Shown: positions 1-64,000 of the stretch, in pieces
Position numbering within the stretch: the first letter of the stretch is position 1
Layout of the letters: each line of letters starts with the position of its first letter
Assembly: GCF_013201545.1 (NCBI RefSeq)
Contig: NZ_CP053746.1
Location: 3,003,001 to 3,067,000, forward strand
Source: Pseudomonas graminis
GTDB lineage: Bacteria > Pseudomonadota > Gammaproteobacteria > Pseudomonadales > Pseudomonadaceae
Reading direction: 5' to 3'
Length of the DNA stretch: 64,000 nt
Made by a program: the position numbers and the translations under genes
The notes under the pieces: generated by a model
The model's database searches: none
Seen by the model: only the letters and a program-made list of their open reading frames with translations
What the model was told of the DNA's origin: nothing

Positions 1-1
1 G

Positions 2-82
2 GGCGGCGTCAGCCTGGAAAAAGCGGCCGAACAGTTGCGCTGTCTGACCGAGCAAAAGCGCTACCTGCGGGACGTGTATTAG
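2..82 (+). CDS. C-terminal end of an unidentified protein (partial)
   Basis: An open frame enters from the left edge and ends with TAG at 80-82, giving 26 residues that end in EQKRYLRDVY. It is short, charged and probably helical. I cannot assign a family from so little sequence. About 190 bases separate it from the next start, so it is probably not co-transcribed with the isomerase. Confidence 0.5.
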   Translation, partial: GGVSLEKAAEQLRCLTEQKRYLRDVY

Positions 83-274
83 CCCCGTTCACTCACCCTG
101 CGGTTGGCGGCTGAACCGTAACTGAACGGATTTCTCGATCAAACAAGAAAACCTTTGGATACCTGAACTTATCTGCCTTTTCTCCCTCTCATGCCGGTAG
201 CCATTGATCGCGGCAGCCTGATAAGCTCGCGGCTTTACTCGTTTGCCCTATTGGCGCATGAACAAGGAAACAGA

Positions 275-1060
275 ATGAAACAGCATCGGTTGGCAGCGGC
301 GATTGCCCTGGTCGGTCTGGTACTCGCGGGCTGTGACAAGCAAGCCAGCACCGTTGAGCTGAAAACCCCGGCCCAGAAAGCCTCTTACGGCATCGGCCTG
401 AACATGGGCAAAAGCCTGGCTCAGGAAGGCATGGACGATCTGGATTCCAAAGCGGTAGCGCTGGGTATCGAAGACGCCGTTGGCAAGAAAGAGCAGAAGC
501 TCAAAGACGAAGAGTTGGTTGCAGCGTTTGGCGACCTGCAAAAGCGCGCTGAAGAGCGCATGGCCAAGATGAGCGAAGAGTCGGCAGCCGCCGGCAAGAA
601 GTTCCTCGAAGAAAACGGCAAGCGTAAGGAAGTCACCACCACCGCTTCCGGTCTGCAGTACGAAATCATCAAGAAAGCCGACGGTCCAGTACCGAAGCCG
701 ACTGATGTCGTGACCGTTCACTACGAAGGCAAGCTGACTGATGGCAAAGTGTTCGACAGCTCTGTTGAACGCGGCAGCCCGATCGATCTGCCAGTGAGCG
801 GCGTGATCCCGGGTTGGGTCGAAGGTCTGCAGCTGATGCACGTTGGCGAGAAGGTCAAACTCTACATCCCTAGCGAATTGGCCTACGGCGCACAAAGCCC
901 TAGCCCAACCATCCCGGCAAACTCGGTTCTGGTCTTCGACCTGGAACTGCTGGGCATCAAGGACCCTGCTGCTGCAGGCGCCAATGATGCTGCTGGCGCT
1001 GATGAAGAAGAAGAGGCTGCCCCGGCCGCCGAACCGGCCAAGCCAGCCGCCAAGAAGTAA
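275..1060 (+). CDS. FKBP-type peptidyl-prolyl cis-trans isomerase, lipoprotein
   Basis: 261-residue periplasmic folding helper of the FkpA/FklB/Mip type that isomerises proline peptide bonds. Residues 1-20 are a lipoprotein signal with lipobox LAGC, so the mature protein starts at a lipidated Cys. An N-terminal dimerisation domain (about 25-125, opening YGIGLNMGKSL) is rich in Lys and Glu. The FKBP domain (about 130-230) shows VHYEGKLTDGKVFDSS, VIPGWVEGLQLM and LAYG. The tail is low-complexity Ala/Glu/Pro/Lys. A start 84 bases upstream in frame exists, but only ATG 275 gives the lipoprotein signal and has AAGGAAA in front. Gene order matches PA3262 of PAO1 (from memory). Confidence 0.93.
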   Translation: MKQHRLAAAIALVGLVLAGCDKQASTVELKTPAQKASYGIGLNMGKSLAQEGMDDLDSKAVALGIEDAVGKKEQKLKDEELVAAFGDLQKRAEERMAKMSEESAAAGKKFLEENGKRKEVTTTASGLQYEIIKKADGPVPKPTDVVTVHYEGKLTDGKVFDSSVERGSPIDLPVSGVIPGWVEGLQLMHVGEKVKLYIPSELAYGAQSPSPTIPANSVLVFDLELLGIKDPAAAGANDAAGADEEEEAAPAAEPAKPAAKK

Positions 1061-1091
1061 TCATTCGACCGCCTGATTACCGCTTGAAAGA

Positions 1092-1122
1092 AATGCCCCG
1101 TCTCGACGGGGCATTTTCATTT
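1092..1122 (+). terminator. Rho-independent terminator of the FKBP gene
   Basis: Ten-base-pair perfect stem AATGCCCCGT/ACGGGGCATT (1092-1101 and 1106-1115) with loop CTCG, followed by TTCATTT. It starts 32 bases after the isomerase stop codon. Confidence 0.85.
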
Positions 1123-1475
1123 CCGGGCCTATTTGATCGAACCGGCTTGAAAGAGCAGAGTCCCATGTCGGTCAGTAACGGTGTGTTAAGCCGGGATTTG
1201 TCGGAGGCTGAGAGGCATTTATTGAGCCGTAGCTAGCCTCACAGACCGAATGAGTCAACGGTTTTTGCGGGTTTTTATGTGTGTAAAAAACGCGCGATCT
1301 AAGCCCAGGCCCGGTAGAACGGGCGTTCCGGGCTCGAAAAGCAGGTCTGTTCACAAGGTTATCCACAATTTGTGTGGATAACCTTTGGGCGCAGAATCGG
1401 CTGCCGGGTCGGTAGGCTTCAACACCATACACGTGAGACAGCAGGTCGATTTTTATCGGTAATTGTGGAGTGGAT
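1123..1475. other. Gene-free stretch with paired DnaA boxes
   Basis: I see no credible gene here. The stretch holds the inverted DnaA-box pair listed separately at 1355-1385 and the leader of the DUF1232 gene. The sequence between 1190 and 1300 shows no further motif that I recognise. Confidence 0.6.
1355..1385. promoter_or_regulatory. Inverted pair of consensus DnaA boxes
   Basis: AAGGTTATCCACA (1355-1367) and its exact reverse complement TGTGGATAACCTT (1373-1385) form a perfect 13-bp palindrome with a 5-base spacer. Each arm contains TTATCCACA, the strict 9-mer bound by DnaA. The site lies about 90 bases upstream of the DUF1232 gene. Binding is inferred from the consensus only. It could regulate that gene, titrate DnaA, or simply be a hairpin. 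Confidence 0.6.
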
Positions 1476-1925
1476 ATGAAAGCACCCTGGAATCTCATTC
1501 GTTATCTGCCCATGGCCAAGCGCTTGATGGCGGCAGGTCGTTTGCCCGCATTGCTGTTTGCCGTGGCAGGCAAAACGGCCAGTGAAGGCGGTCGACTGGG
1601 GAAGATAAAAGACGATCTGAAACTGCTTCAAGCGTTGTGCCTGGCTTACTGGCGCGGGGAATATCGCGCCATCAGCGGTAAGGCGATTCTCTCGATCGTG
1701 GCCGGCCTGATGTATTTCATCAGCCCTCTGGATGCAATTCCTGACTGGATTCCGGGTCTGGGGATGCTGGACGACATCGCCGTGCTGGCGTGGGTGATGA
1801 AGCACCTCGAAGCCGAACTCAGCGCGTTTCGTGCCTGGCGCGCGTTGCAGAACCCGGAAAAGCTCGCGGTGGTTGAGCGTTTGCCGGCAACGCCTGTCTT
1901 GCTGGAGCATGAGAAGAAGATTTGA
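1476..1925 (+). CDS. DUF1232 (YkvA-like) membrane protein
   Basis: 149 residues. The DUF1232 signature YFISPLDAIPDWIPGLG is followed by LDDIAVLAWV in the middle of the protein, a short hydrophobic hairpin thought to sit in the inner membrane. The family function is unknown. ATG 1476 is chosen because GGAG (1467-1470) lies five bases in front; an in-frame GTG at 1470 has no such site. Position corresponds to PA3261. The inverted DnaA boxes lie in its leader region. Confidence 0.8.
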   Translation: MKAPWNLIRYLPMAKRLMAAGRLPALLFAVAGKTASEGGRLGKIKDDLKLLQALCLAYWRGEYRAISGKAILSIVAGLMYFISPLDAIPDWIPGLGMLDDIAVLAWVMKHLEAELSAFRAWRALQNPEKLAVVERLPATPVLLEHEKKI

Positions 1926-2069
1926 AGACGGCCTTGCGTCGCTGATCAGTGGCGGCGGCAGCACTCATTGATTCCGCACACGCCAGTCGTCGCTGACCGC
2001 TGTTAAGATGCCGCCCATACTTAGAAAAATACTACGTGAAGCGCGTTTTTGTCCTACAGGGGTGTTGGT

Positions 2070-2426
2070 ATGGATCTTCAGGTTATTTCGCGCGATGGAG
2101 AGCCGGAATATGCGGTGCTGCCATGGGCGCAGTATCAGGCCCTGTTGCGCGCGGCGGGTGTTGCGCATGGCCCGGAGTCCGAGTCTGCCACTCACGCTGA
2201 GGGCCATCGCGAACAGCCTGCTGCCGCAGTTGACCTTCCTTCTTTCGATCAGCTAGGTGCCCTGCGCGAGGCCAAGGGCCTGGAAGTGGCGCAGCTGGCC
2301 CGCGCAGTTGGCATCAGCCCGTCTTATCTGAACCTGATTGAAAGCGGCGCCCGTGAGCCGGACGCGGCCATTCGCCGGAGTCTGGCGTGGGAACTGGGTG
2401 TTGCGGGCTGGCGGGGTGAGGCATGA
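2070..2426 (+). CDS. Small XRE-family HTH protein with Phd/YefM-like N-terminus
   Basis: 118 residues. The C-terminal half is a helix-turn-helix of the XRE/Cro type (LGALREAKGL, QLARAVGISPSYLNLIESG). The N-terminus (DGEPEYAVLPWAQYQALLRA) resembles the first strand and helix of Phd/YefM antitoxins; that resemblance is my judgement from pattern. Start ATG 2070 follows CAGGGGTG. The stop overlaps the next gene's start (ATGA at 2423-2426), so the two are probably translationally coupled. A role as antitoxin or operon regulator is possible, but the partner does not look like a known toxin. Confidence 0.75.
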   Translation: MDLQVISRDGEPEYAVLPWAQYQALLRAAGVAHGPESESATHAEGHREQPAAAVDLPSFDQLGALREAKGLEVAQLARAVGISPSYLNLIESGAREPDAAIRRSLAWELGVAGWRGEA

Positions 2427-2797
2427 GCGTGCGCATCAGTCGCCAGCATTGGGACGGGTTGCTCGCCGAACTGGACCTTGCCCGTCGCCAGCGTCATCTG
2501 GTGACCTATCGCGCATTGCTTGAGCGGTTACAGTTGCCCACTCCCGCCATGCAAACCCTGACCGCCGCCCTTGAACACCTCGCCGCCCTCGACGCCCGCG
2601 CCGAGCAGCCATTGCGCAGCGCGTTGGTCATCAGCCAGGGCGCCAGCCGCCTGCCACGCACGGGTTTCTTTGAATGCGTCGAACGTCTTGGCCGTTTCTC
2701 CGGCCCCTCTGACGGCATCGCTGCTGCCTCCTGGCACGCCTCGGAAGTGGCCCGAGTCTTCGAATTTGAGTACCCGCAACCGGTGAAGCCTGAATAG
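2423..2797 (+). CDS. Hypothetical protein, partner of the HTH gene
   Basis: 124 residues, no signal peptide or membrane segment. The first 75 residues are mostly helical and rich in Leu, Ala and Arg. The C-terminal part carries LPRTGFFECVERLGRF. I do not recognise a domain; the position matches the conserved hypothetical PA3259. It overlaps the upstream HTH gene by four bases, which ties its expression to it. Nothing in the sequence indicates nuclease or kinase activity, so I do not call it a toxin. Confidence 0.7.
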   Translation: MSVRISRQHWDGLLAELDLARRQRHLVTYRALLERLQLPTPAMQTLTAALEHLAALDARAEQPLRSALVISQGASRLPRTGFFECVERLGRFSGPSDGIAAASWHASEVARVFEFEYPQPVKPE

Positions 2798-2832
2798 AGC
2801 AGGTTCTGGTTTGAGACTTGCCGGACTATCGC

Positions 2833-3038
2833 CTTCGCGAGCAAGCTCGCTCCCACATGATCTGGGCTGTACTCAGGATTCCGGTCTGATCTCGGATCCC
2901 TGGAAGTGATCAAGGCTGACTTAGGGTCAAGGTTTGATCTCGGACCTGTGGGAGTGAGCTTGCTCACGAAGAGGCCATCACACTCGCTGGAAATTTAGCG
3001 GCTGAAAGAACGCCTTCGCGAGCGAGCTCACTCCTGCA
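2833..3038. repeat. Cluster of three REP elements
   Basis: Three copies of the Pseudomonas REP core GCGAGC(A/G)AGCT lie in alternating orientation at 2833-2855, 2947-2971 and 3014-3038, each able to form a short hairpin and each ending in a CTCC(C/T) arm. They fill the 310-base space between two converging genes. The rest of this space contains no gene. Confidence 0.8.
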
Positions 3039-3107
3039 GGGTCAGTGTCGCACTCGGGATTTCGAGATTGACTCCCACCCTCAACCCGATTTCGTAATAC
3101 CGGCAAC

Positions 3108-4898
3108 TCACCCCAAAACCGCCTGATTCAACGTCGCCATCACCTCCGCCTCTCGCGTATTGATCACATGCACACTCGCACCCATCACCTCCTTGGCGTG
3201 GTGCTTGGCCTGTGAGGCCAGTTCGGCGAGTTGGCTGGCGTCGAGCGTCGTGCAGACTTCCGGATACAGATGCACGACGCCGATGGACAGCGACAGCAGC
3301 GGGAATTCCTGGCGCTGGCCCTGGCGGTTGAGTGCCACGAAGCAACCGGCCTCCAGATGTTCGGCACGGTAGAAGCGTCGGCACTGGTTCTGAAAGTCTT
3401 CCAGCAGCATGTACAAACGTTTGCGCCAGTCGTCCGAGCCCAGCACCATCAGGAAATCATCGCCGCCGATGTGGCCGACAAAGTCGCGACTCTGGTCGAT
3501 CCGGTCGTTCAGGCATTGCGCCAGGCACAGCAACACCTCGTCGCCGCGCCCGTAGCCATAGATGTCGTTGAAAGGCTTGAAGCTGTCGATGTCCACGTAG
3601 CAGATCATTGATTCGCGGCCCTGCTGCAATAGACGGGTCAGGCATTGCTGAATCGGCACGTTGCCCGGCAGCAGGGTCAGCGGATTGGCGTAGCGCGCCT
3701 GTTGAATCTTCACCTCGGTGATCAACTTGAGCACATCGATGACTCGGCCCAGCCCGAGGTAGGCGCCGTTCTGCATGATGATGAAATCTTCTTCGATGCG
3801 TTGCCGCGCCCGACTGGTGATCAGTCGGCTGACCTGTTGCAGCGACTGACTCAACTCGACGGCAAGAAAATCATCGCTCATTAACCGGCTGATCGGCTTG
3901 CGCGCGTACAGCTCGGTGGCGAACGGCTGCAGCAGCACGTCGGACAGCGAGTGGCGGTGGACGATGCCGATCGGCTGATGCTGCTCATCCAGTACCGCCA
4001 GCGAGTTGAGATTGGCCTGCTTTCGAAACGCTTCCAGCACTGTGGCCGTGGGCGTGGTCTGCACCACCGCCGGCTGCTCGTTGAGCAGGGCGCTGAGGTC
4101 ACTGGTTTCCTCGGTCAGGGTCGCGGCGGAAGGGTCGATTTTCGGCAGCAGCGCACGGGCGTCCCGGGGCGGAAACTCTTGGGGTCGGCAGAGCAAATAG
4201 CCCTGAACCAGCTCGACGCCCATGTCGATCAACACGGCGAGTTCTTCCTGCAACTCGATGCCTTCGGCGATCACCAGCGCCCGCGAGGCCTTGGCCATCT
4301 GCAACATGGAACCGACAAACTCGCGCTTGACCGCGTCCTGATGAATGCCATCGATGAAATGCCGGTCGATCTTCACGTAATCCGGGCGCAACTCGGACCA
4401 CAGCCGCAGGCTCGAATAGCCTGCGCCCAAGTCATCGAGGGCAATGGAAAAGCCCATGTCCCGATAGTGATACAGCGCGTTGTAGAGCAGACCGAAGTCA
4501 TCGGTTGGTGTTTGCTCGGTCAGTTCGATGACCACGCGGCTGGGCGGGATCCCGTATCGCTGCAACAGCTGCAAGGTGCGCCCCGGCGGGTGCGAGGCTT
4601 CCAGCAGCGACTCCGGCGAGATGTTGAGAAACAGCTTGCCCTCCAGCTTCTGTTGGCTGAAGCGACGACAGGCCGACTCGCGGCAGGCGAGTTCCAGTTC
4701 GCTCAGGCGCCCGGCCTGACGGGCCACGGCGAACAGGTTCAGAGGGGAATGCAGCGCGCTGTTGGAAGGGCCGCGAGTCAGGGCTTCGTAGCCGAGAATG
4801 CGCCGATCCGATAGCGACACAATCGGTTGGAACAGGCTGTGCAAGTCGCCGTGAGTCAGGATCGAACTCAAAGCGCCCAGCTGTTCAGTCACGGTCAT
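3108..4898 (-). CDS. EAL-CBS-GGDEF cyclic-di-GMP protein
   Basis: 596 residues, cytoplasmic. An N-terminal EAL phosphodiesterase domain (about 15-250) keeps EALTRGP, ELTEQ, DDLGAGYSS, YVKID and AEGIE, so it looks catalytically complete. Two CBS motifs follow (about 280-400; IGIVHRHSL, LGLGRVIDV), which in other proteins bind adenine nucleotides. The C-terminal GGDEF domain (about 420-590; DIDSFKPFNDIYGYGRGDEVL) has GGDDF instead of GG(D/E)EF, so cyclase activity is uncertain. Same domain order and place as PA3258. It lies downstream of prc on the same strand, but a terminator separates them. No strong ribosome site precedes ATG 4898. Confidence 0.92.
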   Translation of the reverse strand: MTVTEQLGALSSILTHGDLHSLFQPIVSLSDRRILGYEALTRGPSNSALHSPLNLFAVARQAGRLSELELACRESACRRFSQQKLEGKLFLNISPESLLEASHPPGRTLQLLQRYGIPPSRVVIELTEQTPTDDFGLLYNALYHYRDMGFSIALDDLGAGYSSLRLWSELRPDYVKIDRHFIDGIHQDAVKREFVGSMLQMAKASRALVIAEGIELQEELAVLIDMGVELVQGYLLCRPQEFPPRDARALLPKIDPSAATLTEETSDLSALLNEQPAVVQTTPTATVLEAFRKQANLNSLAVLDEQHQPIGIVHRHSLSDVLLQPFATELYARKPISRLMSDDFLAVELSQSLQQVSRLITSRARQRIEEDFIIMQNGAYLGLGRVIDVLKLITEVKIQQARYANPLTLLPGNVPIQQCLTRLLQQGRESMICYVDIDSFKPFNDIYGYGRGDEVLLCLAQCLNDRIDQSRDFVGHIGGDDFLMVLGSDDWRKRLYMLLEDFQNQCRRFYRAEHLEAGCFVALNRQGQRQEFPLLSLSIGVVHLYPEVCTTLDASQLAELASQAKHHAKEVMGASVHVINTREAEVMATLNQAVLG

Positions 4899-4909
4899 GG
4901 CAATCTCGG

Positions 4910-4949
4910 GGCAAGAAAAAGGGGCTGGACGCCTGTGGCGCCGAGCCCC
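4910..4949 (-). terminator. Rho-independent terminator of prc
   Basis: Read on the minus strand, GGGGCT (4949-4944) pairs with AGCCCC (4926-4921) around an inner GGCGCC/GGCG(T)CC pairing and is followed by TTTTTCTT. It stands between the prc stop and the start of the EAL-GGDEF gene and therefore separates their transcripts. Confidence 0.75.
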
Positions 4950-5017
4950 GCTATTTCACGACAGATTCATGACTATTTGATGACGATTTGCCATCATTTA
5001 GTCATGTTTAATGCTGT

Positions 5018-7099
5018 TTACTTCTTTGCCACTGAACCGCTCAAGCCCAGATAGTCGAGCAAGATACGCCCGGTTTCGGCCAGGTAGGCGTCATCCTCGG
5101 GTTTAGTCTTGTCGTCGTCTGAAGGCAGCGCGTCTTCGTCTTCCTTCTTCAGCTCTTTCAGCGGCTCTTCGCCCTTGGCTTTGCGACGCACGTTCTCCAT
5201 CGCCAACTGCTGGCTCTCGATATCAGCGTGTTGCTTGCGGCGTTCGGCTTCATTGAGGCTAACGGTTTTTTCGCTCATCAGCTTCTTCGCCAGCGCGAGT
5301 TTTTCTTCGATGAAAACAAACTCGGCGTCCTTGGCCGAACGCACGTCGTGACGCGATTGCAGCTGGGCGAGGAACGGTTTGAACGGATCCACCGCGGGCT
5401 TGATCGCCGGCTTGATGGTGTCGTAGGTCATCGCCTCAGGCAGCGCGCTTTCGCCGATTTCCTTGGTGTCGATGATCGATGGATAACCAATGTCCGGCAG
5501 CACGCCCTGATGCTGGGTGCTCTGGCCGGAAACCCGGTAGAACTTGGCCAGCGTGAGTTTCAGTTCGCCATGGTTCAGCGGCTGAATGGTCTGCACGGTG
5601 CCTTTGCCGAAGGTCTGGCCGCCGATGATCAGCGCGCGGTGATAGTCCTGCATGGCGCCGGCGAAAATCTCCGAAGCCGAGGCCGAGAGGCGGTTGACCA
5701 GCAACGCCATCGGGCCTTTGTAGAACGCACCGCTGTTCTCGTCTTCCAGCACATCGACCTTGCCGTCGGCGTTACGCACCAGAACGGTCGGGCCTTTGTC
5801 GATGAACAGACTGGTCAGCTCAGTGGCTTCCTGCAGCGAACCACCGCCGTTGTTACGCAGGTCGATGACTACGCCGTCGACTTTCTCGGACTGCAATTCG
5901 GTCAGCAGTTTCTTGACGTCGCGGGTCGTGCTCTTGTACTCGGGATCGCCAGCGCGGTAGGCCTTGAAGTCCAGGTAGAAAGCAGGAATCTCGATGACGC
6001 CCAGTTTGTAATCCTTGCCGTCCTGATTCAGGTGCAGGATGGACTTCTTCGCCGCTTGCTCCTCGAGCTTCACCGCTTCGCGGGTGATCGAGACGATTTT
6101 GGTGGTCTGGTCGCTTGGCGCATTGCTGGCCGGGACGATTTCCAGACGCACGACCGAGCCTTTCGGACCGCGGATCAGTTTGACCACTTCATCCAGACGC
6201 CAGCCGATCACGTCGACCATCTCTTTGTCGCCCTGGGCAACGCCGATGATCTTGTCGGCGGTCGCCACTTGCTTGGTCTTGGCGGCAGGGCCGGCCGGCA
6301 CCAGGCGGACGATTTTGACGTTGTCGTTGTCGCTCTGCAGGACAGCGCCGATCCCTTCAAGGGAAAGGCTCATGTTGATGTCGAAGTTTTCCGCACTGTC
6401 CGGTGAAAGGTAGTTGGTGTGCGGGTCGTAGGACATCGCGAAGGTATTCAGGTACGCCTGGAACACGTCCTCGCTACGGGTCTGGCCCAGACGGGCGAGT
6501 TGGTTCTTGTAGCGCTTGGTCAGGGTTTCCTGGATCTTCGCCGGGTCTTTGCCGGCGATCTTCAGACGCAGAACCTCATCCTTGACGCGCTTGCGCCAGA
6601 GGTCGTCGAGTTCGGCTTCGTTCTTGGCCCATGGCGCGTCCTTGCGATCAACCAGCAAGGTTTCCTGGGTGTTCAGGTCGATCTTGTCGACACCCTTGTT
6701 CAGCTGCGCCAGGGCGAAATCCAGACGCGACTTGATGCGGTCCAGATAACGCTTATAGATAGTGAAACCTGGGGCCAGGTCGCCGCTTTTGAGGAAGTCG
6801 TCGAACTGGAAACGCCACTTGTCGAACTCGGCGATGTCACTGGCGAGGAAGTAGCTGCGCGCAGGATCGAGAAGTTTGAGGTAGCTCTGATAGATGATTT
6901 CCGAGCGCTTGTCGTCCAGCGGCGGCTTGCTGTAGTGGTGGCGCTTGAGCAGTTCCACGACATTCAGACTGGCGATGACTTCATCGCGATCAGGTTGAAG
7001 ATTATCCCAGCTGTTGGCGGCGAACGAACTGGCCGACATTGGCAGGACAGTCAGGCCAACGAGTAATGCAAGGGTGGTGCTGGGTAAGAAATGCTTCAT
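5018..7099 (-). CDS. prc: Tail-specific periplasmic protease Prc (S41 family)
   Basis: 693-residue protease that degrades periplasmic proteins with nonpolar C-termini; the P. aeruginosa homologue (AlgO/Prc, PA3257) cleaves mutant MucA. Signal peptide at residues 1-28 (cut near SSFAA-N). An N-terminal helical domain is followed by a PDZ domain (about 240-330; IGAVLQSDNDNVKIVRLVPAG) and the S41 core with DLRNNGGGSL, the nucleophile in SASASEIFAG and the general-base Lys in TFGKGTVQ. A charged C-terminal domain follows (KGEEPLKELKKEDED). ATG 7099 is chosen because it gives a clean signal peptide. An in-frame ATG at 7132 adds 11 residues and cannot be excluded; neither has a strong ribosome site. 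Confidence 0.95.
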   Translation of the reverse strand: MKHFLPSTTLALLVGLTVLPMSASSFAANSWDNLQPDRDEVIASLNVVELLKRHHYSKPPLDDKRSEIIYQSYLKLLDPARSYFLASDIAEFDKWRFQFDDFLKSGDLAPGFTIYKRYLDRIKSRLDFALAQLNKGVDKIDLNTQETLLVDRKDAPWAKNEAELDDLWRKRVKDEVLRLKIAGKDPAKIQETLTKRYKNQLARLGQTRSEDVFQAYLNTFAMSYDPHTNYLSPDSAENFDINMSLSLEGIGAVLQSDNDNVKIVRLVPAGPAAKTKQVATADKIIGVAQGDKEMVDVIGWRLDEVVKLIRGPKGSVVRLEIVPASNAPSDQTTKIVSITREAVKLEEQAAKKSILHLNQDGKDYKLGVIEIPAFYLDFKAYRAGDPEYKSTTRDVKKLLTELQSEKVDGVVIDLRNNGGGSLQEATELTSLFIDKGPTVLVRNADGKVDVLEDENSGAFYKGPMALLVNRLSASASEIFAGAMQDYHRALIIGGQTFGKGTVQTIQPLNHGELKLTLAKFYRVSGQSTQHQGVLPDIGYPSIIDTKEIGESALPEAMTYDTIKPAIKPAVDPFKPFLAQLQSRHDVRSAKDAEFVFIEEKLALAKKLMSEKTVSLNEAERRKQHADIESQQLAMENVRRKAKGEEPLKELKKEDEDALPSDDDKTKPEDDAYLAETGRILLDYLGLSGSVAKK

Positions 7100-7244
7100 G
7101 CTGATTCGACGCGGGGACAATTGATAACGCATATTAGGCCGTCTTTGGAGGTCGCCGGTTCGGTCAGAACACGGTCGCATAATGCAAAAAGCCCAATGGC
7201 CGTGAGGCACATCGGGCTCAGTCAAGACTCACTATGGAGGCACC

Positions 7245-8207
7245 GTGAAAGCATTGCAAGGCGTGGAAGGTCGTGTGGAATGGGTTGATGAGCCATCGCC
7301 GACGCTGGATGTAGGACAAGTCCGCATCAAGGTGGCAGCCGCCGGACTTAATCGTGCCGATTTGCTGCAACGCTCGGGGCATTACCCGCCACCGCCGGGT
7401 GTGACGGAAATCCTCGGCATGGAATGTTCAGGTGTGATTGCCGAGGTTGGCCCGGGCTGCGCCTGGGAAGTCGGCGACCGCGTGTGCGCGCTGGTTGCGG
7501 GCGGTGCAATGGCCGAAGAAGTCGTGGTCGACGCCCGGCATGTGCTGCCGGTGCCCGAGGGGATTTCGCTGCACGAAGCGGCGGGGATTCCCGAGGTGTA
7601 CGCCACCGCCTGGCTGAATCTGTTCCAGCTGGCCGGTCTCCAGCCCGGCGAAAAAGTGTTGCTGCACGCCGGAGCAAGTGGCGTTGGTTCAGCTGCCATT
7701 CAGCTGTGCAAGGCGTTCGGCAACCCGGTCTGGGTCACCGTGGGCTCGGCGGAGCGGCTGGCGTATTGCGAATCCCTCGGCGCCCAGGGCGGTGTGCTGC
7801 GCAATGAGAACCTCGACGCGTTGAACGACTTTGCGCCGTTCAACGTCATCCTTGACCCGGTGGGCGCCAATTACGCGGCGCTGAACCTCAAGGTGCTTGG
7901 CGTTGACGGTCGTCTGGTACTCATCGGGCTGATGGGCGGAAGCAAGTCCGAGCTGGATTTCGCAAAGGTGCTGGGCAAGCGCATCCATATCCTCGGCTCG
8001 ACCCTGCGCAGCCGCGACGACCAGTTCAAGGCCGACCTGCTCAGCGATCTGGGCCAGCACGTCATGCCGCTGTTCACCGAAGGCCGCTTGAAGCCGCAAC
8101 TGGCGCGCAGCTTTCCGATCAGCGAAGCCGAAGCGGCCTACGCAGAGCTCGCCACCAATCAGGTGTCGGGCAAGGTCGTGCTGGTGATCGACGACCGTTT
8201 GATGTGA
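7245..8207 (+). CDS. NAD(P)H-quinone oxidoreductase, zinc-independent MDR family (PIG3-like)
   Basis: 320 residues. GroES-like N-terminal half with AAAGLNRADLLQRSGHYPPPPG, typical of the PIG3/TP53I3 quinone reductases, then a Rossmann half with HAGASGVGSAAIQL for NAD(P)H binding. The zinc ligands of alcohol dehydrogenases are absent. It probably reduces quinones with one or two electrons in the cytoplasm. The start is GTG 7245, supported by GGAGG five bases ahead. It is divergent from prc and corresponds to PA3256. In PAO1 the next gene is the HAD phosphatase PA3255; here about 16 kb of accessory genes lie between. Confidence 0.9.
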   Translation: MKALQGVEGRVEWVDEPSPTLDVGQVRIKVAAAGLNRADLLQRSGHYPPPPGVTEILGMECSGVIAEVGPGCAWEVGDRVCALVAGGAMAEEVVVDARHVLPVPEGISLHEAAGIPEVYATAWLNLFQLAGLQPGEKVLLHAGASGVGSAAIQLCKAFGNPVWVTVGSAERLAYCESLGAQGGVLRNENLDALNDFAPFNVILDPVGANYAALNLKVLGVDGRLVLIGLMGGSKSELDFAKVLGKRIHILGSTLRSRDDQFKADLLSDLGQHVMPLFTEGRLKPQLARSFPISEAEAAYAELATNQVSGKVVLVIDDRLM

Positions 8208-8271
8208 CCCTGCTTTTGCCGTTTCCGTTCTGTATGGCAGTACCTCGTCTACCGACCGGTGGTGACCCGTA

Positions 8272-8316
8272 CTGTCATTCCTGACAGTAGTCAGTTTGGC
8301 CCATTCGGTTCTCAAT
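8272..8316 (+). promoter_or_regulatory. Palindromic promoter region, left copy
   Basis: CTGTCATTCCTGACAGTAG (8272-8290) contains the palindrome CTGTCA-N4-TGACAG. Together with the following 26 bases it matches, without gaps, the region at 24436-24392 on the other strand: 34 of 45 positions agree, including CGG at 8306-8308 and CTCAAT at 8311-8316. CTGACA could act as a -35 hexamer overlapped by an operator. It lies about 70 bases in front of the first Ig-like gene. Confidence 0.6.
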
Positions 8317-8385
8317 AAAGCCTTGTTGCGTTGCTTGGTCGGCGGGTGCCGGCTGAGAACGTTCATCGGACGAGGTGAGGACAGG

Positions 8386-9720
8386 ATGGCCAGGGATCGG
8401 AAAGCGCAGTCGCTAACACGACGAACAGGGGATGGATCAAAAGCACTGCTGGCAATGCCTGAAGTGCCGGCAATCATTGATCCAAACGATCCTGAAGGCT
8501 TGGTTTCCACCGGTACCCAGGTCAATGATCTAGAGGTGCTGGTGCCGCTTTGGCCGTTTCCGGCCGGACCGGGGGATATCGACCGACTGGACCTGTTCTG
8601 GAGCGGTGTGACCAGTGATACACCCGTGGCCACTGCGAATTTTCCTGGACCGGTCGATCCCGCAACCTTTCCTTTCTCCTTGAAAGCCGACAAAAACATT
8701 CTGCAACCGGACGGCCAGTACCAGCTCTGGTACACGGTCACTACTGACGCGAATGACACTGCACCTTCCGAGCGTCGTACCGTCACCATCGACACCCGCC
8801 CGCCCAGCTATAACCAGCAGTTGATGCCCTTGTTGTTACCTGATGATCTGGTGGGCGGGGTGATCAACGAAGCGTACCTGGCCAGTCATGGCGATCAGGT
8901 AGAGCTGCGCCTGCCGAGCCCTGTGTATCTCGACGCGAAAGAAGGCGATGTCGTTGACCTTTACTGGTCACAGGACAACCCGCCAACGACATCGGTTGTG
9001 GCCAGCGTGACGGTGACCCAGGCGCAGATCGAGGCAGACGATATCCGCATCAGCCTGCCCGGCGACGCCGTGCGCGCACCGGACCGGGATGGCAATTTCT
9101 ACGCCACTTACAAAGTACGAGACCGTGCCGGCAACGAGACCGACTCGTTCTCCCGTGAAACGCCCGCTGCCGTTGCGCTGAAGCCGCTGCCGGGGGGCGA
9201 TCTCCCCGAGCCCGATTTTCCGGAAGCGGATATCTACGGCTACATCAACTGCAATAACGAGCCCTGGAATGGCATTACGGTACGGGTCACCTTCGTTCGT
9301 AACCTGTTCGAGTACCAGGACCAGATCACACTGTATTGGCAGGGCTATCACACGTTGAACGGCCACGATCCGATCGCGGGCACCGAGGGCGTATTTGCCA
9401 GAACGGTCAGCGTGAAGAACGTGACAGACGGTTATCTGGACATTTTGGTCGAGCCTTTCATTCCCCACATCGAACCCATCCTTGAAGGATCGGCGCTGGC
9501 CAGTTACCGGTTGACGAAAGTCGGCGGGCACTCGGGCGCGTCCTACGAGGGGCTAGTGAAGATCAATCGCACGTTGCCCAGCGGCGAGATCTGCGGCCCC
9601 GTGATGCAGGCTGTTCAGTCTGGCTCGCGCAGGGAGGGCGGGTGCAAGGCCTGTCGTCTGTTCACTCGATTCATCGCCCGCGTGTTGCAGACGCTCGGGC
9701 GTGGCGGCAAAGGGCAGTAA
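8386..9720 (+). CDS. Ig-like repeat protein of the four-member paralogous set (1)
   Basis: 444 residues, no signal peptide (basic start MARDRKAQSLTRR). It consists of three to four beta-rich modules, each with a strand-type motif such as DRLDLFWSG, DVVDLYWSQ or DQITLYWQG followed about 60 residues later by YxVxDxAGN or a similar strand; DRAGNETDSF is typical of bacterial Ig/cadherin-like folds. The C-terminus is unlike the rest: GEICGP, GGCKACRLF and a basic helix FIARVLQTLGRGGKGQ with clustered Cys. ATG 8386 has GAGGACAGG ahead. It probably forms an operon with the next gene (60-base gap). A cell-surface or matrix role is likely by fold; the export route is unknown. Confidence 0.75.
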   Translation: MARDRKAQSLTRRTGDGSKALLAMPEVPAIIDPNDPEGLVSTGTQVNDLEVLVPLWPFPAGPGDIDRLDLFWSGVTSDTPVATANFPGPVDPATFPFSLKADKNILQPDGQYQLWYTVTTDANDTAPSERRTVTIDTRPPSYNQQLMPLLLPDDLVGGVINEAYLASHGDQVELRLPSPVYLDAKEGDVVDLYWSQDNPPTTSVVASVTVTQAQIEADDIRISLPGDAVRAPDRDGNFYATYKVRDRAGNETDSFSRETPAAVALKPLPGGDLPEPDFPEADIYGYINCNNEPWNGITVRVTFVRNLFEYQDQITLYWQGYHTLNGHDPIAGTEGVFARTVSVKNVTDGYLDILVEPFIPHIEPILEGSALASYRLTKVGGHSGASYEGLVKINRTLPSGEICGPVMQAVQSGSRREGGCKACRLFTRFIARVLQTLGRGGKGQ

Positions 9721-9780
9721 CGCTGGAAACCCAAGACGCGCCAGGCGGGATAGGCGCGAGTCAACTCAAGGAGAAAAGAC

Positions 9781-11799
9781 ATGAGCAACTTATCAAGCAA
9801 GCAGACCCGTGTGCTGGCCAGTGCACTGGCGCGTGCCGTCAACCAGCAGGACCAGGCCAGTAAGAAACGCCTGTCTACACTAGCGAACCTGAGTGCGCCG
9901 ATTGCGCCGGTCTGGTGGGGCGGCGACCCTGCCTTCGCAGGCCTGGTGCCTCGGGATGAGCAGGAAAAGGACATGCCGATCAACATCCCCCAGTGGCCTA
10001 ACGGCGCAGGCCAGGGTGAGAACGACTACCTTCAGTTCGAGTGGAAACTGTCAACCTCGGGGACGTGGCAGAGTGCCCAGGGCGTGATCCCGATTGCAGG
10101 TCCATTGCAACCCGGTGACTTCCCCATGGAGCTGCAGTTGAGCAAATCCAACTTTGCTGTTCAAGGCACCTTCGACTTGCGCTACACCGTCACGAACGAG
10201 GCGGGCAATACCGCAGAATCGGATATTACCCAATTCATCATTGACAAGACTGCACCCAACTATGGTCAGGCGCCGGATGCGGCGACGTTTGTAGACCCTG
10301 TCGTCATCAGCGACGGCATCACACAGGATTACCTGGATGCCCATGGCGGGCTGGAGCTGGTCATCCCGGCCTATCAAGACGAACAGCCGGGCGATAACCT
10401 GGAGGTTTATGTTCATGAGGTCGGCACAAGCCCGACTAAGCCAGTGTTTACCGGGGTGATTGATTCGAGCCGGCAGATCATGGTACCGGCTGATGCCTTT
10501 TCCGGTTTGCTGGATGGCCTCATCTATGTGTCCTACCGACTGGTCGACAAGGTGGGTAACAAAGGCGCTCCCGCGGATAACGCGACAGCCGGCCTCTTTC
10601 TCAATCCGCTTCCGATTGCTCCACTGGCCGCACCCAGCGTGCCCAAAATCGTGGATGACAGCGTTCTGCAACTTGCCGACATTGATCTGGTAAATGTCGC
10701 CTTGGTTGAAATTGATCCGTACCCGAACGCGCTTGAAAACGACCTTCTCGTTCTCACTTGGGGCAGTGCGGCACTCAAGGTGACTCACAGGATCACGGAC
10801 CCTTTTGCGACGATCTTCCTCAATGTTCCCTACGAAACCATACTGAAGCCTGCCTATGGCACGGCGACCACGGTGCTGCCGACCCCGGTGAGCTACGTCG
10901 TCGAGCGTGGCGACAAAACGTTCGCCTCGGACACCGCCACCATCAATGTGGATTTCTTCGTCCCTGGACCCGTGAACCCGGATCGGCCGGATCCAGTAAA
11001 CCCCGACCTGCCAAGAGTCACGGTAAAGGGCGCGGTTTCTACAGTCCCTAACGTGCTGACGGATGTCGACGTCGGCGGCGACGTTACGGTAACGCTCAAG
11101 CTGTACGACCCTATCGGGACCGGCGAGGAGATGGTCCTGTTTTGGGGTGATTCCACGAAAGAGGTCGCCAGGCTCAGCCCTGTAGTGGGGACGGCGGGTG
11201 ATGACTACGATTTCGTTCTGGATTGGGACGCGATCAAGGACCTGCCCAGCAGCACGGCAGTGCCGGTGTTCTATACCGTTGGGCGTATTACTCCCCCCGG
11301 CAATATCGAGGCCTGCGTGCCGACTTTGGTAGATGTCAGCGCAGCGCTGCCGATCAAGCTCGCCAATCCCGAGTTTCCCCTCGCGGCCCGGGCGCCGGAC
11401 GGAACACCCATTCTCAACTGCAGTACGCACTTCGGCCCTGAACAGTTGGTTCGTGTGCGCATCCCTGCAAATCCAAACCTGCAGGGTGGTGAAACGCTTG
11501 ACTTCACTTGGCAGTGCTACACCGACAGAGCAGGGACACAACCGGCGGGCGCCGCGTCGACATTCTCGAAGACCATCACTGCGGAGCAGGTCGCTGACGG
11601 TTTTACATTCGATCAAGGGCCGTTTGATGAGTACGTCCTGCCAACCGGCTTGAACGGGTCGATCAGAGTGACGTATGTGTCTGTTACCACGCCGCCGATG
11701 CAGGGGGAGACGCTGATCAGAGCATCGGGTCTGAACGCAGCGGGCCAATGTCCGCCTAATACCCTTCGTGCATTTGGGGCGGGTGGATGCGGCTGTTAA
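9781..11799 (+). CDS. Ig-like repeat protein of the paralogous set (2)
   Basis: 672 residues, no signal peptide. Five to six modules with the same pattern as the upstream paralogue: long strands with NLEVYVHE, DLLVLTWGS, EMVLFWGDS and TLDFTWQCY, and YRLVDKVGN / YTVTNEAGN near module ends. A proline-rich linker (PGPVNPDRPDPVNPDLP) lies near residue 400. The very end is QCPPNTLRAFGAGGCGC, a Cys/Gly tail that parallels the Cys-rich end of the upstream gene. Start ATG 9781 follows AAGGAGAAAAGAC. The operon closes with the terminator at 11856. The function is not known; sequence and context suggest a surface or secreted adhesin-like protein. Confidence 0.75.
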   Translation: MSNLSSKQTRVLASALARAVNQQDQASKKRLSTLANLSAPIAPVWWGGDPAFAGLVPRDEQEKDMPINIPQWPNGAGQGENDYLQFEWKLSTSGTWQSAQGVIPIAGPLQPGDFPMELQLSKSNFAVQGTFDLRYTVTNEAGNTAESDITQFIIDKTAPNYGQAPDAATFVDPVVISDGITQDYLDAHGGLELVIPAYQDEQPGDNLEVYVHEVGTSPTKPVFTGVIDSSRQIMVPADAFSGLLDGLIYVSYRLVDKVGNKGAPADNATAGLFLNPLPIAPLAAPSVPKIVDDSVLQLADIDLVNVALVEIDPYPNALENDLLVLTWGSAALKVTHRITDPFATIFLNVPYETILKPAYGTATTVLPTPVSYVVERGDKTFASDTATINVDFFVPGPVNPDRPDPVNPDLPRVTVKGAVSTVPNVLTDVDVGGDVTVTLKLYDPIGTGEEMVLFWGDSTKEVARLSPVVGTAGDDYDFVLDWDAIKDLPSSTAVPVFYTVGRITPPGNIEACVPTLVDVSAALPIKLANPEFPLAARAPDGTPILNCSTHFGPEQLVRVRIPANPNLQGGETLDFTWQCYTDRAGTQPAGAASTFSKTITAEQVADGFTFDQGPFDEYVLPTGLNGSIRVTYVSVTTPPMQGETLIRASGLNAAGQCPPNTLRAFGAGGCGC

Positions 11800-11855
11800 G
11801 TGAGTGAGCTCAACTTGAGATCGAATGTACAGATTCTTTAGTTGGGGTGATAAAA

Positions 11856-11890
11856 GACAAGGCCGCGCTAAACGGCCTTGTCGTTTTCTC
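11856..11890 (+). terminator. Rho-independent terminator after the left Ig-like operon
   Basis: GACAAGGCCG (11856-11865) pairs perfectly with CGGCCTTGTC (11873-11882) around loop CGCTAAA, followed by GTTTTCTC. It separates the Ig-like operon from the autotransporter gene. Confidence 0.85.
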
Positions 11891-11935
11891 AGGCTTGTTT
11901 CCGCATTTTTACGATGAGCGGTAGTTAATGCTAAT

Positions 11936-11975
11936 TGTAGGAAACTACGCTCAATAGGTTAGGAAACGTCCTACA
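11936..11975 (+). promoter_or_regulatory. Repeated GTAGGAAAC / TTAGGAAAC sites upstream of the autotransporter
   Basis: GTAGGAAAC (11937-11945) and TTAGGAAAC (11959-11967) are direct repeats 22 bases apart. The second continues into GTCCTAC, forming TAGGA-N4-TCCTA (11960-11973). The outer hexamers TGTAGG and CCTACA are also palindromic. Such paired, helically phased sites are typical for NarL/LuxR-type response regulators (RcsB-like boxes). The distance to the autotransporter start is about 95 bases. The binding protein is unknown. Confidence 0.45.
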
Positions 11976-12069
11976 CGAATAACAATTTGAAGAATGTAGT
12001 CTTCGCGCCTTTGTCCTGCGGAGCTTCTCTCTACTCCGTGGGAATGGCGATATTCCCAAGGAGCTAGGC

Positions 12070-15000
12070 ATGGCTGCGTCGCGTTTCACACACTCTCGTT
12101 ATTTCAACCCCTCAACCTTTATTTCCCTCGCGCTGTGCATAAGCACCGCCGCCCAGGGCCGCACACTGTCGCCTGACGAATCTGCGGTGGTTAACCAGGG
12201 CGACACGCCCGAAGCCTGGACGTTGGCGCCCGGTTCCTCGCTGACGGTGAGCAGCGGCGCCCAAGCCCTGACGATTTTCGGCGGTGGCGCAGGTGCCGTG
12301 GTCAATTTCAATGAGGGCAGTTCAACCACAGGCATCAATCTCAGCGCAGCGGGCGCCGTGGCGAACGTCAACGGTGCCAGCGTTAATGCCGCCGGCAATT
12401 CGACCGCCTTGATGCTCGGCGACAGCCAGGCGGTCCTGACGAACGCTACCATTACCAGCGGCACCGGCCTCGGTCTCAGTGGTGCACAGTTTCAAGGCGG
12501 CACTGGCAGCGCGTTCCAGATCAATGGGGGCACCATCAGCGGTGGCGCGGGGGGCGCGACGCTTTCCTCCCGCAGTACGCTGGACGCAACGGGCGCCGTG
12601 ATCACCGGCACCGGCGCAAACAGCTACGGGGTCCGCGGTTTCGGCTCGGACATTTCCCTGCGCGGCAGTACCGTCACCGGCGGCTTGAACGGCCTCGTCT
12701 ATCGGGTGGATACGGCCAATGTGCGCCAGGGTACGGTCAATATCGAAGGCTCACATATAGAAGGTACCAACGGTGCCGCGATTCTGGTCAATGGCCAGGG
12801 CGGGGGGCTGGTCGCCAACTTCAATCTGCTCAATGGCACAACCCTTACCGGTGGCAACGGCAACGTTTTGGAAGTTACCAATACGGCGACGGCGAATGTG
12901 CTGCTGCAAAACAGTGAAGTGACCGGTAATTTCGGCCTCTCCAACGGCAGCATTGCCAACCTGACCTTCGATCAGGGCCGGTTGATCGGTAACGTTTCGG
13001 CGGATGCCACCAGCAGCGGCACCCTGGCCCTGAACAATAACTCGGCGCTCACGGGCGATGTCACCGGTATTGATACGGTTAGTCTGAATGCGAGTTCCAT
13101 TACCGGAAACGTGACCTCGGCCAGCAACGCCGGCGTGGTTTCGCTGGCTAACGGGTCAGTGCTGGAAGGCAACGTCAACAGCGACAACGTCAGCCTGGAT
13201 GCCAGTCAGATGAAGGGCGACATCACGTCGATGAGCAGTGCCGGCGTCGTATCGCTCGTCGGCAGTTCAGTGCTGGAAGGCAACGTCAACGGCGACAACA
13301 TCAGCCTGGATGCCAGTCAGATGATTGGCGACATCACGTCGACGAGCAGCGCAGGCGTAGTGTCCCTGGTAGCAGGCTCCGTACTGGAGGGTAATGTCAG
13401 CAGCGATAACGTCAGCCTGAACGCCAGTTCAATGAAGGGTGACATCACGTCGACCAGCAACACCGGCGTTGTATCGCTCATCGCAGGGTCCACTGTAGAA
13501 GGTCAGGTTATCGGTGACAACGTCAGTCTTGACGCCAGCTCGGTTGTCGGCGATGTCACTTCGGCCAGCGGAGCAGGTGCCGTCAAGCTGGTTCGCCGCT
13601 CTCTGGTGAGAGGCAACGTAAACAGCAACAACGTCAGTCTCGACGCCAGTTCAATAACGGGCAATGTCACGTCGACGGGCAATGCAGGCGTGGTGTCCCT
13701 GGTGGCAGGCTCCGTGCTGGAGGGTAATGTCGGCAGCGACAACGTCAGTCTCGACGCCAGTTCGATCGTCGGCAATGTCACGTCGACCGGCGGTGGAGGT
13801 GTGCTGAGGTTGCTGGGCGGCTCAACGCTGAAAGGCGATGTCAGCAGCAGTAATGTCAGCCTGGATGCCAGTTCGATGTTCGGCGATATCACCTCAGGTG
13901 GCGGGGTTGTTTCGCTGGCCAACAACTCGGTGTTCACCGGCAACTTGATCAATGTCGACAGCGCCACCCTCGCTGGTTCCTCCACCTGGGATATGGTGGG
14001 TTCCAATACCCTCAACTCCCTTGCGATGAATGACAGCACGGTGAGGTTTGGCGCAACCAACGCGTTCTACCAGCTCACCGTCGGCGCGCTGTCCGGCAAC
14101 GGCACCTTTGTCATGGACGCCGATTACCTCACCAACGAGCACGACCTGCTCAATGTGACCGGCTCTGCAACGGGCAGCCATACCTTGCTGATCGCAGGTT
14201 CCGGCGTCGACCCGACGTCACCACAGCCCTTGACCGTTGTTCAAACTGCAGGCGGTAACGCGACCTTTGCGCTGGCGGGCGACGGTGCGGTTGACGTGGG
14301 GACCTATTCCTATCAACTGACGTCGGCCAGCAATGGCGCAGGCGGAACCGACTGGTTTCTGGACCCGAATACCGCGACGATCAGCCCCGGCACACGCTCG
14401 GTGCTGGCGTTGTTCAACACGGCGCCGACGGTTTGGTACGGCGAGCTGACGTCGTTGCGCAGCCGCATGGGCGAACTGCGCTTCAACGGCGGCAAGTCCG
14501 GTGGCTGGGTGCGCACTTACGGGAACAAATACAACGTCGACGAAGCGTCGGGTGCGGGGTATCAGCAGACGCAGCAGGGCCTGTCCCTCGGCGCCGATGC
14601 TCCGTTGCCAGTCGGCGACGGGCAGTGGCTGGTGGGTGTACTGGCCGGGCACAGCAAGTCCGATCTTGATCTCAGTCGCGGTACGTCGGGCACGGTGAAG
14701 AGCTATTACGCCGGGGTGTATACCACCTGGCTGGATCAGGCCAGCGGTTACTATTTTGACGGCGTCCTCAAGTACAACCGCTTCCGTAACGACTCGAAAG
14801 TCAGCATGAGCGACGGCACGCGTTCCAAGGGCGACTATGACAACGCCGGCGTGGGCGGTTCGGTGGAATTTGGCCGGCACATCAAGCTCGATAACGGCTA
14901 CTTCGTCGAACCCTTCACGCAACTGTCCGCGGTCGTCATCGGCGGCAAGGACTACGATCTGGACAACGGCATGCAGGCCGAGGGCGACCGGACACGCTCG

Positions 15001-15294
15001 TTGCTGGGCAAAGTGGGTGTGACGGCCGGGCGCAACTTCACCCTGGACAGCGGCAGTGTCGTGCAGCCCTATGTGCGAGTGGCCGGTGCCCATGAGTTCG
15101 CCAAAAACAACGAAGTGCAGGTCAACAACAACGTCTTCAACAACGACCTGTCCGGCTCGCGAGGTGAGTTGGGGGCGGGTGTAGCGGTGGCGTTCTCCGA
15201 CAGCCTGCAGGTGCATGCTGATTTCGATTACTCCAACGGTGAGAGCATTGAACAGCCGTTCGGGGCGAATGTGGGGTTGCGGTATAGCTGGTGA
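12070..15294 (+). CDS. Autotransporter (type Va) with 37-residue repeats
   Basis: 1074 residues. Signal peptide at residues 1-31 (ends AAQG). The passenger is a Gly/Ser/Asn/Thr-rich beta-helix of pertactin type (GGTISGGAGGATLS, ITGTGANSYGVRG). Residues about 337-612 contain eight units of the type VSLDASSxxGDITSxxxAGVVSLxxGSVLEGNVxSDN: seven full 37-residue copies (111 bp each in DNA) and a shortened one. The C-terminal 270 residues form the autotransporter barrel (TAPTVWYGELTSLRSRMGEL to the terminal NVGLRYSW, ending in the aromatic residue needed by the Bam machinery). AAGGAG lies six bases before ATG 12070. It has its own leader and a likely response-regulator site. Probably an adhesin or autoaggregation protein; no protease triad is evident. 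Confidence 0.9.
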   Translation: MAASRFTHSRYFNPSTFISLALCISTAAQGRTLSPDESAVVNQGDTPEAWTLAPGSSLTVSSGAQALTIFGGGAGAVVNFNEGSSTTGINLSAAGAVANVNGASVNAAGNSTALMLGDSQAVLTNATITSGTGLGLSGAQFQGGTGSAFQINGGTISGGAGGATLSSRSTLDATGAVITGTGANSYGVRGFGSDISLRGSTVTGGLNGLVYRVDTANVRQGTVNIEGSHIEGTNGAAILVNGQGGGLVANFNLLNGTTLTGGNGNVLEVTNTATANVLLQNSEVTGNFGLSNGSIANLTFDQGRLIGNVSADATSSGTLALNNNSALTGDVTGIDTVSLNASSITGNVTSASNAGVVSLANGSVLEGNVNSDNVSLDASQMKGDITSMSSAGVVSLVGSSVLEGNVNGDNISLDASQMIGDITSTSSAGVVSLVAGSVLEGNVSSDNVSLNASSMKGDITSTSNTGVVSLIAGSTVEGQVIGDNVSLDASSVVGDVTSASGAGAVKLVRRSLVRGNVNSNNVSLDASSITGNVTSTGNAGVVSLVAGSVLEGNVGSDNVSLDASSIVGNVTSTGGGGVLRLLGGSTLKGDVSSSNVSLDASSMFGDITSGGGVVSLANNSVFTGNLINVDSATLAGSSTWDMVGSNTLNSLAMNDSTVRFGATNAFYQLTVGALSGNGTFVMDADYLTNEHDLLNVTGSATGSHTLLIAGSGVDPTSPQPLTVVQTAGGNATFALAGDGAVDVGTYSYQLTSASNGAGGTDWFLDPNTATISPGTRSVLALFNTAPTVWYGELTSLRSRMGELRFNGGKSGGWVRTYGNKYNVDEASGAGYQQTQQGLSLGADAPLPVGDGQWLVGVLAGHSKSDLDLSRGTSGTVKSYYAGVYTTWLDQASGYYFDGVLKYNRFRNDSKVSMSDGTRSKGDYDNAGVGGSVEFGRHIKLDNGYFVEPFTQLSAVVIGGKDYDLDNGMQAEGDRTRSLLGKVGVTAGRNFTLDSGSVVQPYVRVAGAHEFAKNNEVQVNNNVFNNDLSGSRGELGAGVAVAFSDSLQVHADFDYSNGESIEQPFGANVGLRYSW
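13078..13910 (+). repeat. 111-bp tandem repeats in the autotransporter passenger
   Basis: Units start at 13078, 13189, 13300, 13411, 13522, 13633, 13744 and 13855, exactly 111 bases apart, so copy number can change without a frameshift. The last unit is shortened in its second half. DNA identity between neighbours is high in the GTCAGCCTGGATGCCAGT segment and lower elsewhere. Confidence 0.85.
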
Positions 15295-15299
15295 TGTCC

Positions 15300-15341
15300 G
15301 AGGCACCTTGTATCACCGCGCTGTCCGATACAAGGTGCCTC
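15300..15341. terminator. Hairpin between converging autotransporter and giant Ig-like gene
   Basis: GAGGCACCTTGTAT (15300-15313) and ATACAAGGTGCCTC (15328-15341) form a perfect 14-bp stem with a 14-base loop in the 61-base gap between two converging genes. No long T-run follows on either strand, so it may stop or insulate transcription in both directions only partly. Confidence 0.6.
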
Positions 15342-15355
15342 AACCTCAAAACAGC

Positions 15356-18300
15356 TTACATCGCGTGTGTGTGCGCATAGCTACCGAAATTTTCAAACTT
15401 GATGTCGAACGCAAGCTCATCCGACGTCACCAGATTTTTTACCCAGTTTTTGTAAAGCCCAGCTCCATCAGTGGACCACGAGTAAAATCTGGCTTCGCCT
15501 TGCGGCCACCGATTACCGTATTGAGCATGGATTTCACGCAGCTCGCCAAGGCTTGGAATCCGCTTTCCATTTGCAGCCGCCAGTTTCAGCCCTGCCTTAT
15601 AAGTAGTGTTGCCCAGCAAATGTACAAGGATCACTCCGGAAACACTGACTGGATAGCTACCGGACCGACCCTGGCTGTCGCGAACGGTAATGGTTGCGTT
15701 GCCGTTGCTCTGGGAATAGATCGTGCCGTCTCCCGCAACCTTGACGATCGCTGAATTGCTCGAAGTGTAGGTGTACGGTGGAGCACCACTGCTGGGGGTT
15801 CTTCGTGAGGTCGAGTTGGCGGGCCAGCTCACCGGATCAACCGACAGATCTGCGGTTGGCCGATAAAGTTTGCTGCTCAGTGCAACGGTAGACGGGTCGA
15901 TGACCAAAGGCGGCACCGGCGATTCCACCGTAAACGTCCGGACGTTGGACTCCGGCTCATCCCCGTACCGCGCAACGGCCTTGATGCTGTGCCCGCCCAA
16001 CGCCAGCCCGCTGACAGACTGGGTCCATTCACCCGCGCCTGTGACCGATACCTTGCCCTTGGAGGTGGAATTGTCGAACACTTCAACCTGCTGATTCGCG
16101 GCCGCATTGCCCTTGACCGTCACCGCTGTCTCGGTGGTTTTGCCTCCATTGGAAATCTCCTTCTGGGAATCCCGCACGCTCGTCACGGTAGGCACGGTTG
16201 CGGCAAGCACATTAACCGTCCAGGGCGATGAAACCGGGTTGCTGGCATAGAGCGCCTTGGCCGTGAGGCTGTGGCTGCCACTGCCCAAGCCACTGACCTG
16301 CCGCGACCAGTCGCCGTTCGCGTTCACGTCGGCAGTGCCTTTGGAGGTCGCTCCATCATATATTTCCACCGACTGATTGATCGACGCCTTGCCCGACAGG
16401 GTCAGGGTATTGGCGAACGTCGAGCCATTGTTGGCCACCGGCGTGCCGTTGGGTTCCACCACCTGAGTGATGGTCGGGCTTACGACAGCCGTGACCGTGA
16501 ACGTACGCACCGGTGATTCCGGGTTATTTGCGTAATTGGCGCGGGCTTTCATGGCATGCGCCGCCACGCTCAGACCGGTCAGGCTGAGGGTCCATTGTCC
16601 GCCCGCGTTGGCCCTGACGGTGCCTCGCGATGTTGTGCCATCGAAAATTTCCACCTCCAGATTCGCGTTGGCACTGCCCGTCAGTACCACGTTGGTGTCC
16701 ACGGTGAACCCGTTGGGCGGGATTTCGACGTTTTTCGAGTCCTTGATGGAGGTGATCGTTGGGGTGACAGCGGCAATGATGGTGAAACTGCGTACCGCCG
16801 ATTCGGCGCCCGCGCCGTACATGGCCTTGGCCTTCATGGCATGGGGCGCCACGCTCAAGCCAGTCAACAGCAATGACCAGTTTCCGTTGGCGTCCGCCGT
16901 GGCCGTGCCCTTGACGGTCGCGCCGTCAAGGACCTGGACATTCAGACCCATACTCGCCCTACCGGTCAGAGTAACTTGAGTATCAGCGGTTGAGCCGTTG
17001 TCAGGAATTTCCTGGCCTTGAGAATCCTTGATGCTGGTGATCGTTGGTGCAACCGAGGCTGTGACGGTAAAAGTCCTTACCAGCGATTCTTGTCCGCTGC
17101 CATACAGTGCTTTGGCCTTCACGGCATGCGCCGCCACGCTCAGACCGGTCAGGCTGAGCGTCCATTCTCCGGCTGCGTTGGCCCTGACTTTGCCTTGCGA
17201 TAGTGCGCCATCGAAAATTTCCACCTCCAGATTTTCGCTGGCACTGCCTGTCAGCACTACGTCGGTTTCCACAGTGAACCCGTTGGGTGGGATCTCGACG
17301 TTATTCGAGTCCTTGATGCTGGTGATCGTTGGGGCGACGGAGGCAATGATGGTGAAACTACGTACCGCCGATTCGGCGCCCGCGCCGTACACGGCTTTGG
17401 CTTTCATGGCATGGGACGCCACGCTCAAGCCAGTCAACAGCAATGACCACGTTCCGTTGGCGTCCGCCGTGGCCGTGCCCTTGACGGTCGCGCCGTCAAG
17501 GACCTGGATATTCAGACCCCTACTCGCCGCACCGGTCAGGGTGACTTGAGTATCAGCGGTTGCTCCTTTGTCAGGAATTTCCTGGCCTTGAGAATCCTTG
17601 ATGCTGGTGATCGTTGGTGCAACCGAGGCTGTGACGGTAAAAGTCCGTACCAGCGATTCTTGTCCGCTGCCATACAGTGCTTTGGCCTTCACGGCATGCG
17701 CCGCCACGCTCAGACCGGTCAGGCTGAGTGTCCATTGGCCACCGGCGTCAGCCTTTGCCGTGCCTATGACAGTAGCGCCATCGAGTATCTGCACGTCGAA
17801 GTTCGCCGAAGCGGCGCCCCTCAGCGTAACACTGGTATCAACGGTGTAACCACGATCCGGTATATCTGCGTTATTTGAATCCTCCACGCTAGTAATGGTG
17901 GGTATGACGTTTTGTGCCACTGTAACTGTCCACACGATGGATTCAGGCTGAGAGCCATACAGCGCTTTGGCCTTGAAGGGATGCGAGGCCACTGTCAGTC
18001 CCGAAACGGTCAACGACCAGGTGCCCGCGCTGTTGGTGCGCGCCGTGCCTTTGGAGGCGTTGCCGTCAAACAGTTCGATCTGCTGATCGGGACTGCCCTG
18101 GCCGGTGATCGTGACACTGGTTTCGACGGTGGTGCCGCCGTTGCTGACAGGTCCGCTGGAGTCAACCACCTGAGTGATGGTCGGTGTCAGGTTGGCTAGC
18201 ACTTCAAACCGGCGGGGCTGTGAAACCAGGCCGCTGCCGTCCAGGGCATGGGCAGTCACGCTGTAGTTTTTTATCTGCAATCCCGACAGGTTGGTGTTCC

Positions 18301-21007
18301 AGGCGCCGCTGCCATTTGCGCGGGCAGTGGTCAGGCGTGTGCTGCCATCGAGGATTTCAAGCTCAGCCTCCAGAGTGGACGTACCGGTTAGCGCGAGCTG
18401 GGTGTCGAAGGTGATCCCGCCCTCGGCGACTTCGCCTTTACTGTCCTTGACACTGACGATCTGCGGGCTGACCCAGTCGTGATGAAGCTTGAAGGTGTAG
18501 ACCGTTCGCGGAAGCGGCACGGCAGCACTCTCGCTGGCGACGCCGTCGAAGGCCACGTTGCAGATCACCGTCACGCGGGTGTCTTGCCCCAGCCGCTCCA
18601 GTTCAGTGCGCAAAACGCTTTGCGACAGGCCGGCAGTCGCCTGGGCACTGGTCAGCTCCACACCGTCGAGCAGCGTGATCGTGTGCAAACCGCCACTGCT
18701 CGTTTCCCCTTCGAGCCTGAACCACACGCGCTGCCCTGCAGCAATGAACGGCCATTTCGTAACGGTCGCAGTGCCATTGCCGGTGAAGGTTGCCAGATTG
18801 AGCGTCAGGGTCTGGCTATCGGCTTGGGTGATGACGGGGTGGGGCAGGTCTTTGTCGGGCTCACCGAACGGCAGCACCGGCAGGCGCAATATGTCCGACT
18901 GCTTCTCGGCCATGTAACGCTTGACCCGATAGCTGACACTGACGTCTCGGCCAATGTTGGCGCCGATCACTGGCGCGGGCACGGTGTATTCGACTTGCCC
19001 GCTGCTGCTGCCCGGTTTTTCCTGATCGGCGGGGGATCCTGTTCCCGGGGTACCCAACCACATGAGGGTCGCCAGATCCGCGTCCTCCATGCTGGCGTAG
19101 CTCACGCGTACGGTGACGCCATTCAATGCATCCATCGGATCGAGCACGCCATTGCTGGCCTGCAGCACGGTGGGGGCGGGAAGGTCGCCAATCAGTTTGC
19201 CAATGATCAGATTCAGCGTCGCCGAGTACTGGTAGGAGGCTGGCGAGCCGCGCCTTAGCGTGTACAGCACCCTCACTTCGTTGTTGATGTTGGGCTCGAC
19301 GATTGCGCGCGGGAGCGTGAAATCCACCGGTTTGCCGGCGATGGTGGTGGTGATGGGGATTGAGTCACTGCCACTGCCCTCCAGAGGAAGACCAAGCCAG
19401 TACCAGGTCAGGATGTCGCCGGCCAGCGTGCCGGTATAGCTGACCCGTAACGTGATGTCTCCCGGGTGCAGTTCGGGATCGAGTACGCCGGCCTCGGCTT
19501 CCAGGATGGAGGGGGCGGGCAGGGACGCCGAATGTTGCCCGACTCGCACGTGCAGGTGCTCCGAAACGCGGACATCCAGCACCTGCCAGGCGTCATTGGA
19601 AACCCGATAACTGACATCCAGCGTGCCGTTCTCCAGCGGGGCAATGTGCTCGCCCATCACCGGGATGTAGACCACATTTCCTGCCTCGTTGGCGGTGACG
19701 ATGTGCTGGGCTTCGTACAGGTAAGGCGTGCCATCCACCCGGGTTCCCAGCCAGATAAGATCGATCAGGTCGCCGTTGGCCATGTACTCGTACACCGGAA
19801 TTTCCACATGGGCACGTTCCTCCAGAGGGCTGAGCACATCGCCGATCAGCTCCAGAATGCTCGGAATTTTCAACGGTAGGGTGCCAGTGATGCGAGCTGG
19901 CGCGCGCTTGGAGGACTGCGGTGGATCACCGTTGGCTTTGGTCAGCACATAAGAGGCCTCGGCTTTCCCGTCGAGGAGCGCGCGCACCCGTGCATTGGGC
20001 ACGGTGGTGTCGTAGACGGACGGAATATTGCCCAGTACGACCGACTCGGTATACGTCAGTTCCTCACCTTGCGCCGTGGTCCCCAGCCAAGTCATGGTCA
20101 GCGTGTCACCGCGTTCGAAAGGGGCCCCGGATACGGGGATCTGTACCGTGACATCGGCGCTGGCGAGGGTGCCCAGATCAATAACGCCATTCAAGGCTTG
20201 CGCGATGATAGGTGCGTCCAGTTTCCAGGCGCCGGCCTCCACGGGCACCTTGGTTTGCAGGGACCAGTCGGTGGAAAAATTCCAGACCTCGTCGTACACC
20301 TGATAGTGCACCAGCAGGCTCTCGGCATCGCCGGCCGCCAGCACCGTGGCCTGATCGACGATGATCTCAATCGGGTCACTGCCCGCTGCTTCGTCTTCGC
20401 TGATTTGTCGCCGCAGCGATACCGATCCCCATCGCAGTTCGAGCGTGTCGCGCGCGGCGCGTCCGGGGTAGGTGGCAATGGTGACCGGAATGCCTTCAGC
20501 GGCCGACTCGGCGTCCACGCCGTTTTCGATCACATCCTGTGGCAGTTGCGGCGCCGCCAGTTCTGAGTGACCAGGCAGGTGCGGGTCGCGGTCAATGCCC
20601 GCCGGCCGGTCGAGCTTGACCCTCAGGCGCAACGGCACCGAGTCTTCCGTCGAGGTGGCGCCAGCACGGGTCAGGCGATACATGACAGCTTCGGCCCACC
20701 CCGCAACGGCGGCACTGCCAGGCAGAAAGAAAATGATGCGCTTGTCCAGATCGGCAGCGACGACGTCGTGATCTGCGATCATTACACCGTCCCAGTACAC
20801 CTCGATTCGATCCCCCTCCTGCATGCGCAGCCAGGGATCAACGGCGCTCAACATGCCGCTGGGATTGTCCTCCACGATGGCAATGTTGATCCCGCCGTCA
20901 CCGTGTTCAACGGGCGTCACCATCCCGCTGATCCATAACGGCCGTAGCGCCATGACAGAGTAGTCACGTTCCAGCGGGGGAAAGAGGGTGCGTGAGTTGC
21001 GTTTCAT
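15356..21007 (-). CDS. Giant Ig-like repeat protein of the paralogous set (4) with adhesin-like tip
   Basis: 1883 residues, no signal peptide. Residues about 1-840 contain Ig-like modules of the same kind as the other three paralogues (LELRWGS, LTMTWLGTT, DLIDLIWLGTR, TWYWLGLPLEG). The segment PGHSELAAPQ...DVIENGVDAESAAEGIPVTI aligns with the neighbour gene. Residues about 845-1695 are nine repeats of about 95 residues beginning PTITSIKDS and containing LEVEIFDG, GTATADANGTWSL and AMKAKAxYG. A Big_2-like domain follows (about 1700-1770), and the last 110 residues (RIPSLGELREIHAQYGNRWPQ, FYSWSTDG) resemble the C-type-lectin-like tip of enterobacterial invasin-type adhesins. AAGGACG precedes ATG 21007. 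It is the second gene of an operon with the 24355 gene (258-base gap). Confidence 0.8.
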   Translation of the reverse strand: MKRNSRTLFPPLERDYSVMALRPLWISGMVTPVEHGDGGINIAIVEDNPSGMLSAVDPWLRMQEGDRIEVYWDGVMIADHDVVAADLDKRIIFFLPGSAAVAGWAEAVMYRLTRAGATSTEDSVPLRLRVKLDRPAGIDRDPHLPGHSELAAPQLPQDVIENGVDAESAAEGIPVTIATYPGRAARDTLELRWGSVSLRRQISEDEAAGSDPIEIIVDQATVLAAGDAESLLVHYQVYDEVWNFSTDWSLQTKVPVEAGAWKLDAPIIAQALNGVIDLGTLASADVTVQIPVSGAPFERGDTLTMTWLGTTAQGEELTYTESVVLGNIPSVYDTTVPNARVRALLDGKAEASYVLTKANGDPPQSSKRAPARITGTLPLKIPSILELIGDVLSPLEERAHVEIPVYEYMANGDLIDLIWLGTRVDGTPYLYEAQHIVTANEAGNVVYIPVMGEHIAPLENGTLDVSYRVSNDAWQVLDVRVSEHLHVRVGQHSASLPAPSILEAEAGVLDPELHPGDITLRVSYTGTLAGDILTWYWLGLPLEGSGSDSIPITTTIAGKPVDFTLPRAIVEPNINNEVRVLYTLRRGSPASYQYSATLNLIIGKLIGDLPAPTVLQASNGVLDPMDALNGVTVRVSYASMEDADLATLMWLGTPGTGSPADQEKPGSSSGQVEYTVPAPVIGANIGRDVSVSYRVKRYMAEKQSDILRLPVLPFGEPDKDLPHPVITQADSQTLTLNLATFTGNGTATVTKWPFIAAGQRVWFRLEGETSSGGLHTITLLDGVELTSAQATAGLSQSVLRTELERLGQDTRVTVICNVAFDGVASESAAVPLPRTVYTFKLHHDWVSPQIVSVKDSKGEVAEGGITFDTQLALTGTSTLEAELEILDGSTRLTTARANGSGAWNTNLSGLQIKNYSVTAHALDGSGLVSQPRRFEVLANLTPTITQVVDSSGPVSNGGTTVETSVTITGQGSPDQQIELFDGNASKGTARTNSAGTWSLTVSGLTVASHPFKAKALYGSQPESIVWTVTVAQNVIPTITSVEDSNNADIPDRGYTVDTSVTLRGAASANFDVQILDGATVIGTAKADAGGQWTLSLTGLSVAAHAVKAKALYGSGQESLVRTFTVTASVAPTITSIKDSQGQEIPDKGATADTQVTLTGAASRGLNIQVLDGATVKGTATADANGTWSLLLTGLSVASHAMKAKAVYGAGAESAVRSFTIIASVAPTITSIKDSNNVEIPPNGFTVETDVVLTGSASENLEVEIFDGALSQGKVRANAAGEWTLSLTGLSVAAHAVKAKALYGSGQESLVRTFTVTASVAPTITSIKDSQGQEIPDNGSTADTQVTLTGRASMGLNVQVLDGATVKGTATADANGNWSLLLTGLSVAPHAMKAKAMYGAGAESAVRSFTIIAAVTPTITSIKDSKNVEIPPNGFTVDTNVVLTGSANANLEVEIFDGTTSRGTVRANAGGQWTLSLTGLSVAAHAMKARANYANNPESPVRTFTVTAVVSPTITQVVEPNGTPVANNGSTFANTLTLSGKASINQSVEIYDGATSKGTADVNANGDWSRQVSGLGSGSHSLTAKALYASNPVSSPWTVNVLAATVPTVTSVRDSQKEISNGGKTTETAVTVKGNAAANQQVEVFDNSTSKGKVSVTGAGEWTQSVSGLALGGHSIKAVARYGDEPESNVRTFTVESPVPPLVIDPSTVALSSKLYRPTADLSVDPVSWPANSTSRRTPSSGAPPYTYTSSNSAIVKVAGDGTIYSQSNGNATITVRDSQGRSGSYPVSVSGVILVHLLGNTTYKAGLKLAAANGKRIPSLGELREIHAQYGNRWPQGEARFYSWSTDGAGLYKNWVKNLVTSDELAFDIKFENFGSYAHTHAM
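16471..17640 (-). repeat. 570-bp higher-order tandem duplication inside the giant gene
   Basis: Each 570-bp unit encodes two different ~95-residue Ig repeats (types SIKDSQGQEIPD and SIKDSNNVEIPP). The segment CCGCCACGCT recurs at 16561, 17131 and 17701, exactly 570 bases apart. The two full copies are nearly identical over long stretches, indicating recent duplication or gene conversion. Confidence 0.8.
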
Positions 21008-21174
21008 GGTGAGCGTCCTTGTTCATTTCTGAAAGTTAGCGTGTCAATCGTCGAAGGCGCGGCGGATCGTGATCGGGTGATGATTGCTGCGTGGGTTAAC
21101 CCCGCTTGGACGATCCATACACAGCCGGCGGGGCTGACGAATAATCAACCTGAATAGAAGGTTGGTTTCCACTA

Positions 21175-21222
21175 GCTTCGCAGTCGTCTTGGGCCCATGC
21201 CTGACGGGTGCGACTGCGAAGC
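21175..21222. other. 12-bp inverted repeat between the two minus-strand Ig-like genes
   Basis: GCTTCGCAGTCG (21175-21186) and CGACTGCGAAGC (21211-21222) form a perfect stem with a 24-base loop, directly downstream of the first minus-strand Ig-like gene. There is no T-run. It may act as an mRNA-stabilising or attenuating hairpin inside the operon. The rest of the 258-base gap shows nothing notable. Confidence 0.5.
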
Positions 21223-21265
21223 CTTTGTAAGCAAAATGCTAAGTGCTCTGCTTCTGTCCGACGCG

Positions 21266-24200
21266 CTATATAAAAAGTCTGAATTGTCTTAGCACCGAGT
21301 GGGAGCCCCCACTTCTAAGCTGCACGAAATACTCCCCCGTCACTGAAAGCGTCGGCGTGACTGACCATGCGCCACTGGCGCCGACTATGACGGTAGCAAG
21401 CTGTTGCTGTACACCGTTCACGAGCGCAATAAGAACGCCCGTCTGATTAACGAATGAGACACCGGATATGGTCAGTATGGGATCGCGGGTTAAAGTGTTT
21501 TCAGGAATTTCTACCCCATTAGAGTCCCTGATGCTGATGATCGTCGGGAACGCATCAAAGACGCTAAAGCTACGTACTGCCGACTCGCCGCCGTTGCCGT
21601 ATTGCGCCTTGGCTTTGATCGCATGAGCCCCATCCGCCAGACCGGTGATTGCGAAGGTCCATTGTCCGTTGGTGTTGGCCATGGCTTTGCCTTTAGAAGC
21701 ACTGCCATCGAAGACTTCCACTTCGAGCCCGGCGCTTGCAGCACCCGTCACCGTCACACTCGTTTCGACCGTTATCCCACCGGCCGGAATTTCAGCGCCG
21801 CTGGCGGCTTTGATACTGGAGATAGTGGGTGCGACGACGGCGGCCACAGTAAACCCACGCACTGCCGACTCAACGCCACCGCCATATAAAGCCTTGGCTT
21901 TGATCGCATGAGCCGCAACCGCCAGACCGGTAATTGCGAAGGTCCATTGTCCGTTGGTGTTGGCCGTGGCTTTGCCTTTAGAAGCAATGCCATCGAAGAC
22001 TTCCACTTCGAGCCCGGCGCTTGCAGCACCCGTCACCGTCACACTCGTTTCGACCGTTATCCCACCGGCCGGAATTTCAGCGCCGCTGGCGGCTTTGATA
22101 CTGGAGATAGTGGGTGCGACGACGGCGGCCACGGTAAACCCACGCACCACCGACTCCGCGCCATCGCCGTAAAGCGCTTTGGCTTTCAAGGCATGCGAGC
22201 CTACCGCCAGATCAGTGAGTTCCTTAGTCAACGTTCCGTCAGCGCCGGCCGTCGCCTGGCCTTTTGACTGCGCACCATCAAAGAGCTCCACCGCCTGACT
22301 GGCTGGGGCAGTGCCGCTGAGGGTCACGCGGGTATCGGCGGTGACACCACCGTCGGGAATATCCTGCCCGTTGGAGTCCTTGATGCCAGTAATCGCTGGC
22401 GGGTCCAGCACAATCGGCTTGCCGACATTAAAGTGGTTGATGTCTGAATAGCTGCTCCTCCCACCGAAGCGTTCTACCCAGTAGGACGCGTCAACGGTGC
22501 CGCCGTCGTTGCTGGAAATGTCTTCGGGGTAAAGGCTGAAGACCACCGGTTTGTTCACTGTGGCCGACGTGAGCGTGATGAAGTCCTGGACCTCGCCGCC
22601 CAGGCTGCCTTTCCACAGGTACACGACCTTGTCGAGCGCCGCCATCTCCGGGTAAACCGGCACGGTCAGGGTGGTTCCCGGCAAGGCCGGATCGAGCACG
22701 CCGTTCACTACGTCCTTGACCTCGGGTGCTGGCAGTTCGGCACGCGCTTCGCCTACGGTGAGCGTTGCCGACAGGGCGGACTTGCGTTCGATAATCGTGC
22801 CGTTGTCGTCGTGGGTCAGAAGGAAGTGCAACACCAGCGTCCCACCGTCAATTGGTGTCAGGTGCGTACCGGGAACCGTGAAATTGAGCGCGTATTTATT
22901 GGTGGCCTCTCGATTGCTGATGACATGAGCGGGCAATTCCGGATCGTAGATCGTCAAGTCAGGGCGCGTGCCGATCCATTTCAAGGTGATCACATCGCCC
23001 GCCGCCATGCTGTCATCCCACGGGATTTGTACGGTGGTCTGCGGCAGGTCGGGATCGAGTGCGCCTTGCTGGGCATCCAGCGCGACGGGCGCCGCCATGC
23101 GCACGGTTTCCCCGATGACGTTGATGAATGCACCTTTGGAGGCGGCTTTCAACGTGTCTGTGGTGTCCTTCAAGTCGTAGGTAAACACAGCCTGGGTCTT
23201 GGCCAGTCGCCGGATCTGCGCATTGGGCACCAGTATCTCGAAGATATGCCCCACGCGGTCGATCGTGATCGGTTCCGCTTCGTACAGATGGGGTTCGCCG
23301 TCTGCGGTGGTCCCGGTTAATTTTAAGAAGATCTTGTCACCCACCGCGAAGTCGGCTCTGAGGGGGGCAAGGCTTTTTAAAGCACCCTTGCCCAGAGAGG
23401 CTTCCAGCTGTGCCGTCAGCTTTTTGCCCAGCAAGGCAGTGAATTGAGCGAAAAATTGGAAGCGACCCATCGCCACAACCTGGAGAGTCACCGGGTTGTT
23501 GCCTAGCGTGTCGAGGTCCAGCACGTTGTTGATAGCTTCATCAACAAAGGGGGCCTCCAACCGTGAGTTGCCGGTATCCACTACGATGCGCTTTTCAGCC
23601 GCCCAGTCCTCGGAGCGGTTCTTGACCACGTCATACACCTCGTAGGTCACCGCCAGGCCATCCGCGCCGGAGTCTCCTGCCGCCAGAATGACCGACTCCT
23701 CGACCATTATTTCTATGGGGTTGTTGACCTCGGGTTCTGTGACTGTATGTTCCACAAACCAGCCACCCCAGGAAAGCCTGACATTGTCCTTCTCGCTCAT
23801 GTCCGGGTACGGTTCGATCGTGACGGGTACGCCCGCCGCGGCGGCGTCTGCATCCACGCCGTTATTGATGACGTCCTCAGTCAACGTCAGTTGCAACGCC
23901 GAGTGCCCAGGGGTGTCGCCGTCCTGATCCTGGCCGCCGGGGCGGGTGAGCTTGACCCATATCCGGGATTCGCTGGACGTCTCCGGAGACTGGCCGACTC
24001 GGGTCACGACGTATTTCACGGTGTGTGCGCCGGGGGCAAGGCGGGCGGCGTTGATAAAGGTAGTGACCCGTTGCCCGACCTCCGCTGCTGCGATGAACTC
24101 GGTCGCAACGGGCACGTCATCGAGCAACACCTTGACGCTGTCGCCTTCGGACATTACGGACCAGACCGGTAGATAGAGCTGCAAACCTTGCTCTGGAAAG

Positions 24201-24355
24201 TTATCCATCGCAGCGCCATGGTTGATCCCCAGGAGCCTTTCCCCGGACTGCGCCGGCGGGACCGGCAGCGGACCTGTGTTGCCGGGGATCTCCAGATCGA
24301 TGAGCGCGTCGGGATGGGAGGTGTTCGGATTCAGGTCTTGCGACGATGTGGCCAT
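21266..24355 (-). CDS. Ig-like repeat protein of the paralogous set (3)
   Basis: 1029 residues, no signal peptide (start MATSSQDLNPNTSHPDALID). The first ~650 residues carry Ig-like modules with NVRLSWGGW, VITLKWIGTR and KVVYLWKGSL. PGHSALQLTLTEDVINNGVD matches the giant neighbour almost motif by motif. Residues about 653-1029 are four ~95-residue repeats of the PTISSIKAASG type, the middle two nearly identical in DNA. It ends VLRQFRLFI without a lectin-like tip, so it looks like a shorter sister of the 1883-residue protein. CAGGAGT lies upstream of ATG 24355, and the shared palindromic promoter region lies about 40-80 bases upstream. It is the first gene of the right-hand operon. Confidence 0.8.
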   Translation of the reverse strand: MATSSQDLNPNTSHPDALIDLEIPGNTGPLPVPPAQSGERLLGINHGAAMDNFPEQGLQLYLPVWSVMSEGDSVKVLLDDVPVATEFIAAAEVGQRVTTFINAARLAPGAHTVKYVVTRVGQSPETSSESRIWVKLTRPGGQDQDGDTPGHSALQLTLTEDVINNGVDADAAAAGVPVTIEPYPDMSEKDNVRLSWGGWFVEHTVTEPEVNNPIEIMVEESVILAAGDSGADGLAVTYEVYDVVKNRSEDWAAEKRIVVDTGNSRLEAPFVDEAINNVLDLDTLGNNPVTLQVVAMGRFQFFAQFTALLGKKLTAQLEASLGKGALKSLAPLRADFAVGDKIFLKLTGTTADGEPHLYEAEPITIDRVGHIFEILVPNAQIRRLAKTQAVFTYDLKDTTDTLKAASKGAFINVIGETVRMAAPVALDAQQGALDPDLPQTTVQIPWDDSMAAGDVITLKWIGTRPDLTIYDPELPAHVISNREATNKYALNFTVPGTHLTPIDGGTLVLHFLLTHDDNGTIIERKSALSATLTVGEARAELPAPEVKDVVNGVLDPALPGTTLTVPVYPEMAALDKVVYLWKGSLGGEVQDFITLTSATVNKPVVFSLYPEDISSNDGGTVDASYWVERFGGRSSYSDINHFNVGKPIVLDPPAITGIKDSNGQDIPDGGVTADTRVTLSGTAPASQAVELFDGAQSKGQATAGADGTLTKELTDLAVGSHALKAKALYGDGAESVVRGFTVAAVVAPTISSIKAASGAEIPAGGITVETSVTVTGAASAGLEVEVFDGIASKGKATANTNGQWTFAITGLAVAAHAIKAKALYGGGVESAVRGFTVAAVVAPTISSIKAASGAEIPAGGITVETSVTVTGAASAGLEVEVFDGSASKGKAMANTNGQWTFAITGLADGAHAIKAKAQYGNGGESAVRSFSVFDAFPTIISIRDSNGVEIPENTLTRDPILTISGVSFVNQTGVLIALVNGVQQQLATVIVGASGAWSVTPTLSVTGEYFVQLRSGGSHSVLRQFRLFI
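21541..22115 (-). repeat. Two near-identical 285-bp tandem repeats
   Basis: GGCGCTTGCA recurs at 21731 and 22016, exactly 285 bases (95 codons) apart, and the flanking sequence is almost unchanged over the whole unit. These are the second and third 95-residue repeats of the 1029-residue protein. Confidence 0.8.
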
Positions 24356-24391
24356 GGCGGGTATGACTCCTGTCGGTGGATGCCAGGAGTC

Positions 24392-24436
24392 ATTGAGCGC
24401 CGGATCAGGGAAGTTGGCTACTGTCAGAAATGACAG
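24392..24436 (-). promoter_or_regulatory. Palindromic promoter region, right copy
   Basis: On the minus strand CTGTCATTTCTGACAGTAG (24436-24418) differs from the left copy at one of 19 positions, and conserved bases continue to CTCAAT (24397-24392) with identical spacing. It lies directly in front of the first minus-strand Ig-like gene. The same element thus heads both outer operons of the accessory block. Confidence 0.6.
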
Positions 24437-24486
24437 GTTTTGCTGCCTCCGGTCGGTTTGGGCGGCGGCGGAGGCGGCTGAGACAG

Positions 24487-25140
24487 CTACTTCCAGTGAT
24501 GAATCGGCCAGCCGGCCTTTTCGGCGTGTTCACGCAGCGTCGCGTCGGGGTTCACCGCGTGGGGGAAATCCACTTTCAGCAGCAGGGGCAAATCGTTGCG
24601 CGAATCTGAATAGAAACTAGCGCCTTCGAGGTTCTCGCCTTCCTGATCCAGCCATGCCATCAAGCGGGTGATTTTGCCTTCGCGGTAGGTGAGCACGCCG
24701 GTGGTCTGGCCGGTGTACACACCATGGGCGAGCTCCAGATCGATGGCCAGCACCTCATCAACGCCGATGCGCTCGGCAATGGGCTTGACCAGGTGCACGC
24801 CCGACGCGGAGATGATCAGAATGCGGTCACCGGCGGCGCGGTGTTCGGCGATGGCCTTGGTAGCGTCGCTGAAAATGATCGGTTCGATGTAATCCTCGAC
24901 CCACGGCCCCACCAGAAAATCCACTTCCTCCGGCGTGCGCCCGATCATCGGGTCCAGGCTGAACGCCATGTAATCTTCCATGGCCAGCTCGCCCTTGCCG
25001 TAGGCTTCCATCAGTTCGTGGTCCTTCTTCATGAACCACTCCGGATCGACCCAGCCCAGCCGGCCCATCTGCTCGCTCCACAGGCTGGAGCAGTCACCGT
25101 GGATCAGGGTTTCGTCCAGATCGAAAATTGCTAAAGACAC
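24487..25140 (-). CDS. HAD-superfamily phosphatase, subfamily IB (SerB-like)
   Basis: 217 residues, cytoplasmic. Motif I FDLDETLIHGDC carries the nucleophile Asp and the acid/base Asp. Motif II is ILIISAS, motif III is TYREGK and motif IV is YSDSRNDLPLL. A helical cap lies at about 20-80. The family hydrolyses small phosphomonoesters; the substrate is not evident. GTG 25140 is the start, with TGGAGC about ten bases ahead. In PAO1 its homologue PA3255 lies beside the ABC genes; here it is downstream of the ATPase gene on the same strand, after a large hairpin. Confidence 0.88.
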   Translation of the reverse strand: MSLAIFDLDETLIHGDCSSLWSEQMGRLGWVDPEWFMKKDHELMEAYGKGELAMEDYMAFSLDPMIGRTPEEVDFLVGPWVEDYIEPIIFSDATKAIAEHRAAGDRILIISASGVHLVKPIAERIGVDEVLAIDLELAHGVYTGQTTGVLTYREGKITRLMAWLDQEGENLEGASFYSDSRNDLPLLLKVDFPHAVNPDATLREHAEKAGWPIHHWK

Positions 25141-25192
25141 GCGCGCGCTCCATTAATCAGTGTGGATTCGGTCGGCGTCTGGCGCGCAGCTA

Positions 25193-25268
25193 CAAGTTTC
25201 AAGCGGCAAGCTGCAAGAGGGAGCGGCGGTGATCCAGCTTTTTCTTGCAGCTTGTCGCTTGAAGCTTG
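25193..25268. repeat. Long imperfect palindrome between HAD and ABC ATPase genes
   Basis: The arm 25193-25217 (starting CAAGTTTCAAGCGGCAAGC) pairs with 25244-25268 (ending CGCTTGAAGCTTG) with two mismatches over 25 bases. The palindrome fills the gap between the ATPase stop and the HAD start and could limit read-through. Confidence 0.65.
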
Positions 25269-25273
25269 CCGCT

Positions 25274-26260
25274 TCAAACAGCACATAACGCCGACGCTTC
25301 GATGTGCAGGGTGACGCGCTGGCCGTTCGGGTGCAAGTCGCTGGCCGAGCGGTTGAGCACGTCGACCACCAGATCCACGCCTCTAGCCTCGACGCGATAG
25401 CGAATCACGTTGCCCAGCAGGCTGTGGCTGCGCACCTCGCCCTCCAGCGAGCCGGTGAGGCTCAATTGAATGGCTTCCGGGCGAATCGCTACGCGGCTGT
25501 TGATCGGGCGTTGCATCAAGCGGCTGGCGGCGTCGGCTTCCAGCAGATTGTAGTTACCGATGAAGCCTGCGGCGAAGGCGTCGACCGGGGCGGTGTACAG
25601 GGTTTCGGCGTCGCCGCTCTGCACGATCCGGCCCTGATTCATCAGGAAAATCCGGTCGGACATGGTCAGCGCTTCTTCCTGATCGTGGGTCACGAAGATC
25701 GTCGTCAGGCCCAGCTCCTGCTGAATGGCGCGGATCTGCTCGCGCAGGTGCTTGCGGATGCGCGCATCGAGGGCCGACAGCGGCTCATCGAGCAGCAGCA
25801 GGCGAGGACGGGTCACCAGTGAACGCGCCAATGCCACACGCTGACATTGCCCGCCCGACAGCTGATGCGGATAGCGCGCGGCGAACTCGTTCAGCTCCAC
25901 CAGCTTCAGCACCTCGCCCACCCGCTGCTTCATTTCGTCGGTACTGACTTTCTGCATGCGCAGGCCGAAGGCGACGTTCTGCTCCACGTTCATGTTGGGA
26001 AACAGCGCGTAGCTCTGGAACACCATGCCGATGCCGCGTTTCTGCGGTGACACCGGCACCAGGTCTTTGCCGTCGAGGAAGATCCTGCCGCTGGTCACCG
26101 ACGTCAGCCCCGCGATGCAGCGCAGCAGGGTGGACTTGCCGCAGCCGGACGGGCCGAGCAGGGTGACGAATTCGCCTTTGTGGATGTCGCAATTGATGTC
26201 GCTGAAGACCGCTGTGCTGCCGTAATTCTTCTGCAGGTTTTCGACACTGACGAAGCTCAT
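25274..26260 (-). CDS. ABC importer ATPase (PotA/Fbp type)
   Basis: 328 residues, inner-membrane-associated ATPase energising the importer encoded upstream. Walker A GPSGCGKST, Q-loop FQSYALFPN, signature LSGGQCQRVALA, Walker B LLLLDEPLSALD and H-loop VTHDQEEA are all intact. The C-terminal ~100 residues form a TOBE-type domain (INSRVAIRPEAIQL). One base separates it from the stop of the upstream permease, so it belongs to the operon running 29907 to 25274. Equivalent of PA3254. The substrate is unknown: members of this family carry iron, spermidine or 2-aminoethylphosphonate. Confidence 0.93.
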   Translation of the reverse strand: MSFVSVENLQKNYGSTAVFSDINCDIHKGEFVTLLGPSGCGKSTLLRCIAGLTSVTSGRIFLDGKDLVPVSPQKRGIGMVFQSYALFPNMNVEQNVAFGLRMQKVSTDEMKQRVGEVLKLVELNEFAARYPHQLSGGQCQRVALARSLVTRPRLLLLDEPLSALDARIRKHLREQIRAIQQELGLTTIFVTHDQEEALTMSDRIFLMNQGRIVQSGDAETLYTAPVDAFAAGFIGNYNLLEADAASRLMQRPINSRVAIRPEAIQLSLTGSLEGEVRSHSLLGNVIRYRVEARGVDLVVDVLNRSASDLHPNGQRVTLHIEASALCAV

Positions 26261-26261
26261 A

Positions 26262-27059
26262 TCAGTCTTTGTCCTTGTTCAGTCGGTTGGCCGCCCACGT
26301 CAGCAGCAGTACGAAAAAGAAGTAGGAAATCACCAGCGCGCTGTTGAAGTGACCGCTGCTGTTGCGCATGTTGTTGAGGTACACCTGCAGGGTCTCGTAG
26401 CGGGTGCCAACCAAAAGATTGGCGAACACGAATTCGCCGAACAGGAACGAGAACGACAGCAGCAGGGCAATCATCAGGCCCTTGCGCAGGTTCGGCAGCA
26501 CCACCAGAAACGCCGCCTGAAAGGTATTGGCGCCGAGCAACTGGGCCGCGTCCATCAGGTCAACCAGGTTGATCGCTTGCAAGTTGTTGGTGATCGCCCG
26601 GTACATGAACGGCAGTGCCACCGTGAAGTAGCAGCCGATCAGAATCCACGGCGTGCCGACCATCGCCAGTGGCCCCGAACCGTAGAGCTGCAACAGACCC
26701 ACCGAGGACACCACCGGCGGCACCGCGAAAGGCAGCAGGATGAGGATGTTCATCAGCGCGTCGAGTTTGGGGAAGTGGTAATGCACGACGAACAGCAGCG
26801 GCAGAATCAGCACCACCGAGAGCACCAGCGCGCCGACGCACACCAGCAGCGACTGGCCGAACGCGCGGAGAAAACGCGGATCGCTCCACAGCGCGACGTA
26901 CCATTTGTAGGTCAGCCCGTCGGGCAGAATGGTCGCCGACCAACTGGTGGCGATCGAATACACAAAGGTGCCCAGCAGCGGCGCGAGCAGAATCAGAAAC
27001 AGCAGGTAGACCACGACGCGGTGGTAAAGCCCCGGCGGGCGGCGTTCAGCGCGAGACAT
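26262..27059 (-). CDS. ABC importer permease (second)
   Basis: 265 residues with six predicted membrane segments. The binding-protein-dependent transport signature lies near LMDAAQLLGANTFQAAFLVVLPNLRKG (EAA-loop, here with D in place of E in the first position). It contacts the ATPase and pairs with the other permease. It overlaps the upstream permease by 14 bases, a sign of translational coupling. Confidence 0.92.
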   Translation of the reverse strand: MSRAERRPPGLYHRVVVYLLFLILLAPLLGTFVYSIATSWSATILPDGLTYKWYVALWSDPRFLRAFGQSLLVCVGALVLSVVLILPLLFVVHYHFPKLDALMNILILLPFAVPPVVSSVGLLQLYGSGPLAMVGTPWILIGCYFTVALPFMYRAITNNLQAINLVDLMDAAQLLGANTFQAAFLVVLPNLRKGLMIALLLSFSFLFGEFVFANLLVGTRYETLQVYLNNMRNSSGHFNSALVISYFFFVLLLTWAANRLNKDKD

Positions 27060-27888
27060 GGTAGCTCCTCTTCAACAGCCACTGATGCACGACCGTCACC
27101 AGCGTCATCATCCCCACGAGAATCATCGCCAGGGCGCTGGCCATGTTCGGGTCCAGCGTGATGTCGCCCGCGACCATCGCCGCGATGCGGATCGGCAGCA
27201 CGTTGAAATTGCCGGTGGTCAGCGCGTAGACCGTGGCGTAGGCGCCCAGCGCGTTGGCCAGCAGGATCACGAAGGTGCCGAGCAGCGCGGGTGTCAGCAC
27301 CGGAATCCCGATGTGGCGCCAGAAATCCCAGCCGCTGGCACCCAACAAGGAGGCCGACTCACGCCAGTCTTCCCGCAGCGCGTCGAAGGCCGGGTAGAGC
27401 AGCAGGACGCCCAGGGGGATCTGGAAGTAGGTATAGAGAATGATCAGGCCGGTTTTCGAGTACAGATTGAAGTCATCGATGATCCCGGCCTGCTTGAGAA
27501 TCAGCGTCAGCGCGCCGTTGAAACCGAGCAGGATGATGAAGGCAAACGCCAGCGGCACGCCGGAAAAGTTGCTGGTCATGTTGGCGAAGGCGCTGACGAA
27601 GTCCCTCAGCCTCGACGGGACCTTGCGCAGTGAATAACTGCCGAGGATCGCGATGACGATGCCGATCAGGCTCGACCAGAAGCTCACCTCCAGGCTGTAT
27701 TGCATGGCCTGGCGGTAGAAGCGGGAATTGAACGCTTTGACAAAGTTGTCGATGCCCCAGCCGGCGTCCGATTGCAGGCTGTTGATCGCCACCCAGGCCA
27801 GCGGCGCGATCTGAAACGCGATGAAGAACACCGCAAACGGCACGAGGCACAACAGCGCCAGCCATTTGCCGCGGCTTTGTGAATTCAC
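27046..27888 (-). CDS. ABC importer permease (first)
   Basis: 280 residues, six membrane segments starting with LALLCLVPFAVFFIAFQIAPL. EAA-type loop: SASLLGASGWDFWRHIGIPVLTPALLG. I place the start at GTG 27888, which overlaps the previous stop as GTGA and has GAGGTG six bases ahead; an in-frame GTG 18 bases upstream is also possible. It is coupled to both the phosphatase-like gene before it and the permease after it. Confidence 0.9.
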   Translation of the reverse strand: MNSQSRGKWLALLCLVPFAVFFIAFQIAPLAWVAINSLQSDAGWGIDNFVKAFNSRFYRQAMQYSLEVSFWSSLIGIVIAILGSYSLRKVPSRLRDFVSAFANMTSNFSGVPLAFAFIILLGFNGALTLILKQAGIIDDFNLYSKTGLIILYTYFQIPLGVLLLYPAFDALREDWRESASLLGASGWDFWRHIGIPVLTPALLGTFVILLANALGAYATVYALTTGNFNVLPIRIAAMVAGDITLDPNMASALAMILVGMMTLVTVVHQWLLKRSYHVSR

Positions 27889-28691
27889 TTGAGCACCTCT
27901 TTGCACACAGGTTTGTCGTGGGGCACACCGAGCAGCTCGCAGACGGTGCCGCAGATCTCGGTCTGTTTCGGTTGCGCGTCGGGGTCGAGGCTGAAGGCGT
28001 CACCGAGCACGAACAGCGGGACTTCGCGTTCTTCCGGCAGCACGCCGTTATGTGAACGGTCGTTGTTCATGCCGTGGTCGGCGGTCACCAGCACTTGATA
28101 GCCCGCATCGAGCCAGCGCTGCAGGTACTCGGCGAGAAGGATGTCGGCGGAGCGCGCGCTGTTGCGGTACTGCGGGGTGTCGAGGCCGTGCTTGTGGCCG
28201 GCGTCATCGATGTTCATCGGGTGGACGAACAAGAAGTGCGGCGCGTGGGCGGTTCGAAGATGTTCGGCGTCGTCGAACAGGTGGGAATCGGGGTAGTGAT
28301 CGACGTAGTAGAAATGCCCGTGCTGAATCGGCAAGTCGACGTCGTCAGTGTGGCGGTCGCGCGCGGCAATAAACGGGCTGCGGTTGTACAGCTCACTGAC
28401 CCAGTGATACGCCGCGGCGGCGGTGGTCAGTCCGGCGTCGGTGGCGTAATGAAACACGCTGCGCTGGCTGGACAGCCGTGAAACCTGGTTGTGCACGATG
28501 CCGCTGTCGATGGGCGCCACGCCGGTCAGGATGCACTCATACAGCGGGCGTGACAGCGACGGCAGTTCGCATTCGAGCTTGTACAACGCCGCACGGCCTG
28601 CGTTTCGGTAGGCCAGCAAATGCCCCATCGCATGGTGCGCCACGCTGTAACTCAAGCCGTCCAGCAGGATGAGGATGACGTTGTGTTTCAT
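27885..28691 (-). CDS. Cytoplasmic alkaline-phosphatase-superfamily (nucleotide pyrophosphatase-type) hydrolase
   Basis: 268 residues, no signal peptide. Metal-site motifs: ILLDGLSYS (first Asp), the nucleophile region LPSLSRPLYECILTG (Ser/Thr after P), PMNIDDAGHKHG and VTADHGMN. This is the type I phosphodiesterase / nucleotide pyrophosphatase branch, which splits phosphodiesters, phosphomonoesters or phosphonates such as phosphonoacetate. Being cytoplasmic and translated together with the permeases, it probably acts on the imported substrate. Start ATG 28691 with GGAG eight bases ahead. Confidence 0.88.
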   Translation of the reverse strand: MKHNVILILLDGLSYSVAHHAMGHLLAYRNAGRAALYKLECELPSLSRPLYECILTGVAPIDSGIVHNQVSRLSSQRSVFHYATDAGLTTAAAAYHWVSELYNRSPFIAARDRHTDDVDLPIQHGHFYYVDHYPDSHLFDDAEHLRTAHAPHFLFVHPMNIDDAGHKHGLDTPQYRNSARSADILLAEYLQRWLDAGYQVLVTADHGMNNDRSHNGVLPEEREVPLFVLGDAFSLDPDAQPKQTEICGTVCELLGVPHDKPVCKEVLK

Positions 28692-28725
28692 GTGCCGCTC
28701 CGGAGGGTAAATCGCCAAACATTAC

Positions 28726-28814
28726 TGTAGGAGTGAGCTTGCTCGCGATCGCGGTATGCCTGCGACAGACAGGTTGACTGACACACCGAAATCGCGAGCA
28801 AGCTCACTCCTGCA
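28726..28814. repeat. REP doublet (REPIN-like)
   Basis: TGTAGGAGTGAGCTTGCTCG (from 28726) and its inverted copy GCGAGCAAGCTCACTCCTGC (ending about 28814) enclose about 40 bases, the classical arrangement of two head-to-head REPs. It sits inside the ABC operon between the binding-protein gene and the phosphatase-like gene and may lower read-through or stabilise the upstream mRNA, giving excess binding protein. Confidence 0.8.
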
Positions 28815-28839
28815 AGGGGCCTGCATCAGCAGTAAAGGA

Positions 28840-29907
28840 TCACTGCATCTCGACGATGACTTGCTCGTTCCACAGTTGTGGCAGGGCTTTCGAGGTTTGT
28901 TCCCAGGCTGCCGCGTCTTTGATCGGCGTCACGTTCTTGTACTGCTCGTTAGGCAGCAGCTTGGCTTGCACGTCTGGCGGCAGGGTCAGGTGTTCGGCGC
29001 GGATCGGGCGCGCGTTGCCTTTGGCCAGGTTGATCTGGCCAGCGTCGCTGAAGATGTACTCACGGGCCAGCTTGGCAGCGTTCGGGTGCTTGGCGTATTT
29101 GTTGATGATCGTGGTGTAGCCCGAGATCACCGAACCGTCGGACGGGATCAGCACAACGTAGTCGTCAGGATTGGACATCTTGGCCTTGTAGCTCAGGCCG
29201 TTGAAGTCCCAGACCACGCCCACTTCCACTTCGCCTTTTTCCATCGACTGAATCGACGGGTTGTTGATGCCCAGGCGCTTCTGTTTGGCCAGTTCGGTGA
29301 ATAACTGCAGGCCCGGCGCGAGGTTGGTTTCATCGCCTTTCATGGAGATCGCAGCGGCCAATACGCCGTTTGCAGCCTGGGCCGCAGTGCTGACATCACC
29401 GATGGTGACTTTGTATTTACCGTTCTTCAGGTCAGCCCATTTGGTAGGTACGTCCGAGCCGTGCAACAGCTTTTTGTTGACGATGAAAGCGATGGTGCCG
29501 GTGTAGGCCAGCGCCCAGTGACCGTCTTTGTCCTTGGCCCACTCCGGCACTTGCGCCCAAGTGCTCGGCTTGTAAGGTTGGGTCACGCCCTTCGCCACAG
29601 CGATCGGGCCGAACGCTGCACCCACGTCGCCGATGTCGGCGCTGGCGTTGTCCTTTTCCGCATCGAACTTGGCCACTTCCTGAGCCGAGCTCATGTCGGT
29701 GTCCATGTGCACCAGACCGTACTTGGCGGTCAGGTCGGTCCAGGTGCCTTTCCAGTTCGCCCAGTCATCGGGCATGCCCACGCTGTTGACCGCGCCTTCA
29801 GCCTTGGCGGCGGCTTCGAGTGTTTTGAGGTCGGTGTCGGCGGCCATGGCCGACGTGCTCAGCGCGATGGCCGAACCCAGGAGTGATGCCAGCAAAAGGT
29901 GTTTCAT
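28840..29907 (-). CDS. ABC importer periplasmic substrate-binding protein
   Basis: 355 residues, signal peptide cut at AMA-AD (residue 22/23). The fold is that of the extracellular solute-binding family 1/Fbp-like group: LKTLEAAAKAEGAVNSVGMPDDW, ADIGDVGAAFG, TGTIAFIVNKKLL, VEVGVVWDFNGLSYKAK. It delivers substrate to the permeases. AAGGAG precedes ATG 29907. It heads the operon and faces the GntR regulator. Proteins of this type bind polyamines, iron or organophosphonates; the co-transcribed phosphatase-like enzyme makes a phosphorus compound attractive, but that is inference. Confidence 0.9.
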   Translation of the reverse strand: MKHLLLASLLGSAIALSTSAMAADTDLKTLEAAAKAEGAVNSVGMPDDWANWKGTWTDLTAKYGLVHMDTDMSSAQEVAKFDAEKDNASADIGDVGAAFGPIAVAKGVTQPYKPSTWAQVPEWAKDKDGHWALAYTGTIAFIVNKKLLHGSDVPTKWADLKNGKYKVTIGDVSTAAQAANGVLAAAISMKGDETNLAPGLQLFTELAKQKRLGINNPSIQSMEKGEVEVGVVWDFNGLSYKAKMSNPDDYVVLIPSDGSVISGYTTIINKYAKHPNAAKLAREYIFSDAGQINLAKGNARPIRAEHLTLPPDVQAKLLPNEQYKNVTPIKDAAAWEQTSKALPQLWNEQVIVEMQ

Positions 29908-29964
29908 TCGAAGCTCCTTTGTGCACTTCTCGACGGACTCATAGAAGTGTTCGTTGCGGATGGT

Positions 29965-30255
29965 TGGTCTAGGTCAGCAATACCTGAGCCAAGTTAGGCG
30001 AGTTACATGACGCTTTCGTGTCTGGACCGACTCTTGCTGGGGCAAGACACAGCCCGGGCGGGTGTTGTGGAATGAGCGTAGACCATGCTCAACCGCTTGA
30101 TCTGAAAGGCTCTGATGTATCCACGGGTGCTGGCGTTGCAGTCGTTCCTGGCTGGAATGTCACGCAATGGTCATCTAGGCTGCCTAGGCTCTGGAGCACC
30201 GAAACGGGCCAGTCAACGAGCAACTTCGCCCTTTAATAGCGCTGGTCTAGTCCAG
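29965..30255. promoter_or_regulatory. Divergent control region with two TGGTCTAG sites
   Basis: TGGTCTAGGTC (29965-29975) lies about 58 bases upstream of the binding-protein start, and CTGGTCTAGTCCAG (30242-30255), a near-palindrome, lies 13 bases before the GntR start. GntR/HutC regulators bind short dyads of this size, so the pair may be operators for the divergent regulator. The remaining sequence of this 360-base region contains no gene. Confidence 0.4.
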
Positions 30256-30267
30256 ATAGGTAACGCA

Positions 30268-30987
30268 ATGCGCGATGAAATACCCCGAGCGGTGACGACC
30301 ATTTGCAACGCGCTGCAAGAACAGATCGAACATGGTCTGTTGCCGCCGGGCAGCAAGTTGCCGGCTGAGCGCAAGCTGAGCGAGGTCTTCGACACCACAC
30401 GCATCACCTTGCGCGAAGCGTTGGTGCAACTCGAAGCTCGGGGTTTGATCTACCGCGAGGAGCGGCGTGGCTGGTTCATTTCGCCGCCGCGACTGGCCTA
30501 TGACCTGATGCGCCGCAGCCACTTTCACGCGATGGTTCAGGCTCAGGGCCGAGTGCCTGCGACCCAAGTGATTTCCGCACGGCTGCAACCGGCTTCGGCC
30601 GTGATTTGCGGGCTGCTGCAATTGCCGGCGTTGTCCAGCGTGATCCAGATCTGCCGCGCCCGTCGCATCGATGAACGGCTGGTGCTCTACGTCGAGCACT
30701 ACCTCAACCCCGATTACTTCCCGCAGATCCTCGATCTCGACCTGAGCCAGTCGCTCACCGAGCTCTACGCCAGCCATTACGACATTCGCTATGGCCAGGT
30801 GCGTTTCGAAATGGTACCCACGGCGTTACCCGTGGAAGCGGCAGGGGCGCTGAAAGTCTCCATTGGCAGCCCGGGCCTGCGCATTGTTCGGGTCAACCAC
30901 GACCAGCGCGGGCGGCTGATCGATTGCGATCTGGAATACTGGCGCCATGACGCGATTCACGTAAGCGCGGTGGTGGCGGATATCTAG
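30268..30987 (+). CDS. GntR-family regulator with UTRA domain (HutC/PhnF type)
   Basis: 239 residues. N-terminal winged helix (residues 5-70) with LPPGSKLPAERKLSEVFDTTRITLREALVQLEARGLI is the full GntR signature. The C-terminal UTRA domain (about 90-235; YVEHYLNPDYFP, GLRIVRVNHD) binds the effector. The ATG at 30268 is chosen because the GntR domain begins right after it; upstream in-frame codons look non-coding. It is divergent from the ABC operon (PA3249 in PAO1) and is probably its local regulator, with the transported compound or a product as effector. It converges with the MscS gene six bases later. Confidence 0.9.
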   Translation: MRDEIPRAVTTICNALQEQIEHGLLPPGSKLPAERKLSEVFDTTRITLREALVQLEARGLIYREERRGWFISPPRLAYDLMRRSHFHAMVQAQGRVPATQVISARLQPASAVICGLLQLPALSSVIQICRARRIDERLVLYVEHYLNPDYFPQILDLDLSQSLTELYASHYDIRYGQVRFEMVPTALPVEAAGALKVSIGSPGLRIVRVNHDQRGRLIDCDLEYWRHDAIHVSAVVADI

Positions 30988-30993
30988 GCCGGC

Positions 30994-33183
30994 TTACACC
31001 GACGCATCGTCCTTCTTCTCACGTACCTTATTCACACGCCCGCCACTGGTGCTGACCTGCACGTTCAGGCGCGGCGTCGCCAGGTCCATGCCGGCCTCAT
31101 CCAGATAACGCTTGAGCGACAGGTTGAATGCCCGCGACACTTCCCACTGCTTGATCGGCGCGGTCTTGAAGCGTGCGCGCAGAATGGCGTTGCCCGAGTC
31201 GAAACTCTCTACCCCCTGAATCTCCAGCGGCGACCAGATGTTGCGTCGTTGCAGCGGGTCGGTGCGCATCTTCTGGCCGACGTCGCGGATCATCTTCAGA
31301 GCGTCGTCGATGTTCATGCTCGCCGGAATCGCGATGCGGAAAATCGCGTACCCGAACTCCCGCGAGTAGTTCTGAATGCTTTTGATCTCGCTGAACGGGA
31401 TGGTGTGGACGATGCCGTCGATGTCGCGCAGGCGCACGGTGCGGATCGTCAGCCCTTCCACAGTGCCCAAGTGACCGCCGACGTCCACGTAATCGTCGAT
31501 GGCCAGCGAGTCTTCGATGATGATGAACAGCCCGGTGATCAAATCCGCCACCAGCGACTGCGCGCCGAAACCGATGGCCAGACCGATCACACCCGCACCG
31601 GCCAGCAACGGCGTTACGTTCATGCCCATGTTCGCCAAGGCGACGATCAGCGCGATGATGAAAATGGTTACGAACAGCACGTTGCGGATCAGCGGCATCA
31701 TGGTTTGCGCGCGGGTATTCGCCAGGCCTTTACGCGAGCGGGTGAGGGCGTGGTGAATGGCTGTGTCGGCGAGAATCCAGATCAGCCAGGCGAACATCAG
31801 CGTGGCCGCCAGGCCAATGAGCCTGACGCTGATGTCGTGGCCGTCGCCCTCGGCGAAGCGGATCAACGACAAGCCCCATACCCGCAGGCCCAGTTCGATG
31901 AACACCAGCCAGATGAGCAAATGCGCGACCGTATAGAAGAAGTTCTTCAGGCGGTCCGAATACAGCGCGTGGCGCTTGTGAGCGTGGCTTGGCTTGAGCG
32001 AATGACGCCGTACCAGGCCGTTGATCACCATGCACATCACCAGCAGCACGGTGCAGATCAGGGCCTGACGCAATGCGGTGCTGGTGTCGCCCGCAGAGAA
32101 AAACGTGGCGAACAGCGAAACGCCCACCAGCACCAGCGCTGGCAGGTACCAGAACGTGCCGAGAACCTCGATGCTGTCACTCAGGGCGCGGCGTTTGAGG
32201 CGACGCTCAAGTGCCTGGTTTCGGATCAAATGGGCGATCGGGCGACGGAAGCGGATGATGAACAGGCCGGTAGAAAGCGCGGCCATGACATTGGCCAGGG
32301 TCGCGGCGGTGTGCGCCAGGTGCACGCCGAGGCTGGCGACCAGACGCGGGTCGCTCAACGCCTCGCCGAACGCGGCAAAGCTGCCAATCCACCACAACGG
32401 CCGAAATGCCTGATGCCGCAGGATATAAAGCGCCCGGTGCCGGTGCGGGCCGTCCAGCAGAGAAAACGCGATGACACACACCGCCGAGAACAGCGTGCCG
32501 ACCACCAGCGCGTAGGCGAGCACCATCGCCAGATCCCGGCCCAGGGACGGCGGCAGCGAGTAACTCAGGTAGATCGTGATCACCAGCGCCACCAGCCACG
32601 GGCCCAGCTTGCGCAACGCGAAACGCAGCATGTCCGACAGGCGCGGGTGCTGCGGAAGCTCGGCAGACAGGCCGAAGCGCAAACGAACCTTGTGGCCTAG
32701 CCAGATCAGCGCTGCCGCCAGCAGCCCCCAGATCGCCAGGACCACGGCAAAGCCCCAGATGATCGGCCACCACTGGTTGGCCGGCAGCATCAGCGCCATC
32801 AGCTCGTCCTCCGCCATACCCGCCTCGTCCGCCCAGCGGCTGAGCGGGCTGTCTGCGCCGGTGAACTGTTTTTCCAGCTCGGCAAGCGAGCTGCCGATGA
32901 GGCCCAGCACGCCTTGCTCCACCGTCGGCTGCGCTTTCTTGGTGGCGTCCCGCAGTTTCTTCAGGTCATCGAGCAACTTGCTGCGCTGTTGATCGTTTTC
33001 CAGCGACGTAATGACCTCGTCCAGCGACTGTCCCAACGGTTCCTGGGCCTGAGGCTGCGTTTTGTCACCGCCACTCAGCAGACTCGGCAAGCCAGCGGCG
33101 TGGGTCAACGCAAACGGGAACAGCGCCAGCAGGCAAAGCAGGAAGAGGCGGGGCAGAAGGGAAAGGCGGGTGGGAGCGATCAC
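30994..33183 (-). CDS. Mechanosensitive channel, large MscS family
   Basis: 729 residues, well above the 286 of E. coli MscS, with a signal peptide (1-29, cut near THAA) and a periplasmic helical domain up to about residue 140. About ten membrane segments follow, ending in the pore helix region VTPLLAGAGVIGLAIGFGAQ. The cytoplasmic beta domain (DYVDVGGHLGTVEGLTIRTV; IPFSEIKSIQNYSR) and a C-terminal alpha/beta vestibule with a basic tail complete it. It protects against hypo-osmotic shock. The start is GTG 33183; GAGG lies about 13 bases upstream, a rather weak site. Confidence 0.9.
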   Translation of the reverse strand: MIAPTRLSLLPRLFLLCLLALFPFALTHAAGLPSLLSGGDKTQPQAQEPLGQSLDEVITSLENDQQRSKLLDDLKKLRDATKKAQPTVEQGVLGLIGSSLAELEKQFTGADSPLSRWADEAGMAEDELMALMLPANQWWPIIWGFAVVLAIWGLLAAALIWLGHKVRLRFGLSAELPQHPRLSDMLRFALRKLGPWLVALVITIYLSYSLPPSLGRDLAMVLAYALVVGTLFSAVCVIAFSLLDGPHRHRALYILRHQAFRPLWWIGSFAAFGEALSDPRLVASLGVHLAHTAATLANVMAALSTGLFIIRFRRPIAHLIRNQALERRLKRRALSDSIEVLGTFWYLPALVLVGVSLFATFFSAGDTSTALRQALICTVLLVMCMVINGLVRRHSLKPSHAHKRHALYSDRLKNFFYTVAHLLIWLVFIELGLRVWGLSLIRFAEGDGHDISVRLIGLAATLMFAWLIWILADTAIHHALTRSRKGLANTRAQTMMPLIRNVLFVTIFIIALIVALANMGMNVTPLLAGAGVIGLAIGFGAQSLVADLITGLFIIIEDSLAIDDYVDVGGHLGTVEGLTIRTVRLRDIDGIVHTIPFSEIKSIQNYSREFGYAIFRIAIPASMNIDDALKMIRDVGQKMRTDPLQRRNIWSPLEIQGVESFDSGNAILRARFKTAPIKQWEVSRAFNLSLKRYLDEAGMDLATPRLNVQVSTSGGRVNKVREKKDDASV

Positions 33184-33385
33184 CTGGAAACAAACCTCGA
33201 ATAGACAGGCGCTTGGAGTAGCGCGGTATGGGAGCCGTGCAGGGTCAAGCAGAGGCGGATGAGTTTACGAGGGGATGGGGGGTGTGGCGAGGGGGAATTG
33301 TGAAGTCCGGGACAGCGCGATGTGCAGGCCGTTTCCATGACCTGTGAAGGACATGGATCGGCCCGCTCTTAATTGTGGCTTGAGA

Positions 33386-34675
33386 TCAAGGCAACTCGGC
33401 ACTCGCGTAGAACGCCGACAGCACCTTCACCAGATGCGCCAGGTCCTGGCTGCCCGCCAGTTCGCGGATCGAGTGCATGGCGAAGGTCGGCAGGCCGATG
33501 TCGACGGTGCGCACGCCAAGGTGGCCGGCAGTGATCGGGCCGATGGTCGAGCCGCAGGCCATGTCGCTGCGCACGACGAAGCTTTGCACCGGGACTTCTT
33601 CGGCCATGCACAGGTGACGGAAGAAACCGGCGGTTTCGCTGTTGGTGGCGTAGCGCTGGTTGCTGTTGACCTTGATCACCGGGCCGGCGTTGAGTTTCGG
33701 GCCGTGGTTGGCGTCGTGCTTCTCAGCGTAATTCGGGTGCACGCCGTGGGCGTTGTCGGCGGAGATCAGGAGGGACTTCTGAATCGTGCGCACGTAGTCG
33801 TCGCCTTCCGGCAGCAGCCGTTGCAGCACTTGCTCGAGCATCGGGCCGTCGGCGCCGCACGCGGACGTCGAGCCGACTTCTTCGTGGTCGGTGCAGATCA
33901 GCAGGCAGGTTTCGTCGCCGTCGGCATTGAGCAGCGCTTGCAGCCCGGCGAAGCAGGACAGCAAGTTGTCCAGGCGGGCGCCGGCGATGAAGTCACCGTT
34001 GAGGCCGATGACCGCGGCACTCTGAGTGTCGTAGAAGCTTAGTTCGTAATCGAGGACGACGTCAGCGTTCAGGCCGTGTTCGCGAGCCAGTTGATCAGTC
34101 AGCAGGGCGCGGAAGTCGGGGCGCTCGTCACCGGCGACCTGGGCCAGGATCGGTGGCAGTTCGGTCTGCGGGTTGATTGCCCAGCCTTCGTTGGCAGTGC
34201 GATTGAGGTGGATCGCGAGGTTGGGGATGATCGCGATCGGCAGCTTGAAGTCGATCAGCTGGCTTTCGACTTTGCCGTCGCGGCGGAAGGTGACACGGCC
34301 GGCGAGGGAGAGGTCGCGGTCGAACCACGGCGCAAGCAGGGCGCCGCCGTAGACTTCGACGCCTAGTTGCCAGAAGCCCTGACGTTGCAGTTCGGGTTGT
34401 GGTTTGACGCGCAGGCACGGGCTGTCGGTGTGGGCACCTACGAGGCGAATGCCGCCGGTGAGGGGCGACAGGCGACCGAGTTTGAAGGCGACGATGGAGG
34501 AGTCGTTGCGGGTGACGTAGTAGCGGCCGCCGGCTTCGGTGTACCAGGGCTCGCGTTCGTCGAGGCGCTGGTAGCCGGCGCCTTCGAGGCGTTGGACGAG
34601 GCTGGCGGTGGCATGAAAGGGGGTGGGGGAGGCCTTCAGGAAATCGATAAGGCCCTGATTCAACTCTTCGCGCAT
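33386..34675 (-). CDS. apeB: M18 aspartyl aminopeptidase ApeB
   Basis: 429 residues, cytoplasmic dizinc peptidase removing N-terminal acidic residues. [14 protein letters not shown] supplies the first His-Asp pair, TDHEEVGST the catalytic and metal-binding Glu residues, [12 protein letters not shown] the region with bridging Asp, and [11 protein letters not shown] the M18 signature near the C-terminus. Length is normal for the family. GGAG lies about nine bases before ATG 34675. Its position upstream of rluA-minEDC matches PA3247. Confidence 0.95.
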
Positions 34676-34740
34676 AGGTTACTCCAGGCAGCAATGGGCG
34701 GGAGTTTACAGGCCAATTTCAGTACGGGCGAGCGCCTGAG

Positions 34741-35041
34741 ATCAAGATCAACGTCAAGAGCGTCTGCCTGGGGGCAGACTGTTTCGCCTTCGGCGAGTTA
34801 CTTGATAAAGCCCCAAGTAACCAAGGGCTTGTGCTCCTGGTTGGGCTCCTCCTTCGTCGGAGTGCCTTCACTCCGGTCTCGCTCCGTGGGCCCGCGCCGA
34901 ACGGACATCCATGTCCTGACGGCGCTCTCGCCGCATCCATGCGGCTCGGCCCACTGCGCGAGACCTGCGTTCAGCCTGCACCCAAGTCGCGATTGATGTC
35001 GTCTGGGATTCTTGTGGTTGAAGATCAAGATCAAGATCAAA
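34741..35041 (+). repeat. Long intergenic repeat, copy A
   Basis: About 300 bases starting with GATCAAGATCA-like sequence and a GTCTGCC/GGCAGAC hairpin, then TTCGCCTTCGGCGAGTTACTTG, TCGCTCCGTGGGCCCGCGCC, and ending near GTTCAGCCTGCACCCAAGTC and GAAGATCAAGATC. The same order of blocks is found at 50242-50548 and, inverted, at 35275-35475 and 51291-51514. Confidence 0.8.
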
Positions 35042-35062
35042 AGCTTCCCGGCTGAAGCCGGT

Positions 35063-35134
35063 CCTACAGTCGGCGCCAATCCCACAGTCGGCGCCAATCC
35101 CACAGTCGAGGCCAATCCCACAGTCGAGGCCAAT
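35063..35134 (+). repeat. Four 18-bp tandem repeats
   Basis: Units CCTACAGTCGGCGCCAAT, CCCACAGTCGGCGCCAAT and twice CCCACAGTCGAGGCCAAT follow each other without gaps at 35063, 35081, 35099 and 35117. They lie between two inverted REP-type elements, outside any gene. Confidence 0.85.
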
Positions 35135-35274
35135 CCCATTGATGCATGCGATTTCCTGGTAGGACCGGCTTTAGCCGGGAAGAGGCCAGTATGTGCGCTG
35201 GTAGTTTTGCAGACCGCCCCTTTCCGTGTGGGAGCGAGCTTGCTCGCGAATGCTGTTGCTGTTGCTGTGCTTTT

Positions 35275-35475
35275 GATCTTCCTACACAAAAAGTCCAGAC
35301 ACCGCAAAACGCGACTTTGGTGCAGGCTGAACGGAGCGGGACCGGAGTGAAGGGACCCCGAGGAACGAGGGGACAAACCGAGAGCAGGCACCCTTGGTTA
35401 CTTGGGGTGCTTTTCCAAGTAACTCGCCGAAGGCGAAATGATCCGCCGTTAGGCAGATGCTCTTGATCTTAAGTC
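35275..35475 (-). repeat. Long intergenic repeat, copy B (inverted, internally deleted)
   Basis: Inverted relative to copy A. It holds the blocks GCGACTTTGGTGCAGGCTGA, GGAGCGGGACCGGAGTGAAG, CAAGTAACTCGCCGAAGGCG and GGCAGATGCTCTTGATCTTA. Compared with copy D it lacks roughly 85 bases between the GCAGGCTGAACG and GGAGCGGGACC blocks. Confidence 0.75.
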
Positions 35476-35493
35476 TGTACTGACTAACAACGA

Positions 35494-36129
35494 TCAAAAC
35501 GGCGCCGGGCACTCGAACCGAACACGCTCGCCCGTCCCCGGATGGGTAAACGCCAGCATGCTTGCATGCAGACACAGCCGCGGATACGCCGCCAGCGCCT
35601 CCGGATGCGCATACAAGCCATCGCCCAGCAACGGATGCCCGATCGACAACATGTGCACCCGCAACTGATGCGACCGCCCTGTAATCGGCGTCAGCTCAAC
35701 CCGACAATGCGAGTCATACCGCTCCAGCACCTTCCAGAACGTCAACGCATGCTTGCCCAATTCATGATCCACCACATGACGCGGCTTGGTCGGCGGATCG
35801 TAGCGCAACGGCAAATCGATACTGCCACTGTCCAGTGCCGGCTGACCCCAGGCCAGTGCCGTGTAGGCCTTCTCCGTCTCGCGGTCATGAAACTGCCGAG
35901 ACAACTCACGGTGGGTGTCCGCGTCACGGGCCAGCAAAATGATCCCGGACGTTTCCCAGTCCAGCCGGTGGACGATTCTCGCCTCGGGGTAGCCGTTTTC
36001 CTGCAGGCGGGTAATCAGACAGTCCTTGTTATCGTCAGCGCGACCGGGGACCGAAAGCAGCAGGGTAGGCTTGTTCACCACCAGGACAGCGTCGTCCTGA
36101 TGGAGGATATGAACGTTGGACAGCGGCAT
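35494..36129 (-). CDS. rluA: RluA-family pseudouridine synthase
   Basis: 211 residues, converts uridine in 23S rRNA (position 746 in E. coli) and some tRNAs (position 32). The catalytic motif is ARIVHRLDWETSGIILLA, with the nucleophile Asp in RLD; Trp replaces the usual Met after it. Other motifs: VVNKPTLLLSVPG, ELTPITGRSHQLRVHM, GHPLLGDGLY. There is no S4 domain, as in RluA proper. ATG 36129 is preferred since GAGG lies six bases ahead; another ATG lies at 36141. It is downstream of minE on the same strand. Confidence 0.92.
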   Translation of the reverse strand: MPLSNVHILHQDDAVLVVNKPTLLLSVPGRADDNKDCLITRLQENGYPEARIVHRLDWETSGIILLARDADTHRELSRQFHDRETEKAYTALAWGQPALDSGSIDLPLRYDPPTKPRHVVDHELGKHALTFWKVLERYDSHCRVELTPITGRSHQLRVHMLSIGHPLLGDGLYAHPEALAAYPRLCLHASMLAFTHPGTGERVRFECPAPF

Positions 36130-36280
36130 TGAAAGCCTCATCACTCAAACAGGCGCAGCACGATCGAAACAGCCATCGCGGCGCAGAAAACAGGTCTTCA
36201 GGAACGCCAACGGCGGCGCGCTCACCTGATCCCGCAAAGGGCTTCAGGCAACCGGGCCGCCGTGGCGACTGCCTTCTCGA

Positions 36281-36535
36281 TCAACGATCAGGCAGGGTGA
36301 TATTCAGTTCCAGAATCGAGCAGCTGCCGTCGTTTTCAAGGGCGACATGCACGTCATCGTTACCGATATTGACGTACTTGCGGATCACCTCGACCAGCTC
36401 CTTCTGCAAGGCGGGCAGGTAATCCGGGGTGCTGCGTTGGCCGCGTTCATGCGCCACGATGATCTGTAGACGCTCTTTCGCTACCGACGCGGTGCTGGGC
36501 TTTTTGTTGGCACGAAAGAAGTCAAAAATGCTCAT
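36281..36535 (-). CDS. minE: Cell division topological factor MinE
   Basis: 84 residues, normal length. The N-terminal anti-MinCD segment ([32 protein letters not shown]) contains the MinD-contact helix/strand. The C-terminal part ([19 protein letters not shown]) is the topological-specificity dimer domain. It drives pole-to-pole oscillation of MinCD. The start overlaps the minD stop by one base (TGATG), so translation is coupled. Confidence 0.97.
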
Positions 36536-37347
36536 CAGTTACCCCCGAACAGGCGTTCGAAAAATCCTTTTTTCTGTACGTCCAGGAAGCGGTGCTCACG
36601 GTCCTTGCCCAACAGACGGTCAACGGCATCGCTGTACGCCTGGCCGGCGTCGCTCTGGTCATCAAGGATGACCGGCACGCCTTGGTTGGACGCCTTGAGT
36701 ACGGCCTGGGACTCTGGAATCACGCCCAGCAGGGTCACCGCGAGGATTTCCTTGACGTCTTCAACGCCCAGCATCTCGCCTTTGCTCACGCGCTCAGGGT
36801 TGTAACGGGTCAGGAGCAAGTGCTCCTTGATCGGATCTTCACCACGCTCGGCGCGGCGGGACTTGCTGGCCAGCAGGCCCAGCATGCGGTCCGAGTCACG
36901 AACCGAGGACACTTCCGGGTTGGTCACGACGATGGCTTCGTCGGCGAAATACATCGCCAGGTGAGCGCCCGTTTCGATACCGGCAGGGGAGTCGCAGACC
37001 ACGTACTCGAAGGTTTCCTTGAGTTCCATCAGTACTTTTTCAACGCCTTCCTTGGTCAGCGCGTCTTTGTCACGGGTCTGGCTGGCCGCGAGGACGTAAA
37101 GACCTTCGATCTTCTTGTCCTTGATCAGCGCTTGCTGCAGGTTGGCTTCGCCGTTCACTACGTTGACGAAGTCATAAACGACGCGACGCTCGCAACCCAT
37201 GATCAGGTCGAGGTTACGCAGGCCGACGTCGAAGTCGACGATTACTGTCTTGTGGCCGCGCAGTGCGAGACCGGTACCGATGGCGGCGCTGGTGGTGGTC
37301 TTGCCCACACCACCCTTGCCGGATGTAACCACGAGAATCTTGGCCAA
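36535..37347 (-). CDS. minD: Septum site-determining ATPase MinD
   Basis: 270 residues. The deviant Walker [10 protein letters not shown] near the N-terminus carries the signature Lys. [14 protein letters not shown] and [10 protein letters not shown] are the switch and Walker B regions. The C-terminal amphipathic helix (FFERLFGGN) anchors the ATP-bound dimer to the membrane. It recruits MinC and is released by MinE. Same strand as minC (201-base gap) and minE. Confidence 0.97.
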
Positions 37348-37548
37348 GGTGTATCACCCCTAGAGGAAAAGGACGTTGAAGTCCCTGAAGAGCCCCTCGT
37401 GACGGCGCAACCAAAGCGGGCGAGGGCGGTGATCGGAACCCGTGACGGAATTCCTGTTCGGGAGAACAAAAAAATAGCCCGAACGTCTCGGTGCCTTCGC
37501 GTCGTTTTCGCGACGAATCAGAGTGGCTTAAAAATGGCGCAGTATCCG

Positions 37549-38295
37549 TTAAAGACGGGTGATGTTCAACACGTCGCCGGAGAGACTGATCTGCACACCG
37601 GCGCCCCACAGCGGATCCCGGCGCAGGTCTTCGGACACCTTGTACTGGCCGGCGATGGAGATCAGTTCGGCGACCATCTGCTGGCAGAAAATCCGTGCCT
37701 TGGTATCGCCTTTGATCCCCGCCAGCGCGCGGCCGCGCATCGGGCCGTATACGTGAATGTTGCCGTCCGCGAGCAGTTCGGCGCCGGGGCTGACCGAGGA
37801 AATTACCACCAGATCCGAGCCCTGGGCGTAGATCTGCTGACCACCGCGCACGGGGGCGGTGATGATCTTGGTGGGCTTGATCAGCGGCTCGGGCGGCTTT
37901 TCAATAATTTCCGGCTTCTTCTTGATTTCGCCTTCCGTCGGATCGAGCGGTCGCTCGCGCGCACCCGACGGCGGCAGCACCGGCAGGTCGATGGAAATGG
38001 CGGCGGCAATGTCTTCAATCCGGTTGGCGCGAATGGCCAGAGTGCGCAACCCGTGCTGGCGGCAGATGCGCATCATTGCCGGCAGATCGATCGCGCCTTC
38101 ATCCGGCGGCAACTTGTCGAGCGCCAGCACCAGCGGTGTATTGCTGAAGAAGTTCGGCGCCTGGGCGACTTTTGCCGCCAGTTGACGATCCAGCGCTTCG
38201 AGGTTGTTGCGGGCCAGTTCCAGCACAGTGATGGCCAGCATGCTGCCCTTTAGCTGGAACACGGGTTCCTTGTCTTGCAATTCGATTTGGCTCAT
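37549..38295 (-). CDS. minC: Septum formation inhibitor MinC
   Basis: 248 residues. The N-terminal domain (1-110; [31 protein letters not shown]) inhibits FtsZ polymerisation. A Pro/Lys-rich linker ([12 protein letters not shown]) leads to the C-terminal beta-helix ([43 protein letters not shown]), which binds MinD. ATG 38295 is chosen because P. aeruginosa MinC also starts MSQ just before the [11 protein letters not shown] block; upstream in-frame codons are not convincing. It is divergent from the acyltransferase gene. Confidence 0.95.
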
Positions 38296-38437
38296 GTCGG
38301 CATACAGCGGCTTGTCGCTAAAAGTGCCGAGACTTATAACGATAACGCCCGCCAGCCGCAAGGGAGGCGCAACCGACGGCGGCACGATCCGCGCGAACCG
38401 ATGTAGAATGCCCGCCTTTGTCCTGACGGAAGCTGTA

Positions 38438-39370
38438 ATGGATCGCCCGCGTTTTCGAGCTCACTTTCTTCATCCCCGCTTCTGGCTGCTGTGGCTGGGG
38501 CTGGGCTTGCTCTGGCTGATCGTGCAGTTGCCGTTTCGCGTGTTGCTGGTGATCGGTCGTGCTTTGGGCTGGGTCATGTATTACCAGGCGACCGATCGAC
38601 GGGTGATCGCCGCGCGTAACCTCGAACTGTGTTTCCCACAGTATTCGAAAGCCGAGCGCAAACGCCTGCTCAAGAAAAATTTCGCCTCCACCGGCATCGC
38701 TTTTTTCGAGATGGCCATGAGCTGGTGGTGGAGCAAGCCCCGTCTCGCGCGGCTGGCGCACATCGAAGGCCTGCATCATTTAAAGCAGGCGCAGCTGGAC
38801 GGCCATGGCGTCATCCTCATGGCGCTGCACTTCACGACACTGGAAATCGGCGCCGCCCTGCTCGGGCAGCAGCACACCATCGACGGCATGTACCGCCAGC
38901 ACAAGAATGCGCTGTTCGATTACGTGCAGCGCCGCGGCCGCGAGCGCCACAACATGGATTCCATCGCGGTCGAGCGCGAAGACGTGCGCGGCATGATCAA
39001 GCAACTGCGCAAGGGCCGGGCGATCTGGTACGCGCCAGATCAGGACTACGGCGCCAAGCAAAGCATCTTCGTGCCGCTGTTCGGCATTCAGGCCGCCACC
39101 GTGCCGGCCACCAGCAAATTCGCCAAGCTCGGCCACGCCCTGGTGGTGCCGTTTACTCAGGAGCGCCTGGCCGATGGCAGTGGTTACAAGCTGGTGATCC
39201 ATCCGCCCCTGAGCGACTTTCCGGGGGAGAGCGACGAGGCAGACTGCATCCGCATCAATCAATGGGTCGAGCGCGCGGTCACCGAATGCCCCGAGCAATA
39301 CCTGTGGGCGCACCGGCGTTTCAAGAGTCGACCGCCGGGTGAGCCGAAGCTGTACAAGAAGCGTGGCTGA
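38438..39370 (+). CDS. Lipid A lauroyl acyltransferase (LpxL/HtrB family)
   Basis: 310 residues, inner membrane, adds a secondary laurate to lipid A from acyl-ACP. One N-terminal membrane segment (residues 14-38, [19 protein letters not shown]). The catalytic HX4E motif is HFTTLE, preceded by GHGVILMAL. Further family motifs are [16 protein letters not shown] and [10 protein letters not shown] at the C-terminus. Start ATG 38438 follows CGGAAG. Same place as PA3242. The downstream patatin gene starts 20 bases after its stop. Confidence 0.93.
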
Positions 39371-39389
39371 AACCAAGAGCTCAATCCCC

Positions 39390-40622
39390 ATGACGACAAG
39401 CGCCACAGAACAACAAGCGGTGCGCCACGGCTCAGCCCTAGCCCCCGGCGTCGAGCCTGTCACCGGGCTGATTCTGTCCGGTGGCGGTGCCCGCGCGGCC
39501 TATCAGGTGGGCGTACTGGCCGGCATCGCTGACCTGCTGCCTGTCGGCGCCAAGAATCCTTTTCCGGTCATCGTCGGCACCTCCGCCGGCGCGATCAATG
39601 CCGTGAAGCTGGCCAGCGGCGCCGCGCAGTTTCGTACGGCAATCCACGAACTCACTGACTTCTGGCAGGGCTTTCGCAGCCATCAAGTGTTGCGCAGCGA
39701 CTGGCTCGGCGTCGTCCGGCAGGCCGCGCGATTCTTCGGTCGCAGCCTGTTGGGCATCGGTCGCCAACAGGTCCCGGTGGCGCTGCTCAACAGTTCGCCG
39801 CTCAAGGACCTGCTGACCGCGCGGCTCAACCTCGACGGCATCGACGAAGCCATTGAAGCCAGGCATCTGCGCGCGGTGGCGATCACCGCATTCGGTTACG
39901 AGTCGGGGCAGGCGGTCACGTTTTATCAGGGCAAGGGCACGATCGATTCCTGGCTGCGGCATCGCCGGATCGGCCTGCCTACGCGCTTGACCATTGACCA
40001 TCTGCTGGCCAGTTCCGCGATTCCGTTGCTGTTCGCGCCGGTGAAGCTGGGACAGGAATATTTTGGTGACGGCGCGGTGCGGCAATCGGCGCCGATCAGT
40101 CCGGCGCTGCACCTGGGCGCCAACCGCGTGCTGGTGGTGGGCGTCAGCGGCAACCCCCGTGGCCCTGGCGCAAACCCGCCCGTGCCGCGCGCGGTCCGTG
40201 GCGTGCAACCGAGTCTCGCGCAGATCGGTGGGCACATGCTCAACAGCACATTTATTGACAGCCTCGAAAGCGATATCGAACTGCTGGAGCGGCTGAACAT
40301 CGTCAGCCGCATGCTGCCCGGGCCCGACGTGCCAAAGCCGCAGTCCTCAGACTCGACGCCCATTCAATCCCTGGCGCCGGTTGAGGTGCTGGTGATTTCG
40401 CCCAGCCAGCCCATCGACGAAATCGCCGCTCGCCATCGCCGCGAATTGCCGCCGGCGCTGCGCACGTTTCTGCGCGGGCCCGGTGCGACGAAGACCAGTG
40501 GGGCAGGGGTATTGAGTTATCTGTTGTTCGAATCGGGTTATTGCAGTGAGCTCATCGAACTGGGCCGCCGCGACGCGATGGCCCAGAAGGATGAGTTGAT
40601 GCGGTTCCTGCAGTTGGAGTAG
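39390..40622 (+). CDS. Patatin-like phospholipase
   Basis: 410 residues. The patatin domain (about 30-260) shows the oxyanion loop SGGGARAAYQ, nucleophile elbow GTSAG and the second dyad residue in FGDGAVRQ. The last ~120 residues are a family-specific extension (PSQPIDEIAARH). There is no signal peptide, so it acts inside the cell, probably as an acyl hydrolase on phospholipids. It stands close behind the lipid A acyltransferase and is likely co-transcribed with it, which suggests a link to envelope lipid turnover. Start ATG 39390; the ribosome site is weak (AAGAGC). Confidence 0.9.
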   Translation: MTTSATEQQAVRHGSALAPGVEPVTGLILSGGGARAAYQVGVLAGIADLLPVGAKNPFPVIVGTSAGAINAVKLASGAAQFRTAIHELTDFWQGFRSHQVLRSDWLGVVRQAARFFGRSLLGIGRQQVPVALLNSSPLKDLLTARLNLDGIDEAIEARHLRAVAITAFGYESGQAVTFYQGKGTIDSWLRHRRIGLPTRLTIDHLLASSAIPLLFAPVKLGQEYFGDGAVRQSAPISPALHLGANRVLVVGVSGNPRGPGANPPVPRAVRGVQPSLAQIGGHMLNSTFIDSLESDIELLERLNIVSRMLPGPDVPKPQSSDSTPIQSLAPVEVLVISPSQPIDEIAARHRRELPPALRTFLRGPGATKTSGAGVLSYLLFESGYCSELIELGRRDAMAQKDELMRFLQLE

Positions 40623-40652
40623 TTGCTCTGCCGAATGCCGGGTCCAGGGCGA

Positions 40653-41507
40653 TCACGCCGTAAGCTTGTCATCCCGAAAATCCCGCAGGGCCTGTTCGAT
40701 TTCTTCCCGACTGTTCATCACGAACGGGCCGTATTGCACGATCGGTTCGCCCAGCGGCTTGCCAGCGATCAGCAACACGCGTGCGCCCGCCTGGGTATTT
40801 AGCTGAATCTCACCGCTTTCCGACAATCGCGCGAGACGGCTCGTACCCAGTTTCTGTGGCTGTCCTGCGATCTCGACTTCACCTTCGTACACGTACAACA
40901 GCACGCGATGGCCCTCGGCGACGCGCGGGCTGATGAGGCTGCCGGCAGGCATGTGGAAATCGAAATACTGCGGCTCGGTGTCCGGACGCTGCACGGCGCC
41001 TGCCTGGGACGTGTGACCGTCGTCGAACTGTCCGGCGATGACCACGACCTCGACGCCGTTCTGCGTGGTGATGCGCGGAATGCGCTCGGGCTGAATGTCG
41101 TCGTAACCGGCGTCGCCCATCTTCGATTTGGCCGGCAGGTTGAGCCACAGCTGGAAGCCGCGCATGGCGCCTTTCTCCTGCTCGGGCATTTCGCTGTGAA
41201 TCACGCCGCGCGCAGCGGTCATCCACTGCACGCCGCCGCCTTGCAGCAAGCCGACGTTGCCCATGTGGTCTTCATGGCGCATGCGACCTTCGAGCATGTA
41301 GGTCACGGTTTCAAAGCCGCGATGGGGATGGGGCGGAAAGCCGGCGATGTACTCGTCGGGGTTCTCGGAGCCGAACTCGTCGAGCATCAGGAACGGGTCG
41401 AAGGCTTCGATGCCGGGCCCGCCGAACACACGGGTCAGCTTAACGCCGGCACCGTCGGACGTCGGTTGGCCGGCCTGGATCGACAGCACTTTACGAAATG
41501 GGGGCAT
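40653..41507 (-). CDS. Pirin family protein
   Basis: 284 residues, bicupin. N-terminal cupin with HPHRGFETVTY and MTAARGVIHSEMPE provides the His-His-His-Glu metal site; some bacterial pirins oxidise flavonols such as quercetin, others bind regulators. The C-terminal cupin (FDFHMPAGSL, VLLYVYEGEVEI) lacks metal ligands, as usual. The start ATG 41507 has GGAG eight bases ahead; longer in-frame extensions upstream run into a REP-rich region. Monocistronic, corresponding to PA3240. Confidence 0.92.
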   Translation of the reverse strand: MPPFRKVLSIQAGQPTSDGAGVKLTRVFGGPGIEAFDPFLMLDEFGSENPDEYIAGFPPHPHRGFETVTYMLEGRMRHEDHMGNVGLLQGGGVQWMTAARGVIHSEMPEQEKGAMRGFQLWLNLPAKSKMGDAGYDDIQPERIPRITTQNGVEVVVIAGQFDDGHTSQAGAVQRPDTEPQYFDFHMPAGSLISPRVAEGHRVLLYVYEGEVEIAGQPQKLGTSRLARLSESGEIQLNTQAGARVLLIAGKPLGEPIVQYGPFVMNSREEIEQALRDFRDDKLTA

Positions 41508-41887
41508 GGGGCTCACTCCGGCAAAAGGGGAATGGCGCCTATGGTAGGCCTGTTGAGGCGATGGATGGGTGACGTTTTTGCGGGGGAATGATCGGGTTTG
41601 GCGATGGATCTGGGGCTTGTTCCGGATACTGTCGGGGAGCCCCTTCATCCGAGCGCCGTAAGGTCGAGCAGCAAACATTGTCCATGTGGGAGCGAGCTTG
41701 CTCGCGAAGAGGTGTGAGCGGCCGCTAGATCTCCAGCGGCCGGACCACGCACTTGTAGGACTGGCTTTAGCCGGGAAAACGCCGGCATTAACACCACGAA
41801 TGTGATGGCGTGCCGACGGGCCTCTTCCCGGCTGAAGCCAGTCCCACAGGTTCTGCTGCCGGCAGTGCCGGCAGCTTTCAGATCACG
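41508..41887. other. Gene-free stretch with REP elements
   Basis: It contains one REP with core GAGCGAGCTTGCTCGCG (41685-41709), a GCGGCCGC/GCGGCCGG hairpin near 41718-41742, and an inverted pair of the second REP class: TGTAGGACTGGCTTTAGCCG at 41754-41777 and CGGCTGAAGCCAGTCCCACA at 41823-41848. No gene is visible. Confidence 0.75.
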
Positions 41888-42691
41888 TTACTCGGACACC
41901 TGCAGCTTGCGGGCTTCGGTGTACACGTAACGGACTTTCTCGTACTCGAACGGCGAATCCATCTGACCGTAGCGGAAGCTGGTGGTGTAGCGACGGTCGA
42001 TGGCGCGCAGCAGGTACAGCTCAGGGTGGTCTTCGCTGACCTGGGCAACGTTGAGGAAGTTGATCTGCGATTCAGCGGTGAAGTCGAAGACCAGGCCGCC
42101 GGTGTCACGCAGGTTCGATGGACCGAGGATCGGCAGCACCAGGTACGGGCCGGCCGGTACGCCATAGAAACCCAGGGTCTGACCGAAGTCTTCGCTTTGT
42201 TTCTTCAGGCCCATCAGGGTCGCCGGGTCCCACAGCCCGGCAATGCCCAGCGTGGTGTTGACGATCAGGCGGCCGGTGGTTTCCATCGAACGCTTGCCCT
42301 TGAACTGCAGCAGGCTGTTCAGCAGGTTCGGGACATCGCCCAGGTTGCCGAAGAAGTTGCTGACGCCGGTGCGCACGAAGCTCGGTGTTACGTATTTGTA
42401 GCCGTTGACCACCGGCAGGAACACCCACTCATCGAAGCGATAGTTGAAGTGGTAGACCCGGCGGTTCCAGGATTCCAGCGGGTCATAGACGTTCAGCGCG
42501 TTGAGGGACGAGCGCTCGAACTCCTGAGCATCCAGACCCGGGTTGAATTTCAGCGACTTCAACGGCTCGGTGAACCCGTCCGGGTTATCGATGCGTTGGA
42601 CCGGGGCTGCCTGGGAAATGATCGGCGCGTCGGCCGCGTGGACGGCGCCAGCGCAGAGGAGGGCGGCGATAAGCAATAGACGTTTAGCCAC
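41888..42691 (-). CDS. MlaA (VacJ) homologue, apparently not lipidated
   Basis: 267 residues. The MlaA core is clear: YDPLESWNRRVYHFNYRFD, FFGNLGDVPNLLNSLLQ, RLIVNTTLGIAGLWDPA, EDFGQTLGFYGVPAGPYLVLPILGPS. MlaA is the outer-membrane part of retrograde phospholipid transport. Unlike E. coli MlaA, the signal peptide ends VHA-AD with no lipobox Cys, so a periplasmic or integral form is expected. It overlaps the upstream hydrolase by eight bases, so the two are co-translated. Position of PA3239. Confidence 0.88.
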   Translation of the reverse strand: MAKRLLLIAALLCAGAVHAADAPIISQAAPVQRIDNPDGFTEPLKSLKFNPGLDAQEFERSSLNALNVYDPLESWNRRVYHFNYRFDEWVFLPVVNGYKYVTPSFVRTGVSNFFGNLGDVPNLLNSLLQFKGKRSMETTGRLIVNTTLGIAGLWDPATLMGLKKQSEDFGQTLGFYGVPAGPYLVLPILGPSNLRDTGGLVFDFTAESQINFLNVAQVSEDHPELYLLRAIDRRYTTSFRYGQMDSPFEYEKVRYVYTEARKLQVSE

Positions 42692-43982
42692 GGAAAAACT
42701 CCAGCATGGCGTCGCTGTTGACGCGATAGTTCATGTTGCCGCAGTGACCGCCGTAAGGGTAAACGGTCAGGCGATCGCCAAAAGTCTTGCGCAGGAAACC
42801 GAGGTCGCCCGGGCCGAGGATCACGTCGTCGGCGTTGTGCATCACGGCGATCTTCTTGCTGCTCGCCAGGTAATCCTTCAGCGCGTACAGGCTGACCTGA
42901 TCAACCAGTTGCAGCAGGCTGCCGCCGTCGGTACGGGCACGCCACATCGGGATAACCTGCTCGGTCACGTAGCAGTCGAAATCGCATTGCAGCGCGCGCT
43001 TGAGGAACGGCGTCAGGCTGGTGCCTTCGCTGATCGGGGTCTTCGGCGGGGTAATCAGGCCGCGACGGTTGATCAGGTCGGAGGTGAAGGCGATGTCGGC
43101 TGCAGAGAACCGGAACGAGGTGCCGATCAGCATGGCCATCTGTTCATTGGACAGGTGCTGCTTGGACTGCTGAAAGTCATACAGCAGCGCATCGTTCAGG
43201 TCGATGTAGCCTTTTTCACGGAAGTAACGGGTCAGCTTCTGCAGCACCAGTTCATAGAAGGTGGTGCTGTTGGTGATGCCTTTGACGTCGGTCTGCACCA
43301 TCTTGTCGAGGTTGGTGATCGACGTGTAGAGGTTCACCGGTGGGTTGATCAGCAGCACTTTCTTGAAGTTGAAGCTGCGGCGGGTTTCGTCGAGTTTGCT
43401 GACGAACGCCGCATCCAGTGCGCCGAGGCTATAACCGGTCAGGTAATACTCGGTGACCTGCAGCTTGGACTGCTGGGCGCGAACGGCCTGCATGACGCGG
43501 TACAAGTCTTCGGCGTCTTCCTTGGTCACGCCCGGGGTGGCGAAACGTGAGGCGGCGCTCATGAAGTCGTAGCTGGTTGGCGACGAAAGCTGCACGACGT
43601 TGTAACCGGCGCCGTAGTACAGCTTCTTCAGGTATTCATTAAGGGTGCTGTTATAAGGCGCGCCGGTGCCGGCGATCAGGAAGATCAGGGGCGCAGGGTG
43701 GTCTTGTTTGGCGAGGCGGTAACGCAGTTTTTTCACGGCCCAGAAGTTATCCGGCAGTGTGAACTCGCGCTCCGGACGCATGGTGAGGCTGTAATCGTCC
43801 TGATCGATGTCGGCGTCTTCAGGCACCTTGGCACGCAAATCCGGTGGGGTCGTGGCGATGGTCGCTTCGAACGGATTGGTCAAGGGGAAGCCATAGCTGG
43901 ACGGATCGATATCGACCGCCATCACGGACGCACTCAAAAACAGGCCGCCTGATAAGGCGGCGAGGCGCAGAAAACGAAGCAT
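42684..43982 (-). CDS. Periplasmic alpha/beta-hydrolase-fold protein
   Basis: 432 residues, signal peptide cut at VMA-VD (residue 22/23). The nucleophile elbow GYSLGALDAA, the later DDVILGPGD and GGHCGNMNY supply Ser, Asp and His of a hydrolase triad, and IFLIAGTGAPYNS fits the oxyanion loop. Some databases call relatives serine/threonine protein kinase; nothing here supports that. Its overlap with the MlaA homologue suggests an envelope-lipid role, perhaps an acyl hydrolase working with it; this is inference from context. The minus-strand operon contains these two genes. Confidence 0.8.
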   Translation of the reverse strand: MLRFLRLAALSGGLFLSASVMAVDIDPSSYGFPLTNPFEATIATTPPDLRAKVPEDADIDQDDYSLTMRPEREFTLPDNFWAVKKLRYRLAKQDHPAPLIFLIAGTGAPYNSTLNEYLKKLYYGAGYNVVQLSSPTSYDFMSAASRFATPGVTKEDAEDLYRVMQAVRAQQSKLQVTEYYLTGYSLGALDAAFVSKLDETRRSFNFKKVLLINPPVNLYTSITNLDKMVQTDVKGITNSTTFYELVLQKLTRYFREKGYIDLNDALLYDFQQSKQHLSNEQMAMLIGTSFRFSAADIAFTSDLINRRGLITPPKTPISEGTSLTPFLKRALQCDFDCYVTEQVIPMWRARTDGGSLLQLVDQVSLYALKDYLASSKKIAVMHNADDVILGPGDLGFLRKTFGDRLTVYPYGGHCGNMNYRVNSDAMLEFFRG

Positions 43983-44203
43983 GACTGAATCCCTTGGGAA
44001 TGATGTGCTGTTGAAATACGCAGGCTATGACACGGGTGTAGTGCCAAAGTGCCGTGACGGCAAGCGACTCTCGCATGACCCTCTTCGACGATACAGGTTA
44101 TGGCACTTCTGACCTGTCCGCTCGTGCTTTTTATTGCCCGGATGGTTTTGTCCCGGCCGCTGCGGCTATGCTGCGCGCCGTTGGTTATTTTCTGGAGTGT
44201 GTC

Positions 44204-44569
44204 GTGTCCCGTCGTCTGCCGTTGGTGGTGCTGTTTTTCGTTCTGGCGCTGTGGCTCGCCGTCAGTTACGGCTTGCGTTACGGGCTGATGGAAGACGTGC
44301 AGTGGGTAGGAATCTGCGCGGACGAGGCGTCGAAATGGCAGTGCCAGTTGCGCTCGAACCTGGGCCTGTGGATTCACTTCGGTGTGTTCGGATGGGGCGC
44401 GCTGATCACATCGCTGATCGCGTTCTTTATTCCGCGTCAGGTCGGCCGAGCGCTCGCAGTCCTTGGCTTGCTGCTGGGGATATTGGCGCTGGTGCTTTAC
44501 ACGGCCAGTCTGGCGGTGTTCGCGGTGGTGATTGCCGGGTTGCGGCTGGTGCGCGCTCAGCAGGCTTGA
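44204..44569 (+). CDS. Small integral membrane protein, unknown
   Basis: 121 residues with three to four hydrophobic segments (LPLVVLFFVLALWLAVSYGL; IHFGVFGWGALITSLIAFF; ALAVLGLLLGILALVLYTASLAV). A short loop carries two Cys (ICADEASKWQCQL), possibly a periplasmic disulphide. I choose GTG 44204 because GGAG lies six bases ahead; an in-frame ATG at 44168 has no such site. I do not recognise a family. It converges with the small RNA transcript, and the hairpin at 44611 may end both. Confidence 0.65.
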   Translation: MSRRLPLVVLFFVLALWLAVSYGLRYGLMEDVQWVGICADEASKWQCQLRSNLGLWIHFGVFGWGALITSLIAFFIPRQVGRALAVLGLLLGILALVLYTASLAVFAVVIAGLRLVRAQQA

Positions 44570-44610
44570 TTATGAAAACCGAGAACTGAACGCTAAATCT
44601 CAGGCAGCAT

Positions 44611-44634
44611 AAAGGGGAGCCGAGGCTCCCCTTT
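44611..44634. terminator. Hairpin ending the small RNA (and facing the + strand membrane gene)
   Basis: AAAGGGGAGCC (44611-44621) pairs with GGCTCCCCTTT (44624-44634), an 11-bp stem with a minimal loop. On the minus strand it is followed by ATGCTGCC, on the plus strand by AAATCG, so the U-run is only the three bases at the stem foot. It lies between two converging transcripts. Confidence 0.7.
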
Positions 44635-44984
44635 AAATCGTTGCACGTGCTCTTTCTTATTGTTGTAGGGCGGTCTGTTGTTGTTATTGGCAACCGGTCC
44701 CTCTACAGCGTCTTCGGTGATCCCCATACGGGATACAAGAGCAAACGTATTTTTTTGAGCGCTGACCTGCTTTGATTCCTCTTCTGCGAGAGGTGATCCA
44801 ACCCGTTCTGGCCGCTACCTGAGGGTAGTTTTATTATTCTCGGTCGGGCTGCGAGGCCGGGGCCTCGGTAAAGCGTTTCTACTCCAAAAAAATCTGTTGG
44901 CTGCGTCTCTGTGCCGTTGTTCTTGTTATGTCAGAGCCGATTCATCTTATTTTTATTGGGTTTTCACATTTTGTTCTTGTTATG
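44611..44984 (-). ncRNA. CrcZ/CrcY/CrcX-family small RNA
   Basis: A gene-free stretch whose minus strand starts below a sigma-54 promoter and ends in a strong hairpin, about 375 nt. It has repeated A-rich CA motifs: CATAACAAGAACAA twice, CCAATAACAACAACAG and CCCTACAACAATAAG. In pseudomonads such motifs in CrcZ, CrcY and CrcX bind Hfq with Crc and relieve catabolite repression. Their genes are transcribed from sigma-54 promoters under CbrAB and have this length. cbrB and pcnB, the neighbours of crcZ, are not in the window, so a CrcY or CrcX type is more likely. The 5' end is estimated as about 12 bases after the -12 GC. Confidence 0.8.
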
Positions 44985-44994
44985 CAGGAGATAT

Positions 44995-45010
44995 AGCAGG
45001 GTGCGTGCCA
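44995..45010 (-). promoter_or_regulatory. Sigma-54 promoter of the small RNA
   Basis: On the minus strand TGGCACGCACCCTGCT matches the sigma-54 consensus TGGCACG-N4-TTGCW, with GG and GC exactly 12 bases apart and a T preceding (YTGGCACG). Only one core position (C for T before TGC) deviates. Confidence 0.8.
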
Positions 45011-45072
45011 ACTTTTGCAATACGTTATAAATCAATGCCTTGCAGATTCCGATCAACTGGTACCCCTCCTGA

Positions 45073-45165
45073 GTAACGGATTTTTGTTTCCGTGTTACCC
45101 GCCTTCGAGCCTTTCAGTCCCTCGGCGGTAACACAATGTATCCGTCCCAACGCACACTCGGTTAC
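45073..45165. promoter_or_regulatory. GTTAC/GTAAC half-sites upstream of the sigma-54 promoter
   Basis: GTAAC at 45073-45077, GTTAC at 45094-45098, GTAAC at 45128-45132 and GTTAC at 45161-45165 lie 63 to 150 bases upstream of the sigma-54 promoter, at spacings of 21, 34 and 33 bases (near whole helical turns). Enhancer-binding proteins such as CbrB bind inverted GTTAC-type sites; assignment to CbrB is inference. Confidence 0.45.
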
Positions 45166-45175
45166 ACAGCATTGG

Positions 45176-46774
45176 CTACACAGCGTCAACAGTGCTCTGC
45201 TGCGCAGTGCTCCGCGCGTTTACAGGTGCGCCAATGCGCACGCTGCGCCACAGTGCCAGCGCCATCAGCACACTCACGGCCGCCCACGCCCAGGCCTGGG
45301 GATTGCTCAAGCCTTCGCGAAACAGCTGCGGCACGATGCCGGCGCCGACGATGAACATCAGCAGACCGATCTCTCGGCGTGGTGCCGCCACCGGGCGGAT
45401 CAGGTAGACCAGCGCCGGCAGCCACAACGTTGCCGTCGCGAAGCTGCGGTAGCGCGGGTCAAAGACCATCGCCAGCATCATCACCGCCGCGGCGAACCCG
45501 CTGGCGTACAACCACCACCCGGCCCGAGCCTCCAGCCACACGAACACGCGCTCGCGCCAGCCTGCGCGGGCTGATAACGCCAGCGCGGCGTGGGCGAGCA
45601 CCAGCAGATTCAGCGCCACCAGCGCCACTGCCCACAGGTATTCACCGGCGAAGCGGCTGGTCACCCGGGCCAGTTCACCCCAGGTGCCGATGCAGCAACC
45701 GGCGAACGCTGCCAGCAACGGCAGCATCAGCGCGCTGCGTGCGTGACTGACACGACCCGCCCACGCCAGCGCCATCAGGGCGATCGCGCCACTGACCGTC
45801 AGCCAGGATGGCCACAGCGGCAGGTTCGACACCGGTCCGGCCAGCACGCCTTTGTCCTGGCGATCCGCATCGAACAGGCCCCAATAACCGCCTACCGCGC
45901 CTTCGGACTGGCGCTTCCACGGCTGGTCGAACGCCTCGATCAGGTTGTAATGCCAACCGTGCTGCTCGGCCATCGCGACGAAACTGCGAATGAACTTGGC
46001 CTCGTTGACCCGGCTGGGCAGCGCGGTTTCACGCTGACGGCCTTCGCTGGGCCAGCCGGTCTCGCCAATGAGAATGTCCTTGGGCGCGAATTGCTTGCCG
46101 AACGTTTCACGGATCTGCGCGACGTGGGCCAGGGCCTTGTCGATGCCGGTGGGGTCGTCTTCCCAGTACGGCAGCAGATGGATCGTCAGGAAATCCACAA
46201 CCGGCGCGACTTCCGGGTATTGCAGCCAGTATTCCCAGACGTCTGCATAAGTGACCGGCTGTTTGACCTGCGCCTTCACCTGACGAATCAGCGTGGCCAG
46301 TTGAGCGCCGGTGACTTCCTTGCGCAACAGGCTCTCGTTACCGACGATCACCGCCGTCACCACATCCGGGTGGGTATTCGCGGCCGTCACCAGTGCCTTG
46401 ATTTCCTTGGCGGTGTCGACCGGGTTGCCGTTGACCCAGGCACCGAGCATCAGCTTGAGGCCGTACTTGCGAGCGATGTCGGGAATCGCCTCCATGCCGG
46501 TCATTGAATAGGTGCGCACGCAGTCGAAGCGCGTCGCGAGGAGCGCCAGGTCAGCATCCATCCGCGCGGGGCGCAGGGTGAAGGGCTGGTCGAACGGGGA
46601 CTGGTCTTTGTCGAACGGCGTGTAGGACGCGCATTGCAGTTTGTGGGTCGGCGTGGCGGCGTCCGGCAGCATCACCGGCTTGCCCAGCCAGTACCAATAG
46701 CCGCACAGGCCAAGCAGGGCAATCACACAGGAGAAAAGATAAAGAACGACAGGCGAGCGGGAGGGTGCGGACAT
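45176..46774 (-). CDS. GH17-type beta-glucan-active membrane protein
   Basis: 532 residues. One N-terminal membrane anchor (residues 10-28), then a periplasmic GH17 domain (about 45-310) with the acid/base Glu in VIVGNESLLRKEV and the nucleophile in GETGWPSEGRQR. About eight membrane segments occupy the C-terminal 220 residues (LPLWPSWLTVSGAIALMALAW to SVLMALALWRSV). The glycosyltransferase domain of NdvB-like proteins is missing. It may trim, branch or transfer beta-1,3-glucan, perhaps cyclic glucans of the periplasm. Start ATG 46774 gives a clean anchor; the ribosome site is weak. Its C-terminal end lies close to the putative enhancer sites of the small RNA. Confidence 0.82.
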   Translation of the reverse strand: MSAPSRSPVVLYLFSCVIALLGLCGYWYWLGKPVMLPDAATPTHKLQCASYTPFDKDQSPFDQPFTLRPARMDADLALLATRFDCVRTYSMTGMEAIPDIARKYGLKLMLGAWVNGNPVDTAKEIKALVTAANTHPDVVTAVIVGNESLLRKEVTGAQLATLIRQVKAQVKQPVTYADVWEYWLQYPEVAPVVDFLTIHLLPYWEDDPTGIDKALAHVAQIRETFGKQFAPKDILIGETGWPSEGRQRETALPSRVNEAKFIRSFVAMAEQHGWHYNLIEAFDQPWKRQSEGAVGGYWGLFDADRQDKGVLAGPVSNLPLWPSWLTVSGAIALMALAWAGRVSHARSALMLPLLAAFAGCCIGTWGELARVTSRFAGEYLWAVALVALNLLVLAHAALALSARAGWRERVFVWLEARAGWWLYASGFAAAVMMLAMVFDPRYRSFATATLWLPALVYLIRPVAAPRREIGLLMFIVGAGIVPQLFREGLSNPQAWAWAAVSVLMALALWRSVRIGAPVNARSTAQQSTVDAV

Positions 46775-47135
46775 GATGGGGCCGAATTGGGGCAAAGGTC
46801 GGCATAGTAGCAAGATGACGCAGTTACACACCTCATCCTCTCGGCGCTTTTGCACACCATGCAATTTTCGGACGGTTTCATAGCCTCTTTACGACCTGGC
46901 TGTCGTTGATGGCGCGGTGATGTCGTTTACTGGGTGGCTGGGTGTCGCTGGCAGGAAAGGCACGAGGTGTATGGGGGTTGATGATCAATCGTCCACGCAG
47001 CGATTGCGTCTGCGCAGGCACGTGGTGGAAGCGTGAAACGCGTGGCTTGCCCCGAACCAGGGCGCAAGTGCGACGTTATAAGAACGTTAACGACGCCCGA
47101 CCGCTGTCGGGCTCTGGACTACCGGGGAAGTTAAA
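46775..47135. other. Gene-free stretch, divergent promoters
   Basis: 361 bases between the divergent GH17 and glycine-betaine genes. The only structure I see is a hairpin GCCCGAC/GTCGGGC at 47095-47112 just before the ribosome site of the binding-protein gene, and two AACGTT-type words near 47074-47092. No gene is visible. Confidence 0.55.
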
Positions 47136-47993
47136 ATGACGATGCGAAAAATCCTGGGTGTCGGTGCCGCGCTGGCACTGGCCATCAGTTCCACGCTGGC
47201 CCATGCCGACGCCAAACCCGAGCTGAGCATCGGTTACGTCGATGGCTGGTCCGACAGTGTTGCCACCACCAACGTCGCCGCCGAGGTGATCAAGCAGAAA
47301 CTGGGTTATCCGGTGAAGTTGCAGGCCGTTGCCGCCGGCATCATGTGGCAGGGCGTCGCGACCGGAAAGCTGGACATGATCCTGTCTGCCTGGCTGCCCG
47401 TCACCCACGGCGAGTACTGGACCAAGAACAAGGACAAGGTCACCGACTACGGCCCAAACTTCAAAGACGCGAAAATCGGCCTGATCGTGCCCGAGTACGT
47501 GAAAGCCAACTCGGTGGCGGACCTCAAGACCGACGAATCCTTCAAGAAGAAAATCGTCGGCATCGATGCCGGTTCAGGCGTGATGATCAAGACCGATCAG
47601 GCGATCAAGGATTACGGCCTCGACGGTTACAAGCTGCAGGCCAGCTCCGGCGCCGGCATGATCGCCGAGCTGACCCGCGCTGAGAACAAGAAAGAATCCA
47701 TTGCCGTGACCGGCTGGGTACCGCACTGGATGTTCGCGAAATGGAAGCTCAAATTCCTGGAAGACCCGAAGGGCGTTTATGGTGCGGCTGAAACCGTCGA
47801 CAACATCGGTAGCCTGGATCTGGCGAAAAAGGCCCCTGACGTTGCGGATTTCCTGAAGAAATTCCAGTGGGCCAACAAGGATGAAATCGGCGAAGTCATG
47901 CTCGCCATCCAGGACGGCGCCAAGCCTGAAGCGGCGGCCAAGGACTGGGTCGCGAAGCACCCGGATCGCGTGAAAGAGTGGACCGGTAAGTAA
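47136..47993 (+). CDS. betX: Glycine-betaine-type periplasmic binding protein
   Basis: 285 residues, signal peptide cut at LAHA-DA (residue 25/26). OpuAC-type fold with YVDGWSDSVATTN, IMWQGVATGKLDMILSAWLP and VTGWVPHWMFAKWKLKFLEDP; the Trp residues form the aromatic box for quaternary ammonium groups. No permease or ATPase is adjacent, so it must serve a transporter encoded elsewhere, as described for P. aeruginosa BetX (PA3236), which feeds the Cbc system. GGGGAAG precedes ATG 47136. A terminator follows at 48022. Confidence 0.88.
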   Translation: MTMRKILGVGAALALAISSTLAHADAKPELSIGYVDGWSDSVATTNVAAEVIKQKLGYPVKLQAVAAGIMWQGVATGKLDMILSAWLPVTHGEYWTKNKDKVTDYGPNFKDAKIGLIVPEYVKANSVADLKTDESFKKKIVGIDAGSGVMIKTDQAIKDYGLDGYKLQASSGAGMIAELTRAENKKESIAVTGWVPHWMFAKWKLKFLEDPKGVYGAAETVDNIGSLDLAKKAPDVADFLKKFQWANKDEIGEVMLAIQDGAKPEAAAKDWVAKHPDRVKEWTGK

Positions 47994-48021
47994 TCCGTCA
48001 CAAAGATTTAACGTCTTATCA

Positions 48022-48056
48022 AACCGCCTGGCGAGTCATCGCCCGGCGGTTTTTTA
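48022..48056 (+). terminator. Rho-independent terminator after betX
   Basis: AACCGCC (48022-48028) with inner TGGCGA pairs with TCGCC-C and GGCGGTT (48045-48051) around GTCA, followed by TTTTATT. It starts 29 bases after the stop. Confidence 0.85.
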
Positions 48057-48212
48057 TTGCCGCTACCTGTAGGCGCACTCAACCGCGGCTAAAAGAGGCA
48101 ATCCCTCGAACATCAACTAATGTCGTTCTAATACTAAGGTCGTCTGGAGTGCAACGCAGAGCGGACTAAAGTGCAAACCGTGACATCCATCTGTGCTGCG
48201 AGGACAAAAACA

Positions 48213-48524
48213 ATGAACGACAGCATTTACCTCTCGATTCAGAACAGCCCGCGCTTCAAGGAGCTGGTCTCGAAAAGGGAACGATTCGCCTGGATTCTCT
48301 CGGCAATCATGCTTGGGCTCTATGCCGCATTCATCCTTCTGATTGCGTATGGGCCTCAGATTCTCGGCGCCAAAATCAGCGCCACATCAACCATCACCTG
48401 GGGAATGCCGATCGGCGTCGGGCTGATTGTGTCCGCGTTCGTTCTGACCGCCATCTATGTTCGCCGCGCAAACGGTGAATTCGATGACCTGAACAACGCC
48501 ATCCTGAAGGAGGCGCAGCAATGA
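48213..48524 (+). CDS. DUF485 membrane protein (YjcH-like)
   Basis: 103 residues, two membrane segments ([43 protein letters not shown]) and a conserved N-terminal [13 protein letters not shown]. This is the small partner normally encoded in front of acetate/solute:sodium symporters. Start ATG 48213 has GAGGA about nine bases ahead. Its stop overlaps the next start (ATGA), so both are translated together. Equivalent of PA3235. Confidence 0.92.
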
Positions 48525-50179
48525 TCCGGCGCTTGCTTGCGGCCTTCGGCCTTGCCGCTTTCGCACCGACACTCTGGGCAGCCGACGCGCTGACCGGTGC
48601 GGTACAGAAGCAACCGTTGAACGTGTCGGCCATCGTCATGTTTGTGGTCTTCGTCGGGTTCACGCTTTACATCACGTACTGGGCGTCGAAAAAGAACAAG
48701 ACAGCGTCGGACTATTACTCGGCAGGCGGCAAGATCACCGGTTTCCAGAACGGTCTGGCCATTGCCGGTGATTACATGTCGGCGGCGTCTTTCCTGGGGA
48801 TTTCCGCGCTGGTCTACACCTCCGGCTACGACGGTCTGATCTACTCCATCGGCTTCCTCGTGGGCTGGCCGATCATCCTGTTCCTGATCGCCGAGCGCCT
48901 GCGTAACCTGGGCAAGTACACCTTCGCTGACGTGGCGTCCTATCGCCTCAAGCAGAAGGAAATCCGTACCTTGTCGGCCTGCGGTTCGCTGGTGGTCGTG
49001 GCGTTCTACCTGATCGCGCAGATGGTCGGCGCCGGCAAGCTGATCCAGCTGCTGTTCGGCCTGGACTATGCGGTGGCGGTGGTGCTCGTCGGTATTCTGA
49101 TGTGCCTATACGTGCTGTTCGGCGGCATGCTGGCGACCACATGGGTACAGATCATCAAGGCGGTGATGCTGCTCTCCGGCGCGTCGTTCATGGCGTTGAT
49201 GGTGATGAAGCACGTCAACTTCGACTTCAACGTGCTGTTCTCCGAGGCTGTGAAGGTTCACCCGAAAGGTGAGGCGATCATGAGCCCGGGCGGTCTGGTG
49301 AAGGATCCGATCTCGGCGTTTTCCCTGGGTCTGGCGCTGATGTTCGGCACCGCGGGCCTGCCACACATCCTGATGCGCTTCTTCACCGTGAGTGATGCGA
49401 AGGAAGCCCGTAAGTCGGTACTCTACGCGACCGGTTTCATCGGCTACTTCTACATCCTGACCTTCATCATCGGTTTTGGCGCGATCCTCTTGGTCAGCAC
49501 CAATCCGGCGTTCAAGGACGCGGCGGGCGCGTTGCTCGGCGGCAATAACATGGCGGCGGTTCACCTGGCCGATGCGGTCGGTGGCAGCCTGTTCCTGGGC
49601 TTTATCTCGGCGGTGGCGTTCGCGACCATCCTGGCGGTGGTGGCAGGTCTGACCCTGGCCGGTGCATCGGCGGTGTCCCACGACTTGTATGCCAGTGTGA
49701 TCAAGGCGGGCAAGGCCAACGAAAAAGACGAGATCCGCGTGTCGAAGTACACCACGGTGGCGTTGGCGGTCGTGGCGATCCTGTTGGGTATTGCGTTCGA
49801 AAGTCAGAACATTGCGTTCATGGTGGGCCTGGCGTTCTCGATTGCCGCGAGCTGTAACTTCCCGGTGTTGTTGCTTTCGATGTACTGGAAGAACCTGACC
49901 ACTCGCGGCGCGATGATTGGCGGCTGGATGGGCTTGATCAGTGCGGTGGTGTTGATGATTCTGGGCCCAACGATTTGGGTGCAGATTCTGCATCATGAGA
50001 AGGCGATTTTCCCGTACGAGTATCCGGCGTTGTTTTCGATTGCGATTGCGTTTGTCGGGATCTGGTTTTTCTCGATTACGGATAAGTCGAAGGCGGCGGA
50101 GGGTGAGCGTGCGTTGTTCTTCCCGCAGTTTGTGCGTTCGCAGACGGGCCTGGGGGCCAGTGGTGCCGTGTCGCATTGA
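48521..50179 (+). CDS. actP: ActP-like cation/monocarboxylate (acetate) symporter
   Basis: 552 residues, sodium:solute symporter family, 13 membrane segments after a cleavable-looking leader ([18 protein letters not shown]). Family motifs: [32 protein letters not shown]-like [32 protein letters not shown] and [15 protein letters not shown]. It takes up acetate or other short monocarboxylates. acs is not adjacent. A second paralogue elsewhere is likely, so exact substrate assignment is uncertain. Followed by a terminator at 50201. Confidence 0.9.
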
Positions 50180-50200
50180 TTTGAGGTAGTGCTGTGCGAA

Positions 50201-50230
50201 AACGCCCCGGTCTTCGGGGCGTTTTTGTTT
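50201..50230 (+). terminator. Rho-independent terminator after actP
   Basis: AACGCCCCG (50201-50209) pairs with CGGGGCGTT (50215-50223), followed by TTTGTTTTAAAA. It starts about 20 bases after the symporter stop. Confidence 0.9.
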
Positions 50231-50744
50231 TAAAAGCGCTTAAGATCAAGATCAAGGGCGTCTGCCTGGGGGCAGACGTTTCGCCTTCGGCGAGTTACTT
50301 GGAAAAGTCGAAAGTCGCACCATCCCCAACTAACCAAGGGTGCTTGCTCCTGGTTGGGCCCCTCCTGCGTCGGGGTTCCTTCACTCCGGTCTCGCTCCGT
50401 GGGCCCGCGCCGAACGGACATCCATGTCCGCAACGGCGCTCTCGCGGCATCCATGCCGCTCGGCCCACTGCGCAAGACCTGCGTTCAGCCTGCACCCAAG
50501 TCGCGATTGGTGTCGTCTGAACTTTCTGCGTAGGAAGATGAAGATCACAAGCGCGTCCGGTGTAGGACCGGCTTTAGCCGGGAAGGGGCCAGTTCACGCG
50601 TGGTTGAATCTGAGGCAGATATCATTTTTGCGTTCGGTGCTTAAAAAGATTGAACCGCTTTCAAGCCGCTTCGCCTAATGATCAGCGTGTGGATATTCCC
50701 ACAGGCCTTGTGCTAATACCGGCACTCTTTGAGAGGTGGTTAAC
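50231..50744. other. Gene-free stretch with repeats upstream of the Lys-rich gene
   Basis: It holds the long repeat copy C (50242-50548) and one REP-like GTAGGACCGGCTTTAGCCGG (50571-50590). Open frames inside copy C match those of the other copies and are not genes. The last 150 bases should carry the promoter of the Lys-rich gene; I see no clear -35/-10 pair. Confidence 0.6.
50242..50548 (+). repeat. Long intergenic repeat, copy C
   Basis: Same block order as copy A: GATCAAGATCAAGGGCGTCT, GTCTGCC/GGCAGAC hairpin, TTCGCCTTCGGCGAGTTACT, CTCGCTCCGTGGGCCCGCGC, TTCAGCCTGCACCCAAGTCG, ending near GAAGATGAAGATC. Several compensatory-looking changes occur in the hairpins (e.g. GCGGCATCCATGCCGC against GCCGCATCCATGCGGC in copy A). 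Confidence 0.8.
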
Positions 50745-51005
50745 GTGGCTAAAGACGACAAGAAAACCAAAGGCGAAGCTTCGAAAGCCAGCAAGGACTT
50801 GAAAGACAAAAAGTCCTCACCAGAAAAGAAATCAGCGGCGGCATCGGCTCTTTCGAAGTCTTCCGAAAAGAAAGACACCAAGAAAGACACCAAAAAAGCA
50901 GCTGAGCCAAAGAAAGCTGCAAAGAAAGCTGATAGCAAGCCAGAGAAAGCCAAGAAATCAGACAAGGCAGAAAAGGCTGACAAGCCTGCAAAAAAGAAAA
51001 AGTGA
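50745..51005 (+). CDS. Lysine-rich low-complexity protein (histone H1/AlgP-like)
   Basis: 86 residues, about 40 percent Lys, the rest mostly Ala, Ser, Asp, Glu and Pro. It repeats short words such as KKDTKKDTKKAAEPKKAAKK and EKADKPAKKKK; no Cys, Trp or hydrophobic core, so it is disordered. GTG 50745 follows GAGAGG by eight bases; a GTG at 50736 overlaps that site and is less likely. It resembles the tails of AlgP and other H1-like bacterial proteins, which suggests binding to DNA or RNA, but it lacks their regular KPAA repeats. Adenine-rich coding strand, unlike its neighbours. Confidence 0.75.
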   Translation: MAKDDKKTKGEASKASKDLKDKKSSPEKKSAAASALSKSSEKKDTKKDTKKAAEPKKAAKKADSKPEKAKKSDKAEKADKPAKKKK

Positions 51006-51514
51006 TGCCCGCTATCTGCTAGGGCGTTACGCCCTAGCTTCTTCAGAACGTCCTGTTCGGTTGCTGTAAATCCTCCCTCCCGCTGATCTCCTCAACGCGC
51101 AGTCGCAGTCGCAGCCGCTGATGGGTGAACGCACGTTTAGAAATTACGGTGTTCAAACCGGCCCCTTCCCGGCTAAAGCCGGTCCTACTCACAAACACCG
51201 CAAACACCGCATACGCCGGGTACACCGGGTACACCGGATACCGCCTATACCCGTAGACCGGCTTTAGCCGGGAAGCTCTTGATCTGCTTTTGATCTTCAA
51301 ACGCAAAAAGCCCAGTCACCGCCAATCGCGACTTTGGTGCAGGCTGAACGCAGGTCTCGCGCAGTGGGCCGAGCCGCAGGGATGCGGTGAGAGCGCCGTT
51401 AAGACATGGATGTCCGTTCGGCGCGGGCCCACGGAGCGGGACCGGAGTGAAGGAACCCTGACGAAGGAAGGGCCCAACCGAGAGCAGGCACTTTTGGTTA
51501 CTTTTAGTGCTTTT
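51006..51514. other. Gene-free stretch with hairpin, REP-like elements and repeat copy D
   Basis: A perfect hairpin GCTAGGGCGT/ACGCCCTAGC (51018-51038) follows the Lys-rich gene and may terminate it. Two GGCTTTAGCCGG/CCGGCTAAAGCC elements lie at about 51167-51189 (inverted) and 51255-51275. Between them are short GGGTACACC repeats (about 51219-51240). From 51291 the inverted long repeat copy D begins and runs to the IS insertion point. Confidence 0.65.
51291..51514 (-). repeat. Long intergenic repeat, copy D (split by an IS)
   Basis: Inverted copy with GCGACTTTGGTGCAGGCTGA, the full central block CAGGTCTCGCGCAGTGGGCC, GGAGCGGGACCGGAGTGAAG and GAGAGCAGGCAC. It breaks off at GTGCTTTT (51507-51514). 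The missing end, AAGTAACTCGCCGAAGGCGA, continues at 52789 on the other side of the IS481 element. Confidence 0.8.
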
Positions 51515-52776
51515 TGTATAGACCGGATACATCGTTTACGCCTGTGCGGGCACATCGTTTACACATCATCAGTCATAGTCCGGTTGGTTGATGTTGATCG
51601 TCCGCAGCAGGTGATGGCAGAAGTAGATCTTGAACAGCTCTTCGCTCTGCGGGTCGGGTCGTATTGCGATCAGTTGCCCAACAAGGCCTTTAGCGATGCT
51701 GAAGTAATGCTTTCGAAAGCGAAATCGGCTGTGATAGACCTTGGCTACTACGTCATCCGGCCCGTATTCAAACTCAGACAGTTGCTCGGGGAAGGCCCAA
51801 GGACTGGCCCGATATCGACTCATAGGGGCTTTGAGGCCTAGCGCTTCATGAGGTCGTTGGTGGTTATAGATCTCACGCCACCGGTCAAAGGCCGCTTGGG
51901 CGTCGGCAAGTGTGCAGTAGTGGCGTCCATTGAGAACCTCGGCTTTGAGTGAACGGTGGAAACGCTCCAGCTTGCCATTGGTTTGCGGATGGCGAGGACG
52001 GCTGAAGCTCACCCGAATGCCCAGGCGGACCAACCAGATGCTCAGTTCCGAGAGCTCTCCGGGATTTCTCGGCGAGCCCCAAGGCGCTCCGTTGTCCAGA
52101 TTGAGCCTTGCAGGCAGGCCAAAATGGCGGAATATTTGGGTCAGTTTTTGCTGCACCGTGCCCTTTTGTTGATTGGCACAGGCCTCGATCGCCAAGTTGA
52201 AACGAGAGTGATCATCCAGCAATGTCAGTGGCTGGCAACGACCCTGCTGAATCGCAAAATGCCCTTTGAAGTCCATTTGCCAAAGATCGTTCGGCGCCTC
52301 GTGTTCGAAGCGTTTGCCTGACGCCTGCAGCAAATTCTCCGACGGCAAAATCAGTCCGTGCCGATGCAAAACGTTGGTAACCGTGCTGGGAGCAATGCGT
52401 TTATCCAGCAAATTACTAATCTTGCGTCCACCCCATGCTGGTTGATCCCTCCGAAGTTTTACAACCTCCGCTTCCAAATCAGCCTGGGTCAATTTTGGGT
52501 TGGAAAGCGGGCGCCGTGACTGCGCCTGCAAGCCTTGAACCCCATCCAGTTCAAAGCGTTTTAGCCACTTGTATGCCGTAGGAGGGCTGATACCGAAGCG
52601 TCGGCACAGCTCTCTTTTATTGCTGCCAGGTTGCAAAGCCAGTGCAACAAACTCAGTTTTCAGGCTCATGGCGTCTCTCGTATTCCAAGGCATGATGGCT
52701 TTCCGGCGAAGTGGGTACGCCAGAAAGTGTTAACCATGTCCCCGTACACGTGTAAACGATGTGTCCGGTCCGTACA
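51515..52776 (-). mobile_element. IS481-family insertion sequence, complete, with target duplication
   Basis: 1262 bases bounded by inverted ends beginning TGTATAGACCGGATACATCG (left, 51515) and, on the other strand, TGTACGGACCGGACACATCG (right, 52776). Both start with the TGT typical of IS481. An 8-bp direct repeat GTGCTTTT lies outside both ends (51507-51514 and 52777-52784). Each end carries two ACATCGTTTAC-type words 23 bases apart (right inner copy ACATGGTTAAC), probably transposase sites. It interrupts long repeat copy D. Ends, duplication and transposase are all intact, pointing to recent transposition. Confidence 0.92.
51569..52693 (-). CDS. IS481-family transposase
   Basis: 374 residues. 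An N-terminal helix-turn-helix (LCRRFGISPPTAYKWLKRF) and a second one (WGGRKISNLLDKRIAPSTVTNVL) are followed by an rve integrase core with the DDE residues in LWQMDFKGHF, LNLDNGAPWG and TNGKLERFHRSLKAEV, and a C-terminal beta domain. There are no frameshifts. ATG 52693 has GGAAAG ten bases upstream; ATG 52669 is an alternative. The protein lies on the minus strand within the element. Confidence 0.95.
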   Translation of the reverse strand: MPWNTRDAMSLKTEFVALALQPGSNKRELCRRFGISPPTAYKWLKRFELDGVQGLQAQSRRPLSNPKLTQADLEAEVVKLRRDQPAWGGRKISNLLDKRIAPSTVTNVLHRHGLILPSENLLQASGKRFEHEAPNDLWQMDFKGHFAIQQGRCQPLTLLDDHSRFNLAIEACANQQKGTVQQKLTQIFRHFGLPARLNLDNGAPWGSPRNPGELSELSIWLVRLGIRVSFSRPRHPQTNGKLERFHRSLKAEVLNGRHYCTLADAQAAFDRWREIYNHQRPHEALGLKAPMSRYRASPWAFPEQLSEFEYGPDDVVAKVYHSRFRFRKHYFSIAKGLVGQLIAIRPDPQSEELFKIYFCHHLLRTININQPDYD

Positions 52777-52832
52777 GTGCTTTTTAAAAGTAACTCGCCG
52801 AAGGCGAAACAGTTCTGCACCAGCAGAACCAC
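52777..52832 (-). repeat. Remaining end of long repeat copy D
   Basis: Starts with the duplicated GTGCTTTT and continues AAGTAACTCGCCGAAGGCGA, as in copy B. It then has AGTTCTGCACCAGCAGAAC, a hairpin in place of the GTCTGCC/GGCAGAC hairpin of the other copies. Confidence 0.7.
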
Positions 52833-52835
52833 TTC

Positions 52836-52870
52836 CATAAAAAAACCGCGCCTAAGCGCGGTTCTTTTTT
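52836..52870. terminator. Bidirectional terminator beside the DUF3309 gene
   Basis: AACCGCGC (52844-52851) and GCGCGGTT (52856-52863) form a perfect stem with loop CTAA. Read on the minus strand it is followed by TTTTTTTATGG, on the plus strand by CTTTTTTAT. It ends the short minus-strand gene that stops at 52887. Confidence 0.88.
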
Positions 52871-52886
52871 ATGGCAGCTTTAGCAG

Positions 52887-53045
52887 TTAAATCCTGCCCA
52901 GCAACACCAATATCAGCAGGATCACCAGAATCGTACCGATAATGCCCGATGGACCGTAGCCCCAGCTCCGGGAGTGCGGAAATACCGGGAGCCCACCGAT
53001 CAACAGCAGGATAAGGATGATGATCAGAATTGTGCCGATGCCCAT
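52887..53045 (-). CDS. DUF3309 small hydrophobic protein
   Basis: 52 residues, start MGIGTILIIILILLLIGG, middle LPVFPHSRSWGYGPSG, end IIGTILVILLILVLLGRI. Two hydrophobic helices flank a short loop with HSRSWGYGPSG, the hallmark of DUF3309. AAGGA lies eight bases before ATG 53045. A terminator follows directly. It is an inner-membrane micro-protein of unknown function; relatives are common in stress-induced sets of pseudomonads and rhizobia. The two helices are near-repeats of each other (GTILIIILILLLIGG and GTILVILLILVLLG). Confidence 0.88.
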   Translation of the reverse strand: MGIGTILIIILILLLIGGLPVFPHSRSWGYGPSGIIGTILVILLILVLLGRI

Positions 53046-53492
53046 GACGAGTTCCTTCTAGTGTTCTTGGAAGATGGCTATGCAGTTCAAGAGGTCGCCA
53101 CTACGGCTAATCATTGTGCTGCTTGATGAATCCGACTGTCGCACTAATCAAAAGGTTCTGGACTTCAGAAATAAAAATTAACACCTCCAGAAAATACCAT
53201 GGGAATCAAACGGTTGAGCGTTAAGAGTACGTCGTGATCTTTTCAAGCCCTGACTACAAAACGTGCGAAAAGTACCTCGCTTAGTGTGGAACCAAGCAGT
53301 AAGTAACGGGTCGCCGGATTCGATATTAGAGTTCGTCCTGCAAATACTAATCAGCTAAATGCACCCAAAAGAGTGATTAGCACTCAAAGCATTCGGTTTG
53401 CCTCTCATATTCAGCGATCTGATGAAGGGTTTGTCGGACAATCCTCCTGTTTACACTCTAGCCACTTCTTCGTAATCGACAAGGCGTCTGCT
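53046..53492. other. Gene-free, AT-richer stretch
   Basis: About 450 bases between the divergent DUF3309 and SDR genes, visibly richer in A and T than the coding regions. I see an inverted repeat CTAATCA (53347-53353)/TGATTAG (53374-53380) but no gene longer than a dozen codons and no sure promoter. Confidence 0.55.
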
Positions 53493-54299
53493 ATGCACAA
53501 TCGCATCATGATTACCGGCGCAGGGTCCGGGCTGGGACGTGAGATCGCGCTGCGCTGGGCGCGCGAAGGTTGGCAGCTGGCGCTGTCGGACATCAGCGAC
53601 AGCGGCCTTCAGGAAACACTGGGGCTGGTGCGCGAAGCGGGTGGGGACGGTTTCGTTCAGCGCTGTGATGTTCGGGACTACAGCCAGCTCACCGCTTTCG
53701 CCCAGGCCTGCGAACAGAAATTCGGTGGCATCGATGTGATCGTCAACAACGCCGGCGTTGCCTCAGGTGGATTCTTTGGCGAACTGTCCCTGGAAGATTG
53801 GGACTGGCAGATCGCGATCAACCTGATGGGCGTCGTCAAAGGCTGCAAGGCGTTTTTGCCGCTGCTGGAACAGAGCAAAGGCAAGATCATCAACATCGCC
53901 TCCATGGCGGCGTTGATGCAGGGGCCGGCGATGAGCAATTACAACGTCGCCAAAGCCGGCGTGGTGGCGTTGTCTGAGAGCCTGCTGATCGAGCTGCGCC
54001 AGCAGGAAATCGGTGTGCATGTGGTGTGTCCATCGTTCTTCCAGACCAACCTGCTGGATTCCTTTCGTGGCCCCACGCCGGCGATGAAAGCCCAGGTCGG
54101 CAAGCTGCTGGAGAGTTCGCCCATCAGCGCGAAGGACATCGCCGACTACATCTACCAGCAAGTTGCCAGCGGTGAATTCATGATCCTGCCCCATGAGCAA
54201 GGTCGAATGGCCTGGCAGCTCAAACAGAAAAATCCGCAGTTGCTGTACGACGAGATGGCAAACATGGCGGAGAAGATGCGTGCCAAAGCGAAGGCCTGA
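53493..54299 (+). CDS. Short-chain dehydrogenase/reductase
   Basis: 268 residues, classical SDR. Cofactor motif [13 protein letters not shown] after strand 4, catalytic Ser in INIASMAAL and Tyr-Lys in YNVAK. The tail is lengthened ([37 protein letters not shown]) and helical. The substrate cannot be told. AAGG precedes ATG 53493; the in-frame extension upstream looks non-coding. Followed after 77 bases by the ynfA-like gene. Confidence 0.9.
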
Positions 54300-54376
54300 A
54301 GCGGAGCCAGACATTCCCCAGGCTCTTTTCTGATAGGGTTGCCGGCATTTTCCGGCTGCCCTGGACGAGGCTCATC

Positions 54377-54709
54377 GTGCTCAATTACCTCTGGTTTTTT
54401 CTTGCCGCGCTGTTCGAAATAGCCGGTTGTTACGCCTTCTGGATGTGGCTGCGTCAAGGCAAGAGCGCGCTGTGGGCCCTTCCGGCGCTGATCAGCTTGA
54501 CGCTGTTCGCCCTGCTGTTGACTCGAATTGAAGCCACGTACGCCGGGCGCGCCTATGCGGCATACGGCGGCATCTACATCATTGCCTCCATTACCTGGCT
54601 AGGCGTTATCGAGCGTGTGCGACCGCTCATGTCGGACTGGATCGGCGTTGGCTTATGCGTGATGGGCGCAACCATCATTCTGTTCGGGCCGCGCTGGTCA
54701 GCCGCCTGA
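54377..54709 (+). CDS. YnfA/UPF0060 membrane protein (SMR-like)
   Basis: 110 residues, four membrane helices: [77 protein letters not shown]. YnfA proteins belong to the drug/metabolite superfamily near the small multidrug transporters and keep the membrane Glu in FEIAGC. GTG 54377 with GAGG about six bases ahead. Confidence 0.92.
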
Positions 54710-54814
54710 TCTTCCCGGCCGGAATGAAAAAACTGACGTCTGCCGGACCTTTCTCTGAGGTGCCGGCCGGAAAGGGTCGGGCGCGTAGGAAGCGTCCGTC
54801 AGTCGTGGTCTTGA

Positions 54815-54911
54815 AGGATTGAAGGACGTTACTGATTTTGCTCTGGCGCATTGAAGCGTCGGGGTGTGAGCGTCAACCTGCTCCCTCGGTCACAGCCAAG
54901 GAGTAGGACGT
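54815..54911 (+). promoter_or_regulatory. csrA leader with repeated GGA motifs
   Basis: The leader contains AAGGATTGAAGGACG (about 54815-54829) and, at the ribosome site, CAAGGAGTAGGACGT (about 54899-54911). GGA in exposed loops is the binding core of CsrA/Rsm proteins, so four such motifs within 100 bases suggest translational self-control. Confidence 0.45.
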
Positions 54912-55109
54912 ATGCTGGTATTGACGCGGGAAATCGGAGAGACCTTCAACATTGGCGATGACATTACCGTGAAGGTGCTGGGCATCACCGGCAATCAGGT
55001 CCGGCTGGGAATCGATGCGCCGCAGCATGTAAGGATTCACCGCGCAGAGGTATTCCGAAGAATCGCCTCACGGCTGCAACAACTCGCCAACCGCTCGCCG
55101 GGAACGTGA
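54912..55109 (+). CDS. CsrA/RsmA-family translational regulator paralogue
   Basis: 65 residues. [24 protein letters not shown] and [22 protein letters not shown] keep the CsrA fold and the conserved Arg of the HR(A/E)E motif that contacts GGA RNA. Several positions differ from RsmA/RsmE ([16 protein letters not shown]), and the tail is longer and basic. I therefore call it an extra paralogue, not RsmA itself. GGAG/AGGA precede ATG 54912. It converges with the YheU-like gene. Confidence 0.92.
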
Positions 55110-55115
55110 TTCCCT

Positions 55116-55346
55116 TTATTCCTCGAAATATTCCTTCGGCACTTCGCGCTTGAGCATCAGCTGGCATTGCTGGCTGTCCATGTCGAAGAAAATCACCGCC
55201 TGACCTTTGCTTAGCGCATGACGTACCCGTAACACGCGGGTTTCAAGGGGAGTGTCATCACCGTTGTCAGTACCATCGCGGGTCACGAAGTCCTCGATCA
55301 GGCGCGTCAGGGTGTCGGCTTCGAGTTGGTCGTAAGGGATCAGCAT
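55116..55346 (-). CDS. YheU/UPF0270 family protein
   Basis: 76 residues. MLIPYDQLEADTLTRLIEDFVTRDGTD is the family signature, followed by VRHALSKGQAVIFFD and an acidic end. The function is unknown. I choose ATG 55346 since other family members begin MLIP; ATG 55361 adds MAEKP. It lies downstream of the NAGGN operon, as its homologue does near PA3463, with a 65-base gap after the M42 gene stop on the same strand. Confidence 0.85.
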   Translation of the reverse strand: MLIPYDQLEADTLTRLIEDFVTRDGTDNGDDTPLETRVLRVRHALSKGQAVIFFDMDSQQCQLMLKREVPKEYFEE

Positions 55347-55410
55347 AGGTTTCTCGGCCATCACAAAATATACACGGGGCGGCGATGCTATCGCGCCCCG
55401 TGCGGGCAGG

Positions 55411-56595
55411 CTACCGCTGCCCCACCAATGTATCCACCGACGGTACGCGGGTGTCGCTCTCCATCTGCGCGTCGTGCTCCAGCTGATGGCTGAAATTCTC
55501 CAGAGACGCATTGGACGGATGCGCATCGCTGGCGAACACCGGCGGGCTCATGATGTAGGCGGTGAGCAGACGGCTCAGCGTGTTCAAGCTGTCGATGTGT
55601 GTGCGTTCATAGCCATGGGTCGCGTCGCAACCGAAAGCCAGAAGGGCCGTGCGCGTGTCGTAACCGGCAGTGATCGCCGAGTGCGCGTCGCTGTAGTAAT
55701 AGCGGAACAGGTCGCGGCGCACGGACAGATCGTTTTGCTCACCCAGGCGCAACAGATGTCGCGACAGATGATAGTCATACGGGCCGCCGGAATCCTGCAT
55801 CGCCACGCTGACCGCGTGTTCGCTCGAGTGCTGGCCGGGCGCGACAGGCGCGATGTCGATCCCCACGAACTCGCTGACGTCCCACGGCAGACTTCCCGCA
55901 GCGCCGCTGCCGGTTTCTTCGGTAATGGTGAACAGCGGGTGGCAATCGATCAGGGGCTCGACGCCGCTGTCGACGATGGCTTTGAGGGCTGCGAGCAGAG
56001 CGGCGACGCCGGCCTTGTCGTCCAGATGGCGAGCGCTGATGTGGCCGCTGTCGGTGAATTCGGGCAACGGGTCAAACGCCACGAAATCGCCAATGTTGAT
56101 GCCCACCGATTCGCAGTCCGCGCGAGTGGCGCTGTAGGCGTCCAGACGCACCTCAACGTGGTCCCAGCTGATGGGCATGGTGTCGACGGCGGTATTGAAC
56201 GCATGCCCCGACGCCATCAATGGCAGCACGCTGCCGCGGATCACGCCGGTGTCGGTGAACACGCTGACGCGGCTGCCTTCGGCAAAGCGACTGGACCAGC
56301 AACCCACCGGGGCCAGGCCCAGTCGGCCGTTGTCTTTCACTTCACGAACGCTGGCACCGATGGTGTCCAAGTGCGCGGAAACGGCACGATCGGGGCTGTT
56401 CTGTTTGCCTTTCAACGTGGCGCGGATGGTGCCGCGACGGGTCAGTTCGAACGGAATGCCCAGTTCTTCAAGCCGCTCGGCGACGTAGCGCACGATGGTG
56501 TCGGTAAAACCGGTGGGGCTCGGGATCGCGAGCATTTCCAGCAGGACTTTCTGCAGGTAATTCAGATCCGGTTCAAGGATGTTTGCAGTCGTCAT
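55411..56595 (-). CDS. M42-family peptidase of the NAGGN osmoprotectant system
   Basis: 394 residues. Metal-site motifs: AHLDTIGASV, HLDDKAGVAALLAAL, TEETGSGAAG, VGIDIAPV and the late TRTALLAFGCDATHGYER. M42 enzymes are dizinc aminopeptidases. This subgroup always accompanies N-acetylglutaminylglutamine-amide genes and may recycle the dipeptide. GAGG precedes ATG 56595. 127 bases separate it from the acetyltransferase/ligase gene; that gap holds a long hairpin (GGTCTGGT...ACCAGACC, 56651-56686). Confidence 0.92.
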   Translation of the reverse strand: MTTANILEPDLNYLQKVLLEMLAIPSPTGFTDTIVRYVAERLEELGIPFELTRRGTIRATLKGKQNSPDRAVSAHLDTIGASVREVKDNGRLGLAPVGCWSSRFAEGSRVSVFTDTGVIRGSVLPLMASGHAFNTAVDTMPISWDHVEVRLDAYSATRADCESVGINIGDFVAFDPLPEFTDSGHISARHLDDKAGVAALLAALKAIVDSGVEPLIDCHPLFTITEETGSGAAGSLPWDVSEFVGIDIAPVAPGQHSSEHAVSVAMQDSGGPYDYHLSRHLLRLGEQNDLSVRRDLFRYYYSDAHSAITAGYDTRTALLAFGCDATHGYERTHIDSLNTLSRLLTAYIMSPPVFASDAHPSNASLENFSHQLEHDAQMESDTRVPSVDTLVGQR

Positions 56596-56650
56596 AGGGA
56601 CCTCAATGTGTGGCGCAGATTAAGCTGAGAGCGGACTCGCTCGCGGGACG

Positions 56651-56686
56651 GGTCTGGTGTCGACGAATTCGTCGCCCGACCAGACC
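56651..56686. other. Long hairpin inside the NAGGN operon
   Basis: GGTCTGGT (56651-56658) pairs with ACCAGACC (56679-56686), and inside it CGACG (56661-56665) pairs with CGTCG (56670-56674) around AATT. There is no T-run. It probably tunes read-through or mRNA stability between the synthetase and the peptidase gene. Confidence 0.5.
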
Positions 56687-56722
56687 TGTCGCGGGCAGGC
56701 TCAGGGCTACAGCGGTTGCGCC

Positions 56723-58471
56723 TTAGCCATGGGCAGGCTGGCTGTGGGGAAACAACAGATCGACGAAACGCTCGGCCGTCGGTTGTGGCTCGTGATTGGC
56801 CAGGCCGCAGCGCTCGTTCGCTTCGATAAACACATACTCCGGCTGATCGGCGGCGGGCACCATCAGGTCCAGACCCACCACCGGGATGTCGAGGGCGCGG
56901 GCGGCACGCACGGCGGCGTCCTGCAGCACCGGGTGAAGAATCGCGGTGACGTCTTCCAGACAGCCGCCGGTGTGCAGGTTCGCGGTGCGGCGCACGGCCA
57001 GACGCTGATCGGCCGGTAACACGCTGTCGAAGCTGAAACCCGCGTCCTCTACGGTGCGGTGGGTTTCATCGTCCACCGGAATCTTGCTCTCGCCGCCCGT
57101 GGCTGCAGAACGACGTCGACTTTGCGCCTCGATCAGCTGACCCACGGTGTGACGGCCATCGCCGATGATTTCGGCAGGACGGCGGATGGCCGCAGCGACG
57201 ACCTCAAAACCAATCACGACGATGCGCAGGTCAAGCCCTTGGTGGAAGCTTTCTAGCAGCACACGGCTGTCGAACTGGCGAGCACGCTCGACCGCCGCCT
57301 GGACATCTTCGATCGTACGAAGGTCCACGGCCACGCCCTGACCCTGTTCGCCATCGACCGGCTTGACCACGACGCGCTGGTGTTCCTCGAGAAACGCCAG
57401 GTTGTCGTCGCCGTTTCCCGCCAGTTGCTGCACCGGCACTTCCAGCCCCGCCGCCTTCAGCGTCTTCAGGGTCATGCGCTTGTCCTGGCACAGCGTCATG
57501 CTGACGGCGGTGGTCAGGTCGCTCAACGACTCGCGGCAGCGCACCCGGCGGCTGCCATGAATCAGCGTGAACAGTCCGGCCTCGGCGTCGTCCACCTGCA
57601 CCTCAATACCGCGACGATGGGCTTCTTCGACGATGATCCGCGCGTACGGGTTGAAGTCTGCTTGGGGGCCTGGGCCGAGAAACAGCTTCTCGTTGATGCC
57701 GTTTTTTCGCTTGATGGCGAAGGTTGGCAGATTGCGGAAGCCCAGCTTGCCGTACAGGCTTTTTGCTTGTTCGTTGTCGTGCAGCACCGACAGATCCAGG
57801 TACGCCAGACCCCGGCTCTGGAAGTGCTCGACCAGATGACGCACCAGCACTTCGCCGACGCCAGGCCGTGTGCATTGCGGGTCAACCGCCAGGCACCACA
57901 GGCTGCTGCCGTTTTCGGGATCGTTGAACGCCTTTTGGTGATTCAGGCCCATGACGCTACCGATCACGGCGTTGGTAGTCTCGTCTTCAGCAATCCAGTA
58001 GACCGGGCCGCCTTGGTGCCGAGGCGTCAGCAGGGCAGGGTCGATGGGCAACATGCCACGGGCGATGTACAAATTGTTGATCGAGTTCCAGTCGCCCTCG
58101 CTTTGTGCCCGACGAATCCTGAAACCTCGAAACACCCGCTGGGCCGGGCGGTAATCGCTGAACCACAGGCGCAGCGTGTCTGACGGATCGAGAAACAACT
58201 GTTGCGGCGATTGCGCCAGCACCTGTTGCGGTGCGGCGACATACAGGGCGATGTCGCGCTCACCCTGTTTTTCGTTGAGCAACTCGTGAGCGAGGGACGC
58301 CGGGTCGGGGTAGGTATGGCCAATCAACAGCCGCCCCCAGCCGCAATGCAGAGCCAGCGGTTCTGTCTCAGGCGTGCTGCCGTCTTCGGCAAGGCGAGCC
58401 TGCAAGCGCTCGTACGACGGCGCCTGGCCGCGCAACAAACGCTGGTTATGAATCGAAGCGTTGGCTTTCAT
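56723..58471 (-). CDS. ngg: N-acetylglutaminylglutamine synthetase (GNAT plus ATP-grasp)
   Basis: 582 residues. The N-terminal GNAT domain (about 100-250; CLAVDPQCTRPGVGEVLVRHL, YLDLSVLHDNEQAKSLYGKLGF) transfers acetyl to glutamine. The C-terminal ATP-grasp domain (about 290-575; VVKPVDGEQGQGVAVDL, VVGLDLMVPAAD, FIEANERCGL) joins the two glutamines. It is part of NAGGN synthesis, an osmoprotectant of Pseudomonas. The start lies three bases after the amidotransferase stop, so the genes are co-translated. Confidence 0.93.
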   Translation of the reverse strand: MKANASIHNQRLLRGQAPSYERLQARLAEDGSTPETEPLALHCGWGRLLIGHTYPDPASLAHELLNEKQGERDIALYVAAPQQVLAQSPQQLFLDPSDTLRLWFSDYRPAQRVFRGFRIRRAQSEGDWNSINNLYIARGMLPIDPALLTPRHQGGPVYWIAEDETTNAVIGSVMGLNHQKAFNDPENGSSLWCLAVDPQCTRPGVGEVLVRHLVEHFQSRGLAYLDLSVLHDNEQAKSLYGKLGFRNLPTFAIKRKNGINEKLFLGPGPQADFNPYARIIVEEAHRRGIEVQVDDAEAGLFTLIHGSRRVRCRESLSDLTTAVSMTLCQDKRMTLKTLKAAGLEVPVQQLAGNGDDNLAFLEEHQRVVVKPVDGEQGQGVAVDLRTIEDVQAAVERARQFDSRVLLESFHQGLDLRIVVIGFEVVAAAIRRPAEIIGDGRHTVGQLIEAQSRRRSAATGGESKIPVDDETHRTVEDAGFSFDSVLPADQRLAVRRTANLHTGGCLEDVTAILHPVLQDAAVRAARALDIPVVGLDLMVPAADQPEYVFIEANERCGLANHEPQPTAERFVDLLFPHSQPAHG

Positions 58472-58474
58472 CGG

Positions 58475-60247
58475 TCAGAGTCCTTGTTCGCTGAGCCACA
58501 GGTTCAGCGCTGCGAGCTGCCACAGCTTGGAGCCGCGCAGGGGCGTCAGTTGACCCTGTGGATCGGTGAGCAGTTTGTCGAGCATGACCGGGTTGAACAG
58601 GCCACGGTCCTGGCTTGGATCGAGCAGCAGATCGCGGACCCAGTTCAGCGTATCGCCTTCCAGATGCTTGAGGCCCGGCACCGGGAAATAACCTTTCTTG
58701 CGATCAATGACTTCGGACGGAATCACCAGTCGCGCCGCTTCCTTGAGCACCTGCTTGCCGCCGTCCGGCAACTTGAAGCGGCCCGGAACCCGAGCCGACA
58801 GCTCGACCAGTCGATAATCGAGGAATGGGGTGCGCGCTTCGAGGCCCCAGGCCATGGTCATGTTGTCGACGCGTTTGACCGGGTCATCCACCAGCATGAC
58901 CGTGCTGTCCAGTCGCAGGGCTTTGTCCACGGCCGCATCAGCGCCCGGCATCGCGAAATGCTCGCGCACGAAATCGCCGGCGGCGTCATTCGCCGTCAGC
59001 CACTTCGGCGTAACGGTGTCGGCGTATTCGGCGTAACTGCGGTCGAAAAACGCATCGCGATAGGCGGCGTAGGGGTCGCTGGCGCCGTCCACTTGCGGGT
59101 ACCAGTGATAACCGGCGAACAACTCGTCCGCGCCCTGACCGCTCTGAACCACCTTGCAGTGCTTGGCCACTTCGCGAGACAGCAGGTAGAAGGCGATGCA
59201 GTCATGGCTGACCATCGGCTCGCTCATTGCCCGAAATGCGGCGGGCAGTTGCTCGATGATTTCGCTTTCCTTGATGCGCAGCTGATGGTGGTTGGTGCCG
59301 TAGTGTTTGGCGATCAGGTCCGAATACTGGAATTCGTCACCGCGTTCGCCGCCCGCATCCTGGAAACCGATGGAGAAGGTCGACAGATCCTTAACGCCCA
59401 CTTCGCGCAGCAGGCCGACGAGCATGCTTGAGTCAACGCCGCCGGACAGCAGCACGCCGACGTCCACCGCAGCGCGTTGACGGATGGCAACGGCTTCGCG
59501 GGTGCTGTCGAGCACGCGGTCGCGCCAGTCTTCGAGGGTCAGATTGGCTTCGTCGGCGTGCGGGCCATAAGGCAGCGTCCACCAGACCTTCTGCTCGACC
59601 TTGCCTTCGGCACTCACGCGCATCCAGGACGCCGGCGGCAGTTTCTCGATGCCGGCCACCAACGTGCGTGGCGCAGGCACAACGGCATGGAAATTGAGGT
59701 AGTGATTGAGTGCGACCGGGTCGAGCATCGGGCTGATGTCGCCACCTTTCAGCAAGGCGGGCAGGGCGGAAGCGAAACGCAGGCGCTTGTCGGTGCGCGA
59801 CAGGTACAGCGGCTTGACGCCAAGACGGTCGCGGGCGATGAACAGGCTTCTGTTGTCGCGTTCCCAGATGGCGAACGCGAACATGCCGTTCAGCTTGGGC
59901 AGCATGTCAGGGCCCCAGGCGTGGTAGCCCTTGAGCAGCACTTCGGTGTCGCCGCCGGAGTGGAACTGGTAGCCAAGGCTTTCAAGCTCGGCACGCAGCT
60001 CCGGGAAGTTGTAGATAGCGCCGTTGAAGGCCAGGGACAAACCCAAGTGGCTGTCGATCATCGGCTGAGCCGAACCGTCCGACAGGTCCATGATTTTCAA
60101 ACGACGGTGGCCCAGGGCAATCGGCCCCTGGCTATGAAACCCCCACGCATCCGGGCCGCGGGCCGCGAGATGATGGGTGATACGTTCTACTGCGGCGAGA
60201 TCCGCAGGTTGATTGTCAAAGCGTAGTTCGCCAGCTAATCCGCACAT
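58475..60247 (-). CDS. asnO: N-acetylglutaminylglutamine amidotransferase (AsnB-like)
   Basis: 590 residues. The glutaminase domain starts MCGLAGELRF with nucleophile Cys2; GHRRLKIMDL and NGAIYNFPELR complete class II. The synthetase domain has the PP-loop LLSGGVDSSMLVGLL and later GLEARTPFLDYRLVE. It amidates the C-terminal carboxylate of acetyl-Gln-Gln. First gene of the operon, 58475 to 55411 side. AGGACT precedes ATG 60247. The region upstream is gene-poor and includes an integrase remnant. Confidence 0.94.
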   Translation of the reverse strand: MCGLAGELRFDNQPADLAAVERITHHLAARGPDAWGFHSQGPIALGHRRLKIMDLSDGSAQPMIDSHLGLSLAFNGAIYNFPELRAELESLGYQFHSGGDTEVLLKGYHAWGPDMLPKLNGMFAFAIWERDNRSLFIARDRLGVKPLYLSRTDKRLRFASALPALLKGGDISPMLDPVALNHYLNFHAVVPAPRTLVAGIEKLPPASWMRVSAEGKVEQKVWWTLPYGPHADEANLTLEDWRDRVLDSTREAVAIRQRAAVDVGVLLSGGVDSSMLVGLLREVGVKDLSTFSIGFQDAGGERGDEFQYSDLIAKHYGTNHHQLRIKESEIIEQLPAAFRAMSEPMVSHDCIAFYLLSREVAKHCKVVQSGQGADELFAGYHWYPQVDGASDPYAAYRDAFFDRSYAEYADTVTPKWLTANDAAGDFVREHFAMPGADAAVDKALRLDSTVMLVDDPVKRVDNMTMAWGLEARTPFLDYRLVELSARVPGRFKLPDGGKQVLKEAARLVIPSEVIDRKKGYFPVPGLKHLEGDTLNWVRDLLLDPSQDRGLFNPVMLDKLLTDPQGQLTPLRGSKLWQLAALNLWLSEQGL

Positions 60248-60283
60248 CAGTCCTAAACCCTTTATGTTTCGGCGTGTTTGGCG

Positions 60284-60481
60284 TTACCGGGATTGCGCGG
60301 CGGTGAATGCCGGGTTCATTCCGGACATCAGGCGCATGGTTGCGTACGTGTGGCGCGTGGCGTACATCCTGCGCTGTCTAATCCCGAGCTCGCGCAATGC
60401 ACTCAGCCAGTAACGTTTCGGCCCTGTTTCGGCGCGGATAAGACCCTGACGTGAACCCGCTTCCTTAAAAGGCGGATACAT
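60284..60481 (-). pseudogene. Remnant of a tyrosine recombinase (phage-type integrase), C-terminal part
   Basis: 65 codons with WLSALRELGIRQRRMYATRHTYATMRLMSGMNP. This matches the segment before and after the R-H-T box of integrases (usual form RHTFAT..L..G.N). The frame stops right after AAQSR, where active enzymes continue with QLGH and the catalytic Tyr. Everything N-terminal is missing as well. It marks an old integration event upstream of the NAGGN operon. Confidence 0.6.
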
Positions 60482-60680
60482 AATCAGGGCGCGCTGCCGT
60501 CAGCGGCCTAGCTTTATCGAGTGCAGGCAGGCGTGGATCGTTCAATAAAAAACATTGCAGGCGAGGGAGGTGTGGCCGGGTGTTTAGTCACCGACGACGT
60601 TTTTCGTGGGGTGTCGACTTGCTCACAGGTTCAAGAAGCGCTGCCCACGTGATGTCTGGGAAGCGCATATCTCGCCCGAC
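60482..60680. other. Gene-free stretch
   Basis: Together with the integrase remnant this makes up 433 bases between the NAGGN operon and the next gene. Besides AATAAAAAACATTGCAG near 60544 I see no motif. Confidence 0.5.
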
Positions 60681-60908
60681 TCAACGCGAGCGGTTGGCGA
60701 TCCGTAAAGCCGCGGTTTTGATGTACCTCACCGAGTTGGCAAGGTTGCCGGCGTGACTTTCGAGGAGCATGAGGTCCTCTTGTCGACACACGACTTTCTG
60801 AGCCTTCAGGTAGATGGCATGACCTTCGAGAAATTGCGACAGAGAGTCAAAGTAAGCCGCCGAATCTTCGAGATCCAGCTGCATATCTTTCAAGCTTAAT
60901 GTAGACAT
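60681..60908 (-). CDS. Hypothetical small helical protein
   Basis: 75 residues: MSTLSLKDMQLDLEDSAAYF at the start, then helices LSQFLEGHAIYLKAQKVV and DLMLLESHAGNLANSVRYIK, ending RIANRSR. No signal or membrane part. GGAG lies five bases before ATG 60908; an in-frame ATG at 60971 has a poorer context. I do not recognise a family. Confidence 0.65.
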   Translation of the reverse strand: MSTLSLKDMQLDLEDSAAYFDSLSQFLEGHAIYLKAQKVVCRQEDLMLLESHAGNLANSVRYIKTAALRIANRSR

Positions 60909-61043
60909 CGAGGCTCCAGACGCTATTGAAGCAGGCGTCCTGGCCTGACGGGGTTGGGATATCGGGTTCACTGTCCGATTCCTTGTTTATCGGCAGCCGT
61001 CAGGAAACTTTAGATGATTCTCAGGGTCGGTCGCGGCGGCGTG

Positions 61044-62141
61044 TCAGTAGCCCGTCATCTCCAGATACCCCACACCCTCATGGCTACCGTTCAGGGTGAC
61101 CGGCCCTTCCCAATAGGGGATCTGCAAGTTCATCCATGCCTGCGGGTTGAGCGCTTCGACGGTAATGTCCACGGCCTTCGACGGGATTTTCACCGACCAG
61201 CGTGTGGGGATGTCGCGGCCTTCAACGTCAGTGGTGTCTTCCGGTACCAGTTCTATGTCCTTCGCCGCCAGTTGTTCGGTGCTGCCATCGGCGTTGATCC
61301 ATGTCCCGGTCAGGTACGGTTCACCGTCCCTTTGCCGCATGCGATACAGCATGACTTCGGTGCCATCACCCAGATGCAGCGAGAACCAGTCCCAGCCTGT
61401 CTGATTGTCCGTGAGCGGCTGGCTGCTCCACTCCCGGTCCAGCCATGCAGGCCCGGACACCTGATAGGTTTTGCCGTCAATCTCGATGCTGCCGTCCGCC
61501 TGAAAAAAAGGCTGGCTGTAGTAGTACGACGCCTGGCCTTGCTCGGACTTCTGACTGAAGCCCTGTGTGCCCTGCAGCACCAATGGCTTCGTGGCTTTCA
61601 GGTGCAGGCGATAGTTGAACTGCGGACCGCTGGCCTGCAACTGCATGTCCGCCAGCGGGTCATTGTTGGCAGACTGGCTGGTAAAGGACCAGTCATCGAT
61701 CCAGGCCGCTAACGGCGCCAGTGTCACGCCGGCCTGCTGCACGCCGCCACGGGCGTAGCGTTCCGCTGCGAAGTGGTCGTCCCGGGACGTCACTGCCGCG
61801 TGGCCCATCCACAGGTTGCGATTGCTCCAGCCAGAGCCGTCGCCTTGCAGCCCTTTCGCGCGGGGGAGGGCATTGCGAAACAGGGTCCATTGCACGCCAA
61901 ACGACTGGCCTTCGGCATCCTTGAGATTGGCGGTGACGTACCACCACTCGATGCGGAAGTCATCGTGGGGGCCGTGGTCGTCGGGAAACAAGAAGTGCCT
62001 GTCCAGCGTAACCTGTGCGTAGCTTGAAGCGTCGTCGGCAAGGCCGGCGAAGCCTTTCTCTTCCTCGGGTTTGTCATCGCAGCCGCTCAGCAGCGTGATG
62101 AGCAGTAGCCCAGCGAAGAGGATCAGGGCCTTAACCTTCAT
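61044..62141 (-). CDS. AttH/CrtC-like lipoprotein (lipocalin-type, export partner)
   Basis: 365 residues, lipoprotein signal with lipobox LLSGC (Cys 20). The body is the AttH/carotenoid-hydratase-like double lipocalin fold: FRIEWWYVTANLKDAEG, WMGHAAVTSRDDHFAAER, GPAWLDREWSSQPL, GWDWFSLHLGDGTEVMLYRMR. AttH-type proteins are encoded with an FtsX-like permease and an ATPase and are thought to work with that ABC system at the envelope. The start overlaps the permease stop by 11 bases. Confidence 0.88.
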   Translation of the reverse strand: MKVKALILFAGLLLITLLSGCDDKPEEEKGFAGLADDASSYAQVTLDRHFLFPDDHGPHDDFRIEWWYVTANLKDAEGQSFGVQWTLFRNALPRAKGLQGDGSGWSNRNLWMGHAAVTSRDDHFAAERYARGGVQQAGVTLAPLAAWIDDWSFTSQSANNDPLADMQLQASGPQFNYRLHLKATKPLVLQGTQGFSQKSEQGQASYYYSQPFFQADGSIEIDGKTYQVSGPAWLDREWSSQPLTDNQTGWDWFSLHLGDGTEVMLYRMRQRDGEPYLTGTWINADGSTEQLAAKDIELVPEDTTDVEGRDIPTRWSVKIPSKAVDITVEALNPQAWMNLQIPYWEGPVTLNGSHEGVGYLEMTGY

Positions 62142-64000
62142 TGGCGAAAGTCCTCAGCAAATCGGCGGGGCGGGTGCGGTACAAACGGTAGAGCGGCCAC
62201 GCCGAGGCCAGCAGTGTGGCGAGCATCGCCAACAGCGTCAGGCGCAGTAGCTGCATGGGGAACACCTGCAGCGGCAGGCGCCAGCCGAAGGCTTGCACGT
62301 TGATCACAGCATCCAGGCACCACGCCAGCAACAGCCCCAGCGGAATCGCCAGCACCAGCGTCAGCACCGCCAGCAACCATGTTTGCGCCAGATTGAGCAG
62401 CATCAATTGCCGTCGCGTCACACCCAGCGCCCATAACGGCGCCAGTTGCGCGAGGCGGCTTTGGCTCTGGGTCAGCAAGCTGATGAAGAGGGCGACACCA
62501 GCGACCATCAACGTCAGGCTGTTCAACGCGGCGGTGGCGGCGAAGGTGCGTTCGAAAACCTGCTGCGACCAGGCCTTGAGCTGGATCTGATCGACGATGC
62601 GGTTGTCATCGATGGTGAATTTGTTGTGCAGCACCCGCAGCAGCTGCGGGATGGCTTTGGGATCGATGCGCAGATTGAAGCGGTTGGGCGTCAGTTGCGG
62701 CCAGTGTTTAAGCAGGTGGTCGGCGTTCACCAACATGTGGCCCTTGGGGTTGCCGTAGTCGGCGTAAATACCGACAACGCGTAGCGGCCACGGCCCGTCC
62801 GGCGCGGGCAGTCTGACTTCATCGCCAACGCTGACGTCCAGACGGCGCGCCAGCTGTTCGCTAAGCATCAGCGTGTCTTCCTGCGCCAGTTGCTTCCACG
62901 CATCCCCTCTCGCCGATTCCAGCAGCGGCCAGTGCTGGCGATAGTGCGGATGGTCGATCACGCCATACAGCTCGGCTGGCCAGCCATGCAGTTGCACTGA
63001 AACCTGCCAGTTGGGCAGCACCGCTGACGTCAGCGGTTGCTGACTCAGCCACTGCTGCAAAGGTGCGGCCTGGGCCGGATTCTGCGGATTGATATACAGC
63101 TCTGCGCTGAGGCGTTGTTCCAGCCAGTGAGTGAATGTCTGGCGGAACCCCGACGTCATGCTGCCTGCGCCGATGTTCGCGGCCATGGCCAGTAACAGTG
63201 CCATCAGCGCCAGACTCAGGGCCGGCAGTTGCTGGCGGCAGTCAGCGAGAAACCACTGCCCCAGCACCGAGCGGCTCCTGCCCAACAGTGCGTTGAGCAG
63301 CAGATTGAGCAGCACTGGCAGACCCAGTGCCGCGCTCAGCAGGAGACTCGCCATCAACACGAAGCCCAGCGCCAGGCTATCGCCAAACAGTCCGGCTAAT
63401 ACCGCAATCAGCGCTGAAATCCCGGCGACCCAGCCTTGCCGTCGCAGCCATTTGGCGTGGGTTTCATGCCACGCCTGGGCATTGGCCAGCGCCAGCAAAG
63501 GCAGGCGTGCGGCACGCAGCAGGCTGCTGGCGCCTGCGAGAAACGCGCCGAGCAGACTGACGCCCAGACCACTCAACCACCACCAGATGTTGAGGTTCAG
63601 ATGCCCGGCGACTTCAGCCCCGTACAGCCCGCGCAGACTCGCCGCGACATCGGGCAACAGCGCGCTCGCCAGCCAGTAACCACTGATGACGCCGGCGATG
63701 CCACCGAGCAGGGCCAGCACGCCGAGCTCGACCACCAGACTCGCCATCAACCCACGCGCGCTAACCCCGCACGCGCGCAGGTTGCGCAGCAGCCCGCGAC
63801 GCTGTTCAAGTGCCAGACCAATCGCCGCATGCACGATGAACAGACCGACCACGAACGACAGGAAACCCAACGCGTCGAGGTTCAGGTGGAAGCTTTCGGT
63901 CAGCCTGCCCAGATCGTTGTCTTCGCCACTTTTGCGCAGCACCAGCTCGCCATTCAGCTCGGCCGGCAACGCAGGGGCGTTATCGGCAACATCCTTGGGC
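62131..64000 (-). CDS. FtsX-like ABC permease (AttG type), N-terminus outside the window
   Basis: At least 622 residues in frame to the right edge; the true start is not included, as the frame stays open through KDVADNAPALPAEL. Membrane segments and two FtsX/MacB-type domains are visible: LGFLSFVVGLFIVHAAIGLALEQRRGLLRNLRACGV near the start, and at the end SLLTQSQSRLAQLAPLWALGVTRRQLMLLNLAQTW and LYRLYRTRPADLLRTFANEG. The periplasmic part lies between. It probably moves lipids or lipoproteins across or out of the inner membrane with an ATPase encoded upstream. Confidence 0.9.
   Translation of the reverse strand, partial: PKDVADNAPALPAELNGELVLRKSGEDNDLGRLTESFHLNLDALGFLSFVVGLFIVHAAIGLALEQRRGLLRNLRACGVSARGLMASLVVELGVLALLGGIAGVISGYWLASALLPDVAASLRGLYGAEVAGHLNLNIWWWLSGLGVSLLGAFLAGASSLLRAARLPLLALANAQAWHETHAKWLRRQGWVAGISALIAVLAGLFGDSLALGFVLMASLLLSAALGLPVLLNLLLNALLGRSRSVLGQWFLADCRQQLPALSLALMALLLAMAANIGAGSMTSGFRQTFTHWLEQRLSAELYINPQNPAQAAPLQQWLSQQPLTSAVLPNWQVSVQLHGWPAELYGVIDHPHYRQHWPLLESARGDAWKQLAQEDTLMLSEQLARRLDVSVGDEVRLPAPDGPWPLRVVGIYADYGNPKGHMLVNADHLLKHWPQLTPNRFNLRIDPKAIPQLLRVLHNKFTIDDNRIVDQIQLKAWSQQVFERTFAATAALNSLTLMVAGVALFISLLTQSQSRLAQLAPLWALGVTRRQLMLLNLAQTWLLAVLTLVLAIPLGLLLAWCLDAVINVQAFGWRLPLQVFPMQLLRLTLLAMLATLLASAWPLYRLYRTRPADLLRTFANEG

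Follow-up and report, generated by a model that had tools for sequence, protein, structure and literature searches.

A genus-wide promoter module with a putative LuxR-type activator box at both ends of a block of convergent operons in Pseudomonas graminis

Two convergent operons of Pseudomonas graminis are preceded by closely similar palindromic promoter regions, which raises the question of whether one regulator switches both operons together and, if so, which regulator this might be. The window that we analyzed is a stretch of 64,000 nucleotides (positions 3,003,001 to 3,067,000 of NZ_CP053746.1), part of a 5.52 Mb chromosome assembled as one contig. A sequence-only reading of this window had described the regions at 8272-8316 (+) and 24436-24392 (-) as identical, with 34 of 45 positions in ungapped agreement. 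A recount gave the same 34 of 45, and GTAG and CTCAAT are the same in both copies; the word identical does not hold for the 16-bp palindromes, which are one central base apart (TTCC vs TTTC). When the first 45-mer was compared with every position of the window on either strand, the second-best match after its partner reached 25 of 45 positions. A search for CTGTCA-N4-TGACAG that allowed up to 2 mismatches returned just these two copies, both exact; shuffled versions of the window gave a mean of 2.3 matches at this tolerance, so that, exactness aside, a count of two is unremarkable.

Each copy precedes the first gene of an operon, as had been claimed. On the left, the 16-bp palindromic box (CTGTCATTCCTGACAG, an exact palindrome at 8272..8287, + strand), a putative activator site, abuts a predicted -35 hexamer, TAGTCA (8288..8293, +; positions 17-22 of the 105-site alignment described below), and is followed by a predicted -10 hexamer, CTCAAT (8311..8316, +), with a predicted start near 8323. 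The ATG at 8386 opens a 444-aa gene (8386..9720, +), after which come a 672-aa gene (9781..11799, +) and an autotransporter with pertactin and beta-barrel domains that the left copy also faces (1074 aa, 12070..15294, +). On the right, the corresponding putative activator box (CTGTCATTTCTGACAG, likewise an exact palindrome, 24421..24436, - strand), -35 hexamer TAGCCA (24415..24420, -) and -10 hexamer CTCAAT (24392..24397, -; predicted start near 24385), both hexamers being placed by the same alignment, precede the ATG at 24355 of a 1029-aa gene with Ig-like and Ca_tandemer repeats (21266..24355, -), which is followed by an 1883-aa gene with several Ig-like repeats (15356..21007, -). The operons are convergent, with 61 bases between them. 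The description of both as Ig-like stands for the right operon; the two smaller left-hand proteins have weak Ig-like matches that score below the Pfam cut-offs. Both operons encode giant proteins of predicted secreted type.

The promoter module is real, genus-wide and placed in front of many different genes. The strict motif CTGTCATTNNTGACAGTAG (the palindrome with TT and TAG) has 4 copies in the 5.52 Mb chromosome versus about 0.0002 expected, and the bare exact palindrome has 7 versus 0.26 expected, both expectations being computed from the base composition of the window; with 1 mismatch the palindrome occurs at 16 chromosomal places, versus 4 for the reversed control. The sequence-only reading had named many unrelated copies as the outcome that would count against it, and the genome-wide search that it proposed yielded these four strict copies instead. 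Of the two strict copies outside the window, one precedes the gene for a 144-aa protein that belongs to no known family and the other that for an 80-aa acyl carrier protein. Near-matching boxes precede two DUF2599 genes, an exact palindrome without TAG precedes an amidase gene, and one of the seven exact palindromes (G000:C1:4326245) lies, by eye, apparently within coding sequence. In the available text of PMC3510237, DUF2599 is given as the C-terminal domain of halovibrin HvnA of P. aeruginosa. Across 199 Pseudomonas genomes, the strict motif was found in 48, with up to 17 copies each (15-17 in three genomes) and none for the reversed control, and a relaxed box was found in 108, with one control match. 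A scan of named genomes returned at least 120 stretches with the motif; among the matches listed, 107 are labelled Pseudomonas and 13 are not. The literal forms of the box were found in no paper in the open-access literature searched. Several boxes lie inside a few kilobases of each other, in tandem or divergently, in loci L237, L247, L252 and L254, an arrangement that suggests duplicated promoter and gene modules.

To describe the promoter, we aligned 105 non-redundant sites from among the matches listed, with near-duplicates and sites too near locus ends removed; this set dropped 10 of the 13 non-Pseudomonas loci, and the other three (L128, L131 and L147) may remain in it. A -10-like NANNNT begins 24 bases past the palindrome in 47 of the 105 sites and one base further in 19, any other offset accounting for at most 13. 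The six bases that abut the palindrome read TAG-A/C-C-A/G (TAGNCR), a poor -35 separated from the -10 by exactly 17 bp; TAG was fixed by the search pattern, and the bases after it were free. As the palindrome is directly followed by TAGNCR, it resembles an activator site placed ahead of the -35. The proposal that CTGACA serves as an overlapping -35 fails here, as it leaves 24 bp to CTCAAT and the genus-wide -10 lies 17 bp past TAGNCR. CTCAAT itself, also proposed as a promoter element, coincides with the genus-wide -10 position, and we infer that it is the -10 of both window promoters. Conservation beyond the 16-bp core is mostly confined to the -35 and -10 positions. The central bases are TTTC; the search pattern fixed the first two, and the following T and C are found in 99 and 82 of the 105 sites, respectively; this asymmetry gives the site a direction relative to the promoter. 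The centre of the dyad falls at about -43.5 from a start site that is predicted by the alignment and unmapped. Lux boxes are classically centred at -42.5, just upstream of the -35, and a box that abuts the -35, with 17 bp from there to the -10 and its dyad near -43.5, has the geometry of a class II activator site.

Most sites are intergenic and point at genes. Among the matches listed, with all 13 non-Pseudomonas loci and sites near locus ends excluded, 92 of 113 Pseudomonas sites fall in no ORF of 120 aa or longer; of positions drawn at random from the same loci, 785 of 5650 (14%) did so. The downstream ORF closest to the box is on the same strand as the box in 84 of 106 sites, again among the matches listed. 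First downstream genes were picked mechanically, and 19 cluster representatives, chosen by hand, were scanned against Pfam. The matches included DUF2599, RHS-repeat, TcdB/SpvB-type, ricin-type lectin and type II/IV secretion ATPase families, as well as thioredoxin-like, glycosyltransferase, family 3 glycosidase, beta-propeller and carbohydrate-binding proteins; nine of the 19 had no Pfam match.

The block between the two window copies could also be followed in relatives. Genomes G184 and G152 have the same flanking genes as P. graminis, with a HAD hydrolase and ABC transporter on one side and a zinc-binding dehydrogenase and tail-specific protease on the other, the genes between these flanks vary, and the outermost gene on either side is preceded by a box. 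In G195, the box at the dehydrogenase end is kept and the HAD-side box precedes the second gene instead; the block of G141, which contains several boxes, bears only a partial resemblance. The contents range over Ig-like proteins, autotransporters, a protein with RCC1 repeats in G152 and, by sequence clustering, halovibrin-related genes in G195 and G152. Genes are swapped in this syntenic block while the boxes and their -10s persist.

The idea that one regulator may act on both operons, which had been raised from the two copies in the window, is well supported by the genus-wide module of box and promoter at fixed spacing and by the boxes at both block ends in G184 and G152. As to its family, the box is a 16-bp palindrome, at the lower end of the 16-20 bp of LuxR-type boxes, with CTG...CAG ends (CTGTCA-N4-TGACAG), and it has a fixed place just upstream of the -35, with one main -10 offset and a predicted dyad at -43.5. 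Since it shares its 16-bp CTG...CAG frame with the CviR/CsuR box of Chromobacterium, it is probably a LuxR-type activator box. A LuxR-family dimer would bind the palindrome immediately upstream of the weak -35 and would contact RNA polymerase, making a class II activator promoter of each copy, so that both convergent operons would be turned on at once. At least two other genes with strict boxes, those for the stand-alone acyl carrier protein and the 144-aa protein, would be co-activated, and the near-matching boxes would bring in the two DUF2599 (halovibrin-like) genes. Activation itself is predicted from sequence, and we hold this account as a whole, with class II LuxR-family-activated promoters at both copies, to be the best explanation at somewhat better than an even chance. 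If it is correct, one short sequence predicts which uncharacterized secreted-protein genes of a Pseudomonas genome are switched together.

The resemblance to the Chromobacterium system is close but incomplete. According to the available text of PMC12114271, CviR binds CTGNCCNNNNGGNCAG and the csuI copy of the site is CTGTCCGATAGGACAG. The consensus of that 16-bp palindrome, CTGNCC-N4-GGNCAG, differs from the present box at the innermost position of both half-sites, and the csuI copy is one base off per half-site outside N4. Furthermore, the csuI site is reported in the same text to lie further upstream of the start than the window boxes do, and the present box is absent from the 30 Pseudomonas luxI loci that we fetched.

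Which LuxR-type protein might read the box? The P. graminis genome encodes two proteins with an Autoind_bind domain, and the candidate is the one next to mtnC, a CviR-like LuxR solo at chromosome position 3547576-3548289. Both of its domains score over the Pfam cut-offs (Autoind_bind 30.1 bits, GerE 56.5 bits), and its closest solved relatives by sequence are CviR (2e-12), SdiA and RhlR. The predicted fold (mean pLDDT 83) matches chains of CviR, RhlR, LasR and SdiA at E-values of about 1e-10 to 4e-11. The whole-chain TM score is only about 0.4-0.5, because the arrangement of the domains differs or is uncertain, and the CviR ligand-binding domain alone matches at 0.63 of the target. The gene order at this locus (L342) is mtnC, regulator, DUF3509, ankyrin. 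This matches the setting of the subgroup F LuxR solos of fluorescent pseudomonads, whose genes have methionine genes on their upstream side and an ankyrin gene on their downstream side (Bez et al. 2021, PMC8546723); the available text of that study limits subgroup F to P. viridiflava and names no target or box, whereas the candidate locus scored in 28 of 199 genomes here. Full-length relatives occur in 20 genomes, P. graminis included, and mtnC or mtnD adjoins the candidate-type gene in 30 of 30 fetched loci, with DUF3509 in 28 and ankyrin in 24. In G020, which is labelled as the same species as the window's genome, the mtn-locus LuxR is only 59% identical, luxI is present and there is no strict box.

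In the box-rich lineage of P. gingeri, P. agarici and QS1027, the same locus encodes a protein of 116-124 aa that consists of the DNA-binding domain alone, 56-59% identical to the P. graminis candidate over 79 residues; the one short form scanned, from G141, has GerE and no Autoind_bind match. Among 199 genomes, 28 reached at least 119 bits with the HTH profile of the candidate, and in eight of these the protein is a short form without room for a sensor domain. Thirteen of the 14 genomes with at least three strict boxes carry this HTH at that threshold, versus 15 of the 185 others (Fisher 5.9e-12), a P value that overstates the correlation, as the lineages are few and non-independent and the threshold was drawn after the scores were seen. 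A shorter and weaker relative (91-106 bits) occurs in 30 further genomes, which have few boxes; two loci of this group, L370 (G032) and L371 (G143), were fetched and, like L369 (G108), have short GerE-only relatives beside mtnD and DUF3509 genes in other lineages. The dN/dS ratios in the nine pairs compared (0.03-0.22) are well below 1, and full and short forms therefore both look maintained. Several genomes speak against the candidate. G182 encodes it at 98% identity, yet contains a single relaxed box and none of the strict form. Of the 28 genomes that carry the candidate, 12 lack a strict box, and in G112, with its four strict boxes, no such protein reaches the threshold. In addition, 85 of the 108 relaxed-box genomes lack the candidate at the threshold used. 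Autoregulation of the candidate was rejected, as its 21 fetched loci contain no exact box and a single 2-mismatch match.

The association of the box with the mtn locus is correlative, comes from few lineages and has exceptions, and the regulator is accordingly named only as a tentative candidate; that the mtn-locus LuxR solo is the regulator in this genome is possible, at slightly below an even chance. Were it so, the boxed genes would be the first targets for an orphan group of LuxR solos and would form a natural set of cases in which one regulon occurs with and without a quorum-sensing sensor domain. We further consider, as a speculative and somewhat unlikely extension, that a LuxR-type regulon has outlived its sensor: one box and a locus-conserved DNA-binding domain would run a secreted-protein repertoire that changes across Pseudomonas (adhesins, halovibrin-like, lectin, RHS and Tc-like proteins), the AHL-type sensor being kept in some lineages as a luxI-less eavesdropper and lost in another, where the bare domain would serve a larger regulon.

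The mtn-locus protein could instead be a bystander in the same lineages, with a core response regulator or some other regulator binding the box. Relaxed boxes reach far beyond the range of the candidate, and apparent GerE response regulators have strong reciprocal best hits in the genomes compared. By eye, and apart from the candidate, the GerE proteins of P. graminis with reciprocal best hits in all three box-rich genomes compared comprise four apparent response regulators, one MalT-like protein and one protein of 131 aa; the last has partial matches only, and the matches of the candidate in two of the three genomes are to the HTH only. This comparison covered 70 of 89 GerE matches and 11 of the 13 from P. 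graminis, and an earlier one covered 56 of 89. Core regulators, however, leave the concentration of strict boxes in genomes with the mtn-locus HTH unexplained. The Pho box is a direct repeat, whereas the present box is an inverted one. The PprB regulon of P. aeruginosa has features in common with the present one: in the available text of PMC3510237, PprB also raises halovibrin-like hvnA and is linked to the adhesin BapA, although its control of hvnA is reported to be indirect. PprB was rejected because its putative site, given as GGCTAATAC in the available text of PMC6821963, is unrelated to the box. We regard a reading by a core or other regulator as unlikely.

A classical lux box read by an AHL-dependent LuxI/LuxR pair would fit the CT-N12-AG frame of the box. 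At least one Autoind_bind protein scored over the cut-off in 48 of 50 hand-picked genomes, and luxI is present in box-rich G044, G070, G079, G112, G141 and G169. However, the search that found luxI in 41 of 199 genomes returned none in P. graminis, and the palindrome occurs in none of 30 fetched luxI loci (30 of 55 matches, one per genome, with about 1.5 kb on each side), three of which have 2-mismatch matches. In addition, the luxI search gave no match in G068, G085, G115 and G152, which have 3-5 strict boxes and whose sole Autoind_bind match is the divergent mtn-locus LuxR. As P. graminis has no luxI match, the 30 fetched luxI loci have no box and no single canonical LuxR is common to the box-rich genomes examined, AHL-dependent control was set aside as improbable. 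Finally, the several copies per genome, 15-17 in three of them, might suggest that a small dispersed or mobile repeat left the two window copies behind, but this is highly improbable given the intergenic, gene-facing sites and the confinement of conservation past the core largely to the -35 and -10.

Other regulators were also considered. The second LuxR solo of P. graminis (LuxR1, 4364501) lies, by eye, between a GST-like gene and a set of aminotransferase-, dihydrodipicolinate-synthase- and haem-oxygenase-like genes (L031, chromosome 4359000-4371000); it was rejected as a universal regulator because its matches in G044, G141 and G195 are only 24-37% identical, with one reciprocal best hit, at 24%. 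In P. gingeri and QS1027 genomes (L248:5794-6594, L251:4878-5678, L139 and L060), the gene for a 266-aa LuxR-type protein, R266, immediately precedes a box. The 13 GerE loci of P. graminis gave only HTH-length or weak matches to R266 of G141 and G070, with no full-length relative, and R266 was also rejected. An AurF-like N-oxygenase (mgoC/pvfB) is the link to Pvf/Mgo signalling; P. graminis has one weaker AurF-family match (E 7.7e-16), whereas 21 other genomes score about 150 bits or higher. Box-rich G068 lacks an AurF-family match, and this signalling system has no clear support. CRP/FNR, LysR, LexA and Pho were set aside on site geometry alone.

The right-hand promoter contains one further element. 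A perfect 9-bp inverted repeat (TGACTCCTG...CAGGAGTCA) at 24364-24392 (-) begins with the final base of the -10 and ends ahead of the start codon, and its 3' arm contains a Shine-Dalgarno-like AGGAG. If the RNA begins before the predicted start, the repeat is predicted to fold at -14.7 kcal/mol (z -2.6); an RNA begun at the predicted start does not form this hairpin (z +0.6). Similar inverted repeats were seen by eye in L241, L246 and L243.
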